Shown piece after piece: positions 1 to 64,000 of a stretch of 64,000 nucleotides of DNA. This stretch comes from an uncultured Pseudomonadota bacterium. GTDB lineage: Bacteria; Pseudomonadota; Gammaproteobacteria; CAJXQU01. The notes beneath the pieces were generated by a model that was given only the letters and a program-made list of their open reading frames with translations, ran no database searches and was not told the origin of the DNA. The stretch's first letter is position 1. Each line of letters opens with the position of its first letter. The stretch is taken from the NCBI GenBank assembly GCA_913058255.1, contig CAJXQU010000010.1, positions 1-64,000 on the forward strand, in the 5' to 3' direction. A program made the position numbers and the translations under genes.

Positions 1-1073
1 AATGGAAAATCGGTGGTGGTTCTACATGGGGTTGGTGGCCGTATGATCCAGATCTAAACTTGATGTACTACGGAACAGCAAATCCATCAACATGGAATCC
101 AACAGTACGCCCAGGTGACAATAAGTGGACAATGTCATTGTTTGCACGTGATGTGGATACAGGGATCGCTCGTTGGGTCTACCAAATGACTCCACATGAT
201 GAGTGGGATTATGATGGTATCAACGAACTCATTCTAGTTGATGTAACCGTTAAAGGTAAAAAGCATAAAGGTGCCGTGCATTTTGATCGAAATGGATTCT
301 CATACACAATGGATCGCGAAACAGGTGAACTATTACTGGCTGAGAAATTTGATCCGGCTGTCAACTGGGCAACCCATGTTGATATGAAAACAGGCCGCCC
401 TCAAGTCGTAGCAAAATATTCAACTGACCAAAATGGTGAGGATGTAAATTCAACGAATATTTGCCCGGCAGCGATGGGTTCAAAAGATCAACAGCCTGCA
501 GCCTACTCGCCACGCACCGGTTTGTTCTACGTACCAACAAACCACGTATGTATGGATTATGAACCAGTCAGTGGTGGTGAATACGTCGCGGGTCAGCCCT
601 ATGTCAATGCAGTGCTAAGTATGTTCCCAGCGGGGCGTGTTTGCCCTGATTGCCCAAATAATAATGAGCACGATAACAACCTGGGCAACTTCATAGCATG
701 GGATGCGAATACGGGTAAAATTGTATGGTCTATCCCAGAGCGTTTCGCGGTGTGGTCAGGTGCTTTAGCAACAGCCGGTGACGTCGTGTTTTATGGTGAT
801 CTTTCGGGATACTTAAAAGCCATCGATGCTAAGAGCGGTAAGCTCCTTTGGAAATTCAAAACTCCATCAGGCATCATCGGTAACACGAATACCTGGTCTC
901 ATAAAGGCAAGCAATACGTTGGTGTATTGTCTGGTGTAGGTGGCTGGGCTGGAATCGGAATGGCCGCCGGCTTGATAAATGATACTGATGGTTTGGGTGC
1001 TGTAGGTGCATTCAAAGGGCTAAACTCATATACACGTCTTGGTGGTGTGTTGAGTGTATTCAGCTTACCTTAA
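1..1073 (+). CDS. xoxF: XoxF-type (lanthanide-dependent) methanol dehydrogenase, 3' part
   Basis: PQQ-dependent periplasmic methanol dehydrogenase, oxidising methanol to formaldehyde (or formate in XoxF enzymes). The frame is open to the window edge; reading back from the track start gives [19 protein letters not shown], so the gene begins before the window and roughly the N-terminal 40-45% is missing. The motif [11 protein letters not shown] carries the DYD signature, an extra Asp two residues after the catalytic Asp that marks lanthanide enzymes; calcium MxaF has Ala there. The C-terminal beta-propeller blocks ([28 protein letters not shown]) also read as XoxF. A terminator follows at once. 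The family call is strong; partner genes xoxG/xoxJ are not visible downstream. Confidence 0.95.
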
Positions 1074-1136
1074 GTGTTAGAAAAAAAAGTAAATCTTAAG
1101 GCTAAATAATTTTCAGTTATAGCCGTAGAAACAAAG

Positions 1137-1169
1137 AAACCCAGCTTTAGTTTAGGCTGGGTTTTTTTT
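1137..1169 (+). terminator. Rho-independent terminator of xoxF
   Basis: The 9-bp stem AAACCCAGC / GCTGGGTTT around a 10-nt loop is followed directly by a run of eight or more T. It lies about 65 nt after the xoxF stop and separates it from the CRISPR leader. Confidence 0.9.
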
Positions 1170-1183
1170 GTTCAAAATAATTA

Positions 1184-1218
1184 TTTGCTATGAAATGTAC
1201 TTAACTATAATTTAAATG
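1184..1218 (+). promoter_or_regulatory. Candidate pre-crRNA promoter in the array leader
   Basis: A perfect TATAAT hexamer sits at 1206-1211, with a weak -35-like TTGCTA at 1185-1190 (15-bp spacing, poor). The predicted start is about 60 nt before the first repeat. The plus-strand direction agrees with the tracrRNA strand and with a terminator after the last repeat. The -10 is seen; promoter activity is inferred. Confidence 0.45.
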
Positions 1219-1280
1219 GGCAGCGTCGTTTTAAGCTTTTATTGTGATTTGTAATGAATCAGGCTTGTCTATCGATGCGT

Positions 1281-2309
1281 GTTCCGATACTCCACCATCG
1301 GAATGTTTGATACTCCACCATCGTGCGTGAAGAAGGCTATCGATTGGTTCCGATACCCCACCATCGGAATGTTTGATACTCTGCAAATATTGCGGCTGAT
1401 GTTTTAGTTAGCGTTCCGATACCCCACCATCGGAATGTTTGATACTCTTTTTCACCACCGCACCACTCTCCGGTGTGTGGGTTCCGATACCCCACCATCG
1501 GAATGTTTGATACTCTGATAGCGGTGAATCTTAGCCGCCACACTAGGTTCCGATACCCCACCATCGGAATGTTTGATACTCTCCCCTACGAGGATGGAGT
1601 TCCGCGATAGCAGTTCCGATACCCCACCATCGGAATGTTTGATACTCTATAAGACAAGTTTAGCTAAAGCCCCGCTTCGGTTCCGATACCCCACCATCGG
1701 AATGTTTGATACTCTAATTCAACGGGAGCCAAGCCATCAATCGCGGTTCCGATACCCCACCATCGGAATGTTTGATACTCTATTAACTCTTTCAACATTA
1801 GCTGATCTTCTGTTCCGATACCCCACCATCGGAATGTTTGATACTCTTTTAACCGCTGCTGATGCAGACACGCCGCCGTTCCGATACCCCACCATCGGAA
1901 TGTTTGATACTCTTATTGTATGATAATTGACGCTGTAGCGAGCGTTCCGATACCCCACCATCGGAATGTTTGATACTCTATCATTTTGGTCACATGGAGC
2001 AAAAGAAGAGTTCCGATACCCCACCATCGGAATGTTTGATACTCTTCAATGTACAACTTACTGTCGATTGCTTACGTTCCGATACCCCACCATCGGAATG
2101 TTTGATACTCTGGAATAACCCACTAGGATGGCACCGGATACGTTCCGATACCCCACCATCGGAATGTTTGATACTCTCTTGTTTTGTTAGTGATAAAGAT
2201 CCAGTTGGTTCCGATACCCCACCATCGGAATGTTTGATACTCTGGTTGGAACTTGATCACCGATATTAATGGAGTTCCGATACCCCACCATCGGAATGTT
2301 TGATACTCT
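1281..2309 (+). CRISPR. Type II-C CRISPR array, 16 repeats / 15 spacers
   Basis: A 36-nt repeat starts with GTTCCGATACCCCACC and ends with GTTTGATACTCT. Repeats start at 1281, 1347, 1413, 1481, 1547, 1613, 1680, 1746, 1812, 1878, 1944, 2010, 2076, 2142, 2208 and 2274. Spacers are 30 nt, except spacer 3 (32) and spacer 6 (31). All repeats read as identical except the first (1281-1316), which differs at position 11 (T for C) and at the last base (C for T). The repeat contains a 7-bp inverted repeat, TTCCGAT..ATCGGAA, and ends in TGATACTCT, which resembles an extended -10. The candidate tracrRNA pairs with the plus-strand sense of the repeat, so pre-crRNA is expected on the plus strand, towards the cas genes. 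The protein ORFs listed across this stretch are translated repeats. Confidence 0.98.
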
Positions 2310-2315
2310 AGGAGG

Positions 2316-2348
2316 CCTGTAGGTTATTGATATACCTGCAGGTTTTTT
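2316..2348 (+). terminator. Terminator after the CRISPR array
   Basis: The stem CCTGTAGGT / ACCTGCAGG (one G-T pair), with a 9-nt loop, is followed by TTTTTT. It begins 6 nt after the last repeat, and its T-run overlaps the cas2 stop codon. The T-run is on the plus strand only, which supports plus-strand array transcription converging on the cas operon. Confidence 0.75.
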
Positions 2349-2655
2349 AGAAAAGAGCAATTTGTTCGGGCTCTTCTGGTTTGTTTTTGGTTGATTTTGT
2401 TCCAAAAAACTCCTTCGTCATTCCGTATTGTTTGTCTGTAACTAGAAAAAAGGCGACTTGAGCACCTTCTGGAATATTAATTTTTAGACGTTGAATCACC
2501 GCTTCAGCAGCCGCCATTGTTGGAAAGTGCCTGGCGTAGAGCGAGTTTTGTAGTTGAAAAAAGTTCTCTTGTAAAATACTACGACGAAAGATTGTATAGT
2601 CTTTTCTCGCTTCGGAACTTGTCATCGGGCAGTCATACACGGCTATTACCCACAT
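2347..2655 (-). CDS. cas2: CRISPR-associated endonuclease Cas2
   Basis: Small ferredoxin-fold partner of Cas1 in spacer integration. The start MWVIAVYDCP is chosen inside the longer track ORF. It gives 102 residues, a usual Cas2 length, opens with the beta-strand and Asp expected of Cas2, and its ATG overlaps the cas1 stop by one base (TAATG), so the two are translationally coupled. C-terminal tail is charged (KSTKNKPEEPEQIALF). It is the last gene of cas9-cas1-cas2, and its stop lies inside the array terminator. Confidence 0.93.
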   Translation of the reverse strand: MWVIAVYDCPMTSSEARKDYTIFRRSILQENFFQLQNSLYARHFPTMAAAEAVIQRLKINIPEGAQVAFFLVTDKQYGMTKEFFGTKSTKNKPEEPEQIALF

Positions 2656-3611
2656 TATACGCCAACCATTTGAGGCCATAAATCCCCCTGTTTTTCAGGT
2701 AAAGAGAGCTTTAGTTTTTTAAGAGAAATATTTTCCTTTTTTGCTTTTTTTAGTATGCGACAATAGCTGCTGATCGTTTCATTTATGGCGCTAGGTAATC
2801 GGTAGCTTTGTTTGTTCATACTCAAACTTTGTGTAATGAATTGTAGTAATTGTTGTCGTGCAAGAGCATTAAACTCAGAGGCATAGTCATGTTGGAGAAC
2901 CCAAGTTTCTACAGTAAAGCGATAAGCTTCGATGAAGTCATCTGCTAGGTTAAATGGGTTGTCTTTATTGTGATGCCCTATGCCTAAAGCGGGTTGTAGT
3001 CCTGCTATTGATAGCTCTCTTGCGATCATTGAACGAAGGATGGCATAACCAAAATTTAAACGTGCGTTGAGGGTGTCTGTTGCACCTTGTTTTTGTCTTT
3101 TTTTAACATCATTATCGATATCTTCAAATAAATATTTCCAATAATGTTTTGCGCCTTGTCCCTCTAGGTTTTGTGGGTCCGCGGGCAATACTTGATCCGC
3201 TAGACGTTCTAATCTGAGAGCTCCTTTTTTACCCGTAAACCTGAGTGTTTGTGCTTGAGTTTTTAGGCGTGTTTGAATTAACTGTTGCCAGAGCTGTTCA
3301 TTGATCGGGCTGTGTTGTAGATGAAACTGTTCTCTGAGCCTTTCAAGTTGACGTGAGTGGCCATACCAAGGGAGAGATAGGCTTTGTGGGTGATGGTATT
3401 GATCGGTTGTGATAACCGCTGATTTAGATTTTCCCAATGCCTGCAATACCCCTTGACTGATCGTAATTACGGGGTGATGTAAACATAAGACTGCAATATC
3501 ATTAGCAAGAATGAATGTATCTTTTTGTTCAGGTCTTGCTAACTTTACCCTCCCTGTGTCTATGGATAAATAGCAAGGATTTTCGATTAATATAACTCTT
3601 TGTTCAGACAT
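2655..3611 (-). CDS. cas1: CRISPR-associated endonuclease/integrase Cas1
   Basis: Metal-dependent integrase that, with Cas2, inserts new spacers. The 318 residues fit type II Cas1. Near the middle are the conserved LNFGYAILRSMIARELSIAGLQPALGIGHHNK block, holding the catalytic His, and DDFIEAYR, holding the acidic metal ligands. The ATG overlaps the cas9 stop (ATGTCTGA, 8 nt) and its own stop overlaps cas2. No csn2 or cas4 is nearby, which with the three-gene order indicates subtype II-C. Confidence 0.96.
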   Translation of the reverse strand: MSEQRVILIENPCYLSIDTGRVKLARPEQKDTFILANDIAVLCLHHPVITISQGVLQALGKSKSAVITTDQYHHPQSLSLPWYGHSRQLERLREQFHLQHSPINEQLWQQLIQTRLKTQAQTLRFTGKKGALRLERLADQVLPADPQNLEGQGAKHYWKYLFEDIDNDVKKRQKQGATDTLNARLNFGYAILRSMIARELSIAGLQPALGIGHHNKDNPFNLADDFIEAYRFTVETWVLQHDYASEFNALARQQLLQFITQSLSMNKQSYRLPSAINETISSYCRILKKAKKENISLKKLKLSLPEKQGDLWPQMVGV

Positions 3612-6600
3612 GATCTGAGACGTGAATAAAGTTACTCAGTTTTTTTACACTTGCTCGTAAGAGCACTCCTGAATTTTCTTTTTTATCCAATTCACTGACT
3701 GGTCTTGTTTCAACGATAGGTATGAGAAATAAAATTCCTCCAGAAGCTGACTTGATTTGTTTTACGACATAAAGACGTTCGTTACTTTTGTTTAAAAGAG
3801 TATCTCCTTTATAAAATCTAATCGTATTTTCAGCTAATGAGCTTAAACCTCGGGCAGCTTGTGGCATTGTAACTAGCCGTGAGTCGGTGACTTTTGTTTT
3901 CTCTTCATTTAATGTGATCTCAAGATAGGCATTACCTGCATCTTGTAGGTATTTTTTATGCTCCTTATTTTTTCCAAAGGTGATTAGCTCTGCTGTCTCT
4001 ATGCTGTAGTTCCGATTACATTTTACTTTCCTAATGTAAACAGGTTTTTCTTTAGTGCTGTAAAGAGGATGCTCTATTCTCTGTAGCGTTTCCTGAACAT
4101 TATCAAAATCACTTTTTATGGCTTCAGATACAATTTTTCTAATGCTTGGGCTTATAATGTTTTGTAAGTTTTTAAGCGTTTTTTCTAAAGATTTTTCATC
4201 AATTAGTTTGAGTAAATCCATACGCAGAGCAAGGTAGGTTTTATTGTCATTTTCGTCAGTTGTTATGCTGTAAGCGGTATCTTTATAAAAGCCACCAGAG
4301 GAATATCTATCTGGTTTATGGCTGATGTTGCAGTCACGAATGACTCTGATCGCCTGATCTCGTAAAGTTTTCACTGGAGGCTCTATAGACCACTTAGGTT
4401 CTGGTTTTTCTTGCTCTAGTCGATAGTGTGAGTCTTGTCGATAAAATTCTTCTAATTTGAACTGCTCGACTTTGTATTGCTTAGCCATATTCTGATATAG
4501 CTTTCTTGATACCATAGAGATGGTTATGGCATCGATTAAGTGATGACGATGATCACAGCGTTTCTCTAAGCTACGTTTAATTCGTTTTGTTCCTGCGGAA
4601 AGGTCTCTTCCTTCCCATTGAGATTTACCGATTCGATAGTCTTCGATTGAGATGCTTTTGCCTTCTGTATCAAGCACCGGGTAGCCTTCTTCGATTCGCA
4701 CATCAGGAATTACAGTGTCTAAATGCCAGATATGTCGCAGGCGTGCGGTTAATTGGCCACGAGAGACAAAAACATCATGACAGATGTTACGCATCCATTG
4801 GGCTACTGCTTTAGATATCCAGGAGGTCTCTTGAAACTGTCTATCACTAAAGTCATCTATAGTCGTGTCATCTTCGTAGTTATCGATCAACAGTAGCTGT
4901 GATTTTCTATAAAGTTTACGTTGTTTGAAGTGCAGGGCGAGTTGCTCTACAGCCCCCCAGCGTTGCGAATTTTTTTCAAAGGCTTGCCGTGGTGTTTGAT
5001 TACCTTTGAGTTCGTTGCAGGTTTTGTGTGATAAAACTATTTCACTGGTTTTTAAGCCAACTTGGGTAAGCGAGCGTGGGAGAATATGTTCGTAATGTGT
5101 TTCTCCGCCATGTAATGCTTGGTCGACTTCGATCTTATTTGTGCAGTAGGGACAGCGTGAAACTTGTTCTTGCCAGAGAAGATAACGTCTGATCAGGTTG
5201 TTGGTAGGCACCTTGTTTAGTTTCTCTATTTCTTTTTTTGCTGTATCTCGTGCTTTTTTATTTAGGCCATTGCGTTTTTCTATCTCATTACGTTGTTGGA
5301 CACTCTTCCCCATATCTCGTGTTAGTTCAACGACTATTTGTTCAGGTTCCCCATGTTCATCGATACACTGATTAACTAGTTTTTTAATTTGACGAAGGGC
5401 AACATCAACAACATCATTCCCTGTTTCTGGTGTTACGTTTAAGCGTTGAGTTGATTTCGTTATTTGTTCGAGCTTGCTGAAGCATTGTTCGATAGCGGCT
5501 TCTTCGTCTATACGTGGTAGGTCTGTTCCCTGTGGCGCTTCTTGCCAGTAAGGTGCAATAAACCATTCATTGAGTTGATTAAGTGCTTTTATAGAATAAG
5601 CTGCACGGCCAGCATCGAAGCCCATGCTGGTTAAACGATTAAATTTTTCGTGTTCGCGTAAAAGATTAATGAAATTGATAACTTCATCTGCAAATTGTCT
5701 CATCTTGGCTTTTTTGCCTTTAGCTGCTCCTTTGATCTGTGTATGCCATTGATCATCATCAAGTTGTTCGGGTGAGCCCAGATCAGAAAGAAAGTTGAGG
5801 GTGCTGACCTGATGATTCGATGAAAGTGTTTGCCACTCATTTAACAGACCAAGCTGATCAAAGTTTTTTAAAGTTCTATTACCCTGTAATTCTTCTCGTC
5901 CCCCTTTAGATTGTCTGTCCATATTTAAGTTCTTTGCTGGATAGCTAATCTCTAAATCATCAAGTGCCATATAAAACTTCTTAAAACTAAATTTCCCTTC
6001 TTTTGTGAGGTTAACGGGATCATTGAGAAGTATGCGTAAGCAAGATTTTTGTTCGACGGATAAGGGCTGTGAAGTTTTTCGCATACCCCAACGTAGATCT
6101 GAAATTTGTTTCTCGATACGAAAGGTTTGAAAAGAAGGCTGTGCTCTTGCGGTGCGTGGCAGATTGTTTATTAGACTGCAATTACCCACCATGGCAGCGG
6201 GTGACTTTAACGGTCGTTGAAAAAATATCGCTTCAAAGAAGTTTGTTTTTACAGGTTTCCCGAGATTTTTCTCATTTAGAACAGGATGAAATTTAGCTTG
6301 GGTTTCCCAAATAAGATCAAACTCGTGTTCAAGCATGTCTCGCGTAATGTAGAGATTATAATGTTCAGGATTGATGTCTATCAGTTCTTTTCTTTTTTTA
6401 GTACTAAGGATTTCTTGTACTTTCAGCTTGGTGGGTAAGCCTCTTTGTAAACGGTGATATAAATATTGTCCAACGGTTTGTAGGCCATTGATAGCCATAA
6501 GTTGAGTTATTTGTTCAACACCAGCTTTGACTTCTCCGTCGCTGGCCTTAACTTTGAACTGGCCTTTATAACCTCTTCGTTTTCCTAACTTTAAGAATAT

Positions 6601-6954
6601 TCGAAACAGATCTTCTAGAGAAATCTCATGCTCGATAGCTTCTGCACGCAAACGAGGTAGGTTCTGACCATTATCGGGAGAGATCTTTCTAGCATCGAGT
6701 TTGAGTAGTGGTGCAAGGTGGGCGATACGTCGGAGTCGACTTGCTTTTCGATCGAACTGTTTTCGTTTTTGACGCGCATCACGCCTAGCGGCTTTTTTAG
6801 GTGTTCGTCCGGTCTGGCTTTTTTCCGTAGGTTCATCAAATGTTCGAACAGCATGCCAGATAATTTCAGATGGTTGGTCATTTGAATCTAGTGAAAAAGC
6901 GACAGCACCGATAGAAGCGGTACCAAGATCGAGCCCTAACCTGTATTTCGTCAT
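3604..6954 (-). CDS. cas9: Type II-C CRISPR nuclease Cas9
   Basis: RNA-guided DNA endonuclease of 1116-1118 residues, in the size range of compact II-C enzymes. Visible in order: RuvC-I with catalytic Asp (YRLGLDLGTASIG, about residue 11); Arg-rich bridge helix (RTPKKAARRDARQKRK, about 50-80); RuvC-II (QIVVELTRDMG, about 540); HNH domain with a CPYC zinc-ribbon-like start (about 604) and HYEHILPRS (about 622); RuvC-III (DHRHHLIDAITISM, about 807); and a C-terminal PAM-interacting region of about 300 residues. All catalytic residues are present. Two ATGs are possible: GAGGGG is 2 nt from the first (6960) and 8 nt from the second (6954), so I prefer the second. First of the overlapping cas9-cas1-cas2 operon. 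Confidence 0.97.
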   Translation of the reverse strand: MTKYRLGLDLGTASIGAVAFSLDSNDQPSEIIWHAVRTFDEPTEKSQTGRTPKKAARRDARQKRKQFDRKASRLRRIAHLAPLLKLDARKISPDNGQNLPRLRAEAIEHEISLEDLFRIFLKLGKRRGYKGQFKVKASDGEVKAGVEQITQLMAINGLQTVGQYLYHRLQRGLPTKLKVQEILSTKKRKELIDINPEHYNLYITRDMLEHEFDLIWETQAKFHPVLNEKNLGKPVKTNFFEAIFFQRPLKSPAAMVGNCSLINNLPRTARAQPSFQTFRIEKQISDLRWGMRKTSQPLSVEQKSCLRILLNDPVNLTKEGKFSFKKFYMALDDLEISYPAKNLNMDRQSKGGREELQGNRTLKNFDQLGLLNEWQTLSSNHQVSTLNFLSDLGSPEQLDDDQWHTQIKGAAKGKKAKMRQFADEVINFINLLREHEKFNRLTSMGFDAGRAAYSIKALNQLNEWFIAPYWQEAPQGTDLPRIDEEAAIEQCFSKLEQITKSTQRLNVTPETGNDVVDVALRQIKKLVNQCIDEHGEPEQIVVELTRDMGKSVQQRNEIEKRNGLNKKARDTAKKEIEKLNKVPTNNLIRRYLLWQEQVSRCPYCTNKIEVDQALHGGETHYEHILPRSLTQVGLKTSEIVLSHKTCNELKGNQTPRQAFEKNSQRWGAVEQLALHFKQRKLYRKSQLLLIDNYEDDTTIDDFSDRQFQETSWISKAVAQWMRNICHDVFVSRGQLTARLRHIWHLDTVIPDVRIEEGYPVLDTEGKSISIEDYRIGKSQWEGRDLSAGTKRIKRSLEKRCDHRHHLIDAITISMVSRKLYQNMAKQYKVEQFKLEEFYRQDSHYRLEQEKPEPKWSIEPPVKTLRDQAIRVIRDCNISHKPDRYSSGGFYKDTAYSITTDENDNKTYLALRMDLLKLIDEKSLEKTLKNLQNIISPSIRKIVSEAIKSDFDNVQETLQRIEHPLYSTKEKPVYIRKVKCNRNYSIETAELITFGKNKEHKKYLQDAGNAYLEITLNEEKTKVTDSRLVTMPQAARGLSSLAENTIRFYKGDTLLNKSNERLYVVKQIKSASGGILFLIPIVETRPVSELDKKENSGVLLRASVKKLSNFIHVSDHV

Positions 6955-6970
6955 AGACATTTCCCCTCAG

Positions 6971-7138
6971 TCAGTCATTGTTGAATATATCGATAATAGT
7001 GCTTATTAGAGTAAGAATAAACTCTGTTTCTTCAAAACACATAGCACTGATGATCACGAGTGTTAAACAGATGATAATCATGATGCAAACCCATCCGAGC
7101 ATTATTTTGTTTCCACAGCTTTCATAGCTTATCTTCAT
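6971..7138 (-). CDS. Small predicted membrane protein upstream of cas9 (unrecognised)
   Basis: Not in the ORF track because it is only 55 codons. It reads MKISYESCGNKIMLGWVCIM, then a strongly hydrophobic run (IIICLTLVIISAM), then FEETEFILTLIS and a hydrophobic end, NN D stop. One or two membrane segments are predicted by eye. The stop lies 10-16 nt before the two possible cas9 starts, same strand, so it sits where a first operon gene would. No clear ribosome-binding site is seen before its ATG, which lowers confidence. Function unknown; it could be a leader peptide, an accessory membrane peptide, or chance coding in the cas9 leader. Confidence 0.4.
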   Translation of the reverse strand: MKISYESCGNKIMLGWVCIMIIICLTLVIISAMCFEETEFILTLISTIIDIFNND

Positions 7139-7277
7139 ATAGGTCTAAATATATTTATATTTTTGGGTTGGAGATGTTTTTGTTGTTGTGATAATATATC
7201 TGAGAACTCAAATATTATCAATATCTTACTAGTTGTAAACTTTTTGGGTTGTTCTGATACCTCTTTATCAAGCTATC

Positions 7278-7306
7278 TTGATACTAATATAAAAGTGTTC
7301 TACACT
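7278..7306 (+). promoter_or_regulatory. Candidate tracrRNA promoter
   Basis: TTGATA (7278-7283) is 17 bp from TACACT (7301-7306), giving 5/6 and 4/6 matches to the sigma-70 consensus. A start about 7 nt later falls exactly at the first base of the anti-repeat. Confidence 0.6.
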
Positions 7307-7312
7307 TTTAAA

Positions 7313-7400
7313 CGTATCAAATATTCCGATGGTGGGGACTATCGGCAACAAGTTCTAATAGAACACCGATACGAAAAGGCAACTTCGGTTGCCTTTTTTT
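7313..7400 (+). ncRNA. tracrRNA of the type II-C system
   Basis: Trans-activating RNA that pairs with crRNA repeats for Cas9 loading. The first ~36 nt (GTATCAAATATTCCGATGGTGGGG...) are almost the reverse complement of the array repeat: the ten outer bases pair with one G-U wobble, fourteen central bases pair perfectly, a 2-nt AC bulge follows, then six pairs, a one-base C bulge and three pairs. Downstream come a short hairpin GTTC-TAATA-GAAC (7352-7364), nexus-like, and the terminator AAAAGGCAAC-TTCG-GTTGCCTTTT followed by T residues. About 88 nt in total. It is divergent from cas9, and its strand fixes the array transcription direction as plus. Confidence 0.88.
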
Positions 7401-7497
7401 ATGCTTGCTCTCCCAAATGGCGTTAGTTTTTCTTTCAGCGCAGTAACTATTTACATGCTAATCTCTAAACCATAAAAACAACAATGAGGAGATGATA

Positions 7498-8154
7498 ATG
7501 AGTGAGCTATATGGTGATGCCCATCGAGATTTTCAGGATGAGTTCGAGACGCGTAAGTTAGCTGATCGTTTGACAGAGATGATCGTTCAGACGGAGATCG
7601 GTGAGGCTGAGCAGGCGTTTATTGAGAGCCGACCGATGTTTTTCCTTTCTACCAATGATGAGCATGGCCAGCCGACAGTTTCTTATAAAGGTGGGGCGCC
7701 GGGCTTTGTGAAGGTGGTTGATAATACGACGATTGCTTTTCCATCTTATGATGGCAATGGCATGTTTTATTCAATGGGGAATATTCAGAAAACGTCAAAG
7801 GTCGGTATTTTATTTATTGATTTTGAGACTCCGCATCGTGTTCGCTTTCATGGCGAGGCGAGTGTCTGCAAGGATGATCCGTTGATGGATGAGTATCTTG
7901 AAGCGGAGATGATCGTTCGCGTTAAACTTACTAAAATGTGGATTAATTGTCCGCGTTATATTCATAAGTACGAGTTAAAAGAGTTGTCGCATTATGTTCC
8001 GGGGCAAAAGGAGAAGACGCCACTTGCTGGATGGAAGCGGGTTGATCTAGTGCAGGATGTTTTACCGCCTAAAGATCACGGTCGGCCAGAACAAGAAGGT
8101 GGTGTGATTACGATTGAAGAGTGGGTTGATGATGTTCAGAAAGGAGAAGGTTAA
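7498..8154 (+). CDS. Pyridoxamine 5'-phosphate oxidase-like flavin-binding protein
   Basis: Split-barrel FMN-binding family protein of unknown substrate, 218 residues. The conserved region starts about residue 40: FFLSTNDEHGQPTVSYKGG, then an inserted strand-rich stretch and GILFIDFETPHRVRFHGEAS, as in the PNPOx-related family. The first track ATG (7492) is only 1-2 nt from GAGGA; the ATG at 7498 has 7-nt spacing, so MSELYGD is chosen. It stands alone with its own terminator. The C-terminus (ITIEEWVDDVQ) is not diagnostic. A true pdxH role is unlikely given the divergent core. Confidence 0.8.
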   Translation: MSELYGDAHRDFQDEFETRKLADRLTEMIVQTEIGEAEQAFIESRPMFFLSTNDEHGQPTVSYKGGAPGFVKVVDNTTIAFPSYDGNGMFYSMGNIQKTSKVGILFIDFETPHRVRFHGEASVCKDDPLMDEYLEAEMIVRVKLTKMWINCPRYIHKYELKELSHYVPGQKEKTPLAGWKRVDLVQDVLPPKDHGRPEQEGGVITIEEWVDDVQKGEG

Positions 8155-8176
8155 AACATTTCTTCTTGATAACGAA

Positions 8177-8208
8177 AGAGGTCTTGCTGAGACAAGACCT
8201 CTTTTTTT
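8177..8208 (+). terminator. Rho-independent terminator
   Basis: A 10-bp perfect stem, AGAGGTCTTG / CAAGACCTCT, with a 6-nt loop followed by seven T, 22 nt after the flavin-binding protein gene. Confidence 0.92.
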
Positions 8209-8432
8209 AATTAATTCATCTGTAGTCATTAAATTATCGGTGGATTGTCTTGCATGCTCTGATGTACTTTAGTCTTTATTGATTGGTTTTTTCTCTCGAC
8301 AGGATGTTGATTTGATCGGTTGTGTAAAGGGCGTGTGCGAAACAGTTGTGGATGAGCAGAATAAATCCACTCATCACGGGTTTAAATAAGCGCTATTAAT
8401 TCAATATTCTGGGATAAAATTATCTAGAAACA

Positions 8433-9329
8433 CTAGTGAAGAGAAGCGTTTCCTTCCGTAATTTGGTTATCAAAAACACGTTCAATATCGATAGCGTCTA
8501 GTGAGTATTTTGTATTACAGAAGTCACAATTTATTTCGATGATATTTTGATCTTGGATAATCTCAATCGCTTCTTTTTTTCCTATCGAATGGATCATGTC
8601 TTCGATTTTCTGTTGCGAGCAAGTACATTGATAGCTGATCGACTGTGGATCAAATAGGCGTAAATCATTTTCATGAAATAAACGATGCAGTAGTACTTCA
8701 GCATCAAGGTTTAATAACTCTTCGGCCTGAATGGTGTCTGTCAGGATCACAGCGCGATCCCAACTGTCATCAATAACGATATCTGTCTTGTCGTAGTCTG
8801 AGTTAGGTAAGCTCTGGATCAATAGACCTGCCGCAGCTTCATGATTCGCAGCTAAATGAACTTTAGTATCAAGCTGTTCGGATTGTTCAAAATAGGTTTG
8901 CAGACATTCCGCTAAGCTCTCACCTTCAAGACTGACGATCCCTTGATAACGTTCGCTTTCTTTATCAGTGAGGATGGAAATAACGATCTGACCCTCGCCG
9001 AATAAATCTTGCAGGTTGGTTGAAATGAGGTCATCTTTATGGTCTTTATCCCATTGCGCCATACCACGGATTTCGCCTTCGGAAGTTGCCTGCATGATCA
9101 GCCTCGAGACAGGCCCGCTACCATTTATTTGCAAGATCAATGAGCCTTCAAATTTGATCGTCGCGGATAATAAGCAAACAGCCGCAGCCGCTTCGCCGAG
9201 GACTTGCCGTAGCGGAGCAGGGTAATTCGAACAGTTGAGTATGTCCTGCCATGTTTGATCAAGGTGGATCCATTCGCCGCGCACTTGTGTGTTTTCGATA
9301 AGAAAACGATGTAGAGTATCTTTTTCCAT
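8433..9329 (-). CDS. hslO: Redox-regulated chaperone Hsp33
   Basis: Cytosolic holdase activated by oxidation: its Cys4 zinc centre forms disulfides and exposes a binding surface. The start MEKDTLHRFL is chosen because the longer track ORF would run into the upstream fumarase; this gives 298 residues, close to the usual ~290. The C-terminal zinc motif is complete: C-x-C in YQCTCSQQK and C-x-x-C in CDFC about 35 residues later. The ATG is 7 nt after the fumarase stop on the same strand, without a clear Shine-Dalgarno, so expression is probably coupled. Confidence 0.93.
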   Translation of the reverse strand: MEKDTLHRFLIENTQVRGEWIHLDQTWQDILNCSNYPAPLRQVLGEAAAAVCLLSATIKFEGSLILQINGSGPVSRLIMQATSEGEIRGMAQWDKDHKDDLISTNLQDLFGEGQIVISILTDKESERYQGIVSLEGESLAECLQTYFEQSEQLDTKVHLAANHEAAAGLLIQSLPNSDYDKTDIVIDDSWDRAVILTDTIQAEELLNLDAEVLLHRLFHENDLRLFDPQSISYQCTCSQQKIEDMIHSIGKKEAIEIIQDQNIIEINCDFCNTKYSLDAIDIERVFDNQITEGNASLH

Positions 9330-9336
9330 TTTTAAA

Positions 9337-10854
9337 TTAAGCCGTTTTCTTTTCCAAAATAATTTTCTGCCACTCTTTTGGCCCCGTTTGGTGCACGGCG
9401 GTACCTTTGGTATCAACCGCAACGGTAACGGGCATATCTTTCACTTCAAATTCGTGAATCGCTTCCATGCCCAAATCAGCAAATGCAACAACACGAGACT
9501 TTTTAACCGCCTTGGAGACCAGATAAGCTGCACCACCAACAGCCATTAGATAAACAGCTTTGTGGTTTTTGATCGACTCAATAGCAAGTGGGCCACGTTC
9601 AGATTTTCCGATCATGCCCATCAGGCCTGTTTCGCCGAGCATCAGATCAGTGAATTTATCCATCCGTGTCGCTGTTGTTGGGCCAGCAGGTCCGACGACT
9701 TCATCACGTACAGGATCAACGGGGCCAACGTAGTAGATAAAGCGATCATTGAAATCTACGCCATCAGGTAAAGGTTCGCCTTTTGAGAGCATGTCTTGAA
9801 TACGTTTGTGCGCGGCGTCACGACCAGTCAACATTTTGCCTGACAGTAATAGGGTTTGGCCTGGTAGCCAGGTTTCGATTTCTTCTTGAGTGACTTCATC
9901 AAGGTTAACGCGTTTCGCACTTGGGCCTACATCCCAAGTGATCTCTGGCCAATCTTCGAGGTTCGGTGGTGTTTGCAGCGAAGGACCAGAGCCATCTAAC
10001 ACGAAGTGTGCGTGACGCGTTGCCGCGCAATTTGGGATTAAGGCAACGGGTAAATTGGCAGCGTGGGTTGGAAAGTCTCTGACTTTCACATCCAGAACTG
10101 TGGTTAAACCACCCAAGCCCTGTGCACCGATGCCGAGATCATTGACCGCATCCATGATTTCTAATCGTAGTTCTTCAACACGGTTTTGAGGGCCACGGAC
10201 ACGTAATTCTTGGATATCGATAGGATCCATTAAAGATTCTTTGGCTAGGATCATCGCTTTTTCAGCTGTGCCACCAATGCCGATGCCGAGCATCCCTGGC
10301 GGACACCAACCTGCCCCCATTGTAGGAACCGTTTTGACGATCCAATCAACAATGTTATCCGATGGGTTGAGCATGACGAATTTAGATTTAGCTTCAGAGC
10401 CACCACCTTTGGCCGCGACTTGAATGTCCAAGGTGTTCCCCGGCACGACTTCCATATTGATCACTGCCGGAGTGTTGTCGCCGGTGTTTTTACGCGCGCC
10501 AGCAGGATCCGCTAATACTGAGGCTCGTAAGATATTGTCGGGGTTCCCATAAGCGCGACGCACGCCTTCATTGACCATGTCAGTCACGCTCAAATCGCCT
10601 TCCCATTGGATATCCATACCGATTTTCATAAATACGGTGACGATGCCCGTGTCTTGACAAATAGGCCGACGACCTTCTGCACACATGCGGGAGTTGATCA
10701 GAATCTGCGCCATTGCATCTTTTGCGGCCTGCGATTCTTCTCTTTCGTAGGCAGCATGCACCGCTTGGATAAAATCGATAGGATGGTAGCTGGAAATAAA
10801 CTGGAGAGCGTCTTCAACGCTGTCGATTAGATCTTGCTGTTTGATGATGGTCAT
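9337..10854 (-). CDS. fumA: Class I (4Fe-4S) fumarate hydratase
   Basis: Reversible hydration of fumarate to malate in the TCA cycle. At 505 residues it is a single-chain class I enzyme with the alpha (N-terminal) and beta (C-terminal) parts fused. Cluster cysteines are visible in RPICQDTG (about 63), GAGWCPPGMLGIGIGG and LIPNCAATRHAHF. The beta domain holds VGPAGPTTATRMDKF, the conserved dehydratase block. Oxygen-sensitive cluster enzymes of this type are iron-dependent, so Fur or oxidative-stress control would be reasonable, but no operator was identified. Upstream of hslO. Confidence 0.94.
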   Translation of the reverse strand: MTIIKQQDLIDSVEDALQFISSYHPIDFIQAVHAAYEREESQAAKDAMAQILINSRMCAEGRRPICQDTGIVTVFMKIGMDIQWEGDLSVTDMVNEGVRRAYGNPDNILRASVLADPAGARKNTGDNTPAVINMEVVPGNTLDIQVAAKGGGSEAKSKFVMLNPSDNIVDWIVKTVPTMGAGWCPPGMLGIGIGGTAEKAMILAKESLMDPIDIQELRVRGPQNRVEELRLEIMDAVNDLGIGAQGLGGLTTVLDVKVRDFPTHAANLPVALIPNCAATRHAHFVLDGSGPSLQTPPNLEDWPEITWDVGPSAKRVNLDEVTQEEIETWLPGQTLLLSGKMLTGRDAAHKRIQDMLSKGEPLPDGVDFNDRFIYYVGPVDPVRDEVVGPAGPTTATRMDKFTDLMLGETGLMGMIGKSERGPLAIESIKNHKAVYLMAVGGAAYLVSKAVKKSRVVAFADLGMEAIHEFEVKDMPVTVAVDTKGTAVHQTGPKEWQKIILEKKTA

Positions 10855-10994
10855 GGCCTTCTCTTGAGGGGGATCACAATGACCATTATAGCTCAGGATG
10901 TTGCATGACGGAAAATCAACCCGTCTAAATGTTGTGTGTTAAGGAAGGAATGCGATTATAAATAAGGAGATAGGAACGATTATATTATATCTTA

Positions 10995-11954
10995 TTAGTT
11001 AATAAACAGGCCAAATGCACGACTACCTTCGCCAGTTTTGATGGTGTTTATCACTTCTTGTTTAACCGGATCAATAATGGAAACATCACTAGAACCCCAG
11101 TTAGATACATAGATAAACTGGCCATCTGGAGAACGGTCAATGCCTTCAGGTGTTTCACCGACTTCTATAATAGCCTTAACATGGCCAGTGGCTAAGTCGA
11201 TGACCGTGACACTATCTTCGTCTTGATTGGTGACATATAACTGCTTGCCATCAATGGTCGTAATTCCACAATAAGGCCATTCACCAACATCCAGTGTCTC
11301 GGTGACTTGTAAAGAATTTGTGTCGATAACAGTGACGTTATCACTGCGAACATTGATCGCGTAAAGGTCATGTGTCACAGGGTTTTGAGCAAGGCCGAAG
11401 GGTGCGTCACCTGTTGGTAATTCAGCAATTACTTCAAATGAATTTGTATCAATGATCGAGACGGAGTCGCTATCTCGGTTAGCCACATAGAGTTGATTTT
11501 TGGCTTCGTTAAGCATTAAACCTGCAGGAGATTTACCTACCTTTATCGTTTTGATAATGTCATTGGAAGGGATATTGATCACTGAAACAACGTGATCATA
11601 CCAATCTGCGACGTAGATTTGAGAGCCACTTTGGTTACTGGCAATTCCGACCGGACCTTTACCCACAGGGATGGAGCTAGTGACTTTGTGAGTGTTCTTA
11701 TCAATAACGCTGATATCGACACTTTCGGCATTACTAATAAAAATGCGTTCAGCACTCACGGCAACGCCGGCCGGACGATGTCCAACCTTGATCGTAGCGA
11801 TGTTTTTGTGTGTCTTGATGTCGATAACACTAACGGTGTCATCGAGTTGATTGGTGATGTATGCCTGCGGTGAGTTATTAGGTGTACAAGCTGCCAGTAG
11901 AAATATAGCCGGCATAAAAAAACCGAAGAACCTGCCTATATTATTTTGTAACAT
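10995..11954 (-). CDS. YVTN-repeat beta-propeller lipoprotein
   Basis: Secreted or periplasmic propeller protein. The N-terminus has a lipoprotein signal (FFMPAIFLLAACTPNN, lipid Cys at residue 23). Seven or so ~42-residue repeats follow, each with the pattern YV(A/T)N..D.VSVID and IKVG..P.G(I/L). The ATG at 11954 has GGGG 9 nt upstream and is preferred over the GTG at 11960. Such proteins often occur near PQQ or c-type methanol oxidation genes; the next gene upstream is MxaD-like, which fits. The specific role is unknown. Confidence 0.85.
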   Translation of the reverse strand: MLQNNIGRFFGFFMPAIFLLAACTPNNSPQAYITNQLDDTVSVIDIKTHKNIATIKVGHRPAGVAVSAERIFISNAESVDISVIDKNTHKVTSSIPVGKGPVGIASNQSGSQIYVADWYDHVVSVINIPSNDIIKTIKVGKSPAGLMLNEAKNQLYVANRDSDSVSIIDTNSFEVIAELPTGDAPFGLAQNPVTHDLYAINVRSDNVTVIDTNSLQVTETLDVGEWPYCGITTIDGKQLYVTNQDEDSVTVIDLATGHVKAIIEVGETPEGIDRSPDGQFIYVSNWGSSDVSIIDPVKQEVINTIKTGEGSRAFGLFIN

Positions 11955-12000
11955 AAGCACGTGCCCCAGTTTGAGTTTCTATTGAAAGATTATAAAGTTC

Positions 12001-12591
12001 TTAACAACCTTCGTCTTCTTCACAAATCTTCTTCAGCTTTTCTAGCCCCGATTTGAAAATACCTGTAATCGCTTCAACACCATCAGAGTCACCCAAGCCT
12101 TTTGGATATCTAGGTTTTGTTTTTTCATAGTTGAGCTGGAAAACACGGTAGAATTTACCCGTCCAAGTTACTTCAGTTCCGCCTTCAACTTCTTTCAGTT
12201 TAATGATCGAAAGGTAGTTATAAACGGGGATTGTTGGCACATCATATGTCTTACCTAAGTGAGACTCTTGACCTATTACGCTCATATCAACGATTTTATA
12301 TTTCATCATCATCTTTTCGTTGTCGAGACTTTTAAGCTCTTCAGTGATCGTTGGGCCATCCGCGGCACCGATAGAAAGAATACGTGTTTTTTCACCTTCC
12401 ATTTTTAAAGCCGCAACTGGAGGTAGCCATTTGTCGAGACCCGCAAAATCACCAACAATAGCCCAAACCTTTTCTGGACTGGCATCGATCACAATGGTTT
12501 CTATAACTTTTTGTCGTGAAGGACCGTGAGCAGAAGCCATCATCGGAATAGCCATCATTGCGGCCAAGGTAATACTTAAAATCTTTTTCAT
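12001..12591 (-). CDS. mxaD: MxaD-like periplasmic SRPBCC-fold protein
   Basis: Start MKKILSITLAAMM chosen for its signal peptide (cleavage about ASA-HG) and a GGAG 8 nt upstream. The mature part is one START/polyketide-cyclase fold: VIETIVIDASPEKVWAIVGDF, then GLDKWLPPV, and a C-terminal helix. MxaD of methylotrophs has this architecture and is thought to help electron transfer from methanol dehydrogenase to cytochrome cL. Here it is about 19 kb away from mxaRSACKL, not at its end as in the classical operon. The fold is sure; the mxaD name is likely but rests on context. The C-terminus is unusually Cys/Glu-rich (CEEDEGC). Confidence 0.7.
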   Translation of the reverse strand: MKKILSITLAAMMAIPMMASAHGPSRQKVIETIVIDASPEKVWAIVGDFAGLDKWLPPVAALKMEGEKTRILSIGAADGPTITEELKSLDNEKMMMKYKIVDMSVIGQESHLGKTYDVPTIPVYNYLSIIKLKEVEGGTEVTWTGKFYRVFQLNYEKTKPRYPKGLGDSDGVEAITGIFKSGLEKLKKICEEDEGC

Positions 12592-12781
12592 AGTAAAACT
12601 CCAATATATTCTTAAATTCCAACTCACTATTAAAGTAGAGAGTTCAGTAACCCGTCAAGAAAGGCTAACGGATGTCCTTGAATTTTGCCAGTGAATTATT
12701 CCTGTCCAATATCCAGAACAAACAGAATATGGAACAAAACAATAACTTGCATTCTGTGAATATTAACTGAATGATCGAGGT

Positions 12782-13918
12782 ATGGATTTACTGCACGCCT
12801 ATATAACAAACTTGTTGGAACTCAGCCTTGCTGGGGCACCTTGGTTGGTGCTTGGTCTGATCATCGGTGGATTGATACACGTCTTGATTCCCATGAGTTT
12901 TTTAGAGAGACACTTAGGTGATGATGGCTTTGCAGCGATCGTAAAAGCTGCCTTGCTGGGAGCACCATTACCCTTATGTTCTTGTGGTGTTATCCCTGCA
13001 GCGATGGGTTTGCGTAAAGCCGGTGCATCAAAGCCTGCGACCATTTCTTTTTTGGTTTCTACGCCTGAAACGGGTGTAGATTCAGTCTCTATCACCTACG
13101 CATTGTTAGGGCCTTTTATGGCTATCGTTCGGCCCATTGCAGCGATAACCTCGGCCATTGTTGCGGGCTTGCTGGTGGGTAAAACAAAAGAGACAACAAG
13201 CTACGATGAAACTGAAGATCTCTTTACTGAAGTAACTTCAAGTTGTTGCCCGTCAACACCTGTAGCTCAAGAGTCTGTTCTAGAAACTGATCTCAGTTGC
13301 TGCCCTTCAAAACCTGACGTTGTAAAAGAATCTGACGCTAACGGTTGTTCAACAGACAATTCAGAAACGGTCGGAATATTTGGATTCGCACAAAAAGCAA
13401 TCGAAGGTATTCGATATTCTTTTACTGAACTTTTTGCCATGTTGTTGTTTTGGTTGTGTGTAGGGATGCTTTTTGCTGCGGCCGTAAAAACTTTCGTTCC
13501 AACCTCATTTCTCGTTGAGTGGGGTAGTGGCTTGCCAGCCATGTTGGTGATGGTTGTGATCGGCATTCCTATGTATGTTTGCGCAACGGCATCAACACCG
13601 ATTGCTGCTGGGTTTATGCTAGCCGGTGTTTCTCCAGGCACCGCTTTGGTGTTTTTGATGGCGGGTCCAGCAACCAATATTTCGACATTGGGTATTATCG
13701 GCAAAGAATTAGGGAAAAAATCACTAATCGCGTATCTAGCAGGAGTTGCGATTGTTGCTATACTTGCCGGGTTGATCACAGATTATCTGGTTAGCAAGCT
13801 AGACATCGATATTCAAGGCCAATTACAAGCAGGAACAGAAATGGTGCCATTATGGTTGGCTATCACTAGCTTGATCATTTTATGTTCTGCGGCGGCTTGG
13901 TCTTTTAAAAAGCACTAG
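12782..13918 (+). CDS. SO_0444-type metal efflux permease
   Basis: Integral membrane permease (PF03773-like), 378 residues and about eight hydrophobic segments in two related halves. Half one has PLPLCSCGVIPAAMGLRKAGASKP, with the conserved C-S-C pair; half two has GIPMYVCATASTPIAAGFM. The halves are joined by a soluble linker with two CC pairs and a further Cys (SSCCPSTP.., LSCCPSKP.., NGCSTD). That linker is typical of SO_0444-family Cu/Zn exporters and suggests metal binding. It is divergent from the mxaD-like gene. Confidence 0.82.
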   Translation: MDLLHAYITNLLELSLAGAPWLVLGLIIGGLIHVLIPMSFLERHLGDDGFAAIVKAALLGAPLPLCSCGVIPAAMGLRKAGASKPATISFLVSTPETGVDSVSITYALLGPFMAIVRPIAAITSAIVAGLLVGKTKETTSYDETEDLFTEVTSSCCPSTPVAQESVLETDLSCCPSKPDVVKESDANGCSTDNSETVGIFGFAQKAIEGIRYSFTELFAMLLFWLCVGMLFAAAVKTFVPTSFLVEWGSGLPAMLVMVVIGIPMYVCATASTPIAAGFMLAGVSPGTALVFLMAGPATNISTLGIIGKELGKKSLIAYLAGVAIVAILAGLITDYLVSKLDIDIQGQLQAGTEMVPLWLAITSLIILCSAAAWSFKKH

Positions 13919-14035
13919 TGTTATTTAATAATTCGGGATTATTAATTAGGAATAACTAGTTTGGGATTCGTTCGGGGGCTTCTTCCAACGAATAAAATTT
14001 ATATTCATTCAAAGCTCAAAGCATATATACAGCTA

Positions 14036-14926
14036 ATGACAAATCTACTTTCCCCCCTTTCTTCTGCGAACACTGTCCGACAATTGGTCGAGTCAGCCAC
14101 TGAGCTTTTTGAGCAGGCCGACTTGTTTTATGGGCACGGTACTGACAATGCTCAAGACGAGGCGGTATATTTGGTTTTTAGTATTTTAGAAGTGCCTTTT
14201 GATGCGCCCGAATCGGCCATTGACGATCCCCTTTCTGATCAGCGGTGCGAACAAGCAAAAGCGATTATTCAGCAACGAATAGAAACCAGACAACCTGCAG
14301 CTTATCTTTTGGGTGAAGCTTGGTTTTGTGGCTTGCCGTTTTATGTAAACGAAAATGTTTTAGTTCCACGCTCGCCTTTTGCTGAATTAATTTATGACTA
14401 TTTTGAACCGTGGATGACGAAAGAGCCGAAAAATATTTTAGATATTGGAACGGGTAGCGGCTGTATTGCGATCGCGTGCGCGTTGCAATTTCCGGATGCA
14501 AAAGTTGATGCGATTGATCTGTCCGATGAAGCTTTGGAAGTTGCGGCTAAAAATGTTGATCGACATGATTTGACGGACAGAATGCGTTTGGTCAAATCGG
14601 ATGTGTTCGCTTCGTTGGAACCGAAAAAATATGATTTAATCGTTAGTAATCCACCTTACGTTAGCGCTGAAGATGTGGCGGCTTTACCCGCTGAATATCA
14701 TCATGAACCAGTGATGGGATTAGAAGGCGGTGGTGATGGTTTAGATATTGTCCGACGTATATTAACGGGGGCAAAAGAACGTTTAACGGATGATGGTGTA
14801 TTGATTGTTGAAGTCGGTTTGATGCAAGAGGCGATGGATGCCAGCTTTCCCAATTTATCCATGACCTGGTTAGATTTTGTTCAGGGTGGTGAAGGTGTGT
14901 TTTTGATCCATGCAAAAGACTTGTAA
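14036..14926 (+). CDS. prmB: 50S ribosomal protein L3 glutamine methyltransferase PrmB
   Basis: SAM-dependent N5-glutamine methyltransferase acting on ribosomal protein L3. The 296 residues from MTNLLSPLSS, near the usual ~300; the track ORF start 75 nt earlier is a TTG without family support. SAM motif I ILDIGTGSGCIAIA is at about 140 and the catalytic NPPY in IVSNPPYVSAEDVAALP is at about 205, with the VSAEDVAALPAEYHHEP block that separates PrmB from PrmC. It is immediately upstream of aroC, a common gammaproteobacterial order. Confidence 0.9.
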   Translation: MTNLLSPLSSANTVRQLVESATELFEQADLFYGHGTDNAQDEAVYLVFSILEVPFDAPESAIDDPLSDQRCEQAKAIIQQRIETRQPAAYLLGEAWFCGLPFYVNENVLVPRSPFAELIYDYFEPWMTKEPKNILDIGTGSGCIAIACALQFPDAKVDAIDLSDEALEVAAKNVDRHDLTDRMRLVKSDVFASLEPKKYDLIVSNPPYVSAEDVAALPAEYHHEPVMGLEGGGDGLDIVRRILTGAKERLTDDGVLIVEVGLMQEAMDASFPNLSMTWLDFVQGGEGVFLIHAKDL

Positions 14927-15149
14927 AAAGCTATTCTAAGATTAAAGAAATCCCCCAGTCCTTATTTTTAGATCGGTGTATAGACTGCTTGAATATCCTT
15001 TTCCTTTAGGATCAGACTCCATAAAATAATGCCGAGAATGAGAAAAAGTGGTTTTAAATATTTGATGGATAAGAAGCTGGAGAATCTTAGCTACGATATA
15101 GGATAGAATATAAAGATTACGTCTATCGAGCGAATGGTAAAATAGAATC

Positions 15150-16253
15150 ATGTCAGGAAATACTTTCGGAAAATTATTTACAGTCACCACATTTGGTGAA
15201 AGCCACGGTCTTGCCTTGGGTGCGATTGTCGATGGCTGTCCACCGGGACTAGAAATTAGTGAGGAGGACTTGCAACGTGATCTCGATCTACGTAAGCCGG
15301 GTACCTCTAAGCACACCACTCAACGAAAAGAGCCTGATCAGGTCAAGATTCTATCCGGTGTATTTGAAGGTAAAACCACCGGAACGCCTATTGGTTTGAT
15401 CATCGAGAATGTTGATCAGAAATCAAAAGATTATTCGAATATTAAAGATACTTTCCGCCCCGCACATGCCGACTACACTTACGAACAAAAATATGGTGTT
15501 CGGGATTATCGTGGCGGTGGTCGTTCGTCTGCACGCGAAACAGCCATGCGGGTTGCGGCCGGCGGTATTGCGAAAAAGTATCTATTGGAAAAGTACGGCA
15601 TAACTATCAAGGGCTATCTCGCTCAACTAGGCCCAATTAAACTAGAATTAAAAGACTGGGACGCTGTTTATAAGAATGCGTTTTTCAGCCCTGATCCTGA
15701 ACGTGTACCAGAGCTAGAAGATTATATGAAGGCGCTACGGAAAGAAGGAGAATCTGTTGGTGCACGGATCAATGTCGTCGCCAAGGGTTTGCCGCCAGGT
15801 TTAGGCGAACCGATATTTGATCGGCTTGATGCTGATCTGGCCAAAGCAATGATGAGCATTAATGCGGTTAAAGGTGTCGAGATTGGAGCGGGTTTTGACT
15901 CTGTCGAGCAAAAAGGGACATTTCATCGTGATGAGATCACACCTGAAGGCTTTCTTAGTAATCATGCTGGTGGTGTGCTTGGAGGCATTTCATCCGGACA
16001 GGATGTGCTGGTCAGTATGGCGCTGAAACCGACATCGAGCTTGCACTTACCTGGGCGTTCAGTAAACAAGCAAGGTGAGTCGATTGAGGTGATCACCAAA
16101 GGTCGTCACGATCCTTGTGTAGGCATTCGGGCAACGCCAATAGCTGAAGCCATGATGGCGTTAACCGTGATGGATCATCTTATGCGTCATCGTGCTCAAA
16201 ATATGGATGTGCAGTCAGAAACACCGATCATTCCAGCTCAATCAGGAGAATGA
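15150..16253 (+). CDS. aroC: Chorismate synthase
   Basis: FMN-dependent last step of the shikimate pathway, EPSP to chorismate. The 367 residues match the family length. Signatures: [21 protein letters not shown] near the N-terminus, [18 protein letters not shown] at about 125, and [18 protein letters not shown] near the end. The stop overlaps the start of the next gene by four bases (ATGA), so the MFS carrier is co-translated. Confidence 0.97.
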
Positions 16254-17392
16254 CCAAAGGACTGTACTGGCGTCTGTCTGGTTTTTATTTATTTTATTAC
16301 GCGACGGTCGGTATATTTTTACCTTACTGGGGACTCTATCTTGAGTCCCTAGCATTTACACCTTCTGATATTGGCGAGCTGCTGGCGCTGCTCGTTGTCG
16401 GAAAAATTATCGCACCTTATCTTTGGGGCTGGATCGCCGATCATAAAGGTAATCGTATGGGCGCGATCCGTCTTGCGGGTTTGTTGTCAGTTCTCGTTTT
16501 TACGGGTGCATTATTCGCCACATCTTATTTTACATTAGCCATCGTCATGCTGGTTTTCGGATTTTTTTGGAGCGCATCTTTACCCCAGTTTGAAGCCGTG
16601 ACCTTGAACCACCTTGAAGGACGAGTGCATGATTACACTCGAGTCAGGTTATGGGGATCGATTGGATTTATTATCACCGTTATCGTACTGGGTGAAGTTT
16701 TAGAACGATACGGTGTGCAGTATCTGCCTTGGATTGCCTTCGTGATGATTGTTGGGATCTGGTTGACAAGTCTTATTGCACCGAATGATGTCTCGGATGA
16801 GGATTCATTCGGTCATGAACCGATTGTTAATGTGCTCAAAAGCCCAACAGTCATTGCCATGCTGCTCGCTTTCTTTTTAATGCAAGTTAGCCACGGTGCT
16901 TATTACTCTTTTTATACACTTTATTTAGAAAAATACGAGTATTCACGGAGCGTAATCGGGCAGCTCTGGGCCTTAGGTGTGATAGCCGAAGTCGGTTTAT
17001 TTCTAGTCATGCTGACTATGCTGAAGTATTTCAGCTTAAAGATGCTTTTGTTGACGAGTCTAAACTGTGCCGCTATTCGTTGGTTTTTGATCGCGTACTT
17101 TCCAGAATACCTATCGATCATTATCTTTGCTCAGCTACTACATGCTGCGACTTTTGGGATCCATCATGCTGTAGCGATTCAGCTAATCCATCGATTTTTT
17201 CAAGGCAGACACCAAGGCCGAGGCCAAGCCTTGTATAGCAGTTTGAGTTTTGGAGCTGGTGGTGCACTTGGTGCATTGTTGAGTGGTTATATCTGGGAAG
17301 GGATTGGCCCTGCGGAGGTATTTTTATTTGCTGCAGCGACAAGTTTGTTAGGTTCATTTATCGTCTACAAATGGATGCAAAACGATGTTTGA
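16250..17392 (+). CDS. MFS transporter, phenylpropionate-permease (MFS_1-like) type
   Basis: Twelve-segment major facilitator of 380 residues. The N-terminus, [26 protein letters not shown], and the first cytoplasmic loop, [15 protein letters not shown], match the PPP/HcaT-like subfamily that follows aroC in many gammaproteobacteria. Substrate unknown. It overlaps the aroC stop by 4 nt. Confidence 0.85.
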
Positions 17393-17485
17393 ATAGCAAG
17401 GTTCGCAAAGCCTGAAAATTGTCAATAGGATTGTGATAGGATAGAATTGTTTTTCAAATACAATAACCTAGCGGAGGAGTAGCAC

Positions 17486-17803
17486 ATGAGTGATTACGGT
17501 GACAATATAGCAAAATATACTGATAGTGTTGATGAAGATGTCGTAGCAAAAATTGTTAAACATTTAGGTATTGCACTACGAAGCAAAGATGCTTCACTAG
17601 TATCTTCGTCGGACCAAACCGAACTTGATCGTGTTCGTGAAAGCTGGTTGAAGAAGAAACTACAAAGAACAGAAAGCGACGCAGAGTTAAATGCAGCTAT
17701 CGATGTCGTGACTGAAAAATTAGGTCGTAGTAACCCAAACAAATGCCGAGTTGCTTTCTATTATCTACTCGCTGAAAATTTTGGTGTTTTAGGTGAGCTT
17801 TAA
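17486..17803 (+). CDS. DUF2853 family protein
   Basis: A 105-residue soluble, mostly helical protein beginning MSDYGDNIAKYTDSVDEDVV, with the conserved WLKKKL and CRVAFYYLLAENFG segments of DUF2853. Function unknown. It has a strong AGGAG 8 nt before the ATG and its own terminator, so it is probably an independent, well-expressed gene. Confidence 0.85.
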   Translation: MSDYGDNIAKYTDSVDEDVVAKIVKHLGIALRSKDASLVSSSDQTELDRVRESWLKKKLQRTESDAELNAAIDVVTEKLGRSNPNKCRVAFYYLLAENFGVLGEL

Positions 17804-17844
17804 TAGCCGATGAGTTACAAAGCAAGCAAAGCAGTAAAATGAGA

Positions 17845-17871
17845 AGCCCGTTTATAACGGGCTTTTTTTTT
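17845..17871 (+). terminator. Rho-independent terminator
   Basis: The 8-bp stem AGCCCGTT / AACGGGCT with a 3-nt loop, followed by eight or nine T, after the DUF2853 gene. Confidence 0.93.
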
Positions 17872-17896
17872 ATCTAAGGCATGCGATAATCTGCAA

Positions 17897-18949
17897 ATGC
17901 CTAATAAAATAATAGCCGCCGTTAAGCAAGCTAAAGAATTGAAGAAGCCACTAAGAATCGTTGGAGGCAACTCTAAGCATTTTTATGGCCGGAGAATCGA
18001 AGGCCAAATATTAAATGTGGCAGACTATAAAGGTATTGTCAGTTATGAACCTACAGAGCTCGTCATCACCGCTCGTTGTGGGACACCGTTAACAGAAATT
18101 GAGGCTGTCCTTGCTGAACAAAACCAGATCTTATCCTTTGAGCCTCCCCATTTTGCTGATACCGCAACCTTAGGAGGCATGATAGCTTGTGGCCTATCTG
18201 GGCCAGCAAGAGCCTATACCGGCAGTGTGAGAGATTTTGTGCTGGGAGTGCGTATGATTAATGGACATGCTGAAGATCTGACTTTCGGCGGGCAAGTGAT
18301 GAAAAATGTAGCTGGTTTTGATGTCTCGCGATTAACGACGGGTTCGTTGGGAACATTAGGTGCCATTCTCGAAGCTTCGCTGAAATTAGCACCAAAACCA
18401 GAAACTGAATTTACCATTCAGTTAGAGCGAGATCAGCAACAGGCGATTTCATTAATGAATAAATTAGCGGGACAGGCCACTCCTTTATCAGCAGCTTGTT
18501 ACGAACAAGGCAAGCTAAACTTACGTTTATCAGGTTTTGCGGGTGCTATAGAATCTGCCCATAAAAGTATCGGTGGGGAGTTATTAGAAAATGATCTCGA
18601 CTACTGGCGATCCATTAAAGAGCAGCAACATTCGTTCTTTTCAGAAACAAGCTCGGCGTTATGGAGAATAGCCGTTCCACCAGCAACAGAACATATCGAT
18701 TTGAATGGGGAATATATGTTTGATTGGGGTGGAGCACAACGATGGTATCGAACCGATCTTTCGGCCGAAAAAATTCGACAAGTTGTACATGCGAATAAAG
18801 GGCATGCGACCTTATTCCGAAATGAAAAAAATGCTACTGAAATATTCTCTCCCTTGTCCACAGAGGTAAAAAAGATACATCAGCGTTTAAAAAAATCTTT
18901 TGACCCAGAAGGTATTTTTAATATAGGTAAGATGTATCAGGATTTATAA
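17897..18949 (+). CDS. glcE: Glycolate oxidase FAD-binding subunit GlcE
   Basis: Second FAD-binding subunit of the membrane-associated glycolate dehydrogenase (GlcDEF), glycolate to glyoxylate. The 350 residues equal the usual GlcE length. FAD_binding_4 features: PLRIVGGNSKHFYGR near the N-terminus, ADTATLGGMIACGLSGPARAYTGSVRDFVLGVRMING, and AGFDVSRLTTGSLGTLGAI. The stop overlaps the glcF ATG by one base (TAATG). No glcD is next to it in this window. Confidence 0.92.
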   Translation: MPNKIIAAVKQAKELKKPLRIVGGNSKHFYGRRIEGQILNVADYKGIVSYEPTELVITARCGTPLTEIEAVLAEQNQILSFEPPHFADTATLGGMIACGLSGPARAYTGSVRDFVLGVRMINGHAEDLTFGGQVMKNVAGFDVSRLTTGSLGTLGAILEASLKLAPKPETEFTIQLERDQQQAISLMNKLAGQATPLSAACYEQGKLNLRLSGFAGAIESAHKSIGGELLENDLDYWRSIKEQQHSFFSETSSALWRIAVPPATEHIDLNGEYMFDWGGAQRWYRTDLSAEKIRQVVHANKGHATLFRNEKNATEIFSPLSTEVKKIHQRLKKSFDPEGIFNIGKMYQDL

Positions 18950-20172
18950 TGCAAACCTTTATTTCTGATCAAGTAAAAAAAACGCCCGAAGGTCGTGAAG
19001 CTGATCGTATTTTACGTAAATGTGTTCACTGTGGCTTTTGTACAGCGACGTGCCCAACATATCAATTGATTGGTGATGAACTTGATGGCCCGCGAGGCCG
19101 TATCTATTTGATTAAAAACCTTATTGAAGGCAATAATGTTAGTGAAGATACACAGCTGCATCTCGATCGCTGTTTAACTTGTCGCTCTTGTGAAACGACG
19201 TGTCCTTCCGGAGTAGAATATGGACATTTGATCGATATTGGACGGCAAGTGAGTGAGGAAAAAATACCGCGTTCGTTTAAAGACAAATCAGTTCGTTACA
19301 TGTTGGGTAAAGTGCTTTCAAATAAAAATATATTTTCTATTCTTTTGAAAGCGGGGCAATTTTTCAAACCCGTATTACCAAGCGCCTTATCTAAAAATAT
19401 CCCACAAAAAGAAAAAGAAAAAATATGGCCGAATTCAAAACATCAACGTAAAATGTTAATTCTTGATGGTTGTGTTCAACCCTCATTAAAACCTTCTATT
19501 AATTCAGCCACCGCACACGTTCTAGATGCGTTAGGTATTTCGATGATTCGTGAAACAGAATCAGGCTGTTGTGGTGCAGTAAACCAGCACCTTTCTCAAA
19601 CCGAAGCAGCAATGCTGTATATCAAAAATAATATTGATGTTTGGTGGCCGCATATTGAGTCGGGTGCAGAAGCGATTGTTATCACTGCGAGCGGTTGTGG
19701 TTCGATGGTTAAGGATTATGGATATCTGTTGAAGGAAGATGTGTCTTATGCTGAAAAAGCTCAACGTGTTTCTGAACTCTGTTTTGATTTGGTTGAGGTG
19801 TTAGAAAAGGAAGATCTCGAACAATTAAATTTGATAAAAAATCATAAAAGAGTCGTCTATCAATCTCCTTGTAGTTTGCAACATGGGCAAAAGCTTAGTG
19901 GACGAGTCGAGGCTCTATTAGCACGACTGGGTTGTGAGTCTAGTAGTGTGAAAGATAGCCATCTTTGCTGCGGTTCGGCTGGAACTTATTCTATATTGCA
20001 GCCAGAGATTTCTGAACAGTTGAGAGATAATAAATTAGAAAACCTAACAATAGATCAGCCTGAGATTATTTTAACGGCCAATATTGGCTGTCAGCAGTTC
20101 TTACAGCAAAAATCTCAGGTTCCCGTCATGCACTGGATCGAGTTGATCGAAAATCGCCTGCAAATTTCGTGA
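18949..20172 (+). CDS. glcF: Glycolate oxidase iron-sulfur subunit GlcF
   Basis: Electron-transfer subunit of glycolate dehydrogenase, 407 residues, the standard length. There are two ferredoxin clusters, CVHCGFCTATCPTY (about 26) and CLTCRSCETTCPSG (about 76), followed by two CCG domains, ESGCCGAVNQH and SHLCCGSAGTYSIL. It is translationally coupled to glcE. Electrons are expected to go to the quinone pool. Confidence 0.94.
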   Translation: MQTFISDQVKKTPEGREADRILRKCVHCGFCTATCPTYQLIGDELDGPRGRIYLIKNLIEGNNVSEDTQLHLDRCLTCRSCETTCPSGVEYGHLIDIGRQVSEEKIPRSFKDKSVRYMLGKVLSNKNIFSILLKAGQFFKPVLPSALSKNIPQKEKEKIWPNSKHQRKMLILDGCVQPSLKPSINSATAHVLDALGISMIRETESGCCGAVNQHLSQTEAAMLYIKNNIDVWWPHIESGAEAIVITASGCGSMVKDYGYLLKEDVSYAEKAQRVSELCFDLVEVLEKEDLEQLNLIKNHKRVVYQSPCSLQHGQKLSGRVEALLARLGCESSSVKDSHLCCGSAGTYSILQPEISEQLRDNKLENLTIDQPEIILTANIGCQQFLQQKSQVPVMHWIELIENRLQIS

Positions 20173-20227
20173 TTTTGTACTATTAGGGTTAGAATAGACC
20201 GTTTTTTCACCGAGAGACTGTTGAAGG

Positions 20228-20728
20228 ATGGTTGTTGAGAAAGCGTTAGTTGGCGTCATTATGGGTTCTAAGTCCGATTGGGATACCATGCGCAATGCCA
20301 CAGAAATGTTAGAGCGGTTGGGTATACCTTATGAAGTTGAGGTGGTTTCTGCTCATCGCACCCCAGATAAATTATTTCAATATGCTGAAAGTGCGGAAGG
20401 TAAAGCACTGGAAATCATTATTGCTGGTGCTGGTGGTGCTGCCCATTTACCCGGAATGGTGGCAGCTAAAACGGTATTGCCCGTCCTCGGCGTGCCAGTA
20501 AAGTCGAAAGCACTCAATGGTATGGACTCACTTCTTTCCATTGCACAAATGCCGGCAGGAATCCCTGTAGGGACGCTTGCGATTGGTAATTCAGGTGCCA
20601 CTAATGCAGCTTTGCTTGCGGCAGCAATGTTGGGTAATAAGTACCCCGAGATTCGGAAAGCACTGACTACGTTCCGTTCAGAACAAACAGAAACAGTGAT
20701 TAATAATCCCGATCCAAGAGAAGAGTAA
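20228..20728 (+). CDS. purE: 5-(carboxyamino)imidazole ribonucleotide mutase PurE
   Basis: Converts N5-CAIR to CAIR in purine synthesis. The 166 residues fit class I PurE. The active-site motifs [23 protein letters not shown] and [14 protein letters not shown] are all present. The stop overlaps the purK ATG by one base, forming a purEK operon. Confidence 0.96.
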
Positions 20729-21807
20729 TGAAAGTAGGAATTGTCGGCGGCGGTCAGCTAGCGAGAATGCTCGCTATTGCTGGTTATCCATTAGGTCTAG
20801 ATTTTGTAATATTGGAGCCAGCCGAAGACGCATGTTCTTCCCATTTGGGAGAACACCTTTGCGCCAATTATGATGATGAAACAGCCCTTGCAGAGCTTGC
20901 CGAAAAAGTGGATGTTATCACCTACGAATTCGAAAATGTTCCTGTATCAGCCATTGAATTTTTAGATGGAAAATGTCCAGTTTATCCCCCCGCCCAAGCT
21001 CTGGCATGTGCACGTGATCGTCTGAATGAAAAGACGATGTTTCGTGAGCTGGGTATCGGCACAGCCGATTTTGCGAATATTGAGAGCCTAGACGATCTAA
21101 AACAAGCCGTTGTACAAATTGGATTACCCGCCTTATTAAAAACCAGAACGATGGGCTATGACGGCAAAGGTCAGCAAATGCTGCGAGAAGATACTGATCT
21201 TGACGCTGTCTGGAAAGAATTTAATGGGGTGCCGACGATATTAGAATCACTGGTGCTTTTTGATCGAGAAATATCGATTATCGCCGTTAAAAATGTCTCC
21301 GGAGAAATGGCGTTTTACCCTATATCAGAGAATCACCATGAAGAAGGTATTTTGCGGCTCTCAACAAGTCAGGTGGATGATCCTGTTCAAAGCCAAGCAG
21401 AAGATTACGCTCGAAAAGTATTAGAAAAGCTCGATTATGTTGGCGTAATTGCCATTGAGTTGTTTCAGGTAGGTGATCAATTATTAGCGAATGAAATGGC
21501 ACCTCGAGTGCATAACTCAGGTCATTGGAGTATTGAAGGTTCAGTCTGTGGTCAGTTTGAAAACCATATGCGAGCAGTGGTAGATCTCCCTTTGGGGTCA
21601 ACGGAAAATTTGGGTTATTCAACGATGATAAATCTTATAGGAGACTTGCCTGAGAGTATGGAAGTTCTATCTATTCCCGGAGTGCATCTACACCTTTACG
21701 GTAAGTCGGCACGGCCAGGCAGAAAGGTTGGACATATTACCGTTTGTGAAGATAGTGCAGAAAAGACACAGAAAATTTTAGATCAGGTTCAAGTAAGGCT
21801 TACTTAA
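20728..21807 (+). CDS. purK: 5-(carboxyamino)imidazole ribonucleotide synthase PurK
   Basis: ATP-grasp enzyme making N5-CAIR from AIR, ATP and bicarbonate. The 359 residues are usual. N-terminal GIVGGGQLARMLAIAGYPLG, ATP-grasp segments LKTRTMGYDGKGQQ and ILESLVLFDREISII, and the NEMAPRVHNSGHW signature near 255. Coupled to purE. Confidence 0.95.
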   Translation: MKVGIVGGGQLARMLAIAGYPLGLDFVILEPAEDACSSHLGEHLCANYDDETALAELAEKVDVITYEFENVPVSAIEFLDGKCPVYPPAQALACARDRLNEKTMFRELGIGTADFANIESLDDLKQAVVQIGLPALLKTRTMGYDGKGQQMLREDTDLDAVWKEFNGVPTILESLVLFDREISIIAVKNVSGEMAFYPISENHHEEGILRLSTSQVDDPVQSQAEDYARKVLEKLDYVGVIAIELFQVGDQLLANEMAPRVHNSGHWSIEGSVCGQFENHMRAVVDLPLGSTENLGYSTMINLIGDLPESMEVLSIPGVHLHLYGKSARPGRKVGHITVCEDSAEKTQKILDQVQVRLT

Positions 21808-21958
21808 GTAAACTCACATATTTTTATTTAATTGAGGTGTTTTTTCGGTAGTTCTTATAACTTTTTCCACAACGTTTGCTAAGACTCACTCGTGAAAGTA
21901 GTAGAATGAAACGGATTTAAATCTGACTTTTTCGACAACTAAAGGAAAGGGTAAATTG

Positions 21959-22699
21959 CTAAACTACGCTATAGGTTAGCGCGACAGGACTTCCAATATC
22001 AAGTATATCAACAAAAATTGGATATTCATTTTGAAAGAGAATGTCTGAGCTCAAATCGTGTTCACAGATGATCGTTATTTGTTGATATTCCACATCAATG
22101 TCACAAACCGAAACAGCATCAAAATTAAAATATTCTCTGACGCTACCGTAGGCGGCTTTAAAAAAACTTTCTTTTGCAGAGAATATAAGTGTGAAAATTT
22201 GATTTCTACTCAAACCTGTTGAATGAGCTTCATAGATGAGACGGTCAGTTGTGGTCAATACGGAAGGACTTAGCAAGTCTAAATCTGTATCACTGATAAT
22301 TTCTTGCACATCTAAGCCAATGCCATTGCTGATAAAGTTACCATCGTTCATTGCTGTTGCTACGGAGAAACCTTCTGCATGAGATATACTTCCCAGAGTA
22401 TTTTGAGGCCAGAGTGGTTCACGGTGATGACCTGATGGAATGGGAATGTCGGGTTTAGGCGAGCCTATTGAATGGAGGGCTTCTCTAGCCGCTAAACGCC
22501 CAGCTAAATATTGAGCTTTTCGTTTGTTTGACCAGAGTTTTGATTGTAGAGGCTGGTGAATCTGAAAGTATGGGTAGAGTTCATCGGAATAAGAGTCAAG
22601 ATCATACCGAGTCAGCTGAACGGTTGGTGAAAAAAGATCATTCAACTCTAACTGTTCTTGTTGGATGAAAAAATCAGATAAGGTATGGTTTGCAGTCAT
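21959..22699 (-). CDS. 4'-phosphopantetheinyl transferase, EntD/Sfp type
   Basis: Transfers phosphopantetheine from CoA to a carrier-protein serine. 246 residues. Signature motifs: LGSISHAEGFSVAT, then GIGLDVQEI, and the FSAKESFFKAAY motif near 170. It is the last gene of a four-gene minus-strand operon; one base separates it from the hydrolase before it. The obvious client is the carrier domain of the adenylation protein in the same operon. Confidence 0.9.
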   Translation of the reverse strand: MTANHTLSDFFIQQEQLELNDLFSPTVQLTRYDLDSYSDELYPYFQIHQPLQSKLWSNKRKAQYLAGRLAAREALHSIGSPKPDIPIPSGHHREPLWPQNTLGSISHAEGFSVATAMNDGNFISNGIGLDVQEIISDTDLDLLSPSVLTTTDRLIYEAHSTGLSRNQIFTLIFSAKESFFKAAYGSVREYFNFDAVSVCDIDVEYQQITIICEHDLSSDILFQNEYPIFVDILDIGSPVALTYSVV

Positions 22700-22700
22700 G

Positions 22701-23546
22701 CTAAATTGAGCGACAGCCCACTATCATAAGTTTACTTTTTTCTGTTACGTGCTCGACTAATTCTTGTCTGTCTTCACACAGAAGAACGACATGATCCATA
22801 TGCGGGAAGAATGTTGTAGATTCAGTTTTCCCCCAGTTTACTTCTGGCAGCATGTCATAAAACTGCTGTTCGTAATTGTAGTAATCAGTACCACCAGTAT
22901 AGATAAAGTGCATCTGAATGCCTTGATCAACAAGCTGCTGAAATTCAATTGTCGCTAAATCGGATGTTGCTGGGAATTCTCGCACATCGCCTCCAGATGC
23001 TAATGACGCCGGAGCAGGTTGAGTGCTAGTTAAATGGCGAAATTTATTAAGCCACTTATCCCATCGCATTAGCAATTTCAGATAACGATGAAGTTTTTTT
23101 ATCTTGAATTTTCGGGTTTTATAAGCAACGCCATCTAGAGCGATTATGCCTTTGACGCGCGGATCTTTGAGGGCTGTTTGAAAGCTGTCATCAGCACCAC
23201 TACAAAGACCAAATAATATGAATTTATCAATGTCATGCTTAGCCGATAAGTAGTCCATTGCTTCTATAATCTCTTCAGCTGCTCTATCGATTGAGCGGCC
23301 AGAGACACCGACACCAAGACTTTCACCGATACCTGATAGGTCGAATCGTAAAGAAGGAATGCTTTCAGTTGCTAATTTATTAGCAATGTCAACATACATA
23401 CGAAAGGGGCCAACGCTATTTAACATACCAGCAGTCACCAAAATCACCGCAACACTTTGTGGCTGAGATTGTTGATCTTTATCAATGGGGATATTTGTAA
23501 TACCTAATAAGTGGTCATATTTTCCGAAGACGATAGCTTGATCCAT
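22701..23546 (-). CDS. Alpha/beta hydrolase with Cys nucleophile elbow
   Basis: Single-domain alpha/beta hydrolase of 281 residues. The oxyanion region is VILVTAGMLNSVGPFR, followed by LRFDLSGIGESLG, a typical strand-turn. The nucleophile elbow reads GLCSGAD, so the nucleophile position is Cys, not Ser, as in exosortase A-associated hydrolase 1 proteins, which this resembles in overall pattern. Its ATG overlaps the stop of the adenylation gene (TAATG). It may release or trim the carrier-bound product; the substrate is unknown. Confidence 0.75.
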   Translation of the reverse strand: MDQAIVFGKYDHLLGITNIPIDKDQQSQPQSVAVILVTAGMLNSVGPFRMYVDIANKLATESIPSLRFDLSGIGESLGVGVSGRSIDRAAEEIIEAMDYLSAKHDIDKFILFGLCSGADDSFQTALKDPRVKGIIALDGVAYKTRKFKIKKLHRYLKLLMRWDKWLNKFRHLTSTQPAPASLASGGDVREFPATSDLATIEFQQLVDQGIQMHFIYTGGTDYYNYEQQFYDMLPEVNWGKTESTTFFPHMDHVVLLCEDRQELVEHVTEKSKLMIVGCRSI

Positions 23547-26224
23547 TAGCCTATATCCTCATTTAATACGGACAACATAACTTGATAAGCTTGAGGGGAA
23601 GAAAATGCGCTTTCCGTATATTTTTCACTATGCCAATAGATCGCATCTGAGGTTGCTTTATGTTCCCAGTCAGAAAATATATTTTTACAATCTAATTCGT
23701 AATCTGCATAATCTTCACTAGTGATTATAATCTGATTTTTACCGGATTTACTTTGAGTAGATAAAATCTCAAGTTGTTCAAAATTTGTTCTTTTGTTACC
23801 ACTCATGGCATGACCAAATAGCTGATCAATTTTTGATGCTTTACGGCTCTTTATAAAGCGACCAATTCCAGAGGTAGCTTTATCATGGAATGTTTTTAAT
23901 AACTGTAAATAGTTAGAACCATTAATAACCGGATCCCAAAGAATTTGATTTTCTACATCATTAACATCAGCTGTTACTACTAGAGGTGCACCTAAGCGAA
24001 CAGCAATAATCGAAAGTGTTTGACACTGGCTTTTTTGGCGTAAATAAGCGGCCGCAGATCTAACATCTTTTTGCAGCTGCTCAGTACTAATATCGCTACT
24101 TTCACCAGACGAGTTTCCGCATCCATGATAATCAAAACGGAAAGCATCAAAGCCTTGACCACTCAATTGCATGGCAAATTGTTGAAGGTTACGGAATGCT
24201 CTGGCCGACTCGTGTCCTAGTGAATTGCACATCAAAACTGCATGAGATCTTGGTGCCTGACGTGGTCGATAATGAACACCATAAAGATTGTACGTACCAC
24301 TTTTGAAAAAGTTAGGCTCGACGATAGGCAGCCTGTCTCTTAGTGCCTGACTATCATCAACTTCAGAACCTTCTATTTCTACATCCAACAGTTGGGCTAT
24401 ATGTCTTGCTTGCGATGCAATGGATGGATTAGCAAAAAAGTCACGAACGGGTAGTTCTATTTTTAGTTCAGTGATAACCCGAGCAACGACACCAACAGCG
24501 AGTAATGAGCTGCCTCCAAGTGCAAAGAAATCATCGTAGATCCCAACTTCGGGAAGTTGTAAAACCTCTTTCCACATACGGGCTAGTTTTTCTTCAATTT
24601 CATTCCGTGGCGAGACATGATCTGAGGCTCTGGGCACTTCACTTTTTAAGGGATTGGGTAATGCTTTACGATCAATTTTTCCATTAGTTGTTTTAGGAAA
24701 ATTACTTAATAAAATGTAACGTGCTGGTACCATATAGCCAGGTAATTTTTTTTGTAAAAAATTTGAAATTTCGTTAGCACTGATATCATTGTTTGCTCGG
24801 GCTACATACGCGATCAAAGACTTCTTACCATCTACCTCATCATGAATGATAAGTGATTCCAACACCTGCTCATGTTGGTTGATAGCAACTTCTATTTCTC
24901 CAGGTTCAATACGATAGGAACCTAGCTTTATTTGATGATCAATACGTCCAGCAAATTCAATATCATCATTTTCTAGCCAGCGAGCCAAGTCGCCAGTTTT
25001 GTACATTCGTTCAGTTTTACCATCACGTAATATTTCAATAAAAGCTTCTGAGTTAAGATCGGGTCGGTTTAAATAACCACGCGCTAATGCTGGGCCGCCG
25101 ATCAACAGTTGACCGGTTTCACCTTTAGCAAGGTCATTATAATTTTCATCTACAATCGCTGCTGTATAACGTTTTAGCGGCTTGCCGATCGGCATATCAT
25201 CGCCTGCAAAGTTCGCATCTGGAATAAATACTGATGCACTTACGGTAGCCTCTGTTGGGCCATAAGCATTACACCAAAGAATGTCATGCTGGCAGCGTTT
25301 TTTCCAACGCTGATAATGCTCAGTTGAAACTTTCTCACCGGTCACGATCATTAAACGCAATGATCGTGGAATGTGATCATTTGAAGCAACCATCAGATCA
25401 ATCCATTCATGCCAATAAGCCGTTGCAATATGTACCGCAGTAACTTTAAATGTATTGATTATTGTAGACAGTTCATTGAGGCTATCGGATCGCATAGGTG
25501 GCCGTATAACAATACAGCTACCCGTTAATAAGGGTGGAAAAATTTCTTCGATGGCGATATCAAAATTGATCGTGGAAAATTGCAAAGTTCGGTCACATTC
25601 TTGAACCTTATACATTTCAATGTCTGCATAGCAGTAGGTCGCTAAGGCTGCGTGTTCTATCTGTACACCTTTTGGTTTTCCTGTGCTGCCAGAGGTATAC
25701 ATAATGTAGGCTAGATCGGATGGCTGGATCTGAATTTTTTGATCTAGATAGGATGTTTGGCCAGTTTCAGGTTCAAAACAATTGATCCAATTAATAGTCT
25801 GTTTTGATGCTGGTGGTAGTTGCTGAATGAGATCTGCCTGATGGTTCGGTTGTGCAATAACCGTTTTTATTTCAGCATCATCAATCATATAACTAATACG
25901 ATCAGCTGGGTATTCTGGATCTAGCGGCACAAATGCTGCGCCAGCCTTAAGAACACCTAACATCGCGGCGATAGCCTCGGGAGACTTATCGACACATATT
26001 CCTATATTTTTATTGCTCGTTATATCATTCGATCGCTGATGAGTGACGACCGCACGTTTGAATTGATCTGATAACTTATCTAGTTCTGCATAGGTACACT
26101 GACGATCTCCAAAGACAATGGCAAGGTTATCTGGTGTTTTTGCTAATTGCCGAGAGAATAAAATTGGAAATGCGATCAGATCTTCTTGTAAAAGATCTGT
26201 AATCGCTACTTGTGAGCTGCTCAT
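23546..26224 (-). CDS. Adenylation-carrier protein with C-terminal hydrolase-like domain (NRPS-like)
   Basis: About 892 residues. An NRPS-type adenylation domain at roughly 1-510 (AYIMYTSGSTGKPKGVQ, NAYGPTEATVSASVF, YKTGDLARW, NGKIDRKALP), then a carrier domain (DDFFALGGSSLLAVGV, Ppant Ser), then a ~250-residue alpha/beta-hydrolase-like domain (FRFDYHGCGNSSG) whose elbow is AVRLGA, with Arg where Ser is expected. No condensation or thioesterase domain. A by-eye specificity code is D-I-E-H-I-T-A-V-S, not one I can assign. The start MSSSQVA follows the aminotransferase stop by 7 nt; the longer track start lies inside that gene. It probably activates and holds an amino acid. Confidence 0.82.
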   Translation of the reverse strand: MSSSQVAITDLLQEDLIAFPILFSRQLAKTPDNLAIVFGDRQCTYAELDKLSDQFKRAVVTHQRSNDITSNKNIGICVDKSPEAIAAMLGVLKAGAAFVPLDPEYPADRISYMIDDAEIKTVIAQPNHQADLIQQLPPASKQTINWINCFEPETGQTSYLDQKIQIQPSDLAYIMYTSGSTGKPKGVQIEHAALATYCYADIEMYKVQECDRTLQFSTINFDIAIEEIFPPLLTGSCIVIRPPMRSDSLNELSTIINTFKVTAVHIATAYWHEWIDLMVASNDHIPRSLRLMIVTGEKVSTEHYQRWKKRCQHDILWCNAYGPTEATVSASVFIPDANFAGDDMPIGKPLKRYTAAIVDENYNDLAKGETGQLLIGGPALARGYLNRPDLNSEAFIEILRDGKTERMYKTGDLARWLENDDIEFAGRIDHQIKLGSYRIEPGEIEVAINQHEQVLESLIIHDEVDGKKSLIAYVARANNDISANEISNFLQKKLPGYMVPARYILLSNFPKTTNGKIDRKALPNPLKSEVPRASDHVSPRNEIEEKLARMWKEVLQLPEVGIYDDFFALGGSSLLAVGVVARVITELKIELPVRDFFANPSIASQARHIAQLLDVEIEGSEVDDSQALRDRLPIVEPNFFKSGTYNLYGVHYRPRQAPRSHAVLMCNSLGHESARAFRNLQQFAMQLSGQGFDAFRFDYHGCGNSSGESSDISTEQLQKDVRSAAAYLRQKSQCQTLSIIAVRLGAPLVVTADVNDVENQILWDPVINGSNYLQLLKTFHDKATSGIGRFIKSRKASKIDQLFGHAMSGNKRTNFEQLEILSTQSKSGKNQIIITSEDYADYELDCKNIFSDWEHKATSDAIYWHSEKYTESAFSSPQAYQVMLSVLNEDIG

Positions 26225-26231
26225 ATTTTTT

Positions 26232-27554
26232 TTAAAAAATGACCTTATTAATTGATGCTTCGAGAATATCCAAACCTTTTTCAAGGGTTGGTATATCTAT
26301 CGTCAAAGCGGCAAGAATCTTGATCACTTCATCATCTGCACCAGAGGCTTCAATCAATAGGCCTGATGCAAATGCTTCTTGAATGATTGTTTTGGCGGTA
26401 GTGCCTTTCAAGGTGACTAATCCCCAAATCATGCCTTTACCACGACAGCTAAAACCTCTTTTTTCATATTCCGTAGAAATTTTCTTTAACCTTTTTTCGA
26501 TAATCTCTGCGCGCTCTGCGATGTCACTTTCAAAGTCGTTCGTCCAGTGTTGTAGTACAGCTTTTGCTGCGACGAAGGCTAGGTTATTACCTCGGAAGGT
26601 GCCTGTGTGCTCTCCAGGCTTCCATGCATCGCTGTCGGGTTTGATCAGATTGATAGAGAAAGGTAAACCTCCCCCTAGAGATTTAGATAGGCATACAACA
26701 TCTGGTGAAATGCCTGAATGTTCAAAGCTAAAGAACTTACCGGTACGGCCATTACCCACTTGGATATCATCAATGATTAACAATATATCGTGTTTCTTGC
26801 AGATCTGTTCAACGCGTTGTAGCCATTTATTGCTCGCTACGTTGATACCACCTTCACCTTGAATAGTTTCAAGAATAATCGCTGCAGGAACAGGGGTACC
26901 GCTACTCGGATCACTTAGGACTTTTTCAAGGTATTCACTTGTATCAACATCACCCATATAACCATCGAAGGGTAGGTGAGAGACATTGCTACGTGAACCG
27001 TAGAATTCGTTGTGATAATAGCTATTACCTGTCAAAGCTAACGAACCTAAAGTATGTCCGTGATAGGCATGTGTGAAGGCTATCACGTGCGAGCGTTGTT
27101 TGATCTTACGCGCCAGTTTAATTGCGGCTTCAACCGCATTGGTTCCTGTTGGCCCTGTGAATTGGATTTTATAATCCATATGCCGAGGCTTGAGAATTAG
27201 GTTTTCAAAGGCTTGGATAAACTCCACCTTTGCTTTAGTGGCGGTGTCCAAAGAATGTTGGATACCATCACTTTGGATGTATTCGACTAATGCTTGATTG
27301 GCTGAAACATTATTGTGACCATAATTTAATGTGCCAGCACCGCAAAAGAAATCTATATATTCTTTACCAGAAGTATCGGTAAGAATGGAGCCTTGGGCTT
27401 TATCAAAAACGGTAGGGAAAAGTCGAACATAACCTCGTACTTCGGACTCAACTCGAGCAATCGTGTCTTCAAGATCATTATTTTGTGAAGATGTCTGTTG
27501 CTGTTCTTTTAATACGGTTGTATTAGTGTTGTTACTTAACTCTGTAACGTCCAT
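26232..27554 (-). CDS. Class III PLP aminotransferase, diaminobutyrate--2-oxoglutarate (EctB) type
   Basis: 440 residues, first gene of the operon. EctB-type features: FFCGAGTLNYGHNN, IQFTGPTGTNAVEAAIKLARK, HAYHGHTLGSLALTGN, IIDDIQVGNGRTGKFFSFE, and the PLP lysine in CLSKSLGGGLPFSI. The family makes L-2,4-diaminobutyrate from aspartate semialdehyde. ectA and ectC are not adjacent, so diaminobutyrate here more likely feeds the adenylation protein than ectoine; that is inference. It has an N-terminal extension of about 30 residues rich in Q, N and T. Confidence 0.85.
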   Translation of the reverse strand: MDVTELSNNTNTTVLKEQQQTSSQNNDLEDTIARVESEVRGYVRLFPTVFDKAQGSILTDTSGKEYIDFFCGAGTLNYGHNNVSANQALVEYIQSDGIQHSLDTATKAKVEFIQAFENLILKPRHMDYKIQFTGPTGTNAVEAAIKLARKIKQRSHVIAFTHAYHGHTLGSLALTGNSYYHNEFYGSRSNVSHLPFDGYMGDVDTSEYLEKVLSDPSSGTPVPAAIILETIQGEGGINVASNKWLQRVEQICKKHDILLIIDDIQVGNGRTGKFFSFEHSGISPDVVCLSKSLGGGLPFSINLIKPDSDAWKPGEHTGTFRGNNLAFVAAKAVLQHWTNDFESDIAERAEIIEKRLKKISTEYEKRGFSCRGKGMIWGLVTLKGTTAKTIIQEAFASGLLIEASGADDEVIKILAALTIDIPTLEKGLDILEASINKVIF

Positions 27555-27802
27555 GTCGTCCTTCTCCTATTGCGAGACTATTTACATCCTGTAAATATGA
27601 TAGTTTTCTGTGTAACGGTGATGTTTTCACTTATATAGTCACGGTAGCATAATTGGTACTGACTTATACGCATAAGCAAGGCGTAAGAAACCATTTTTAA
27701 CTTAAAGTAACTATCTATAACAAATATATTGTGGAGAAAGTATCGGCAGACGCGCTTATAACTAAAGCGCGCCATGACACGAAACGTGTGAAGGAAGAGA
27801 AG

Positions 27803-29218
27803 TTAGTTTTTACTTAGATCTTTTGCACCCCAATGCGGAAAGTGTTTGCAGACGAAGGCATTCAGGTCACGTTCTAATTCAGAAGTAGTGTTGATAACTG
27901 GCATTTCCATTGAGTCTAAGACCTGCTCAATCATACCTGCTGCAATGGTGATATTCGTCAAACGATCAATGATGATGAAAGCACCTGTAGCTCGATTCTT
28001 TTGATAAGGATCAACCAAAACTTCTTGCTCAAGCTGTAAATTGACAATCGCAATATCGTTCAACTCCATACGATCAACAGAGATTTTCTCAAGCGTATTG
28101 ACATCAATTCGATAATCAATCGAGCTAATATTACCGGGAGTGACCTTGCTGGAGAATTTAAACAGATATTGTTTATTGGTTGATAAAGCCGCTTCCGACA
28201 TCCATACCAAATGAACTTTCATCTTATTAGAAAAACTTACATCGGCACTGGCATGCACCATCACATCACCACGGCTGATATCGATCTCACTGTCTAGCGT
28301 CAATGTCACAGCTTGTCCGGCAAAAGCATTCTGCAGATCGCCATCATACGTGACGATAGATTTAACCTGACTAGTTTTGTCAGAAGGCAATACACGGATC
28401 TTGTCGCCGAGCTTCACTTCGCCCGAAGCGACAGTACCGCAAAAACCCCGAAAGTCTAGGTTAGGGCGATTGACATACTGCACAGGGAAGCGGAAATCTG
28501 TGATATTTTTATCATGCACAATCTCAGCAGTTTCTAAAATTTCTAACAACGTTTTACCGGTGTACCAAGACGTGTGCTTGCTCTTGTTTACAACATTGTC
28601 ACCATTTAATGCAGACATAGGTACAAAGCTGAGATCTTGATCATTTAAAGATTTTGTAAACATCAAAAAATCTTTTTTGATCGACTCAAACGTTTGCTCA
28701 CTAAACTCCATCAGATCCATCTTATTGATCGCAACAACGACATGTTTAATGCCGAGCAGTGAAGCAATATAAGCATGTCGGCGAGTTTGTGTGACAACAC
28801 CGTAACGCGCATCGATCAGAATAATCGCCATGTCACAGGTTGATGCTCCCGTTGCCATGTTTCGCGTGTATTGCTCGTGTCCAGGGGTGTCAGCGATGAT
28901 GAATTTGCGCCTTTCAGTCGAGAAGTAACGATAAGCAACATCAATCGTAATACCTTGTTCACGTTCGGCCTGCAGGCCATCGACTAATAAAGCCAAATCA
29001 AGTTTTTCGCCAGTTGTACCATGCTTGCTGGTGTCTGCTTGAACAGCTGCTAGCTGATCTTCATAGATCATTTTTGAATCATAAAGCAGACGACCGATCA
29101 GTGTTGATTTACCATCATCGACACTGCCGCAGGTTAAAAAGCGCAGCAGTTCTTTTTGCTCATGTTGAGCAAGATAGGCGTTAATATCCTTTTCAATAAG
29201 TTCAGATTGATGCGACAT
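27803..29218 (-). CDS. cysN: Sulfate adenylyltransferase large subunit CysN
   Basis: GTPase subunit of ATP sulfurylase. 471 residues, so no fused CysC kinase domain. EF-Tu-like G motifs: CGSVDDGKSTLIGRLLYD, ADTPGHEQYTRNMATGAS and AINKMDLMEF. It starts directly after the cysD stop (TAAATG). Works with CysD in assimilatory sulfate activation to APS. Confidence 0.96.
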   Translation of the reverse strand: MSHQSELIEKDINAYLAQHEQKELLRFLTCGSVDDGKSTLIGRLLYDSKMIYEDQLAAVQADTSKHGTTGEKLDLALLVDGLQAEREQGITIDVAYRYFSTERRKFIIADTPGHEQYTRNMATGASTCDMAIILIDARYGVVTQTRRHAYIASLLGIKHVVVAINKMDLMEFSEQTFESIKKDFLMFTKSLNDQDLSFVPMSALNGDNVVNKSKHTSWYTGKTLLEILETAEIVHDKNITDFRFPVQYVNRPNLDFRGFCGTVASGEVKLGDKIRVLPSDKTSQVKSIVTYDGDLQNAFAGQAVTLTLDSEIDISRGDVMVHASADVSFSNKMKVHLVWMSEAALSTNKQYLFKFSSKVTPGNISSIDYRIDVNTLEKISVDRMELNDIAIVNLQLEQEVLVDPYQKNRATGAFIIIDRLTNITIAAGMIEQVLDSMEMPVINTTSELERDLNAFVCKHFPHWGAKDLSKN

Positions 29219-30130
29219 TTAGAAGTAACCCTCTTGTTTTTTCTTTTCCATCGAGCCAGAGCTATCGCTATCGATAACGCGACCTTGGCGTTCTGATGTT
29301 GTGGTTAGCAGCATTTCTTGAATGATCTCTGGTAATGTTGTTGCTTCTGACTCGACGGCCCCAGTTAATGGGTAGCAGCCTAGCGTTCTGAAACGCACCA
29401 TTTTCTCTTCAACTTTGACGCCATCTTCAATCGGCATGCGATCGTCATCGACCATGATCAAAACGCCATCACGTTCAACGACGGGGCGTTTTGCTGCGAA
29501 ATAAAGTGGAACCAATGGAATACTCTCCATGTGGATATATTGCCAGATATCTAATTCTGTCCAGTTAGACAAAGGGAAAACACGGATACTTTCACCTTTA
29601 TCGACCCTACCGTTATAAATGTTCCACAACTCTGGGCGTTGGTTTTTTGGATCCCAGCGATGATTTTTGTCACGGAAAGAATAAACACGTTCTTTCGCAC
29701 GAGATTTTTCTTCATCACGACGAGCACCGCCGAAGGCCGCATCGAAACCATGTTTATCCAGCGCCTGCTTCAAACCAGTCGTCTTCATAATGTCAGTATG
29801 TTTCGCACTTCCGTGTTTAAACGGACTGATCCCCATATCCACACCATCTTGGTTGATATGTACGATCAAATCCCAACCTAGCTTTTTGACATGCTTGTCG
29901 CGAAACTCGATCATTTCTTTGAATTTCCAAGTGGTGTCCACATGCATCAGAGGAAAAGGCGGTTTGCCAGGAGCAAACGCCTTGAGTGCGAGATGCATCA
30001 TCACGGCTGAATCTTTGCCGATAGAATAGAGCATGACAGGATTATCGAACTCCGCTGCCACCTCACGAATAATATGGATACTTTCCGCTTCTAACTGTTT
30101 TAGATGCGTCATTTTGTATTGATCTGACAT
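29219..30130 (-). CDS. cysD: Sulfate adenylyltransferase small subunit CysD
   Basis: Catalytic subunit of ATP sulfurylase, 303 residues. PAPS-reductase-like fold with the P-loop [21 protein letters not shown] and the [16 protein letters not shown] signature. First gene of cysDN; no cysC, cysH or cysI follows within the operon. Confidence 0.96.
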
Positions 30131-30657
30131 AAAAAAACCAACTAATTAATGGATTCTTGCATACATGTGAATGTGGGCACACTAGCCCAAAACATCCACC
30201 TAAAATAAAAGTGTCGCGATTTTACCACTTTCAAGGAAGTTGAATAGTAATTATATGATGCGTCATCAATCAAGAAGTGTCGCTGATTAATAAAGGCGTG
30301 CATCCAAAGTCAGAAGACAACCACAATCCAAGTAGATGGTAAAATTTGAGGCCTATAATAGTGTAAAGCTCGCGATAAATTAAGAAATATTAAGGCCTAT
30401 GCTTATTCCCGACCTTTCGAAGACCGTTTGGTTAGCCTTGTTAACGAGAACTTATATGTCTAAAAGCTGATTTAGCCTCCCTTGAAAATAATAAAAAAGC
30501 CTCCATGTATGAATGCTGGAAAATTATTAACTTATTGAATAATAAGTAAAATATTTTAAGAAACCCCTTGAAAACAAAAAATCAATCCACATCTTAATTA
30601 CTGTAGGCCGACGACTCCAAGAGTGTTGTCCTGTTATGAAATACAACTTAATCAATA
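30131..30657. other. 527-bp gene-free region between cysD and ibpA
   Basis: AT-rich divergent control region. On the plus strand it holds the heat-shock promoter listed separately. No ORF of note and no tRNA or recognisable RNA structure was seen. The cysD leader (possible CysB control) must lie here, but no operator was identified by eye. Confidence 0.6.
30567..30594 (+). promoter_or_regulatory. Sigma-32 (heat-shock) type promoter of ibpA
   Basis: CCCCTTGAAA, a heat-shock -35, with the CTTGAAA core at 30567-30573, then 13 bp and CCACATCT (30587-30594), close to the sigma-32 -10 CCCCATxT. A start near 30601 leaves about 80 nt of leader before ibpA, long enough for a ROSE-like thermometer, though none was demonstrated. 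Confidence 0.7.
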
Positions 30658-30681
30658 TTGCTTCTCAAGGAGAATATACAT

Positions 30682-31158
30682 ATGAATACATTAGACTTAA
30701 CCCCACTTTATCGGAACAGCATTGGTTTTGATCGACTGGCATCACTGCTCAACAATGCTTACACAAGCGATAGCGCAAGTAGTACGGGTTATCCGCCTTA
30801 TAACATTGAGGTGCTCGAGGAAGACCGTTACGCGATCACACTAGCGATTGCTGGCTTTGATCAAAGCGACGTTTCTCTCAGTACCGAAAAAGGCATTCTC
30901 ACGGTGCGCGGCGAAAAGACCAAAAGTGAACAAAGTAATTACTTACACCAAGGCATCGCAAATCGCACCTTCGAACGCAAATTTAACCTAGCGGATCATG
31001 TTGAAGTAACGCAGGCTGATCTTAACAATGGTCTGCTGACGATTAGTTTAAAACGCGAGATACCCGAAGCGATGAAACCTAAGACGGTCGCAATCAACCA
31101 AGGTCATAACGGGTCAGTCCAAGGCACGAGAGACAATCTACAAAACCAAGCCGCTTAA
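30682..31158 (+). CDS. ibpA: Small heat-shock protein IbpA (Hsp20)
   Basis: ATP-independent holdase binding aggregating proteins. 158 residues from MNTLDLTPLYRNSIGFDR, with AAGGAG 10 nt upstream; the track start eight codons earlier is less like the family. The alpha-crystallin domain runs from PPYNIEVLEEDRY to NGLLTISLKREIPEAMKP, with the C-terminal extension. The motif YLHQGIANRTFERKF is typical of IbpA/B. Own terminator; heat-shock promoter upstream. Confidence 0.95.
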   Translation: MNTLDLTPLYRNSIGFDRLASLLNNAYTSDSASSTGYPPYNIEVLEEDRYAITLAIAGFDQSDVSLSTEKGILTVRGEKTKSEQSNYLHQGIANRTFERKFNLADHVEVTQADLNNGLLTISLKREIPEAMKPKTVAINQGHNGSVQGTRDNLQNQAA

Positions 31159-31186
31159 TTCTTATAAGCTTACTGTTAACAGAAGG

Positions 31187-31218
31187 AAAGGCTGCCGGAA
31201 ACGGCGGTCTTTTTTTTT
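31187..31218 (+). terminator. Rho-independent terminator of ibpA
   Basis: An 11-bp stem, AAAGGCTGCCG / CGGCGGTCTTT, with two G-T pairs, GAAA tetraloop and a long T-run. Confidence 0.92.
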
Positions 31219-31435
31219 ATTTTGAGTTTATGTATGGTTTTTTATCTTAGCTGAATAACTTGATATTTTCTGTTCTATTCTGTTTTAAAAAAATGATGTT
31301 TATCAGCCATAATTATTAAGCAAATATGGTGCAAGTGCACATTTTTAAAAGGTTTTATAACTTGCTATTAAGTGAATAGTTTGTGTATCTTATACCGATA
31401 CTGTCTATTCTTTTTTCAACTAAGGAAAATAAAAA

Positions 31436-32461
31436 ATGTCAAAAGCAGCAGACACCAACCTTAATGATTGGCGTGATCGCGCGCTTGAATTTGAAGCCGA
31501 AATTAAGAAGGCAATTATTGGGCAAGATCATGCCATAAAGCTTTTGACAATCGCTGTATTTGCCCGCGGACACGCATTGCTTGAAGGCGATGTTGGTGTT
31601 GGTAAAACTACATTGCTACGTGCATTGGCGCGAGTCCTTGGTGGAGATTATGAGCGGATTGAAGGCACTATCGACCTGATGCCGAACGATCTTATTTATC
31701 ATACCTATATCAATGAAGAAGGTCGTCCTGCGGTTGATCCTGGGCCACTTTTAAAATATGAAGAAAAGTTAGCCACGTTCTTTTTCAATGAAGTTAACCG
31801 TGCCCGACCTCAAGTGCACTCGTTGTTATTGCGAGTGATGGCCGAGCGTAGTGTGACGGCTTTTAATCGTGAATATTACTTCCCTCATGTACAAGTGTTT
31901 GCTGATCGAAACCGTGTAGAAAAAGAAGAAACATTTGAACTACCTGCGGCGGCGCGCGATCGTTTTTTGATGGAGTTAACTATCGCCATGCCAGATGATC
32001 TTGATCTGCAAAGGCAGCTCATGTTTGATACGCGATTTTTTGATGTCGATAAGCTGATCGATAGTTTGAAACCTGGCGTACTGCCATTTGATCAGTTAAA
32101 TGATATTTCTGCACAGATCCAACATCATATAAAAACGACTCCTACTATCGAAAACTATGCGCTAGACCTGTGTCGTGCAACTCGTAATCCGGCTGAGTTT
32201 GGGGTCAAGTTAGAAGGTGTAGACATGGATAAAATGATCGCTTCTGGCGTCAGTCCGCGAGGTATGGGAATGCTCATGCGAGCATCGAAAGTTGCCGCTT
32301 GGATAAACGGGCGCGATGCATTAGTTCCAGAGGATATCCACTCTGTTTTACATGAAACAATCGCTCATCGTATATTCCTAACGCCTATTTATGAACTTCA
32401 TCGTACCGAATTAGTACCTGCTTTCATGGAGCAGATTGTTAACCAAGTCGTAGCACCTTGA
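31436..32461 (+). CDS. mxaR: MxaR, MoxR-family AAA ATPase of methanol oxidation
   Basis: AAA+ ATPase (341 residues) thought to help activate or load metal into methanol dehydrogenase. Walker A is GDVGVGKTTLLRA (about 58). The Walker B position reads TFFFNEVNRARPQVHS, with Asn in place of the first acidic residue, unlike the canonical ADEINRA in the second MoxR of this window. The sensor region is FADRNRVEKEETFELPAAARDRF, the MxaR-type wording. It heads mxaRSACKL, whose genes overlap or abut throughout. The promoter presumably lies in the 217-bp gap after ibpA. Confidence 0.88.
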   Translation: MSKAADTNLNDWRDRALEFEAEIKKAIIGQDHAIKLLTIAVFARGHALLEGDVGVGKTTLLRALARVLGGDYERIEGTIDLMPNDLIYHTYINEEGRPAVDPGPLLKYEEKLATFFFNEVNRARPQVHSLLLRVMAERSVTAFNREYYFPHVQVFADRNRVEKEETFELPAAARDRFLMELTIAMPDDLDLQRQLMFDTRFFDVDKLIDSLKPGVLPFDQLNDISAQIQHHIKTTPTIENYALDLCRATRNPAEFGVKLEGVDMDKMIASGVSPRGMGMLMRASKVAAWINGRDALVPEDIHSVLHETIAHRIFLTPIYELHRTELVPAFMEQIVNQVVAP

Positions 32462-32462
32462 A

Positions 32463-33305
32463 GTGAATCTCGGCGAAGTACATTACAAGGTACCGTGGCG
32501 CGCAAGTGGTAGCTATCCTGGGCATCATGCGAGCCAACAAAAAGGTGGTGGTTTGGAGTTTCGTAATCACGTACCTTTGATCGACGCACCTGATCCACGA
32601 CGGTTCGACATACGTGCCAGCCTGCGTGATCCTTTCGAGCAAATTCGAGTTAGGGTCTATCAACAGACGAGTTCTATTCCTGTTTATGTAATAGCCGATC
32701 TATCCGCGTCAATGAGTTTTCAAGGCGCGAATGATAAACAAAAAGTACTCGCTGATTTTGTGGCCTGTATGAGCTATTCAGCATATCGAACAGGAGACAT
32801 GTTTGGTTTTATCGGTTGTGAAGATGATGTCGGTCGACCTTGGGTATTGCCGCCGACATTAAATCGAGTCGCTGGTAATGAGATTGCGCAACAGCTTTAC
32901 ACCAAAGAGCTACGAGCCAATAGTTCCGAAAGTTTATTGCATGCCGCAGAACAACTCGGTGGTAAAAGAGCGTTAGTTTTTTTAATTTCAGACTTCCATT
33001 TCCCTGAAAAATTATTAGAGAAAGTGTTAGCTTCCCTCGCTTACCATCATGTGGTGCCTGTTATGTTATGGGATCGTTTTGAATATGAAAACTTACCCAG
33101 TTTCGGTATAGCGCGGGTGACTGATCCAGAAACTAATCGAAGTCGGTTATTGTTAATGCGACCATCATTAAAAAAACGCATTCAAGAAGCATTTACGCAA
33201 CGTCGAGAAAAGTTGTTTGAGCTATTTGGTCAGTATGGACGTATGCCGTTATTGTTAGAGGACGGTTTTAATTCAGATGAGGTGACACATTATTTTTTCG
33301 GCTAA
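32463..33305 (+). CDS. mxaS: MxaS, DUF58/VWA-like methanol oxidation protein
   Basis: 280 residues. It starts with GTG one base after the mxaR stop. A DUF58-type protein with PWRASGSYPGHHASQQKGGG near the N-terminus and a von Willebrand-like MIDAS start, VYVIADLSASMSFQG, at about 80. Partner of the MoxR ATPase, as in all MoxR-DUF58 pairs. No transmembrane segment, so cytosolic. Confidence 0.85.
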   Translation: MNLGEVHYKVPWRASGSYPGHHASQQKGGGLEFRNHVPLIDAPDPRRFDIRASLRDPFEQIRVRVYQQTSSIPVYVIADLSASMSFQGANDKQKVLADFVACMSYSAYRTGDMFGFIGCEDDVGRPWVLPPTLNRVAGNEIAQQLYTKELRANSSESLLHAAEQLGGKRALVFLISDFHFPEKLLEKVLASLAYHHVVPVMLWDRFEYENLPSFGIARVTDPETNRSRLLLMRPSLKKRIQEAFTQRREKLFELFGQYGRMPLLLEDGFNSDEVTHYFFG

Positions 33306-33339
33306 CAAAACATGCGTTATTCGGCGTTCAAAAACATGG

Positions 33340-34230
33340 GTGAGATCGATTGTTTTAAGTATCATGTTTGCAACGGTTTCAGTATATGCAAATGAAAAAA
33401 AGATCGAACAACTAGATATCCAACAACCGCGAACATTTGGGTATCAGATCGGTGATAAGTTTGATCGCATTATCAAACTTAAATTGAATTTACCTTATGT
33501 ACTAGATGATAGTGTATTACCGAAACATGGACGAATTACCGAGTGGTTGACATTAGAAAAGCCCATTGTTGATCTGACCATTGAAGATGGCGTGCCGCAG
33601 TATCATATTAAGCTTCATTATCAAATCATTAATATCAAACCAGAACTTGTCGATATTGCTGTGCCTTCACACATGTTGATTTATAAAAATAGCGATACGG
33701 ACGAAAAACTTAATGCACTAATTCCGGCCACCCGCATTCGTGTCTCGGCTTTGACGGATAGCAATGAACGTTCTTTGCAAGCTGATCGGATGCCAATTAC
33801 GGTAGAGCAAACGAGTGGTCGATTGTTTCTTTATTTGGCTCTGATATTTGCAAGTATTATTGGTTTTTTATATTTGAAATTTGGCTTGCCAGTTTTTAAT
33901 AAAAACCATCCTTTTGCTAAGGCACATCAAGTGTTGAAAAGCCGGCGGCACAAAATCTGGGACGAGGTTGCACTCAGTGAAGCCTTACAAACTATTCATC
34001 AAGCATTTAATGAAACGGCAGAGAAGACTGTGTTCATAGAGAAGCTTGATGAGTTCTTTAGTGAACATCAAGAATTCACGGTGATGGAAAATGAAATAGC
34101 CCTCTATTTTTCTGAGTCACGCACTTACTTTTTTGAAGGAAAAACAGATCAGGAAAGTTTTAAATACTCTCGTGATGCTCTCATCGATTTTACGCAAAAA
34201 TGTAGCGAAGCTGAGCGCGGTATTAGTTAA
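33340..34230 (+). CDS. mxaA: MxaA, periplasm-facing methanol oxidation protein
   Basis: About 296 residues. N-terminal signal-like segment (IVLSIMFATVSVYANE), a beta-rich domain, one membrane span near 165-180 (LFLYLALIFASIIGFLYLKFG) and a cytosolic tail. This fits MxaA, implicated in calcium insertion into MxaF. The start is uncertain: the GTG at 33340 has no ribosome site, and the frame stays open upstream with a more basic n-region but no standard start codon. The stop overlaps mxaC by one base. Confidence 0.78.
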   Translation: MRSIVLSIMFATVSVYANEKKIEQLDIQQPRTFGYQIGDKFDRIIKLKLNLPYVLDDSVLPKHGRITEWLTLEKPIVDLTIEDGVPQYHIKLHYQIINIKPELVDIAVPSHMLIYKNSDTDEKLNALIPATRIRVSALTDSNERSLQADRMPITVEQTSGRLFLYLALIFASIIGFLYLKFGLPVFNKNHPFAKAHQVLKSRRHKIWDEVALSEALQTIHQAFNETAEKTVFIEKLDEFFSEHQEFTVMENEIALYFSESRTYFFEGKTDQESFKYSRDALIDFTQKCSEAERGIS

Positions 34231-35252
34231 TGTTTGGGTTAATGTTTGGTTTTTCTCACCCTCTAGTGTTGCTGCTGTTGCCATTGGCTATTTTGCCGTT
34301 GGTTTATCATGGGCAGAAAACGGTTTCTTATTCCTCACTGTCTATTTTGCCAGAAGATCCATTATCTGATCTGGCGAATATTGGTTTACGAGTTTTAGCT
34401 TCGCTTGTGATCATGAGTCTTGTGTTAGGTATCGCAGGGATCTTTCAGTCAGAACAACCCGTTGATCGGATCGGGCAGGGCGCACAAACGATTATTTTGA
34501 TCGATAGTAGCGGTAGTATGGATAAACCTTTTTACTCGAGTAAAAAGAATAAAACTGCCGCTGAAAGTGTTGCAAAATTTGGAACCTACGAATCAAAAGG
34601 GCAAATGGCACGAAGAGTTTTAGGCGACTATGCGGCACAACGAAAACAAGATATGTTTGCGTTATATGTGTTTAGTGGAAACCCGATAAAAATCTTACCA
34701 TTCACCGAAAAGCAAGCGGTGATACAGGCTGCCATCTCTGCGGGTAGCTTAGAAAAAGGCTTGGCATCAACAGATCTAGCAGCAGGCCTGACACGATCAT
34801 TGGAATTTTTTGAAGATAAAGAGTTCACTGGTTCAAGAATATTAATGTTGGTTTCAGATGGCGCAGCCAAGCTTTCAATGGTTGCCCAAGAACAAATAAA
34901 ATTTCTTTTGCAAAAACATCGTGTAACGCTATATTGGTTTTACCTACGTGGTTACAACGGCCCAGGTTTGTTCGATGAGCTTGATAGCGACATGATTGAA
35001 ATGACGGCTCCCGAGCAAATGGTTCATAAGTTTTTCTCCGAAACGGGTCTACCTTACAGAGCCTATCCGGTTGAAAACCCTGACGCCTTAAATAACGCCA
35101 TCGGGGAAGTGAATAAACTTCAAAACCTTCCTATCCGTTATCAAGATATTATTCCTAAACGTGATCTGTCCAGCTGGTTTTATGGCATCGCGTTAGTATT
35201 ATTACTCTTATTATTAGCGACAAAATTAAGTGAGATTCAGGTATGGCGTTAA
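34230..35252 (+). CDS. mxaC: MxaC, membrane-anchored VWA protein
   Basis: 340 residues. Membrane segments at the N-terminus (PLVLLLLPLAILPLVYHG), near 55-75 and at the C-terminus (FYGIALVLLLLLLATKL) enclose a von Willebrand A domain. MIDAS residues are IILIDSSGSMDKPF, STDLAAGL and LMLVSDGAAKL. Resembles BatA-like proteins; in methylotrophs this is MxaC. Coupled to mxaA and overlapping mxaK by 10 nt. Confidence 0.85.
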   Translation: MFGLMFGFSHPLVLLLLPLAILPLVYHGQKTVSYSSLSILPEDPLSDLANIGLRVLASLVIMSLVLGIAGIFQSEQPVDRIGQGAQTIILIDSSGSMDKPFYSSKKNKTAAESVAKFGTYESKGQMARRVLGDYAAQRKQDMFALYVFSGNPIKILPFTEKQAVIQAAISAGSLEKGLASTDLAAGLTRSLEFFEDKEFTGSRILMLVSDGAAKLSMVAQEQIKFLLQKHRVTLYWFYLRGYNGPGLFDELDSDMIEMTAPEQMVHKFFSETGLPYRAYPVENPDALNNAIGEVNKLQNLPIRYQDIIPKRDLSSWFYGIALVLLLLLLATKLSEIQVWR

Positions 35253-35794
35253 AGCAACCTTTAATGATTTTATGTGCAGCGATCGCTGTATTATCTATCA
35301 CTGGTTTCGTGCATGAATTCTGGCAGTGGAATCAAACGCGGTTGTATAACAATGGGGTCATTAAAGCGGATTTCGTGGCCGCCAGCGAGCAATATAAAGG
35401 TCCCAAAGGACTCTTTGCAAAAGCTTATGTTGAACAACAAACGGGTAACTTTCAACAAGCGCGAGTGTTTTATGCACCGCTAGAAAAATTGGAAGATGCG
35501 CCAGTTTTGCGCAAAGATGCGATGTTCAATATAGCCAACACCTACATGCAACAAGCGGCCTTATTAGACTTAGAAAAAGATGCTGATCAAGCAATGCCGC
35601 TCGTGGAGCTCGCAAAAACCGGATATAGGAATTTACTCGTTATCGATAGTGCACATTGGGGAGCAAAGTATAACCTCGAACGTGCACTACAAATTGTGCC
35701 TGATATCGGTAAAGTTAGAAGTGAAAAATCAGCTGGATTACAACGAACAGTGCGTACAGTGATCACAGCTGATTCGGCTGGAAACCTTCCATGA
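35243..35794 (+). CDS. mxaK: MxaK
   Basis: 183 residues. One N-terminal membrane anchor (PLMILCAAIAVLSITGF), then a helical TPR-like region in the periplasm (GLFAKAYVEQQTGNFQQARVFY, MFNIANTYMQQA). Position between mxaC and mxaL and the size fit MxaK. It overlaps its neighbours at both ends. Calls for this gene rest mainly on order, since the sequence is weakly conserved. Confidence 0.75.
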   Translation: MALKQPLMILCAAIAVLSITGFVHEFWQWNQTRLYNNGVIKADFVAASEQYKGPKGLFAKAYVEQQTGNFQQARVFYAPLEKLEDAPVLRKDAMFNIANTYMQQAALLDLEKDADQAMPLVELAKTGYRNLLVIDSAHWGAKYNLERALQIVPDIGKVRSEKSAGLQRTVRTVITADSAGNLP

Positions 35795-36750
35795 TTTCAG
35801 TACCGGCTATCTTTTCAAGGCTATTTAAAAATGGAATTTTCTCTAACGTTAAATTATTACTTATACTACTCTCAGTCGTTTTAGCCGCCTTAACTTTTCG
35901 TAACCCTACTCTCGAATTAGAGCGGCCAACATACCGTTATGTGTTCACCTTTGATATTTCACAAAGTATGAATGTAAAGGACGTGCCTAAAACAGAACAA
36001 TCGATAACTCGTTTGGAATACGCTAAACAAGCCACCTTAAAAACACTTGTCGAAATGCCGTGTGGAACTGAGGCCGGGTTGGCCCTGTTTACAGGTAACC
36101 GTGCTTTTATGTTGATCAAGCCGATAGAAGTATGCAGAAATCATGTGGAGTTGAAAGCCGTTGTTGAAAACATCAACTGGCGTATGACTTGGAAAGCGAA
36201 TAGTGAAATCGCCAAAGGTCTATTTAAAAGCATTCGGCTGTTAACACATTTAGAAGCCGACACACGCCTAGTTTTCATAACAGATGGGCACGAATCTCCA
36301 CCGATCAACCCAGAGCTTCCTCCTCGTTTTCCGGGCAAGGCCGGTGAGATTTTTGGACTTATCGTTGGCGTCGGTGGTGATGATCTTGTTCAGATCCCTA
36401 AATTCGATAGAAAAACGGGTGAACCTGATGGCTTTTGGAAAGAAGATGAAGTTAAACACACCGATGTTTATAGTGAGACAAGCGCGGGTGAGAATGCGAT
36501 CACCACAGGTACAGAACATTTATCATCACTCAAAGAAGAATACCTAGAAGGACTCGCGACTAAAACAGGTCTGACTTATCATCGTATTGAGGGTCAAAGT
36601 GATTTAACGGATCAAATAAAAACGCGCGCCTTGAGTATTCCAAAAATCATAACGACCGACATGCGTTGGTTGTTTGCGCTGGGAGCTTTACTGGCGTTGA
36701 TAACCTCTATACTGATCGATCCTATTCGTATCTATCTAGGCAAATCTTAA
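35791..36750 (+). CDS. mxaL: MxaL, VWA domain protein
   Basis: 319 residues. N-terminal hydrophobic segment (VKLLLILLSVVLAALTF), VWA domain with a MIDAS-like YVFTFDISQSMNVKD and LVFITDGHESPP, and a C-terminal membrane segment (WLFALGALLALITSILI). Last gene of mxaRSACKL, ATGA overlap with mxaK. No mxaD follows. The next genes, prpF-acnD, converge on it with only 34 bp between and no obvious terminator. Confidence 0.83.
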   Translation: MISVPAIFSRLFKNGIFSNVKLLLILLSVVLAALTFRNPTLELERPTYRYVFTFDISQSMNVKDVPKTEQSITRLEYAKQATLKTLVEMPCGTEAGLALFTGNRAFMLIKPIEVCRNHVELKAVVENINWRMTWKANSEIAKGLFKSIRLLTHLEADTRLVFITDGHESPPINPELPPRFPGKAGEIFGLIVGVGGDDLVQIPKFDRKTGEPDGFWKEDEVKHTDVYSETSAGENAITTGTEHLSSLKEEYLEGLATKTGLTYHRIEGQSDLTDQIKTRALSIPKIITTDMRWLFALGALLALITSILIDPIRIYLGKS

Positions 36751-36784
36751 TTTTTTTCAGCTTTGTTATATCGGCGGTTTATCT

Positions 36785-37969
36785 TTAAAAATCATCAGAT
36801 GGAATTCGTACCCAGCCTTCCATTAAAATTCTTGCACTACGACTCATAATCACTTTTGAAGCTGTCCACTTGTCATCTACTAAAGCCACTTCTGCACCGA
36901 CTTGCAAGGTGCCTGAAGGATGACCAAAGGTGACGACTTCGCGTTCGTTATCGCCAGCAGCCAGATTGACCAATGTTCCTGGAATGGCTGCTGCGGTGCC
37001 GATGGCGACAGCTGCCGTGCCCATCATGGCGTGGTGGAGCTTTCCCATCGATAAGGCGCGTACATTTAGATCAATATCTGCCGCTGAGATTTTCTTGCCG
37101 CTTGAAGAAATATAATCTTTGGCTTTTCCGACGAAGGCGATCTTCGGTGTGTGTTGTCTGGCTGCGGCTTCTTCGATGTTGTTTATCAGCCCCATGCGCA
37201 CAGCCCCATACGCACGAATGGTTTCAAACATGGCTAAGGATTTTTCATCACCATTGATTGCATCTTGTAGTTCTGCACCCGTGTAATTTATGTCTGTCGC
37301 GTTGAGAAAAATGGTTGGGATGCCTGCGTTGATCATTGTCGTTGGGAAAGTGCCGATCCCTAGAACCTCTAGCTCATCGACAAGATTTCCTGTCGGGAAC
37401 ATCGCGCCTTCGCCATCAGCCGGAGCAATAAATTCCACTTTAATTTCAGCGGCAGGAAAGGTGACACCATCCAGTGCAAAGTTCCCCGTTTCTTGTACTT
37501 CGCCATTGCTGATTGGAACGTGAGCAATAATCGTTTTTTTAATATTCGCCTGCCAGATACGTACAGTGGTGACGCCATTTTTAGGAATTCGATTTGGATC
37601 AACATGTCCGCAGTTGATCGCAAAAGTGCCCACCGCAGCGGTGAGATTGCCACAGTTTCCGCTCCAATCGATAAAGGCTTTGTCGATGGCGACTTGTCCA
37701 AATAGATAATCAACATCATGATCGGGCTGGCTGCTTTTCGATAAGATGATGGTTTTGCTGGTGCTGGATGTTGCACCGCCCATACCATCCGTATGTTTGC
37801 CGTAAGGATCAGGACTGCCTATCACGCGTAACAAGATATTATCTCGCGCTTTTCCTGCGACTTGAGCGGCAGCGGGTAGATCGTCAAGATTAAAGAACAT
37901 GCCTTTACTCGTGCCGCCACGAATGTAAGTTGCCGGAATTTTGATCTGTGGAGCATGGCTCTGGCTCAT
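36785..37969 (-). CDS. prpF: PrpF, 2-methylaconitate cis-trans isomerase (AcnD accessory)
   Basis: 394 residues. PrpF fold with IPATYIRGGTSKGMFFNLDDLP at the N-terminus, GGATSSTSKTIILS and the WSGNCGNLTAAVG motif with a conserved Cys. It isomerises 2-methylaconitate so that AcnD can act in the methylcitrate cycle. It starts 16 nt downstream of acnD on the same strand, the usual pairing. Confidence 0.93.
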   Translation of the reverse strand: MSQSHAPQIKIPATYIRGGTSKGMFFNLDDLPAAAQVAGKARDNILLRVIGSPDPYGKHTDGMGGATSSTSKTIILSKSSQPDHDVDYLFGQVAIDKAFIDWSGNCGNLTAAVGTFAINCGHVDPNRIPKNGVTTVRIWQANIKKTIIAHVPISNGEVQETGNFALDGVTFPAAEIKVEFIAPADGEGAMFPTGNLVDELEVLGIGTFPTTMINAGIPTIFLNATDINYTGAELQDAINGDEKSLAMFETIRAYGAVRMGLINNIEEAAARQHTPKIAFVGKAKDYISSSGKKISAADIDLNVRALSMGKLHHAMMGTAAVAIGTAAAIPGTLVNLAAGDNEREVVTFGHPSGTLQVGAEVALVDDKWTASKVIMSRSARILMEGWVRIPSDDF

Positions 37970-37985
37970 CTGGTCATTCTCTTGG

Positions 37986-40607
37986 TTAAACGAGGTTGGA
38001 TTCTAAAAAGTCTTGGGCGAAACGTTGCAATACACCACCAGCGGTATAAACATGGGCTTCTTCTGCGGTGTCTAAACGACAGGTTACCGGGATTTCAATC
38101 GACTCACCATTGCTTCGCGTCATGGCAACGGTCAGATCAGCGCGTGGTGCGATATCACCGATCACATCATACGTTTCTGTGCCATCGATGTTGTAAGTAT
38201 TGCGATCTTTGCCGGTTTTAAATTCCAGCGGCAGAACACCCATACCGACTAAGTTTGTTCGGTGAATTCGCTCAAAACCTTCCGCAACAATGGATTCTAC
38301 GCCAGCCAGACGTACGCCTTTAGCCGCCCAGTCTCGAGAAGAACCTTGGCCGTAGTCAGCGCCAGCAATAATGATCAGCGGTTGCTTGCGCGCCATGTAG
38401 GTTTCTATCGCTTCCCACATACGGCTTTCTTTACCTTCTGGTTCAATACGCGCTAGTGAACCTTGTTTAACTTCGCCGCGCTCGTCACGACACATTTCGT
38501 TGAGCAGTTTTGGATTTGCAAACGTTGCCCGCTGAGCGGTGAGATGATCGCCACGATGCGTCGCGTAGGAATTAAAATCTTCTTCCGGCAATCCCATTTT
38601 ATCGAGGTAAGCACCGGCGGCGCTTTCTAGCATAATCGCATTTGAAGGCGATAAGTGATCAGTCGTAATGTTGTCGCCCAAAACGGCCAGCGGACGCATA
38701 CCTTTCATGGAGCGTTCACCAGCAAGCGCACCTTCCCAATAGGGAGGACGACGGATATAGGTGCTTTGTGGACGCCAGTCGTAAAGTGGACTTTTAGACT
38801 TCTCAAACGAGCCCAGATCAAACATCGGTTGATAGATCGAATTAAACTGTTCTGGTTTCACGCATGCTGTAACAATCGCATCGATTTCTTCATCATTAGG
38901 CCAAATATCTTTTAGCGTGATCGGTTTGCCATCTTCGTCAGTCCCCAGCGCATCATTCTCTATATCAAAACGCATGGTGCCAGCGATGGCATAAGCGACG
39001 ACTAAGGGCGGTGATGCAAGAAAAGCTTGTTTTGCATAGGGGTGAATTCGACCATCGAAGTTACGATTGCCAGACAATACGGCCGTTGTATAAAGATCTC
39101 GCTCAACGACTTCTTGTTTAATCTTTGGATCAAGCGCGCCGCTCATGCCGTTACACGTGGTGCAGGCAAAGGCGACGATCCCGAAGCCGAGATTTTCCAG
39201 TTCAGATAATAGTCCTGCTTCTTCTAAATAAAGCTTCACAACTTTAGAGCCCGGCGCGAAAGATGATTTTACCCAAGGTTTACGCACTAAGCCTAGCTCA
39301 TTTGCCTTGCGAGCGATTAAGCCAGCAGCAACCATATTGCGTGGGTTACTGGTGTTGGTACATGAAGTGATCGCAGCGATGATCACTGCGCCATCGGGCA
39401 TTTTTCCGGCGGCTTCTTCAGCGAGAGCCTTGTCCAGATCAACAGCGATCCCACGAGACTCAAGATCAGCGGTTGGTAGTCGGCGATGCGGGTTAGAAGG
39501 CCCAGCCATGTTGCGGCAAACGGTCGACAGATCAAATGTCAGTACACGCTCGTATTCAACATCTTTCAGATCATCCGCCCAGAGTCCGGTGGTCTTCGCG
39601 TAGTTTTTCACCAGCGCGATTTGAGCTGGCTCACGTCCGGTGAGTTTCAGATAATCAATCGTTTGTTGATCGATATAAAACATGCCTGCCGAAGCGCCGT
39701 ATTCAGGTGTCATATTTGAGATAGTTGCGCGATCACCAATGGTTAATCCGGCAACACCTTCACCGAAAAATTCAAGATAAGCTGATACTACTTTCTCGTT
39801 GCGTAAAAATTCAGTAATCGCCAGCACGATGTCGGTTGCCGTAATGCCAGCTTGACGCTTTCCTAGAATCTCTACGCCGATAATATCCGGTAGACGCATC
39901 ATAGAAGGACGACCTAACATCACTGTTTCGGCCTCAAGCCCACCAATACCAATCGCAATAACGCCCAAGGCATCAACGTGAGGCGTATGACTGTCCGTGC
40001 CGACGCAGGTATCAGGGAAGGCGACGCGCTTTCCATTTTCGTCAGGACGCACTTGAATAACAGGTGACATTTTTTCAAGATTGATCTGATGCATAATGCC
40101 ATTACCGGCAGGGATTACATCGACATTTTCAAATGCAGTTTTCGTCCACTCGATAAAGTGAAAACGATCTTCATTACGACGATCTTCAATGACCCGATTT
40201 TTTTCAAATGCATCTGTCTCAAAACCAGCATGCTCAACGGCCAGCGAGTGGTCAACGATCAACTGAGTCGGAACGACAGGATTAACTTTCGAAGGATCAC
40301 CACCTTGACGAGCAATCGCATCACGCAAACCTGCCAGATCAACCAAAGCCGTTTGACCGAGAATGTCATGACAAACCACCCGCGCTGGATACCAAGGGAA
40401 ATCCAGATCACGTTTCCGATCAATCAGTTGCGTTAAGCTGTCGGTAAGCATTTTAGGATCACAGCGGCGAACTAATTGTTCGGCCAGCACGCGAGATGTG
40501 TAGGGTAGGCCAGCATAAGCACCGAGCTTAATCGCCTCAACCGCAGCGCGGCTATCGAAATAATCCAGATCAGAATTGTTTAGTGGTTTGCGGTAATTGC
40601 TATTCAT
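37986..40607 (-). CDS. acnD: Fe/S-dependent 2-methylisocitrate dehydratase AcnD
   Basis: Aconitase-superfamily enzyme of about 873 residues acting on 2-methylcitrate. The start MNSNYRKPL is taken rather than the TTG five codons earlier. Cluster cysteines are visible in AAITSCTNTSNPRN and FACTTCNGMSGALDP; the swivel domain has LGDNITTDHLSPSNAI and ADYGQGSSRDWAAKG. The N-terminal LDYFDSRAAVEAIK and the partner prpF favour AcnD over AcnA. prpB and prpC are absent here. Confidence 0.93.
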   Translation of the reverse strand: MNSNYRKPLNNSDLDYFDSRAAVEAIKLGAYAGLPYTSRVLAEQLVRRCDPKMLTDSLTQLIDRKRDLDFPWYPARVVCHDILGQTALVDLAGLRDAIARQGGDPSKVNPVVPTQLIVDHSLAVEHAGFETDAFEKNRVIEDRRNEDRFHFIEWTKTAFENVDVIPAGNGIMHQINLEKMSPVIQVRPDENGKRVAFPDTCVGTDSHTPHVDALGVIAIGIGGLEAETVMLGRPSMMRLPDIIGVEILGKRQAGITATDIVLAITEFLRNEKVVSAYLEFFGEGVAGLTIGDRATISNMTPEYGASAGMFYIDQQTIDYLKLTGREPAQIALVKNYAKTTGLWADDLKDVEYERVLTFDLSTVCRNMAGPSNPHRRLPTADLESRGIAVDLDKALAEEAAGKMPDGAVIIAAITSCTNTSNPRNMVAAGLIARKANELGLVRKPWVKSSFAPGSKVVKLYLEEAGLLSELENLGFGIVAFACTTCNGMSGALDPKIKQEVVERDLYTTAVLSGNRNFDGRIHPYAKQAFLASPPLVVAYAIAGTMRFDIENDALGTDEDGKPITLKDIWPNDEEIDAIVTACVKPEQFNSIYQPMFDLGSFEKSKSPLYDWRPQSTYIRRPPYWEGALAGERSMKGMRPLAVLGDNITTDHLSPSNAIMLESAAGAYLDKMGLPEEDFNSYATHRGDHLTAQRATFANPKLLNEMCRDERGEVKQGSLARIEPEGKESRMWEAIETYMARKQPLIIIAGADYGQGSSRDWAAKGVRLAGVESIVAEGFERIHRTNLVGMGVLPLEFKTGKDRNTYNIDGTETYDVIGDIAPRADLTVAMTRSNGESIEIPVTCRLDTAEEAHVYTAGGVLQRFAQDFLESNLV

Positions 40608-40964
40608 TTTATTCACTATCAAATGTTACTGCTTGGGCAGAGCGCGTTCAAGGTGCTTCTTCAGACTTAAACCGAGTTTTAATTTTTTAAATGGCGATCG
40701 CATAATCGAAAAACTAAACAATGAAGCTTCGATATTGACGACAATATAGTTATAAATATGCTGAATGTTGAGTTAAATTATTTTAACGTGATGTTATTTT
40801 TAATAATATTTGTTTTTCAACTACATGTTTTTAGTTGAAACGTTTAAAAGGAGATTGTGGCTACTCGTAAAAAGGATGATTTTTTACCATAAGTTGATCG
40901 CTTTTATTCTAGTAGCAATACAGGTCTGCTTGCTCTTCGTTGTCAAAAAAGGCGACAATAAAAA
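40608..40964. other. 357-bp gene-free region between acnD and alkB
   Basis: AT-rich intergenic stretch holding the divergent acnD and alkB promoters. I see no convincing ORF, structured RNA or repeat in it, and no clear Ada-type box before alkB. Confidence 0.5.
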
Positions 40965-41579
40965 ATGGATCTTTTCGAGTCATTAGACAACACTCCCAAA
41001 AACCTGTTGCCGCAGGATGGCATGGTTCAATATTATGGTGTCATCCTGCCTGTGCATGAGTCAGATCAGTATTTTGAAAAGCTGCTACACACGATCGAGT
41101 GGCGGCACGATGAAGCGATCATCATGGGTAAAAAAATCATCACCAAACGCAAAGTAGCGTGGTATGGCGACGACGCTTTTTCTTACACCTATTCGAATAT
41201 CACAAAAACCGCCTTGATCTGGACCGAAGCATTATTAAATCTAAAAAAAATAGTCGAAGAAACTAGCGGGGAGCGATACAATTCCTGTCTGTTGAACTTG
41301 TATCATGATGGTAATGAAGGCATGGCCTGGCACAGCGATGCAGAAAAAGATCTTAAAAAGCAGGGGACGATCGCATCACTCAGCTTCGGTGCGGAACGAA
41401 AGTTCGCTTTCAAACACAAGCAAAGCAAACAAACCATTTCACACCTGCTACAACATGGCAGTTTACTGATCATGAAAGGTACAACCCAAACTCACTGGTT
41501 ACATCGATTACCACCCACCAAAACAATCGATCAGCCACGAATTAACCTAACGTTTCGGATGATTGAAAAGAAGGGTTGA
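40965..41579 (+). CDS. alkB: AlkB-type 2-oxoglutarate/Fe(II) dioxygenase
   Basis: Oxidative demethylase repairing alkylated bases, 204 residues, nearer the ALKBH2-like bacterial group than E. coli AlkB. Iron ligands H-x-D in MAWHSDAEKDL and the distal His in QTHWLHRLPPT; the 2-oxoglutarate Arg is in RINLTFR. NSCLLNLYHDGNEG precedes the HxD as usual. Single gene facing tex. Relevant to a methylotroph exposed to methylating or formaldehyde stress, which is inference. Confidence 0.9.
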   Translation: MDLFESLDNTPKNLLPQDGMVQYYGVILPVHESDQYFEKLLHTIEWRHDEAIIMGKKIITKRKVAWYGDDAFSYTYSNITKTALIWTEALLNLKKIVEETSGERYNSCLLNLYHDGNEGMAWHSDAEKDLKKQGTIASLSFGAERKFAFKHKQSKQTISHLLQHGSLLIMKGTTQTHWLHRLPPTKTIDQPRINLTFRMIEKKG

Positions 41580-41691
41580 GGTATTTCTGAGAGTAGTTCA
41601 TTCGTTAAATGAAGTCAGATGGAGCCTGTCTGGTGTTTACAGTTTAGGAGCATGGCTGGATAGATAAGGATGAAACACAAAGCTCAAGCAT

Positions 41692-41713
41692 AAAAACTAC
41701 CCGGAGGTAGTTT
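41692..41713. terminator. Bidirectional terminator between alkB and tex
   Basis: The stem AAACTACC / GGTAGTTT with loop CGGA has T residues on the minus strand directly after it (GGTAGTTTTTATG) and a looser T-rich stretch on the plus strand. It lies between convergent alkB and tex. Confidence 0.65.
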
Positions 41714-41783
41714 CTTAATTTTTATTAGCATCTAATGGGTTTAAATTATCTTTATTTTTAATAAAGGGTTTAATTTAAAACAA

Positions 41784-44174
41784 TCAGCCTTTTTGTTTCG
41801 CCTTAGCAAACGCTGCTGCAAAGGCATTGTTTGCTAGCGGTTTATCTTGTGTTCGCTGTTTGGGTTGACTAGCGTTGCTACGATTATTTTTGCTCTGGCT
41901 CCTGTTCTCTCTGGGACGATCATTACTCTTTTCGGCTGCCTTGTCGCTGGCGCTATCGGTTAGTCGCATGCTAAGGCCGACACGCTTACGTTTCACATCC
42001 ACTTCCATAACTTTGACTTTTACGATCTGTCCTGTTTTGACGACTTCACGTGGATCTTTGACAAACTTATCTGCTAAGGCTGAAATATGAACCAACCCGT
42101 CTTGATGCACACCAATATCAACGAATGCGCCGAAGTTGGTGACATTAGTAATAACACCTTCCAAGATCATGTCTTCGGTTAAATCTTTTAATGACTCGAC
42201 ACCTTCTTTGAAGGTCGCTGTTTCGAATTGCGGGCGTGGATCGAGTCCGGGCTTTTCAAGTTCAGAAAGGATGTCGGTGACGGTGACGAGCCCCGTTTCA
42301 TCATTAACGAATTTATCCGCATTTGCACTTTTGAGTACCGCCTTGTTACCAACCAGCGTTTTAATATCGCACTCAAGTTGATCGGCAATATTTTGTACGA
42401 CAGGATAAGACTCTGGATGTACCGCTGAATTGTCTAGTGGATTGTCGCTTTGTCGAACGCGAAGGAAGCCTGCGCATTGCTCGAAAGTTTTTGCACCGAC
42501 ACCGCTGATGTCGTTTAAAGCTGCGCGGCTAGTGATAGCACCATTTGCGTCGCGTGACGCAACGATATTTTTAGCGACAGTACTACTAATGCCAGCAACG
42601 TATTTTAAGAGTTGGGCGGAGGCCGTGTTGATCTCTACGCCGACCGCATTTACACAATCCTCGATCACGGCATCCAGAGATTTTGATAAACGAAATTGGC
42701 TAACATCGTGTTGATATTGACCGACACCAATTGCTTTAGGCTCGATCTTAACCAACTCAGAAAGTGGATCTTGCAACCGTCGTGCGATCGAAATAGCACC
42801 CCGCACTGTCACGTCCAAATCTGGGAATTCTTCTGCGGCTAATTCAGATGCGCTGTAAACAGATGCTCCGGCTTCACTGACCATAATTTTGGTTAAGCCT
42901 AACTCGGGATATTGTTTCATTAGATCAGCCACGAGCAGATCCGTTTCACGTGAGGCCGTTCCATTACCAATCGCAACCAACTCAATTTTGTATTGCTTAG
43001 CAAATTTTGCCAGCACTTCGATTGACTGCGCCCATTGTTTCTTGGGCACATGCGGGTAGATTGTCGCCGTGTCGCGGTATTGTCCCGTGTTATCTATTAC
43101 CGCTATTTTCACACCGGTTCGTAAGCCTGGATCTAAACCTAAGGTCGCTCGCTGACCGGCTGGAGCGGCCAATAATAAATCTTGCAGGTTCTTTGCGAAG
43201 ACTTGGATAGCGTCTTCTTCCGCTCGTGAGCGTAAGTCGCTCATCAAGTCAGAAGTAATTTGTAAGTGTAGTTTTACTTGCCATGTCCAACGCACGACAT
43301 CTTTAATCCACAGGTTAATATTTTTTTCATTGCCTGAGGTTGCACTGGCACTAGTCACTGCTTTTGAAGAGTAGCAATCGATGTCATTGCGGGCTGCGAT
43401 CAATAGTTCGGCCGGGTGAACAGCTTGGCCCTCTGGCAAGATGAGATCTAACTTAGTAGATAAAATACCTTCTCGTTGTCCACGAAAAATAGCCAAGGCT
43501 CGATGCGAAGGAATTTGTTTGAATGCTTCACTGTATTCGAAGTAATCTTTGAACTTTTCACCTTCTGCCTGCTGACCTTCTATGACCGTACTGGCTAAGG
43601 CCGCTTCGTCGTTCATGCGTTGGCGCAAAGAGGCTAACAAGTCTGCATCTTCCGCAAAGCGTTCCATCAGAATAAATTTAGCACCGTCTAGTGCTTCTTT
43701 AACGATCGTGATTTTGTGCTCTTCATTGAAATATTCTGGTGCAAGAGTTTCTGGCACGACGCTTTCATCGTTGGCGACCGCTGCTGTAAACAAGCTGTCG
43801 GCTAACGGTTCTAGACCTGCTTCAATCGCTGCTTGCCCTTTGGTGCGACGTTTCGGTTTGTAGGGCAGGTATAAATCTTCCAATCGCGTTTTGGTATCAG
43901 CTTCATCAATTTGCTTTTTCAGCTCTGGCGTTAACTTTTCTTGCTGCTCGATAGATTTAAGAATAGTGGCGCGTCTATCCTCTAGATCACGAAAATACTG
44001 CAAACGCTCATTCAACACTCGCAACTGCTGGTCATCCAAACTATCGGTTGCTTCCTTACGATAGCGAGCAATAAACGGGACGGTTGAACCTTCGTCCAAT
44101 AGTTTAATAGCCGCATCAACTTGTTGAGGGCGTACAGAAAGTTCTTCGGCAATGGTATTCGTAATGTTGAGCAT
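41784..44174 (-). CDS. tex: Tex / YhgF-type RNA-binding transcription accessory protein
   Basis: About 796 residues from MLNITNTIAEEL; the track start 31 codons earlier adds sequence without family support and no ribosome site, though it cannot be excluded. N-terminal helical region VRPQQVDAAIKLLDEGSTVPFIARYRKEATDSLDD, YqgF-like nuclease fold (LGLDPGLRTGVKIAVID), helix-hairpin-helix, and an S1 domain (GVITNVTNFGAFVDIGVHQDGLVHIS) near the end, followed by a basic low-complexity tail. The tail is rich in N, R, S and Q. Confidence 0.93.
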   Translation of the reverse strand: MLNITNTIAEELSVRPQQVDAAIKLLDEGSTVPFIARYRKEATDSLDDQQLRVLNERLQYFRDLEDRRATILKSIEQQEKLTPELKKQIDEADTKTRLEDLYLPYKPKRRTKGQAAIEAGLEPLADSLFTAAVANDESVVPETLAPEYFNEEHKITIVKEALDGAKFILMERFAEDADLLASLRQRMNDEAALASTVIEGQQAEGEKFKDYFEYSEAFKQIPSHRALAIFRGQREGILSTKLDLILPEGQAVHPAELLIAARNDIDCYSSKAVTSASATSGNEKNINLWIKDVVRWTWQVKLHLQITSDLMSDLRSRAEEDAIQVFAKNLQDLLLAAPAGQRATLGLDPGLRTGVKIAVIDNTGQYRDTATIYPHVPKKQWAQSIEVLAKFAKQYKIELVAIGNGTASRETDLLVADLMKQYPELGLTKIMVSEAGASVYSASELAAEEFPDLDVTVRGAISIARRLQDPLSELVKIEPKAIGVGQYQHDVSQFRLSKSLDAVIEDCVNAVGVEINTASAQLLKYVAGISSTVAKNIVASRDANGAITSRAALNDISGVGAKTFEQCAGFLRVRQSDNPLDNSAVHPESYPVVQNIADQLECDIKTLVGNKAVLKSANADKFVNDETGLVTVTDILSELEKPGLDPRPQFETATFKEGVESLKDLTEDMILEGVITNVTNFGAFVDIGVHQDGLVHISALADKFVKDPREVVKTGQIVKVKVMEVDVKRKRVGLSMRLTDSASDKAAEKSNDRPRENRSQSKNNRSNASQPKQRTQDKPLANNAFAAAFAKAKQKG

Positions 44175-44594
44175 AAATTGTCGTTTGTCGTCCGGTTCTT
44201 GCTGCGTAAATTGAGAAATAACAGGTGCTGTATGAACTGTGGCACTGATATTTTTTAAGGTGTGCATTATGGAGGCTATTGAGGTTGTTCGGTAGTCTTG
44301 TACATTAGGACAAATTTTGCTTGGTTTGTAACTTTTCAGCTTAAAAGTCTTCTGTTCTTCTAATGTTACAAGGATTTATGCTAACCCCTAACTGATTGGG
44401 ACTTAATCAAACTGTGACAAATGTCAACCAAGACATCTTAGAAAATATGGAATGAATATATCGCTAGCTAACTGACGTGTTTGCTTATATCTTCTTCAGG
44501 TATTCCATATTAAATACCTGTCGAGTTCAAAGTTATTTTTGAAGTTCGTTATTAGTTTGATATAGATAAACTATAAATATAAGTTTCAGACATA

Positions 44595-44700
44595 AAAAAA
44601 CACCCGAATGACTAAGGTTAAAAGTACCGTTTGTTATATCAGCCTGTATTTTTGTAAGAATATCTTCTGTTGTTCTGTATAGGCTAAACGAACTGGTGGT
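44595..44700 (-). pseudogene. Remnant of a second tyrosine integrase
   Basis: Minus-strand translation gives YRTTEDILTKIQADITNGTFNL, clearly related to HKTAENILTRIQGDIASGVFNL in the N-terminal part of the island integrase at 46.6-46.7 kb. Only about 35 codons remain, with no start and no catalytic domain. It lies outside the present island and so marks an older insertion at the same locus. The nucleotide likeness is visible too (TGTAAGAATATCTTCTGTTG versus CGTAAGAATATTTTCAGCTG). The rest of the 44175-44813 gap shows nothing I recognise. Confidence 0.7.
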
Positions 44701-44813
44701 TATCATATTGTGAATATGATTGTGAAGTTAAGCTTTACGATCGGATGTTTCTTGACGAATTAGAAATTCCTGAATACCATTAAGTACCAATTATTGATAT
44801 CTTAGGTGGAGAT

Positions 44814-45053
44814 ATGTCTAAAAATACGAGTATGACTCTTGGAAAGCATTTCGATGGATTCATTGCGAACCAAGTTGAAGAAGGTCGATTTTCTTCAGCG
44901 AGTGAGGTTGTCCGTGCAGCCCTTCGCATGTTTGAAGACAATGAGCAAAAAATAGCGGCACTTAGACACCTGCTAGAAGAAGGTGAAAAGAGTGGTACAG
45001 CAGAATATAGCTATGAAAGTTTAATGAATGAACTTGATGATGAACTTGGTTAA
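44814..45053 (+). CDS. parD: ParD-family antitoxin
   Basis: 79 residues. Ribbon-helix-helix N-terminus typical of ParD (MTLGKHFDGFIANQVEEGRFSSASEVVRAALRMFE), then an acidic toxin-binding tail. The stop overlaps the parE start by one base (TAATG). It lies just outside the ssrA island, in a decayed integration region. Expected to autorepress with ParE. Confidence 0.92.
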   Translation: MSKNTSMTLGKHFDGFIANQVEEGRFSSASEVVRAALRMFEDNEQKIAALRHLLEEGEKSGTAEYSYESLMNELDDELG

Positions 45054-45355
45054 TGGGGAAGTTTACTTTAACGAATAAGGCTAAGTCTGATTTGAAATCT
45101 ATCGCAGCTTACACTCAAAGGAAGTGGGGGAAAGATCAACGTAGAGTATATGCTTTGCAGTTTGATGATGCATTTCATATGCTTTCAGATCAATCAAAAA
45201 TGGGTATTCAATGCGGTTATATCAAGGAAGGCTATCGAAAGTTTCCAATTAGCAGTCATATCGTTTTTTATCGAAATTTAAATCAAGAAAACATTGAGAT
45301 CGTTCGTATATTACATAAACGGATGGATGCTAAAGAACAATTGAAAAAAATATAG
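45053..45355 (+). CDS. parE: ParE-family toxin
   Basis: 100 residues of the RelE/ParE fold: FTLTNKAKSDLKSIAAYTQRKWGKDQRRVYA, the conserved GYRKFPISSHIVFYR, and IVRILHKRMD near the end. Family members poison DNA gyrase. Complete and in frame with its antitoxin, so presumably functional. Confidence 0.92.
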   Translation: MGKFTLTNKAKSDLKSIAAYTQRKWGKDQRRVYALQFDDAFHMLSDQSKMGIQCGYIKEGYRKFPISSHIVFYRNLNQENIEIVRILHKRMDAKEQLKKI

Positions 45356-45378
45356 AGGTAGCGATTACTAGTTATATG

Positions 45379-45537
45379 CTACGGTTTTTGATGCCATGAG
45401 ATATCGACTTTTCGATGTTGTGAAATACAGTCACGAAGATACAAACTAATTAGGCTTTGGTATGGCACATGGGAATCCTCTGCCATAGCTTTTAAGTATT
45501 CGATTACATCCTCATAACGGTGAGTATCTAATGAATC
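45379..45537 (-). pseudogene. C-terminal remnant of a BrnA/CopG-like antitoxin
   Basis: Frame reads YEDVIEYLKAMAEDSHVPYQ, then SLISLYLRDCISQHRK and VDISW before a stop. The VPYQ-L-I-x-LYLRDC pattern is that of BrnA/CopG-type antitoxins. A stop lies right before the first codon and there is no start, so it is a truncated end fragment of about 52 codons. It ends close to parE, tail to tail. No matching toxin gene is seen. Confidence 0.55.
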
Positions 45538-45556
45538 TCATAGAATATAGCAGGCA

Positions 45557-45584
45557 CAAAAAAGCCCGTTTTATAACGGGCTTT
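45557..45584 (-). terminator. Probable original ssrA terminator, displaced by the island
   Basis: A perfect 10-bp stem, AAAGCCCGTT / AACGGGCTTT, with T residues following on the minus strand. It lies 30 nt beyond the left att repeat, exactly where the ssrA terminator would be if the island were excised. Confidence 0.8.
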
Positions 45585-45613
45585 CAGGTGATATGGGTTC
45601 TTAATAAACCCTG

Positions 45614-45642
45614 ATTTGGTGGAGACGGCGGGAATCGAACCC
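45614..45642. repeat. Left attachment repeat of the ssrA island
   Basis: The 29 bp ATTTGGTGGAGACGGCGGGA.. identical to the ssrA 3' end at 52033-52061. Identity then weakens: CACGCCCG here against CGCGTCCG in ssrA. It is 19 nt from the integrase stop. Confidence 0.95.
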
Positions 45643-45660
45643 ACGCCCGTTTTATTAAAA

Positions 45661-46812
45661 TCAATCACTTGTGTCACCCTTGTGGCTGTCCTGTGCCCAA
45701 AGAGAACTGATTTTATTCTGGTTTGAGGTGTTTACATCAGGTAACCAGCGACCATATACCTTTCTGATCATGCCCCAATCTTTGTGTCCCATCTGGCTTG
45801 CAACCCACATAGGATCAGCACCAGCAGATAGAACCATTGACGCAAAAGTGTGGCGTGTACTGTATGGCTTTCTGTATTTTACACTAGCTTTCTTAAGCGC
45901 GGGAATCCATGCGGTTTTACGAAGTGGGCCATCATGCTTCCATGGTTGTTCCGTATCAGGATTTAGAAATATATGACCTTCGTTCTCGGTGTACTGAACT
46001 TGTTCTTTTAATGCATGCAGAGCAGGGGGTAATAATTCTAATTGTCTGATACTGGAGGTTGTCTTAGGGCGATCTTTTTCACCTGTTCTAGTTCTAACAT
46101 GTCGAATGAATGCAAATCCGTTTTCTAGATTTATGTCTTCCCATTGGAGAGCGATTAATTCTGATGTTCTTAAACCTGTCCAGAAAGCGAACTCGAAAAT
46201 ATTACGAACTTGACCTTCACAAGCATTAAGGATCGATTCTAGCTCTTCTCTTGTGAATGGCTCAGGTTCAGCTTGTCTTAGAGGAAGGTGCTTAATTCTA
46301 TCAAGTGGATTTTTATCAATTAACTCATCTTGGTAGGCTTCTGAAAATATAGCTCTAAGAGGAATTAGAACATTATTGATTCGCTTATTTGATATAAGTA
46401 AATCATCTTTCCAGTTGTGAATATCGGAAGTTGTTAGTTCTGATAGTCTCAATTCACCAAAGGCTGGTATCAGGTGAGAGTTGATAGCACTTTTATAATC
46501 CTTGTGGGTCGAGGCTTCGCAGTCTCTATACCTTCTATCTAACCAAGTAAGCAAAGATTCAGAAATAGTAATCCCTGAACCATCCCGAAACTTATTGGCT
46601 CGTGGATGATTAGGGAAGTGGTCGTGTAGGTTAAAAACACCACTTGCGATATCTCCCTGTATTCTCGTAAGAATATTTTCAGCTGTTTTATGGTGTGCTT
46701 TTTTACTAGCTGAGAGTGCAGGAATAGTAGCTCTGAACCTCTCATTGTTGTAATAGAAACCGACAATAAAACTATCTCCGCGAACTGTTAAGCTCCCTTT
46801 CCTAGTAGCCAT
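45661..46812 (-). CDS. int: Island tyrosine integrase
   Basis: 383 residues. N-terminal arm-binding domain (RKGSLTVRGDSFIVGFYYNN), SAM-like core-binding region in the middle and a catalytic domain with Arg in FWTGLRTSELIALQWE, H-x-x-R in YSTRHTFASMVLSAG and a Tyr in VYGRWLPD. All catalytic residues are present. The stop is 19 nt from attL; the start overlaps the excisionase gene by 25 nt. Directs insertion into ssrA. Confidence 0.95.
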   Translation of the reverse strand: MATRKGSLTVRGDSFIVGFYYNNERFRATIPALSASKKAHHKTAENILTRIQGDIASGVFNLHDHFPNHPRANKFRDGSGITISESLLTWLDRRYRDCEASTHKDYKSAINSHLIPAFGELRLSELTTSDIHNWKDDLLISNKRINNVLIPLRAIFSEAYQDELIDKNPLDRIKHLPLRQAEPEPFTREELESILNACEGQVRNIFEFAFWTGLRTSELIALQWEDINLENGFAFIRHVRTRTGEKDRPKTTSSIRQLELLPPALHALKEQVQYTENEGHIFLNPDTEQPWKHDGPLRKTAWIPALKKASVKYRKPYSTRHTFASMVLSAGADPMWVASQMGHKDWGMIRKVYGRWLPDVNTSNQNKISSLWAQDSHKGDTSD

Positions 46813-46967
46813 TGCTCAACCTCCTTTGGATTACAGAAGAGACGACCATTAGGAGCTTTTATCCAGTGTTTATCTTTTTGCCAAACTCCTTTTTTTAGGT
46901 TTGCTCGAATAGCATCTTCTGAGATTCCAGAAATTTCGGAGAATTTTTTAAGTGTTAGCCATTCCAT
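46788..46967 (-). CDS. xis: Excisionase-like DNA-binding protein
   Basis: 59 residues from MEWLTLKKFSEISGISEDAI, chosen because GGGAG lies 8 nt upstream; the track start (GTG) is three codons earlier. Winged-helix pattern of phage excisionases (DUF1233-like): WLTLKKFSE, KKGVWQKDKHWIKAPNGRL, VEQWL. Overlaps int by 25 nt, the usual xis-int arrangement. Sets direction of recombination. Confidence 0.85.
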   Translation of the reverse strand: MEWLTLKKFSEISGISEDAIRANLKKGVWQKDKHWIKAPNGRLFCNPKEVEQWLLGKGA

Positions 46968-47014
46968 AATAAGCACTCCCTGTGCATGTGGTGGTGAAGT
47001 TGAGAGTCTGTATC

Positions 47015-47431
47015 TTAATCATCCGTGTGCGGAATGTCAACTTCATCATCTGCGTCAGGTGTACGACCGGGAATTTTACCTGTAGCAACTTTCCAAAAAC
47101 CTCCAGCAGCATCAGCAATGCGTATACCTACAGACTTTTCTGCAAGAGGTCCACGGTCTGGGCAAATATTTTTAAATTTAACATCAAGGATTTTTTCGTA
47201 TTTGGAATATGCATTAGAACCATGAATAATTCGCAACACTTTCCAGCCGTAAAGCTGACCAACATACATTGCACCGATAGCTGTTTCTAGTGAAGGGAGC
47301 TGACCTTTAAAGTCGATCGAAGCTTTTTTTGCTATTTCCTCCAGCTCATTAGAAAAAGAGACTTTGTCCATATTTTCTTGTTGTAGAGTTTTACGGGCTT
47401 TTTTACGTTCTGCTTTGTTTTGTTTTGTCAT
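47015..47431 (-). CDS. Island protein of unknown function
   Basis: 138 residues. Basic N-terminal helix (NKAERKKARKTLQQEN), a central ordered part (AIGAMYVGQLYGWKVLRIIHG) and an acidic C-terminus (DADDEVDIPHTDD). No family recognised. It lies between xis and the methyltransferase on the same strand, with a poly-K/R start that suggests nucleic-acid contact, which is inference. Confidence 0.65.
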   Translation of the reverse strand: MTKQNKAERKKARKTLQQENMDKVSFSNELEEIAKKASIDFKGQLPSLETAIGAMYVGQLYGWKVLRIIHGSNAYSKYEKILDVKFKNICPDRGPLAEKSVGIRIADAAGGFWKVATGKIPGRTPDADDEVDIPHTDD

Positions 47432-47517
47432 GGCAGTTTTCTTATAGTGAATACTATATTCATCATACTAGACGTGAAGGCTTGTATAAACTTCCTTTAA
47501 TTCTGTCAGAACAATAG

Positions 47518-48822
47518 CTAAGCAGCTTTTGATTTTTTCTCTATTTTTGCAAGTAATTTATTCATTGCTGTAGCTATTTCTTGTACGACGGTAATACAAA
47601 CAGAGTTACCAAATTGTTTGTAAGATTGACCTTGAGAAACAGCATTAAGAATAAAACCTTCAGGAAATCCTTGTAATCTCGCGCATTCCCTTCTTGTAAG
47701 TTTTCTTGGATTTTTACCAAGTTCACTTTGGTCTATGAGAACTTCAGAACCGTCCTTGTAATATCGTGCACTAATAGTATTAGTATATTTGCTTTGTTTA
47801 GTGAAGAGTGAATATCCAAAACCGTTACCTTTTGCAATGTGCTCAGCTTTTCGTTTTTTATGACCAGCCCATAATTTATCAGAGATCGTGAATTTATCTT
47901 CTTCTGCTGTTAATGTAGATAAATCCTCAAGAATACTTCCTACTCTGGTCTCAATGCCTGTTGGAGTAGGCCATAGAAAGTGCTTTTCAATTTCAGCTTC
48001 TGAAAAATAGTCTTTATCGAAGCCAACTATGTAGATTCTTTCTCTATTTTGAGGCACGCCAAAATCAGAAGCTTTTAAGACTTTGAAATCAACCCAGTAG
48101 TTCAGTTTTACAGATAGAGCTTGTCTTGTTTCCTCACTAAGTAGAATATCCTTAGGTGGCTTTCCTTTAAACTCCCCCCTGAGTATTGATAGGATTGTTT
48201 CTAGAGTCCTACCTTTATCGTGCCCTCTTAATTGCTTAACATTTTCTAGAAGGAAAGCTTTTGGCCGTTTATTAGCAAGTATTCTTTGAATTTCAAAAAA
48301 CATAGTGCCTCTTGTGTCACTAAAACCTTTTTTTAAGCCTGCTTGCGAGAAGGCTTGGCATGGAAAACCTGCTAATAATAAATCATGATCTGGAATTTCA
48401 GCTGATGTGATAGGAACAATATCACCAGAAGGCATTTCACCGTAATTTGCCAGATAAGTTTTTTGTGAAAACTTATCCCACTCTGACGAAAAAACACACT
48501 GGCCACCTAACTTTTGGAAAGGTAGTCTAATTCCACCTATACCTGCAAATAAATCGATGAAATGAAAACATGGAGCTTGGTTATCAAACTTTAGTGGTGC
48601 AGATTGGTGTGCTTTTTTTAACTTACCTTCTAGTTCAAGAATATCATTGATTTTATTGAGTGTAGGTTTATGTTCTTCTGTTTCCCAACCTCTCACAGTC
48701 CTTTCTCCTTGTTTTCCAAGTCCAAGAAGGTTTGCAAATTCAGTTCTTCCAAGTCCAAGTTTCTCTCTAATATTCTTGACTTCGAGAGCACTCAGTTTAA
48801 CTGTGTTAGTATTTGTATGCAT
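47518..48822 (-). CDS. Type II DNA cytosine-5 methyltransferase with N-terminal HTH
   Basis: 434 residues from MHTNTNTVKLSALEV. The track ORF begins 13 codons earlier, but that start would put a 12-bp palindrome inside the coding sequence, so the later ATG is preferred. XRE-like HTH at about 8-65 (IREKLGLGRTEFANLLGLG), then C5-MTase motifs: I FIDLFAGIGGIRLPFQ, IV GFPCQAFSQAG with the catalytic Cys, VI ENVKQL, VIII QNRERIYIVG, X QFGNSV. HTH-MTases of this kind also repress their own promoter. Divergent from the putative endonuclease. Confidence 0.92.
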   Translation of the reverse strand: MHTNTNTVKLSALEVKNIREKLGLGRTEFANLLGLGKQGERTVRGWETEEHKPTLNKINDILELEGKLKKAHQSAPLKFDNQAPCFHFIDLFAGIGGIRLPFQKLGGQCVFSSEWDKFSQKTYLANYGEMPSGDIVPITSAEIPDHDLLLAGFPCQAFSQAGLKKGFSDTRGTMFFEIQRILANKRPKAFLLENVKQLRGHDKGRTLETILSILRGEFKGKPPKDILLSEETRQALSVKLNYWVDFKVLKASDFGVPQNRERIYIVGFDKDYFSEAEIEKHFLWPTPTGIETRVGSILEDLSTLTAEEDKFTISDKLWAGHKKRKAEHIAKGNGFGYSLFTKQSKYTNTISARYYKDGSEVLIDQSELGKNPRKLTRRECARLQGFPEGFILNAVSQGQSYKQFGNSVCITVVQEIATAMNKLLAKIEKKSKAA

Positions 48823-48843
48823 TTTCAATGTATCCGGTTTTTG

Positions 48844-48855
48844 TCCTGGCCAGGA
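48844..48855. promoter_or_regulatory. Palindromic operator candidate for the HTH-methyltransferase
   Basis: A perfect 12-bp palindrome, TCCTGGCCAGGA, between the two divergent restriction-modification genes, 22 nt upstream of the preferred methyltransferase ATG. Position and symmetry match operators bound by the HTH of SsoII/EcoRII-type methyltransferases. It also contains CCWGG, GGCC and TGGCCA, possible methylation targets. Confidence 0.5.
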
Positions 48856-48898
48856 TAGCATTGTGTACTTACTTAGTCAAGAATGAGGAAGGGGAGTT

Positions 48899-49933
48899 TT
48901 GACAACAACGAATATTAAATATTTTAGTTTAAGTGATCTTAAGGCTATTCAGGTTAAAGTTCTTGATGAGAAGAAGCAGAGAGAGTCATTAGATAGCTTA
49001 ATGCTCATTTTTTTTGAGCCACTCCGTGGAGAGCTTTTAAGTAGATATAAAGATGAGAAAAAAGATATTCCTCATATAAATTTTGATGATCTCAAAGGTT
49101 ATGTGAGTCAGCTTTTGGGTGATATGAATGATGATCAAATAAATGATTTAAGGAAGTTAGGTGTAAGAGGAAAAAGTACTTCTAAACAAGAGTGGGATAA
49201 AGACCCCAGGCGCCGTGCAATGTTGACTTTTCTGAGTCATTACCCTCACTTTACTAATTCAATATCTAATATACACATACTTGCAGAGCTTTGTATTGAA
49301 ATTACTAGAATTCATTTTGAAAGTGAAATCAATACAGAAAATTTTGTTGATGCTAAAGCTTTTATAGATAAAATTAATTTACATAGGTGGAGGAGAGACA
49401 AAGATCAAAGTGAAAGGCAAAGCGGTGTGTCTATTTTGGGGTCAATCTCTGAACTTTTACTTGAAAATGCCTTGGAAAATTTAATAGATGACCAAAACTT
49501 TTTTAAGACTAACAATCAAAAGGTACAAAGTTATGGTGACTTTGTTCTTATGTGCTTGCCAAATAACCTTTGGCTTTCTGTAAAGTCTAACTTCGCAAGA
49601 GAAAGGCTACTAGCTTCTGGTTACACTACAGATATTCTAGGAGTGGGTTTTTTTACAGACAGTAGAGAATTCATAAGTTCAGCAAAAATAAGGAACTTTC
49701 AAAGGGTGGGGTTTTTAGGAATGTACTTACCTGACATACCGATAACAGAGGACCAAATTGAACTAAGTAAGAGCACATATGAGCAAGTAGTTGAATATTA
49801 CGGTAGCGTTGACGACTTACCGATTAATATTAATGGTACAACTTTTTTACGCCCTTTAAGTAGCTTACACTCCGATTTAACTAAAATACTCGATAGCAAG
49901 GATATTTCAAAAAGAACAACGTTAGGCTATTAG
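48899..49933 (+). CDS. Putative type II restriction endonuclease
   Basis: 344 residues. Starts with TTG after a purine-rich ribosome site (GAGGAAGGGGAG). No family recognised with certainty. A PD-(D/E)xK-like core may be SISELLLENAL, YGDFVLM, LWLSVKSNF, with Asp and Lys in place but Ser instead of the usual acidic residue before V-K. The call rests on being divergent and next to a C5 methyltransferase and on AT-rich base use. C-terminus is polar. Alternative: an unrelated cargo protein. Confidence 0.65.
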   Translation: MTTTNIKYFSLSDLKAIQVKVLDEKKQRESLDSLMLIFFEPLRGELLSRYKDEKKDIPHINFDDLKGYVSQLLGDMNDDQINDLRKLGVRGKSTSKQEWDKDPRRRAMLTFLSHYPHFTNSISNIHILAELCIEITRIHFESEINTENFVDAKAFIDKINLHRWRRDKDQSERQSGVSILGSISELLLENALENLIDDQNFFKTNNQKVQSYGDFVLMCLPNNLWLSVKSNFARERLLASGYTTDILGVGFFTDSREFISSAKIRNFQRVGFLGMYLPDIPITEDQIELSKSTYEQVVEYYGSVDDLPININGTTFLRPLSSLHSDLTKILDSKDISKRTTLGY

Positions 49934-49967
49934 TGTGGATAGCGAGTCTCATACAAACCACGTACAG

Positions 49968-51626
49968 TTATTGACAGAACTCCAAGTAACTCAAACCAGC
50001 ACACCCCCCAGCCTGCGGCTTTGGGGGTGTGTGCTCTGGTATAATTGGGGACGTTTTAATTTTCCATTCGTGAATTCTCGTTGTAACAGTATTTGTTCCA
50101 TCAGTGATACCTACGACTTGATAGCCGAGAGGTTCACCATATTTACCTAGTTTGTCACTCCACACTTTTTCAAGTTTTATTGGAATATCTTTCACCTTAA
50201 TATTACAGCCACCTAACAATTCAACGTATGTTTGCCAGTCTCCTTGGTCAGCAGCTTCGAAAGCTTCTTTTAAAACACCTTCGGGTACGTTTTTACAACG
50301 CCTTAACTCTCTCCAAACGCTAACAGGTGGCCCGCCGAATTGTTGGAACTGGCGTATTCCCCATGTAGAAGCCCATGCTCTAACACGTAGAGCTGAATCA
50401 GCAGCATCATTTCCATAGAGGTCTTGATCTAAATGGGCACCGTCAATATTTTTGGCTATATATTTAGCTATATATCCTGTCGCGGAGCCTCTACTCCAAT
50501 CAATAGCAACAGATGTGAACCGATGTTTGTCTGCTCCTTTTTCATCTGGTGAATCTTTCAATGCATAATTCCTAAAGATATCTTCAACTGTTGTTTGGAA
50601 TTGCTTCTCAGTGAAGAACATAAAATGCCAGTGAGGTGTTGCATCGTGTTGAGGTTCGACTACACGGAGGCCATAAAACGTAATACCATCTCTCCCAAAT
50701 TTAGAACGCATGTTTTTCCAAATATTGTTGAAATAATCGTTTGCTTCTCTAGGTGAGGTTTCATCGTAATTTGGATTAGCATGACCTGTAGAGCTATAGC
50801 GCGGATGCATTCTAGAAGGACAGGTTAAGGTTAAAAACAAAGCAATATGATTAGCCTTTTTAGCAAATTCCTCAAAGCCGGCACATCTGCACATGAGTTC
50901 ATTTCTTCTGTTTCTAGGGTTAGCTACAGATGTTTCCATGAGTTGCTGTAAGGTAAATTCATCACCTTCTTCATTCTCAAGAACGACTTGTTCCATGAAC
51001 TCCTTATTACTTTGTTGTTGCACTAGATAGCATTGTAAAGTTTGAGGACTGACATATAAGCTTGCATGTCTATGGACTGAGCCTAGTTTAATGGCGAATA
51101 GCTCTAGTTTTCTTTTATGAATTTTTCTTAACTCTTTCCGCCACCATTGTTCATCTAATAAACGAAGAATAGCTGATTGATAATTTCCACCTTTTACTTT
51201 TGGCGCCTGAACCAGAAAACGGTCAGCATAGAAAGCTAGAGATTTGTAAAGGCTCTTAATATCATTTTGGTATTTTTGAGGAAGTTGAGTCAGTCGAAAA
51301 CAAGCATCAACCCGTTTTTTTGCATCTTCCTTGAGTGAGCTATTACTTGCACCGAGGTTGAGCGAACCTTCATTGAATGATCCTGGATTTATACCTTCAT
51401 CAACTTCTAAAAGAAATAGGTTGGCATCTCGTTCTCCTTTGTTGAGATACAAGTCACGGTAAATATTTGCTAGTGACTTAGAAAAAAGGTTAGGTGTTTT
51501 TGAAAATATCGCACGCCTGAATTTTCTATTTGCCCCATCCCCATCATCGAGATCCCATGTTATTTTCTCAGCTAATGGTAAATAAGGTGGAATTGAGACG
51601 GATCTATGTCTTTGATGAGTATTCAT
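49968..51626 (-). CDS. HUH replication initiator (phage P2 gpA-like)
   Basis: 552 residues from MNTHQRHRSV, with AAGGAG 5 nt upstream; the track start is five codons earlier. HUH nickase signature ATPHWHFMFF (about 355) and paired tyrosines in YIAKYIAKNID (about 420), as in phage P2 gpA and related rolling-circle initiators. A FLTLTCPSRMHPRY segment precedes them. The start overlaps the stop of the small upstream gene (ATGA). It should nick an origin, perhaps within or near this gene, to replicate the excised island. Confidence 0.88.
   Translation of the reverse strand: MNTHQRHRSVSIPPYLPLAEKITWDLDDGDGANRKFRRAIFSKTPNLFSKSLANIYRDLYLNKGERDANLFLLEVDEGINPGSFNEGSLNLGASNSSLKEDAKKRVDACFRLTQLPQKYQNDIKSLYKSLAFYADRFLVQAPKVKGGNYQSAILRLLDEQWWRKELRKIHKRKLELFAIKLGSVHRHASLYVSPQTLQCYLVQQQSNKEFMEQVVLENEEGDEFTLQQLMETSVANPRNRRNELMCRCAGFEEFAKKANHIALFLTLTCPSRMHPRYSSTGHANPNYDETSPREANDYFNNIWKNMRSKFGRDGITFYGLRVVEPQHDATPHWHFMFFTEKQFQTTVEDIFRNYALKDSPDEKGADKHRFTSVAIDWSRGSATGYIAKYIAKNIDGAHLDQDLYGNDAADSALRVRAWASTWGIRQFQQFGGPPVSVWRELRRCKNVPEGVLKEAFEAADQGDWQTYVELLGGCNIKVKDIPIKLEKVWSDKLGKYGEPLGYQVVGITDGTNTVTTRIHEWKIKTSPIIPEHTPPKPQAGGCAGLSYLEFCQ
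49998..50035. other. Strong stem-loop inside the 3' end of the replication gene
   Basis: AGCACACCCCCCAGCC-TGC-GGCTTTGGGGGTGTGTGCT folds on itself with a CA-repeat bulge. It encodes the last residues of the initiator. Could be a replication-related hairpin or a transcription attenuator; there is no T-run on the minus strand. Confidence 0.5.
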
Positions 51627-51910
51627 ACGAACTCCTTGCATGTTTGAATTAGAGTGTTTGAGAGGCTTGGAAAACTAAATCTTAGATATCTGGGTTTACC
51701 GTTCGAATTAGAACAGAGGACTTCGATAAGTATCTGTTGCTCACTACGGCTAATGAATTTCTGGGATTCTTTCGAATATGGATAGCCATCACTTAAATAG
51801 GCTTCGATAAGGTTAGGAGTTGTCCAGCATAGAAAGATTATCAATGCTGAATACTTCAGAGTTATTTTTTGCGAGTGACCGCTCTGTGTTTGTGACCATG
51901 GTGTGACCAA
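51623..51910 (-). CDS. Small island protein upstream of the replication initiator (unrecognised)
   Basis: 95 residues with a hydrophobic stretch (YSALIIFLCWTTPNL) and a polar C-terminal half. No family recognised. Its stop overlaps the initiator ATG (ATGA), which suggests real translation and coupling. Its first codons lie within GTGACC repeats, and no clear ribosome site is seen, so the start is unsure. Confidence 0.45.
   Translation of the reverse strand: MVTPWSQTQSGHSQKITLKYSALIIFLCWTTPNLIEAYLSDGYPYSKESQKFISRSEQQILIEVLCSNSNGKPRYLRFSFPSLSNTLIQTCKEFV
51875..51908. repeat. Three GTGACC repeats near the right end of the island
   Basis: GTGACC at 51875, 51892 and 51903, the last two within TGTGACCA and 11 bp apart, about one helical turn. 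They lie between the replication genes and attR. Candidate iterons, integrase arm sites or an operator. Confidence 0.4.
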
Positions 51911-51990
51911 ACTGTGTCCAAACAGAGGACTATTTAGATCAACATGGACTAATGGGAATAATGCTTGATTGGTTGAAAAGTGTTTAAAAT

Positions 51991-52013
51991 ACAGGGGCTT
52001 GAGCAGCCCCTGT
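51991..52013 (-). terminator. Terminator downstream of ssrA, supplied by the island
   Basis: The stem ACAGGGGCT / AGCCCCTGT, loop of five, followed by ATTTTAAA on the minus strand, 23 nt beyond the ssrA 3' end. It replaces the original terminator now at 45557-45584. Confidence 0.75.
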
Positions 52014-52032
52014 TGGTCTCGGTGTACCTTGA

Positions 52033-52061
52033 ATTTGGTGGAGACGGCGGGAATCGAACCC
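52033..52061. repeat. Right attachment repeat (within ssrA 3' end)
   Basis: The 29-bp copy ATTTGGTGGAGACGGCGGGA.. covering the CCA end and the T-arm of the tmRNA; identical to 45614-45642. Confidence 0.95.
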
Positions 52062-52412
52062 GCGTCCGCAAATCCTCTGCCTTTGGTTCTACATGCTTAG
52101 CCGACTCTTTTAATTTAACTGGCCACTACCCGAACGGCAGGATGCGTGTACAGCGGTTCCGGTAAAAGTTTAGAGAATCCACGCCGGACGCATTTCATCA
52201 CGATCTTATGAGAGTCGACGCCTGAGTGTTCCGAAGAACCTGGACGCATAAGCACGGCTCCAGTCAGACGGCAATAAACCGGTTCTTAAGCGGCTAGTGC
52301 GTAGTTGTCGTCGTTGGCAACTAAAAGTTTTGCATATTGGATTTACGAGGCTATGTGCATCCTCGGCATGCCCCTCAGGTTTTGTAACCCGCGTCGAAGC
52401 CAGGTCGTCCCC
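52036..52412 (-). ncRNA. ssrA: Transfer-messenger RNA (tmRNA)
   Basis: 377 nt. 5' end GGGGACGACCTGGCTTCGAC and 3' end GGGTTCGATTCCCGCC..CCACCA form the tRNA-like domain. The tag frame at 52318-52286 reads ANDDNYALAA then TAA, one residue from the E. coli tag. Rescues stalled ribosomes with SmpB, encoded just upstream. Its 3' end is the island attachment site and stays intact. Confidence 0.98.
52286..52318 (-). other. tmRNA proteolysis-tag reading frame
   Basis: GCC AAC GAC GAC AAC TAC GCA CTA GCC GCT TAA encodes ANDDNYALAA, ending in the LAA degron recognised by ClpXP. Confidence 0.95.
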
Positions 52413-52503
52413 AAGTTTGTGGTGCTAATCCACCAGTATATAGAATATGGGGTTAGTCGACCAGAATTTAAAGTTGTTTTGCGTGTTTTTTCTTAAATAA
52501 ACG

Positions 52504-52686
52504 TTATTTTTTCATGCGGCTGAGGATGAGTGTCAGCAATGCGAGTAGGATTTCGTCGATAAAGGGGATGAAGTCGGGGATAATCAGATCGAGCAGAAAT
52601 AGACCAGCGATGATGAAAAATAGGCTTTTGAACCTAAGCCCGTTGGCGAAACTGAGGAAAAGTGGAAGAAGGCTTTTTAGTAACAT
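52504..52686 (-). CDS. Small membrane protein (DUF6116-like) next to smpB
   Basis: 60 residues. Amphipathic N-terminus, then FIIAGLFLLDLIIPDFIPFIDEILLALLTLILSRMKK, two likely membrane segments with the PDFIPFIDE motif between them. I recall this pattern from small DUF6116-type proteins near smpB but cannot confirm it. It begins 14 nt after the smpB stop, same strand, so it is probably co-transcribed. Function unknown. Confidence 0.7.
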   Translation of the reverse strand: MLLKSLLPLFLSFANGLRFKSLFFIIAGLFLLDLIIPDFIPFIDEILLALLTLILSRMKK

Positions 52687-52699
52687 TGGCTTTATTCGC

Positions 52700-53179
52700 T
52701 TAACGATTTTTCATCATACGTTGTTTTTCTCGGCCCCAGTCACGCTCTTTAGATGCGGCACGTTTGTCTTGGGTTTGTTTACCTTTGGCGAGTGCGATTT
52801 CAATTTTTGCTCGGCCTTTGACCCAATACATGGCTGTGGGCACGATGGTGTAGCCTTTTCGTTCAACCGATGAGACCAATTTTGCCAGCTCATGAGTATG
52901 TAATAAAAGCTTGCGCGATCGATTCTGCTCGGGTGAGTAGTGAGTTGAAACGGTGGGAAGCGGTGAGATGACTGCACCGACTAGCCATGCTTCTCCATTT
53001 TGTAGGTGAATGTGGCTGTCGAGGATTTGGATCTTTTTCCCTCGTAAGCTTTTAACTTCCCAGCCTTCGAGCACGAGCCCAGCTTCGAAGCGATCTTCTA
53101 AGAGGTAGTCGTGACGCGCCTTTTTATTGAGAGCGATGGTACTAGAGTTATTTTTTGATTGTTTCTTTGTTTTAGCCAT
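52700..53179 (-). CDS. smpB: SsrA-binding protein SmpB
   Basis: Binds the tRNA-like domain of tmRNA and brings it to stalled ribosomes. 159 residues: IALNKKARHDYLLEDRFEAGLVLEGWEVKSLR at the start, GRAKIEIALAKGKQTQDKR and the C-terminal KRAASKERDWGREKQRMMKN tail, which probes the mRNA channel. Directly upstream of its partner RNA. Confidence 0.97.
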   Translation of the reverse strand: MAKTKKQSKNNSSTIALNKKARHDYLLEDRFEAGLVLEGWEVKSLRGKKIQILDSHIHLQNGEAWLVGAVISPLPTVSTHYSPEQNRSRKLLLHTHELAKLVSSVERKGYTIVPTAMYWVKGRAKIEIALAKGKQTQDKRAASKERDWGREKQRMMKNR

Positions 53180-53314
53180 AGCAGGACATTATAGATCAAG
53201 TCGAGGCGAATGCTTATGTTGTTTTTGTTGAGGTGATAGAAAAGTACAAAATGCATAAATTGGAAAATAATATTCAAGCGCGGCATACTTCTAGAAAAAA
53301 TGAGATCATGACAA

Positions 53315-54706
53315 ATGACTGCTAAACGACAATCAGTTCATGGCCAGTGGAATTCACGCTGGACGTTTGTGTTAGCTGCAGCGGGTTCTGCGGTTGGGTT
53401 GGGCAATATTTGGAAGTTTCCATACATCGCCGGTGAGAATGGTGGTGGTGCTTTTGTGTTGGTTTATCTTGCCTGTATTTGTCTGATCGGCGTTCCGATT
53501 ATGATAGCGGAGATTATGCTCGGCCGGCGTGGACGGCAAAATCCGGTGATGACAATGGAAACGCTCGCGCAAGAGGAGGGGACATCAACTAACTGGAAAT
53601 ATTTAGGCCTTATTGGTGTTCTCGCAGGATTTATTATTGTTTCTTATTATAGTGTGATTGCCGGATGGGCAGTCTCGTATGTGTTTAAGTCGGCAGCGGG
53701 TCTTTTTGTACATGACGACCCTCAAGTGGTTATTGGTTTGTTTGGTGGTTTGGTTTCATCAGCAGAGCAGTTATTACTCTGGCATACCATTTTTATGATA
53801 ATGACTATCTTGGTTGTTGTACGCGGTGTTAAGTCAGGTATCGAAAGAGCGGTCACCTTATTAATGCCCGGTATGTTTGTTATTTTGTTAATGCTGGTTG
53901 TTTATGCGATGTTTCAGGGCAGTTTTGTTGAAGGTTTTAATTTTCTGTTCTCGGCTGATTTTAGCAAGTTAACACGCGCTTCTGTTTTAACAGCAGTGGG
54001 ACATGCATTTTTTACCTTATCACTCGGTATGGGAGCGATTATGATTTATGGCTCTTATTTGCCTGCAAATGTCTCAATAGTTAAAGCTGGCTTTATGGTT
54101 GCAGCAGCCGATACGGTGATTGCTTTATTGGCGGGTTTAGCAATTTTTCCGATCGTATTCGTTAATGGTTTGGATGCTGGATCAGGACCTGGTTTAGTCT
54201 TTCAAACTCTCCCCATCGCTTTTGGGCAAATGCCCGGTGGCATAGTGATAGGCACATTATTTTTTGTCATGTTAGTTTTTGCGGCATGGACTTCTTCTAT
54301 TTCATTGATCGAACCTGGCATCACTTTTTTAATAGAACAAAAAAATATGGGTCGTGGCAAAGCCTGTGCATTGATTGGTGTTTCAACGTGGTTATTGGGG
54401 ATAGTGACGGTGCTTTCCTTTAATAAATGGGCCTTTACTTTCACTTTTGCGGGTGAGGAAAAGACCGAAGGAATGTTTGATATATTGGATATTCTAACCA
54501 CCAATATTATGCTGCCACTCGGCGGTTTGTGTATTGCCGTTTTTGTTGGTTGGAAAATGTCACAGGCTTCGAGCATGGAAGAATTAGGTTTAAGACGTAG
54601 TAATATAGGCTATCAAATCTGGTTATTTTTGCTCCGTTTCGTGATCCCCGTAGTGCTATTGATTATAATGCTGAAGGCATTTGGAATTTTGCAAGGAAAG
54701 TCATAA
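53315..54706 (+). CDS. SNF-family sodium-dependent transporter
   Basis: 463 residues, about 11-12 membrane segments of the LeuT/NSS fold. The sodium-site helix is TFVLAAAGSAVGLGNIWKFPYIAGENGGGAF and TM6-like residues lie in FFTLSLGMGAIMIYGSYLP. Likely an amino-acid importer; the substrate cannot be told. Divergent from smpB and 3 nt upstream of ratA. Confidence 0.92.
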   Translation: MTAKRQSVHGQWNSRWTFVLAAAGSAVGLGNIWKFPYIAGENGGGAFVLVYLACICLIGVPIMIAEIMLGRRGRQNPVMTMETLAQEEGTSTNWKYLGLIGVLAGFIIVSYYSVIAGWAVSYVFKSAAGLFVHDDPQVVIGLFGGLVSSAEQLLLWHTIFMIMTILVVVRGVKSGIERAVTLLMPGMFVILLMLVVYAMFQGSFVEGFNFLFSADFSKLTRASVLTAVGHAFFTLSLGMGAIMIYGSYLPANVSIVKAGFMVAAADTVIALLAGLAIFPIVFVNGLDAGSGPGLVFQTLPIAFGQMPGGIVIGTLFFVMLVFAAWTSSISLIEPGITFLIEQKNMGRGKACALIGVSTWLLGIVTVLSFNKWAFTFTFAGEEKTEGMFDILDILTTNIMLPLGGLCIAVFVGWKMSQASSMEELGLRRSNIGYQIWLFLLRFVIPVVLLIIMLKAFGILQGKS

Positions 54707-54709
54707 TAC

Positions 54710-55141
54710 ATGAGTAAAATTAGTAAACGTGTACTTGTTCCATACACTGCTGAGCAGATGTTTAATCTCGTCAATGATCCGGCATCCTATCCTGAGTTTT
54801 TACCCTGGTGCGATAAGGTCAGAGTTATTGAACAAGATGAAACAAGTTTGAAGGCTGAAGTGGGGGTTAGTAAAGGTCGGCTCAAGCAATCTTTCGTCAC
54901 ACAAAATACAATGGAACCTGGTAGGCGCATTGAAATGGGGTTGGTTGAAGGACCTTTTAAGTCTATGCATGGGGTTTGGGAGTTTTCGCCACGAGGTGAT
55001 TTAGGCTGCGAAGTTCAATTCAATATGGAGTTCGAGTTCGCAAAAGGCTTGCTTGGGTTTGGTTTCGGCAAGATCTTTGGTGGCATAGCTAACACTTTAG
55101 TTGACGCTTTCTGTCAACGGGCGAAGCAAAAATATGACTAA
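54710..55141 (+). CDS. ratA: RatA, START/COQ10-like protein
   Basis: 143 residues. ISKRVLVPYTAEQMFNLVNDPASYPEFLPWC at the N-terminus and a terminal helix (FGKIFGGIANTLVDAFCQRAK) define the RatA/COQ10 family. Described in E. coli as affecting 70S subunit association; related proteins bind ubiquinone. It overlaps ratB by 8 nt. Usual neighbourhood of smpB. Confidence 0.93.
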   Translation: MSKISKRVLVPYTAEQMFNLVNDPASYPEFLPWCDKVRVIEQDETSLKAEVGVSKGRLKQSFVTQNTMEPGRRIEMGLVEGPFKSMHGVWEFSPRGDLGCEVQFNMEFEFAKGLLGFGFGKIFGGIANTLVDAFCQRAKQKYD

Positions 55142-55406
55142 GGTTTTTGTTGCGTATGCAACGCCTTATCAACAAGTTGAGTTAACACTTGAGTGGTTAG
55201 CGGGGGAGACGGTTGAAGAGACTATTCAGCGTTCTTCTATTCTTGAACAATTTTCTGAAATTGATCTGACGATGAATAAAATAGGTGTGTTTGGAAAGCT
55301 CTGCGAGCTGGATGATGAGCCTCGCGAAGGTGATCGTATTGAGATTTACAGGCCGCTTAAGGTTGACCCAAAACAGTCTCGACGAAACCGTGCAAAGGCT
55401 TCATAA
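55134..55406 (+). CDS. ratB: RatB / RnfH-family ubiquitin-like protein
   Basis: 90 residues from MTKVFVAYATPYQQVELTLE; the track start lies inside ratA. Beta-grasp (UPF0125) fold with IGVFGKLCELDDEPREGDRIEIYRPL, the family signature. ATG within the end of ratA (ATGACTAA). Function unclear. Confidence 0.93.
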   Translation: MTKVFVAYATPYQQVELTLEWLAGETVEETIQRSSILEQFSEIDLTMNKIGVFGKLCELDDEPREGDRIEIYRPLKVDPKQSRRNRAKAS

Positions 55407-55556
55407 GATATTTTTACTAGTTGATCAGTCAATGATTACGACAATCACAGACATGAGGATCTTGGCTAAAGTGGGCGTTAAAAAGCAGGTGAAAAATACA
55501 GTAGAGAGTTTAAGATTGTCCGTTTAGGCTGATGTTAGACATGATGTGCGTATGAG

Positions 55557-55585
55557 CAAAAAAAGAGCCGACTGAAGCGGCTCTT
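55557..55585 (-). terminator. Terminator of bamE
   Basis: The stem AAGAGCCG / CGGCTCTT with a 7-nt loop and seven T residues on the minus strand. It also ends the ratAB side, though with few T on the plus strand. Confidence 0.85.
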
Positions 55586-55608
55586 GTTATATCTTACTTT
55601 TAGTAGCG

Positions 55609-56433
55609 TTAACGATCGTTTGGATTGGTATCAAGATCAATATCCGTCTCATCATCACCAGCTTTGTCCCAGAGCTCCCCAAAAAAACTGGATTCCTCCT
55701 CCACCTCTTCTACGTCATCATTATTTGAACTTGAGTCTGTATCAGAATTCTCCGCAAACTCTTCCTCTTCAATGGTTTCTGGGAGTTCGGTTTGTTGATC
55801 GGTTTCATACAGAGAAGGATCGTCTGATTCCGACTCACTGTCTTCATCTGATATGACTTCAGCATCCTCATCGCCATCAAATAATTTGCCCAAGAAGCTT
55901 TCTTTTTCTTCCCCTTCACCTACCATTTGAGGTTGTTTGACGGCTTTTTTCTGCTCAGATCTTGGTTTGTCCTTATCAAAAGAGAGTTTATCTTTAACCT
56001 GTGAAAATACACCTAGGGGTTTAGCGGGCGGCACATCGACACTTTCAACGTTATTAGATTTTAATTTGATTTCACCATGAGCAGCAACAATATCGCCACC
56101 GACTCTACTCAGAAGCTCTTCCTTAAAGAAAAGAGTGACGCGACGTTGCTCACGTAGTTCACGGCCATCTTTGTAGGTATAGACATAATCCCAGCGATCA
56201 GTATGAAAGGTATCTGAGATGAGTGGTGTGCCCATAATAAAACGGACTTTCTTTTTCGTCATCCCCGTTTGCAGTTTAGCAAGCATCTCTTGAGTGATGA
56301 CGTTGCCTTGTTGGACATCGACCTTATGCACCAATGGCAAGCGGTCTTTTGAGAATATACTACTGTTATTTGAACACCCTTGGGTAAGTAGAAGAATAAG
56401 GGGTGTTGTTACAATCAGATGCTTTAATGACAT
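55609..56433 (-). CDS. bamE: Outer-membrane assembly lipoprotein BamE with long acidic extension
   Basis: 274 residues, more than twice the usual ~110. Lipobox LLTQGCSNN (Cys about 20). The BamE (SmpA/OmlA) domain at about 35-115 contains GNVITQEMLAKLQTGMTKKKVRFIMGTP and RWDYVYTYKDG. After it comes a linker and about 100 residues rich in D, E and S (DGDEDAEVISDEDSESESDD). No frameshift is apparent. Part of the Bam complex; divergent from fur, the conserved order. Confidence 0.92.
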   Translation of the reverse strand: MSLKHLIVTTPLILLLTQGCSNNSSIFSKDRLPLVHKVDVQQGNVITQEMLAKLQTGMTKKKVRFIMGTPLISDTFHTDRWDYVYTYKDGRELREQRRVTLFFKEELLSRVGGDIVAAHGEIKLKSNNVESVDVPPAKPLGVFSQVKDKLSFDKDKPRSEQKKAVKQPQMVGEGEEKESFLGKLFDGDEDAEVISDEDSESESDDPSLYETDQQTELPETIEEEEFAENSDTDSSSNNDDVEEVEEESSFFGELWDKAGDDETDIDLDTNPNDR

Positions 56434-56543
56434 ATTTATTCGTTAGCCGAGTTCTAATGATCAGACCATTATGGCAAAAGCCGGATCAATGTTAAAATTT
56501 TTAGATTCAAACCCTATATTACCTGAGATAGAAAATAAACACT

Positions 56544-56951
56544 GTGGATACTCAAAAAATTAAAAATGCTGGGCTTAAAGTAACTTTACCACGTATCCGT
56601 ATTTTACAGATATTAGAGACGAGCGAACAGCGCCATATGAGTGCTGAAGATGTTTATAAGGCACTGCTTGAAGCTAATGAAGAAGTTGGACTCGCCACTG
56701 TTTACCGGGTTTTAACACAGTTTGAGTCAGCCGGCTTGGCTGTCAGGCATAACTTTGCCGAAGGTTATTCGGTGTTCGAGCTGGCTCAGAGTGAACATCA
56801 TGATCACATGATTTGCCTTGAAACCAATAAAGTTATTGAGTTTCACGATGAAGAAATTGAACGACGCCAACGTGAAATCGCAGAATCTCATGGTTATGAT
56901 CTCGATGATCACAGCCTTGTTCTTTACGTAAAACCTAAAAAGAAGGTATAG
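56544..56951 (+). CDS. fur: Ferric uptake regulator Fur
   Basis: 135 residues, GTG start. DNA-binding winged helix AGLKVTLPRIRILQILE..AEDVYKALLEANEEVGLATVYRVLTQFE; metal-site residues in HHDHMICLETNKVIEFHDEEIE. The structural-zinc C-x-x-C of E. coli Fur (CLDC) is reduced to one Cys (CLET). Iron-dependent repressor, likely controlling its divergent neighbour region and iron genes. Complete. Confidence 0.95.
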   Translation: MDTQKIKNAGLKVTLPRIRILQILETSEQRHMSAEDVYKALLEANEEVGLATVYRVLTQFESAGLAVRHNFAEGYSVFELAQSEHHDHMICLETNKVIEFHDEEIERRQREIAESHGYDLDDHSLVLYVKPKKKV

Positions 56952-56960
56952 GCTCTGATC

Positions 56961-57704
56961 ATGACAGATACCACTCACTTTGGATTTGAGGAAGTCCCCA
57001 CGAAAGAGAAACAAAAACGTGTTGCGGAGGTTTTTACTTCTGTCGCTTCTAAATATGACTTGATGAATGATGTTATGTCGATGGGCATGCACCGGTTTTG
57101 GAAGCCGTTTGCTGTCGCTGCATCCGGCGCTAAAAAGGGCCATTCAGTGCTTGACCTAGCCGGTGGCACGGGCGACATCACGGCTTTACTGGCTAAAAAA
57201 GTGGGTAAAGAAGGTAATATCGTTCTCTCTGATATTAACGGTGACATGCTGCGAGTTGGCCGAGATCGTATGATCAATAAAGGTTTAGTTTCGAATGTTA
57301 ATTATGCGCAGATTAATGCTGAGACGTTGCCGTTCCCAGATAATTCTTTTGATGTTATTACCATTGCTTTTGGCTTACGAAATGTGACAGACAAAAACAA
57401 AGCACTTGCTGCAATGTGTCGTTGTTTAAAGCCAGGAGGAAAACTGATGGTTTTAGAATTCTCCACAATGGTGATCCCAACGTTGAATAAGCTGTATGAG
57501 CAATATTCTTTTAAGGTGATCCCTGAGTTTGGAAAGTTGATCACAGGCGATAGAGATAGTTATCAATATCTGGTCGAGTCTATTCAAAAACACCCTGACC
57601 AAGAAACGCTGAAAGATATGATGGATCAAGCAGGCTTTTCAATGACGACTTATAACAACCTGACTGGCGGCATTGTTGCGGTTCATCGTGGTGTTAAATT
57701 ATGA
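56961..57704 (+). CDS. ubiE: Ubiquinone/menaquinone C-methyltransferase UbiE
   Basis: SAM-dependent methyltransferase of quinone synthesis, 247 residues. Signatures: [34 protein letters not shown] (SAM motif I) and [13 protein letters not shown], then LMVLEFS. The stop overlaps ubiJ by 4 nt, and ubiE-ubiJ-ubiB is the standard gammaproteobacterial operon. Confidence 0.97.
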
Positions 57705-58294
57705 GTATGATTCTTGGACGAATAGAATCGTTGGTCAACAATGTTCTTCATACTGACCAAGCATTGCTCAGTGACGTTGCGGCAATGGCTGGAAAGGTGA
57801 TGGCGGTTGAATTGGTGGGTCCGGATAAATCGATCTACATCATGCCGCACACTGATGGTATCTACTTGCAACATGATTTCTCTGGCGATGTAAATGTTAG
57901 AATCAAAGGCTCACCGTTCGCATTGTTGAAAATGGCGAGACAAAAAGATGAACAACCAGCCAGTTTTGATGGTGATGTAGAGATCAGTGGCGATTTGGCG
58001 CTAGGTCAACATTTACAGAGAATGATCAAACGTTTGGATTTGGATTGGGAAGAATTGTTGTCACACAAAGTCGGTGATGTTGCCGCTCATCAAATCGGCA
58101 ATGTGGTGCGTGCTTTTTCCAGTTGGGCAAAAGAGTCGCACGAAAATATGGAACAGAATATTAGTGACTATCTGCGCATCGAAGCAAAGTTGACGCCGAA
58201 TAATACGGAAATTGATCAGTTTATGAATGATGTGGACGATCTACGCAGCGATGTTGATCGCATTGAACAAAAAATTGCTCGGTTGAGTTTATGA
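57701..58294 (+). CDS. ubiJ: Ubiquinone biosynthesis accessory factor UbiJ
   Basis: 197 residues. N-terminal SCP2 lipid-binding domain ([14 protein letters not shown]-like stretch, [32 protein letters not shown]) and a C-terminal helix ([25 protein letters not shown]). Holds ubiquinone intermediates in the soluble Ubi complex. ATGA overlaps on both sides. Confidence 0.93.
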
Positions 58295-59970
58295 TTACAG
58301 TTGGTCAGTTTATTCGCCTGGTAGGTATTCAGAAAGTCCTTATTCGCCACGGACTTGATGAGATAGTCCTTACGACGCATCTATTTCGTCCTATAAGATT
58401 CTTAATGTATCTAATGCCGTGGAACTGGCGTCGTCGTGACTATGCGCCGAAAGAAGAGCGGATTCTGCACGCGTTGGAAGATTTGGGCCCGATTTTTGTC
58501 AAGTTTGGACAATTGCTTTCAACTCGACGCGATCTGTTGCCGGAAGAACTGGCTGATCAGTTAGCTAAATTACAAGACAGCGTACCGCCATTTCCAGTTG
58601 CGGAAGCAAAACGTATTATTGAGGAAGCCTACGATCGACCTGTTGAAGAGGTTTTTCTTGAGTTTGATGAAAAACCACTAGCTTCTGCCTCGATTGCGCA
58701 GGTGCATGCAGCGAAATTGGCCGATGGGAGTGAGGTAGTGGTCAAGGTGGTTCGGCCTGATATCGAAACAACGATCAGGCGCGATATGGGTTTGGTGATG
58801 ATTATTGCTGAGTTGGCTGAGAAGTTTTCCGAACACGGTAAAAAAATGCGCCCAATTGGTGTAGTTGAAGAGTATCGCAAGGTCTTGTTAGATGAGTTGG
58901 ATCTGATGCGTGAAGCGGCTAATGCTTCTCAGCTTAAGCGCAATTTTGAAGACTCAAACAGGCTCTATGTGCCTCAAATCGAATGGGATCTGGCGCGTAA
59001 GAATGTATTGGTTATCGAACGAATTCACGGTATTAGAATTGACGAAACAGATGCTTTGGAAGAGGCTGGAGTCAGCCGCAAGGAAATTGCTGAAGTTGGT
59101 ATCGATGTCTTTTTTACACAAGTGTTTCGTGATCGGTTTTTTCATGCCGATATGCATCCAGGAAATCTATTTGTGATCCCTGCTACAGATAGCGAACCGG
59201 TAAAGCTAGCTTTGATCGATTTTGGAATTATGGGTAGTTTGAGTGAGGAAGATCAACATTATCTCGCTAATAATTTCATGGCCTTTTTGAGTCGTGATTA
59301 CAAACGAGTTGCCGAGCTTCATATCGAGTCAGGCTGGGTTCCCGCGGGGACACGCGTTGATGATTTTGAATTTGCGATCCGTAGTGTTTGTGAGCCAATT
59401 TTTGAAAAACCAATGCGTGAGATATCGTTTGGGCATTTATTATTGCGCTTATTTCAAACTGCACAGCGTTTTGAGATGAAGGTCTTACCACAGCTTTTGT
59501 TACTGCAAAAAACATTGGTTAATATAGAAGGTGTTGGTCGACAACTTTATCCAGATTTAGATATCTGGGAAACCGCTAGACCAACGATGAAGCGTTGGAT
59601 GAGTGAGCAAACGGGCATTCGTCATTTGTTTCAAGCGACGAAAGAAAATCTGCCTAGCTGGATAGAGAAGCTCCCTGAAATCCCCGGTGCTGCGATCGAT
59701 GTATTAGAAAAAATGCGCCGAGGTGATCTACAGGTACGTTCTGATCAAGAAGCGTATGAAAGTCTCAAGCGTGAGATAAGGCTTTCTTCTGAACGAAATA
59801 TGCTGTCAGTCGTTGCTGCGGCTTTAATTATTGCTGCAGCTTTACAGTTTGGTGTTACTGATGGAGCATTAGGCAAAGAAATGTTTTTATTTTGGAAAAT
59901 CCCACTTTCAGTTTGGATACTTTCTATCGGTGGAGCCGTATTGTTCATTAAGGCTTGGAGTAAAAGGTGA
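58291..59970 (+). CDS. ubiB: UbiB, atypical protein-kinase-like ubiquinone factor
   Basis: 559 residues. KxGQ motif in GPIFVKFGQLLSTRRDLLP, Ala-rich loop PLASASIAQVHAAKL, catalytic-like FHADMHPGNLFV and IDFGIMGSL. Two C-terminal membrane segments (LSVVAAALIIAAALQFG, SVWILSIGGAVLFIKAW). Supports ubiquinone synthesis at the membrane. Last gene of the operon. Confidence 0.96.
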   Translation: MITVGQFIRLVGIQKVLIRHGLDEIVLTTHLFRPIRFLMYLMPWNWRRRDYAPKEERILHALEDLGPIFVKFGQLLSTRRDLLPEELADQLAKLQDSVPPFPVAEAKRIIEEAYDRPVEEVFLEFDEKPLASASIAQVHAAKLADGSEVVVKVVRPDIETTIRRDMGLVMIIAELAEKFSEHGKKMRPIGVVEEYRKVLLDELDLMREAANASQLKRNFEDSNRLYVPQIEWDLARKNVLVIERIHGIRIDETDALEEAGVSRKEIAEVGIDVFFTQVFRDRFFHADMHPGNLFVIPATDSEPVKLALIDFGIMGSLSEEDQHYLANNFMAFLSRDYKRVAELHIESGWVPAGTRVDDFEFAIRSVCEPIFEKPMREISFGHLLLRLFQTAQRFEMKVLPQLLLLQKTLVNIEGVGRQLYPDLDIWETARPTMKRWMSEQTGIRHLFQATKENLPSWIEKLPEIPGAAIDVLEKMRRGDLQVRSDQEAYESLKREIRLSSERNMLSVVAAALIIAAALQFGVTDGALGKEMFLFWKIPLSVWILSIGGAVLFIKAWSKR

Positions 59971-60102
59971 TAATCTTCTCTCTCATTAATGAACAGGGTA
60001 AGACTAAGAAATTAGTCAAACTCATTCATTTTTGGTATAAAATGGGCCCGTCTTTTAGTAGGACGACTATAAATAAGATTTTTCTGGACGTAACGTAAAC
60101 TA

Positions 60103-60630
60103 GTGAAAAAAATAGATAAACCATCCAATGATGCCGGTCATGGTGAACCGGTTGAAGAGTATATCGAAATGGAATCGGCGACAGGGCGGTATCGTCGCGA
60201 AGCCATTCAGTCGGCTCAAAGCAGTGCAGAAGCAGAAGCATTAGCAAATAATCGACGCGATCTGCGGGTAGCCTCGGGGCTTTTTGTCGCACGCTACACT
60301 CCAGGCAAAGAGTCTAAAAGATTTACTCTGTTTGGAAGTACAAAAAAATGTGTCGTTATTGATGCCAGTATTAGAGGCTTAGGCATTGAAGCAAAAAAAG
60401 GTTTGAACAAAGGGGATAAGATCACGTTACTCATCTCTGATGGTGCAAAAGGTGAAGTGCCTGAATTTGAAATTATTGCTACGGTGATGTATACGGGGCC
60501 ACTTGATAAAAAACAAGCACGTTATGGTCTGCAATATGATCACAGTCCTTCGTCCGCCTATTCTATGCTCCTTAATAGTGAAACCTTGAAACGAAAGATG
60601 GAAAAGGCGCAGCAACAAGATGCCGATTAA
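60103..60630 (+). CDS. PilZ-domain-like protein
   Basis: 175 residues, GTG start. Polar, helical N-terminus to about 55, then a PilZ-like beta barrel with the Arg motif NNRRDLRV and DASIRGLGI, matching the D-x-S-x-x-G c-di-GMP-binding signature. C-terminal coiled helix (ETLKRKMEKAQQQ). A possible c-di-GMP receptor; no flagellar or pilus gene adjoins. Confidence 0.75.
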   Translation: MKKIDKPSNDAGHGEPVEEYIEMESATGRYRREAIQSAQSSAEAEALANNRRDLRVASGLFVARYTPGKESKRFTLFGSTKKCVVIDASIRGLGIEAKKGLNKGDKITLLISDGAKGEVPEFEIIATVMYTGPLDKKQARYGLQYDHSPSSAYSMLLNSETLKRKMEKAQQQDAD

Positions 60631-60847
60631 TGTGATGTCGAAAGTGCTGGTAGCTTTGATATGCGCACATCACATTAAACAATTTTTTCTTTAATTTAAG
60701 TTTTACTATTTAACTTAGCTCCGTTATTCTCTTGACCATTAAAAATAGAATCCGACTTTACTGGACACGACTATTTTCAGTATATTAATACGCTGAAAAA
60801 TAGAATTGAATGATCGTAAACTTTTAAATAGATTTAAACACTCATCC

Positions 60848-61819
60848 ATGCCATTACAGAAAATTAAACAACTAGAAAACTTAGTTCAACAGCAGATTAT
60901 TGGTCAGAATAATTTGATCAACCGCCTTTTGATTGCGTTATTGGCCGATGGTCATTTGTTAGTCGAAGGTGCGCCTGGACTTGCAAAAACACGTGCGGTT
61001 AAAGTACTCGGCGATAGTATCGATGGTAGTTTCCATCGTGTGCAATTCACGCCTGATCTTTTGCCTGCCGATCTCACGGGTACTGAGATATACCGTCCGC
61101 AAGAAGGTCAATTTGAGTTTCAAAAAGGACCCTTGTTTCATAATCTAGTCTTGGCGGATGAGATCAATCGAGCACCTGCGAAAGTACAATCAGCCTTGTT
61201 AGAAGCGATGGCTGAACGTCAGATTACAGTAGGCAAAGAGACCTATAATTTGCCCCCATTATTTTTAGTTATGGCAACACAGAATCCGATAGAGCAGGAA
61301 GGAACCTACCCATTACCCGAAGCTCAGCTTGACAGATTCTTAATGCATGTAACCGTTGATTATCCTGCGGGCGAAGACGAGTTGGAAATTTTACGGTTGT
61401 CACGACGAGAAGCCAGTAACGAGTTGAACCCTGATCAAGAACAACCGCAGAAAGCTAAGATTAGTCAACAGGATATTTTTGATGCTCGAAAAGAAGCGCT
61501 TTCGATCCACATGTCTGAGAGGATCGAAGAATATTTATTACAGATTATTCTAGCAACGCGACAGCCTGAGAAATATGGTGATGACCTCGCGCGTTGGTTG
61601 CAATGGGGAGCCAGTCCTCGTGCGACGATTAGTCTTGATCGTTGTGCGCGTGCTCATGCATGGTTGGCTGAAAGAGATTATGTCGGGCCAGAAGATATTC
61701 AAGCCATTGCGGCAGATGTACTCAGGCATCGAATTATTTTGGACTATGAGGCGGAGGCCGAAGGCATTAATGCCGATAAAGTCATCAGTGAATTGATTGC
61801 TCGTATTGCAGTACCGTAG
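60848..61819 (+). CDS. MoxR-family AAA ATPase (second copy)
   Basis: 323 residues from MPLQKIKQLEN; the track start is a TTG 14 codons earlier. Walker A EGAPGLAKTRAVK, Walker B LVLADEINRAPAKVQSALLEAMAERQ, sensor MATQNPIEQEGTYPLPEAQLDRF, all canonical. Heads a MoxR-DUF58-DUF4381-VWA operon. Unlike MxaR at 31.4 kb its Walker B is intact. Probably acts as a chaperone for metal or cofactor insertion, target unknown. Confidence 0.93.
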   Translation: MPLQKIKQLENLVQQQIIGQNNLINRLLIALLADGHLLVEGAPGLAKTRAVKVLGDSIDGSFHRVQFTPDLLPADLTGTEIYRPQEGQFEFQKGPLFHNLVLADEINRAPAKVQSALLEAMAERQITVGKETYNLPPLFLVMATQNPIEQEGTYPLPEAQLDRFLMHVTVDYPAGEDELEILRLSRREASNELNPDQEQPQKAKISQQDIFDARKEALSIHMSERIEEYLLQIILATRQPEKYGDDLARWLQWGASPRATISLDRCARAHAWLAERDYVGPEDIQAIAADVLRHRIILDYEAEAEGINADKVISELIARIAVP

Positions 61820-61831
61820 AGCGTTCTTGCC

Positions 61832-62746
61832 ATGACTTCTCCAGTACAAGTCACCGTTCCAGAACTGATCGCGCTAAATAGCAACACGGCGATTTTGAGA
61901 AAGCGTCCGCGTCGACCCAAAGCTACGCAAAGTGGGGATTACAGCTCCTCGTTGAAAGGCCGTGGAATGGAGTTTGATGAGTCTCGGCTCTACCAAGCGG
62001 GCGATGATATTCGGAATATGGATTGGCGTGTTACAGCGCGAACGGGCAAACCACATACAAAACTATTTCGTGAAGAAAGAGAGCGGCCAGTCTTTGTTTG
62101 GGTGGACTATCGAGCCCCTATGTTCTTTGCGAGTAGAGGTGTTTTCAAATCTGTCTTTGTTGCTAAGACTGCAGCGCTGATCGCATGGAATGCTATCCAA
62201 CAAGGGGATCGAATCGGTGGTCTGATTTTTTCTGAGCAAGAACATCACGAGTTAAAACCCGGCCAAGGTAAGCAGGGTGTTTTACATCTAATCCGCAGGC
62301 TCGTCAGTCACCCCGCTTGGCAGGGATATTCTGATCAAGTTACAGATATAGATCCTGACGATCCTACAACCATAAAAAAATCTCTGAAGCGACTTAACCG
62401 CCTTGTGCGTCCAGGTAGCCTTGTTTATATGCTGAGTGACTTTCGAGGAATAGAAGGCGCATATACAGAACTCTCACGACTATCTAAACATTGCGAAGTC
62501 GTCATGCTTCCAATCCATGATGTTCTTGAAGAACAACTTCCTGCTAATGGTATGTTCAGACTCAGCCAGAATGATCAAGAGTTGGTGATTAATACCCACA
62601 ATAAATCAAATGTTGATTTATACCGGCAGCAATTCAACGATCATAATGAGTTTCTTCAACAGATAGCGAATCGCTATCAAATGCACTTAATTAACTGTTT
62701 AACAACAGATGATCCGATTAAAAAGTTGAGTGCCTATGGCCACTGA
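61832..62746 (+). CDS. DUF58 domain protein
   Basis: 304 residues. Signature GRGMEFDESRLYQAGDDIRNMDWRVTARTGKPHTKLFREERERPV, the DUF58 core, followed by a VWA-like fold (FVWVDYRAPMFF, VYMLSDFRGIEG). No membrane span. It overlaps the next gene and follows the MoxR gene by 12 nt, the usual pair. Confidence 0.9.
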   Translation: MTSPVQVTVPELIALNSNTAILRKRPRRPKATQSGDYSSSLKGRGMEFDESRLYQAGDDIRNMDWRVTARTGKPHTKLFREERERPVFVWVDYRAPMFFASRGVFKSVFVAKTAALIAWNAIQQGDRIGGLIFSEQEHHELKPGQGKQGVLHLIRRLVSHPAWQGYSDQVTDIDPDDPTTIKKSLKRLNRLVRPGSLVYMLSDFRGIEGAYTELSRLSKHCEVVMLPIHDVLEEQLPANGMFRLSQNDQELVINTHNKSNVDLYRQQFNDHNEFLQQIANRYQMHLINCLTTDDPIKKLSAYGH

Positions 62747-63212
62747 TCAGATGGAACTCGATTTACGTGATATTCATTTGCCTGAACCTATCTCATGGTG
62801 GCCGCCTGCACCGGGTTGGTGGATGGTTTTGGTGGGTATAGTTTTACTGATTACCCTAGTTGTATTTTTAAGAAAACGATGGTTAAAAAAGAAAAATTCA
62901 GCTAAGACTCTTGCACGAAATGAATTAAAAAATATTCAAGAAAAGTATCAGCAATTAGGTGACTCGCAAATCTTGATCAAAGATCTTTCGACCTTGTTGA
63001 GACGAACGTGCATCAGTGTTTTTCCACGATTAGAGGCAGCAGGATTAACTGGCGATGCATGGCTGAGCTTTTTGGATCAAGGCATACAAAGAAAGCAATT
63101 CTCAGAAGGGATTGGGGAGATATTGGTTAGTGGTCCTTATAAAAAAACGGTTGATCTCAATGCTGAAGAGTTGATTGTGCTCTGCAAAGACTGGATTGAG
63201 GCGTTACCATGA
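62730..63212 (+). CDS. DUF4381 membrane protein
   Basis: 160 residues. GTG start, or ATG two codons later (62736). One membrane segment (GWWMVLVGIVLLITLVVFL) followed by a basic stretch and a helical cytosolic domain with LLRRTCISVFPR and GLTGDAWLSFLDQ, as in DUF4381. Small subunit of the MoxR-VWA system. ATGA overlap with the next gene. Confidence 0.88.
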   Translation: MPMATDQMELDLRDIHLPEPISWWPPAPGWWMVLVGIVLLITLVVFLRKRWLKKKNSAKTLARNELKNIQEKYQQLGDSQILIKDLSTLLRRTCISVFPRLEAAGLTGDAWLSFLDQGIQRKQFSEGIGEILVSGPYKKTVDLNAEELIVLCKDWIEALP

Positions 63213-64000
63213 TTCATTTTGAGTGGCCTTGGCTCTTTGCCTTATTACCGTTGCCATGGGTATTGAGACTTCTGCTTTCATCGGTAGATCAAGCTAAAGA
63301 TGCTGCCCTACGCGTACCGTTTTTGGATGATTTTAAATCGTTAACGAGTAAGTCAGTTGTTGAGAAACCCCAAAAGCTCAAACTATGGTTAGCGGTTGTC
63401 GGGTGGGTTTTATTGATTGTTGCAGCAGCGCGACCGCAGTGGATTGGTGAACCTATTGATATTCCTGTCAGTGGTCGAGATCTGATGATGGCCGTTGATT
63501 TATCCATGAGTATGGAACAAGAAGACTTTCAATTCGAAGGGCGTTTGATTAACCGTTTGCAAGCAAGCAAATTTGTCGCGGGTGATTTTATAGAACGGCG
63601 TGTGGGGGATCGTATAGGACTCATTTTATTCGGGGAGAGAGCTTATCTACAAACCCCTCTAACGTTTGATCGTAAAACAGTCCGCACCTTATTAGATGAG
63701 TCATTTCTTGGTTTGGCTGGTGAAAATACAGCTATCGGTGATGCAATAGGCTTAGCGGTGAAACGCCTGCGAGAGAATAAAAAAACTGACGAATCTGTAG
63801 AGAATGTTTTGGTTTTATTAACGGATGGTGCAAATACCGCAGGTGAAATTAATCCATTACAAGCTGCTGACTTAGCGGCACACGAAGGATTGAAAGTTTA
63901 TACGATCGGTATTGGAGCTGATGAATTGTTGGTTCGGAGTATGTTTGGAACACAACGAATAAATCCCTCACGTGATCTAGATGAAAAAACATTGACTAAA
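63209..64000 (+). CDS. VWA-domain membrane protein (BatA-like), 3' truncated by window end
   Basis: Not in the ORF track because it has no stop in the window. 264 codons are visible: MIHFEWPWLFALLPLPWVLR, a second membrane segment (LWLAVVGWVLLIVAAARP), then a VWA domain with MIDAS residues DLMMAVDLSMSMEQED, GENTAIGDAIGLAV and VLLTDGANTAGE. Matches BatA of aerotolerance-type operons. The remainder, including the C-terminal span, lies beyond 64000. Confidence 0.9.
   Translation, partial: MIHFEWPWLFALLPLPWVLRLLLSSVDQAKDAALRVPFLDDFKSLTSKSVVEKPQKLKLWLAVVGWVLLIVAAARPQWIGEPIDIPVSGRDLMMAVDLSMSMEQEDFQFEGRLINRLQASKFVAGDFIERRVGDRIGLILFGERAYLQTPLTFDRKTVRTLLDESFLGLAGENTAIGDAIGLAVKRLRENKKTDESVENVLVLLTDGANTAGEINPLQAADLAAHEGLKVYTIGIGADELLVRSMFGTQRINPSRDLDEKTLTK

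What the first reader, a model, noticed from the sequence alone, without database searches (positions are those of the whole stretch)
7313..7400. tracrRNA found by its anti-repeat; fixes crRNA strand and duplex
The plus-strand sequence next to cas9 pairs with almost the whole 36-nt repeat. It has a 14-bp perfect central block and two small bulges, then a nexus-like hairpin and a UUCG-loop terminator. A promoter-like TTGATA-17-TACACT places its start at the first anti-repeat base. The locus therefore looks complete: guide RNA, tracrRNA, intact Cas9 and adaptation genes.
Basis: partly seen in the sequence, partly recalled or inferred. Interest (0 to 1): 0.75.

Follow-up and report, generated by a model that had tools for sequence, protein, structure and literature searches.

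The report
Self-silencing guide RNA beside Cas9

Summary
Window 7313-7400 (+) is a tracrRNA: its anti-repeat pairs with the array repeat over nearly the full length (-54.4 kcal/mol), is the only one in the held genome, and has a well-placed promoter, a nexus hairpin that varies but stays paired in relatives, and a UUCG terminator. Six distant genomes carry the same tracrRNA type beside cas9.

In those six the tracrRNA starts about 30-60 nt from cas9; here the gap is 353 nt. The extra DNA holds a degenerate repeat (7251-7285) that folds onto the anti-repeat like a single-guide RNA (duplex -23.0 kcal/mol, 2/2000 shuffles). The 10 nt just 5' of it (TTTTTGGGTT) recur once in the 64-kb window, at 7160-7169, downstream of the predicted cas9 promoter and on the strand suited to a Cas9 roadblock (3/5000 shuffles). 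This is the anatomy of the S. [quoted passage not shown] a review says tracr-L is not found outside subtype II-A. This locus is II-C. The long transcript, the PAM and repression are untested, and only this genome shows the feature.

The parts
1281..2309 (+). CRISPR array: 16 repeats of 36 nt, 15 spacers of 30-32 nt; first repeat (1281) degenerate; crRNA strand is +
2347..2679 (-). cas2 (110 aa)
   Evidence: TIGR01573, PF09827
2655..3611 (-). cas1, type II (318 aa)
   Evidence: TIGR03639 E=1.5e-66
3604..6960 (-). cas9, 1118 aa, type II-C layout, RuvC and HNH motifs present
   Evidence: TIGR01865 E=2.7e-122; PF18541, PF18470, PF13395; 39% identical to the intact G496 Cas9
6971..7138 (-). 55-aa ORF with one hydrophobic stretch, just upstream of cas9; coding status unknown
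   Evidence: no significant Pfam or PHROGs family
7160..7169 (+). candidate target of the long-form guide, TTTTTGGGTT; its 3' flank GGAGATGT would be the PAM side
   Evidence: only other copy of the guide 10-mer in the window; 3/5000 shuffles
7193..7221 (-). predicted cas9 promoter TTGATA-17-TATATT (10/12)
   Evidence: consensus match only
7241..7250 (+). candidate guide (seed) of the long-form tracrRNA, TTTTTGGGTT, directly 5' of the degenerate repeat
7251..7285 (+). degenerate (psi) repeat, end-to-end similar to the array repeat and complementary to the anti-repeat
   Evidence: alignment 12/2000 shuffles; duplex -23.0 kcal/mol, 2/2000; 5' half 11/13, 0/5000
7278..7306 (+). short-form tracrRNA promoter TTGATA-17-TACACT; its -35 lies inside the degenerate repeat
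   Evidence: for relatives
7313..7352 (+). tracrRNA anti-repeat
   Evidence: 27-nt core identical in three relatives, one base off in two, one small insertion in a sixth
7352..7366 (+). tracrRNA nexus hairpin; differs in sequence but stays self-complementary in relatives
7373..7398 (+). intrinsic terminator with UUCG loop; end of tracrRNA

Best explanation
The locus is a complete type II-C CRISPR-Cas9 system whose tracrRNA gene makes the usual short tracrRNA (7313-7400) that pairs with crRNAs. I infer that it also makes a longer transcript starting upstream of 7241. In that transcript the degenerate repeat 7251-7285 folds back on the anti-repeat, giving a natural single-guide RNA. Its guide (TTTTTGGGTT) would lead Cas9 to the exact match at 7160-7169 in the leader of the cas9 operon. 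Ten matched bases should allow binding but not cutting, so Cas9 would block transcription of cas9-cas1-cas2 when it is abundant: a negative feedback. Shown by sequence: the tracrRNA, the degenerate repeat, the predicted fold, the exact guide-target match. Inferred: the long transcript, the PAM (GGAGATGT flank), Cas9 binding and repression.
For: tracrRNA: unique anti-repeat, -54.4 kcal/mol duplex, promoter and terminator, same RNA type beside cas9 in six relatives. Long form: the degenerate repeat is on the same strand and in the order of a single guide and aligns end to end with the repeat (12/2000 shuffles); its 5' half, outside the promoter, matches 11/13 (0/5000) and both differences keep pairing as G-U. 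psi:anti-repeat duplex -23.0 kcal/mol (2/2000); the joint hairpin beats 500 of 500 shuffles of psi plus linker. The 10-mer ending exactly at the repeat boundary is the only 10-mer that recurs in the intergenic region; its other copy is in the cas9 leader (3/5000 shuffles) and nowhere else in 64 kb; background recurrence of a 10-mer within 280 nt is about 0.1%. The S. pyogenes tracr-L has the same plan, with a 9- to 11-nt match at the cas promoter.
Against: No transcript data. No clear promoter for the long form; the nearest scanned + strand site (7134-7161) would add about 80 nt 5' of the repeat. PAM unknown; no protospacer found. The tract is AT-rich (30% GC) and the match only 10 nt. The 3' half of the psi-repeat doubles as the -35 box. 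Against real DNA the psi-repeat statistics are weaker: 48 of 1858 real 40-mers pair as well and 9 of 740 real 300-nt pieces align as well. No second genome with the feature was found, so guide-target covariation could not be tested.
Confidence: 0.65

Rival explanations
1. Only the short tracrRNA is functional. The degenerate repeat is a fossil of an old array or of the repeat that gave rise to the anti-repeat, and the 10-mer match is chance.
For: Only this genome has the extra DNA; six relatives manage with about 30-60 nt between cas9 and tracrRNA. 10 nt in AT-rich DNA is short. The psi-repeat to anti-repeat gap (27 nt) resembles a spacer. tracrRNAs are thought to arise from duplicated repeats (PMC8730458).
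Against: The guide match ends exactly at the repeat boundary and lies in the cas9 leader (3/5000); the 5'-half changes keep pairing with the anti-repeat.
Confidence: 0.2
2. The degenerate repeat gives a separate crRNA-like scaRNA that pairs in trans with tracrRNA and guides Cas9 to cas9 or to other genes, as in Francisella novicida.
For: The psi-repeat can pair with the anti-repeat in trans (-23.0 kcal/mol); scaRNAs have been predicted in some type II-C loci (PMC6199352).
Against: It lies upstream on the same strand with no scanned terminator before the anti-repeat, so a joint transcript is simpler.
Confidence: 0.1
3. The extra 300 bp mainly gives cas9 its own promoter and a small leader ORF (6971-7138); the repeat-like stretch is kept only because it carries the -35 box of the tracrRNA promoter.
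For: TTGATA of the psi-repeat is the -35; a 55-aa ORF precedes cas9.
Against: The 5' half of the psi-repeat lies outside the promoter and is the best-matching part (0/5000).
Confidence: 0.05

Closest known systems
Streptococcus pyogenes long-form tracrRNA (tracr-L), type II-A (Workman et al. 2021, read through PMC8616872, PMC8730458 and PMC11417352)
   Same: tracrRNA next to the cas operon; upstream extension acts with the anti-repeat as a single guide; 9-11 nt match at the cas promoter; too short for cleavage
   Different: Here the locus is type II-C without csn2 and the sequences are unrelated; transcript, PAM and repression are not shown
scaRNA of Francisella novicida (II-B), predicted scaRNAs in II-A/II-C (PMC6199352), N. 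meningitidis scaRNA (PMC13431127)
   Same: A degenerate repeat outside the array that can pair with tracrRNA and redirect Cas9 to an endogenous target
   Different: Here it lies in cis directly upstream of the tracrRNA and matches the cas9 leader
sgRNA-like unit predicted in Listeria monocytogenes SLCC2428, type II-A (PMC6199352)
   Same: Two repeat-homologous segments that fold on each other in one transcript upstream of the cas genes
   Different: Type II-A; no target was given in the section read
Ordinary type II-C tracrRNAs of the six relatives found here (G072, G254, G496, G527, G908, G923)
   Same: Anti-repeat core, CAACAAG-type junction, nexus hairpin, terminator
   Different: Compact layout (about 30-60 nt to cas9), no degenerate repeat, no room for a long form

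Membership tests
Type II-C CRISPR-Cas | Cas9 with RuvC and HNH domains | tested here: met
Type II-C CRISPR-Cas | operon limited to cas9-cas1-cas2, no csn2 or cas4 beside it | tested here: met
   neighbouring ORFs are a PQQ-type dehydrogenase (from its sequence, not scanned) and a PPOX flavoprotein
Type II-C CRISPR-Cas | array with about 36-nt repeats and about 30-nt spacers | tested here: met
tracrRNA | anti-repeat complementary to the array repeat | tested here: met
   -54.4 kcal/mol, unique in the genome
tracrRNA | nexus-type hairpin and intrinsic terminator 3' of the anti-repeat | tested here: met
tracrRNA | transcribed and bound by Cas9 | not testable with these tools
   needs RNA data
tracr-L (natural single-guide RNA) | repeat-like segment upstream on the same strand that folds on the anti-repeat | tested here: met
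tracr-L (natural single-guide RNA) | 9-11 nt guide 5' of it matching the cas promoter or leader | tested here: met
   10 nt at 7160-7169
tracr-L (natural single-guide RNA) | match flanked by the PAM of the cognate Cas9 | tested here: inconclusive
   flank GGAGATGT; PAM unknown, no protospacer found
tracr-L (natural single-guide RNA) | second promoter for the long form | tested here: inconclusive
   only a weak + strand candidate at 7134-7161
tracr-L (natural single-guide RNA) | represses cas gene transcription | not testable with these tools
   needs an experiment
tracr-L (natural single-guide RNA) | occurs in subtype II-A | tested here: not met
   this locus is II-C; so it is not filed as a known tracr-L but as working like one
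scaRNA | separate transcript with a degenerate repeat pairing with tracrRNA in trans | not testable with these tools
   pairing possible; separate transcript unknown

The most novel reading that the evidence does not exclude
RNA-guided self-repression of Cas9 by a long tracrRNA has arisen independently in a type II-C system, in an intergenic insert that is absent from its distant relatives.
Probability: 0.55. Interest if true: 0.75.

Novelty: new variant of a known kind. Interest (0 to 1): 0.6.

Why it matters
tracr-L autoregulation explains how II-A systems hold Cas9 low and avoid autoimmunity; whether other subtypes do the same is open. A II-C case with unrelated sequences would point to convergent evolution of the same circuit. 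The sequence makes point predictions: a 10-nt guide, its target, and a PAM that must accept GGAGATGT but reject GTTCTGAT (psi-repeat) and GTTCCGAT (array repeat).

Tried and rejected
A better anti-repeat elsewhere in the genome: none. Spacer targets to read the PAM: none in phages or plasmids, and none for the spacer pieces tried in viral contigs; the 16-nt hits reach at most 23 of 30 matches and look like chance. Rfam: no CRISPR RNA family hit. Closer Cas9 relatives: one 25% hit in genome contigs, none in viral contigs or plasmids, none in the two congeneric genomes. A local duplication as source of the repeated 10-mer: identity stops after 11 nt, so rejected.

Full report
What was checked. 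The repeat GTTCCGATACCCCACCATCGGAATGTTTGATACTCT and the anti-repeat form a near full-length duplex of -54.4 kcal/mol. A search of the held assembly (2.78 Mb, 96% complete) with up to 3 mismatches finds 16 array copies and this one inverted copy only. The promoter TTGATA-17-TACACT and the UUCG terminator are recovered by an independent scan, and the 90-nt RNA folds far better than shuffles (z -6.1). Array, cas9, cas1 and cas2 are intact, so the locus looks complete.

Relatives. Cas9 searches and an anti-repeat pattern search found six distant loci with the same tracrRNA type: G072, G254, G496, G527, G908, G923. The core CCGATGGTGGGGACTATCGGCAACAAG is identical in G496, G908 and G923, one base off in G072 and G527, and has a small insertion in G254. 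The nexus hairpin differs in sequence but stays self-complementary. This supports the tracrRNA beyond one genome. In all six the DNA beside the tracrRNA reads, on the other strand, as a Cas9 N-terminus, starting about 30-60 nt from the anti-repeat; in the window the distance is 353 nt (exact start codons of G072, G254 and G923 are uncertain, and G527's copy is a contig fragment). The G072 cas9 carries an internal stop.

The extra DNA. Within it, 7251-7285 (+), GTTCTGATACCTCTTTATCAAGCTATCTTGATACT, aligns end to end with the array repeat (12 of 2000 shuffles align as well, and 9 of 740 real 300-nt pieces). Its 3' part contains the -35 box of the tracrRNA promoter, so the 5' part was tested alone: 11 of 13 matches, 0 of 5000 shuffles. 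It pairs with the anti-repeat at -23.0 kcal/mol (2 of 2000 shuffles, though 48 of 1858 real 40-mers reach this), and the joint hairpin is better than all 500 shuffles of the upstream part. The full fold has the layout of a single guide: repeat-like arm, linker hairpin, anti-repeat, nexus, terminator.

The guide. The 10 nt ending at 7250 are TTTTTGGGTT. The same 10-mer occurs once more in the 64-kb window, at 7160-7169, between the predicted cas9 promoter (7221-7193, minus strand) and the cas9 start. Shuffling the region gives such a match in 3 of 5000 cases (8 nt or more in 18 of 5000), and it is the only 10-mer that recurs in the intergenic region. Further 5', guide and target match no better than chance, as expected for binding without cleavage. 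The guide would pair with the non-template strand of cas9, the orientation in which a bound Cas9 blocks RNA polymerase best (general CRISPRi knowledge, not tested here).

Comparison. In S. pyogenes a long tracrRNA guides Cas9 to its own promoter through a short match and represses it (11 nt in PMC8616872; 9 bp in PMC8730458; also PMC11417352). PMC8616872 states that this form is not found in other subtypes. scaRNAs with degenerate repeats are predicted in some II-C loci, and an sgRNA-like unit in a Listeria II-A locus (PMC6199352). No report of a II-C long tracrRNA was found in the held library, which lacks the original Cell paper. So the feature works like a tracr-L by anatomy; it is not filed as one of the known II-A family.

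Limits. The psi-repeat was noticed by eye and the guide match second, so the probabilities are not free of choice. No transcript, PAM or expression data exist here, and no close relative was available to test covariation. Confidence in the short tracrRNA is about 0.97 and in the long-form autoregulator about 0.65.

Noticed in passing
window 6971-7138 (-): 55-aa ORF with a hydrophobic stretch directly upstream of cas9; no significant Pfam or PHROGs match; the compact relatives have no room for it
   Followed up: partly
window 2310-2348 (+): Hairpin followed by a T-run right after the last repeat, terminator-like for + strand array transcription; a similar one follows the G496 array
   Followed up: no
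window 2274-2309 and the other repeats: Repeat 3' end TTTGATACTCT resembles an extended -10 box, as in the repeat-embedded promoters known (from memory) from Neisseria II-C arrays
   Followed up: no
L019 about 1480-1520 and L020 about 220-260: In the compact relatives the antisense of the anti-repeat carries a similar -10-like motif facing cas9, so cas9 might be read from inside the tracrRNA gene
   Followed up: no
L003 and L007 (G072): A relative with an interrupted cas9 (internal TGA) and one leftover repeat but a preserved tracrRNA: probably a decaying locus
   Followed up: partly
window 52036-52412 (-): tmRNA gene (RF00023)
   Followed up: no
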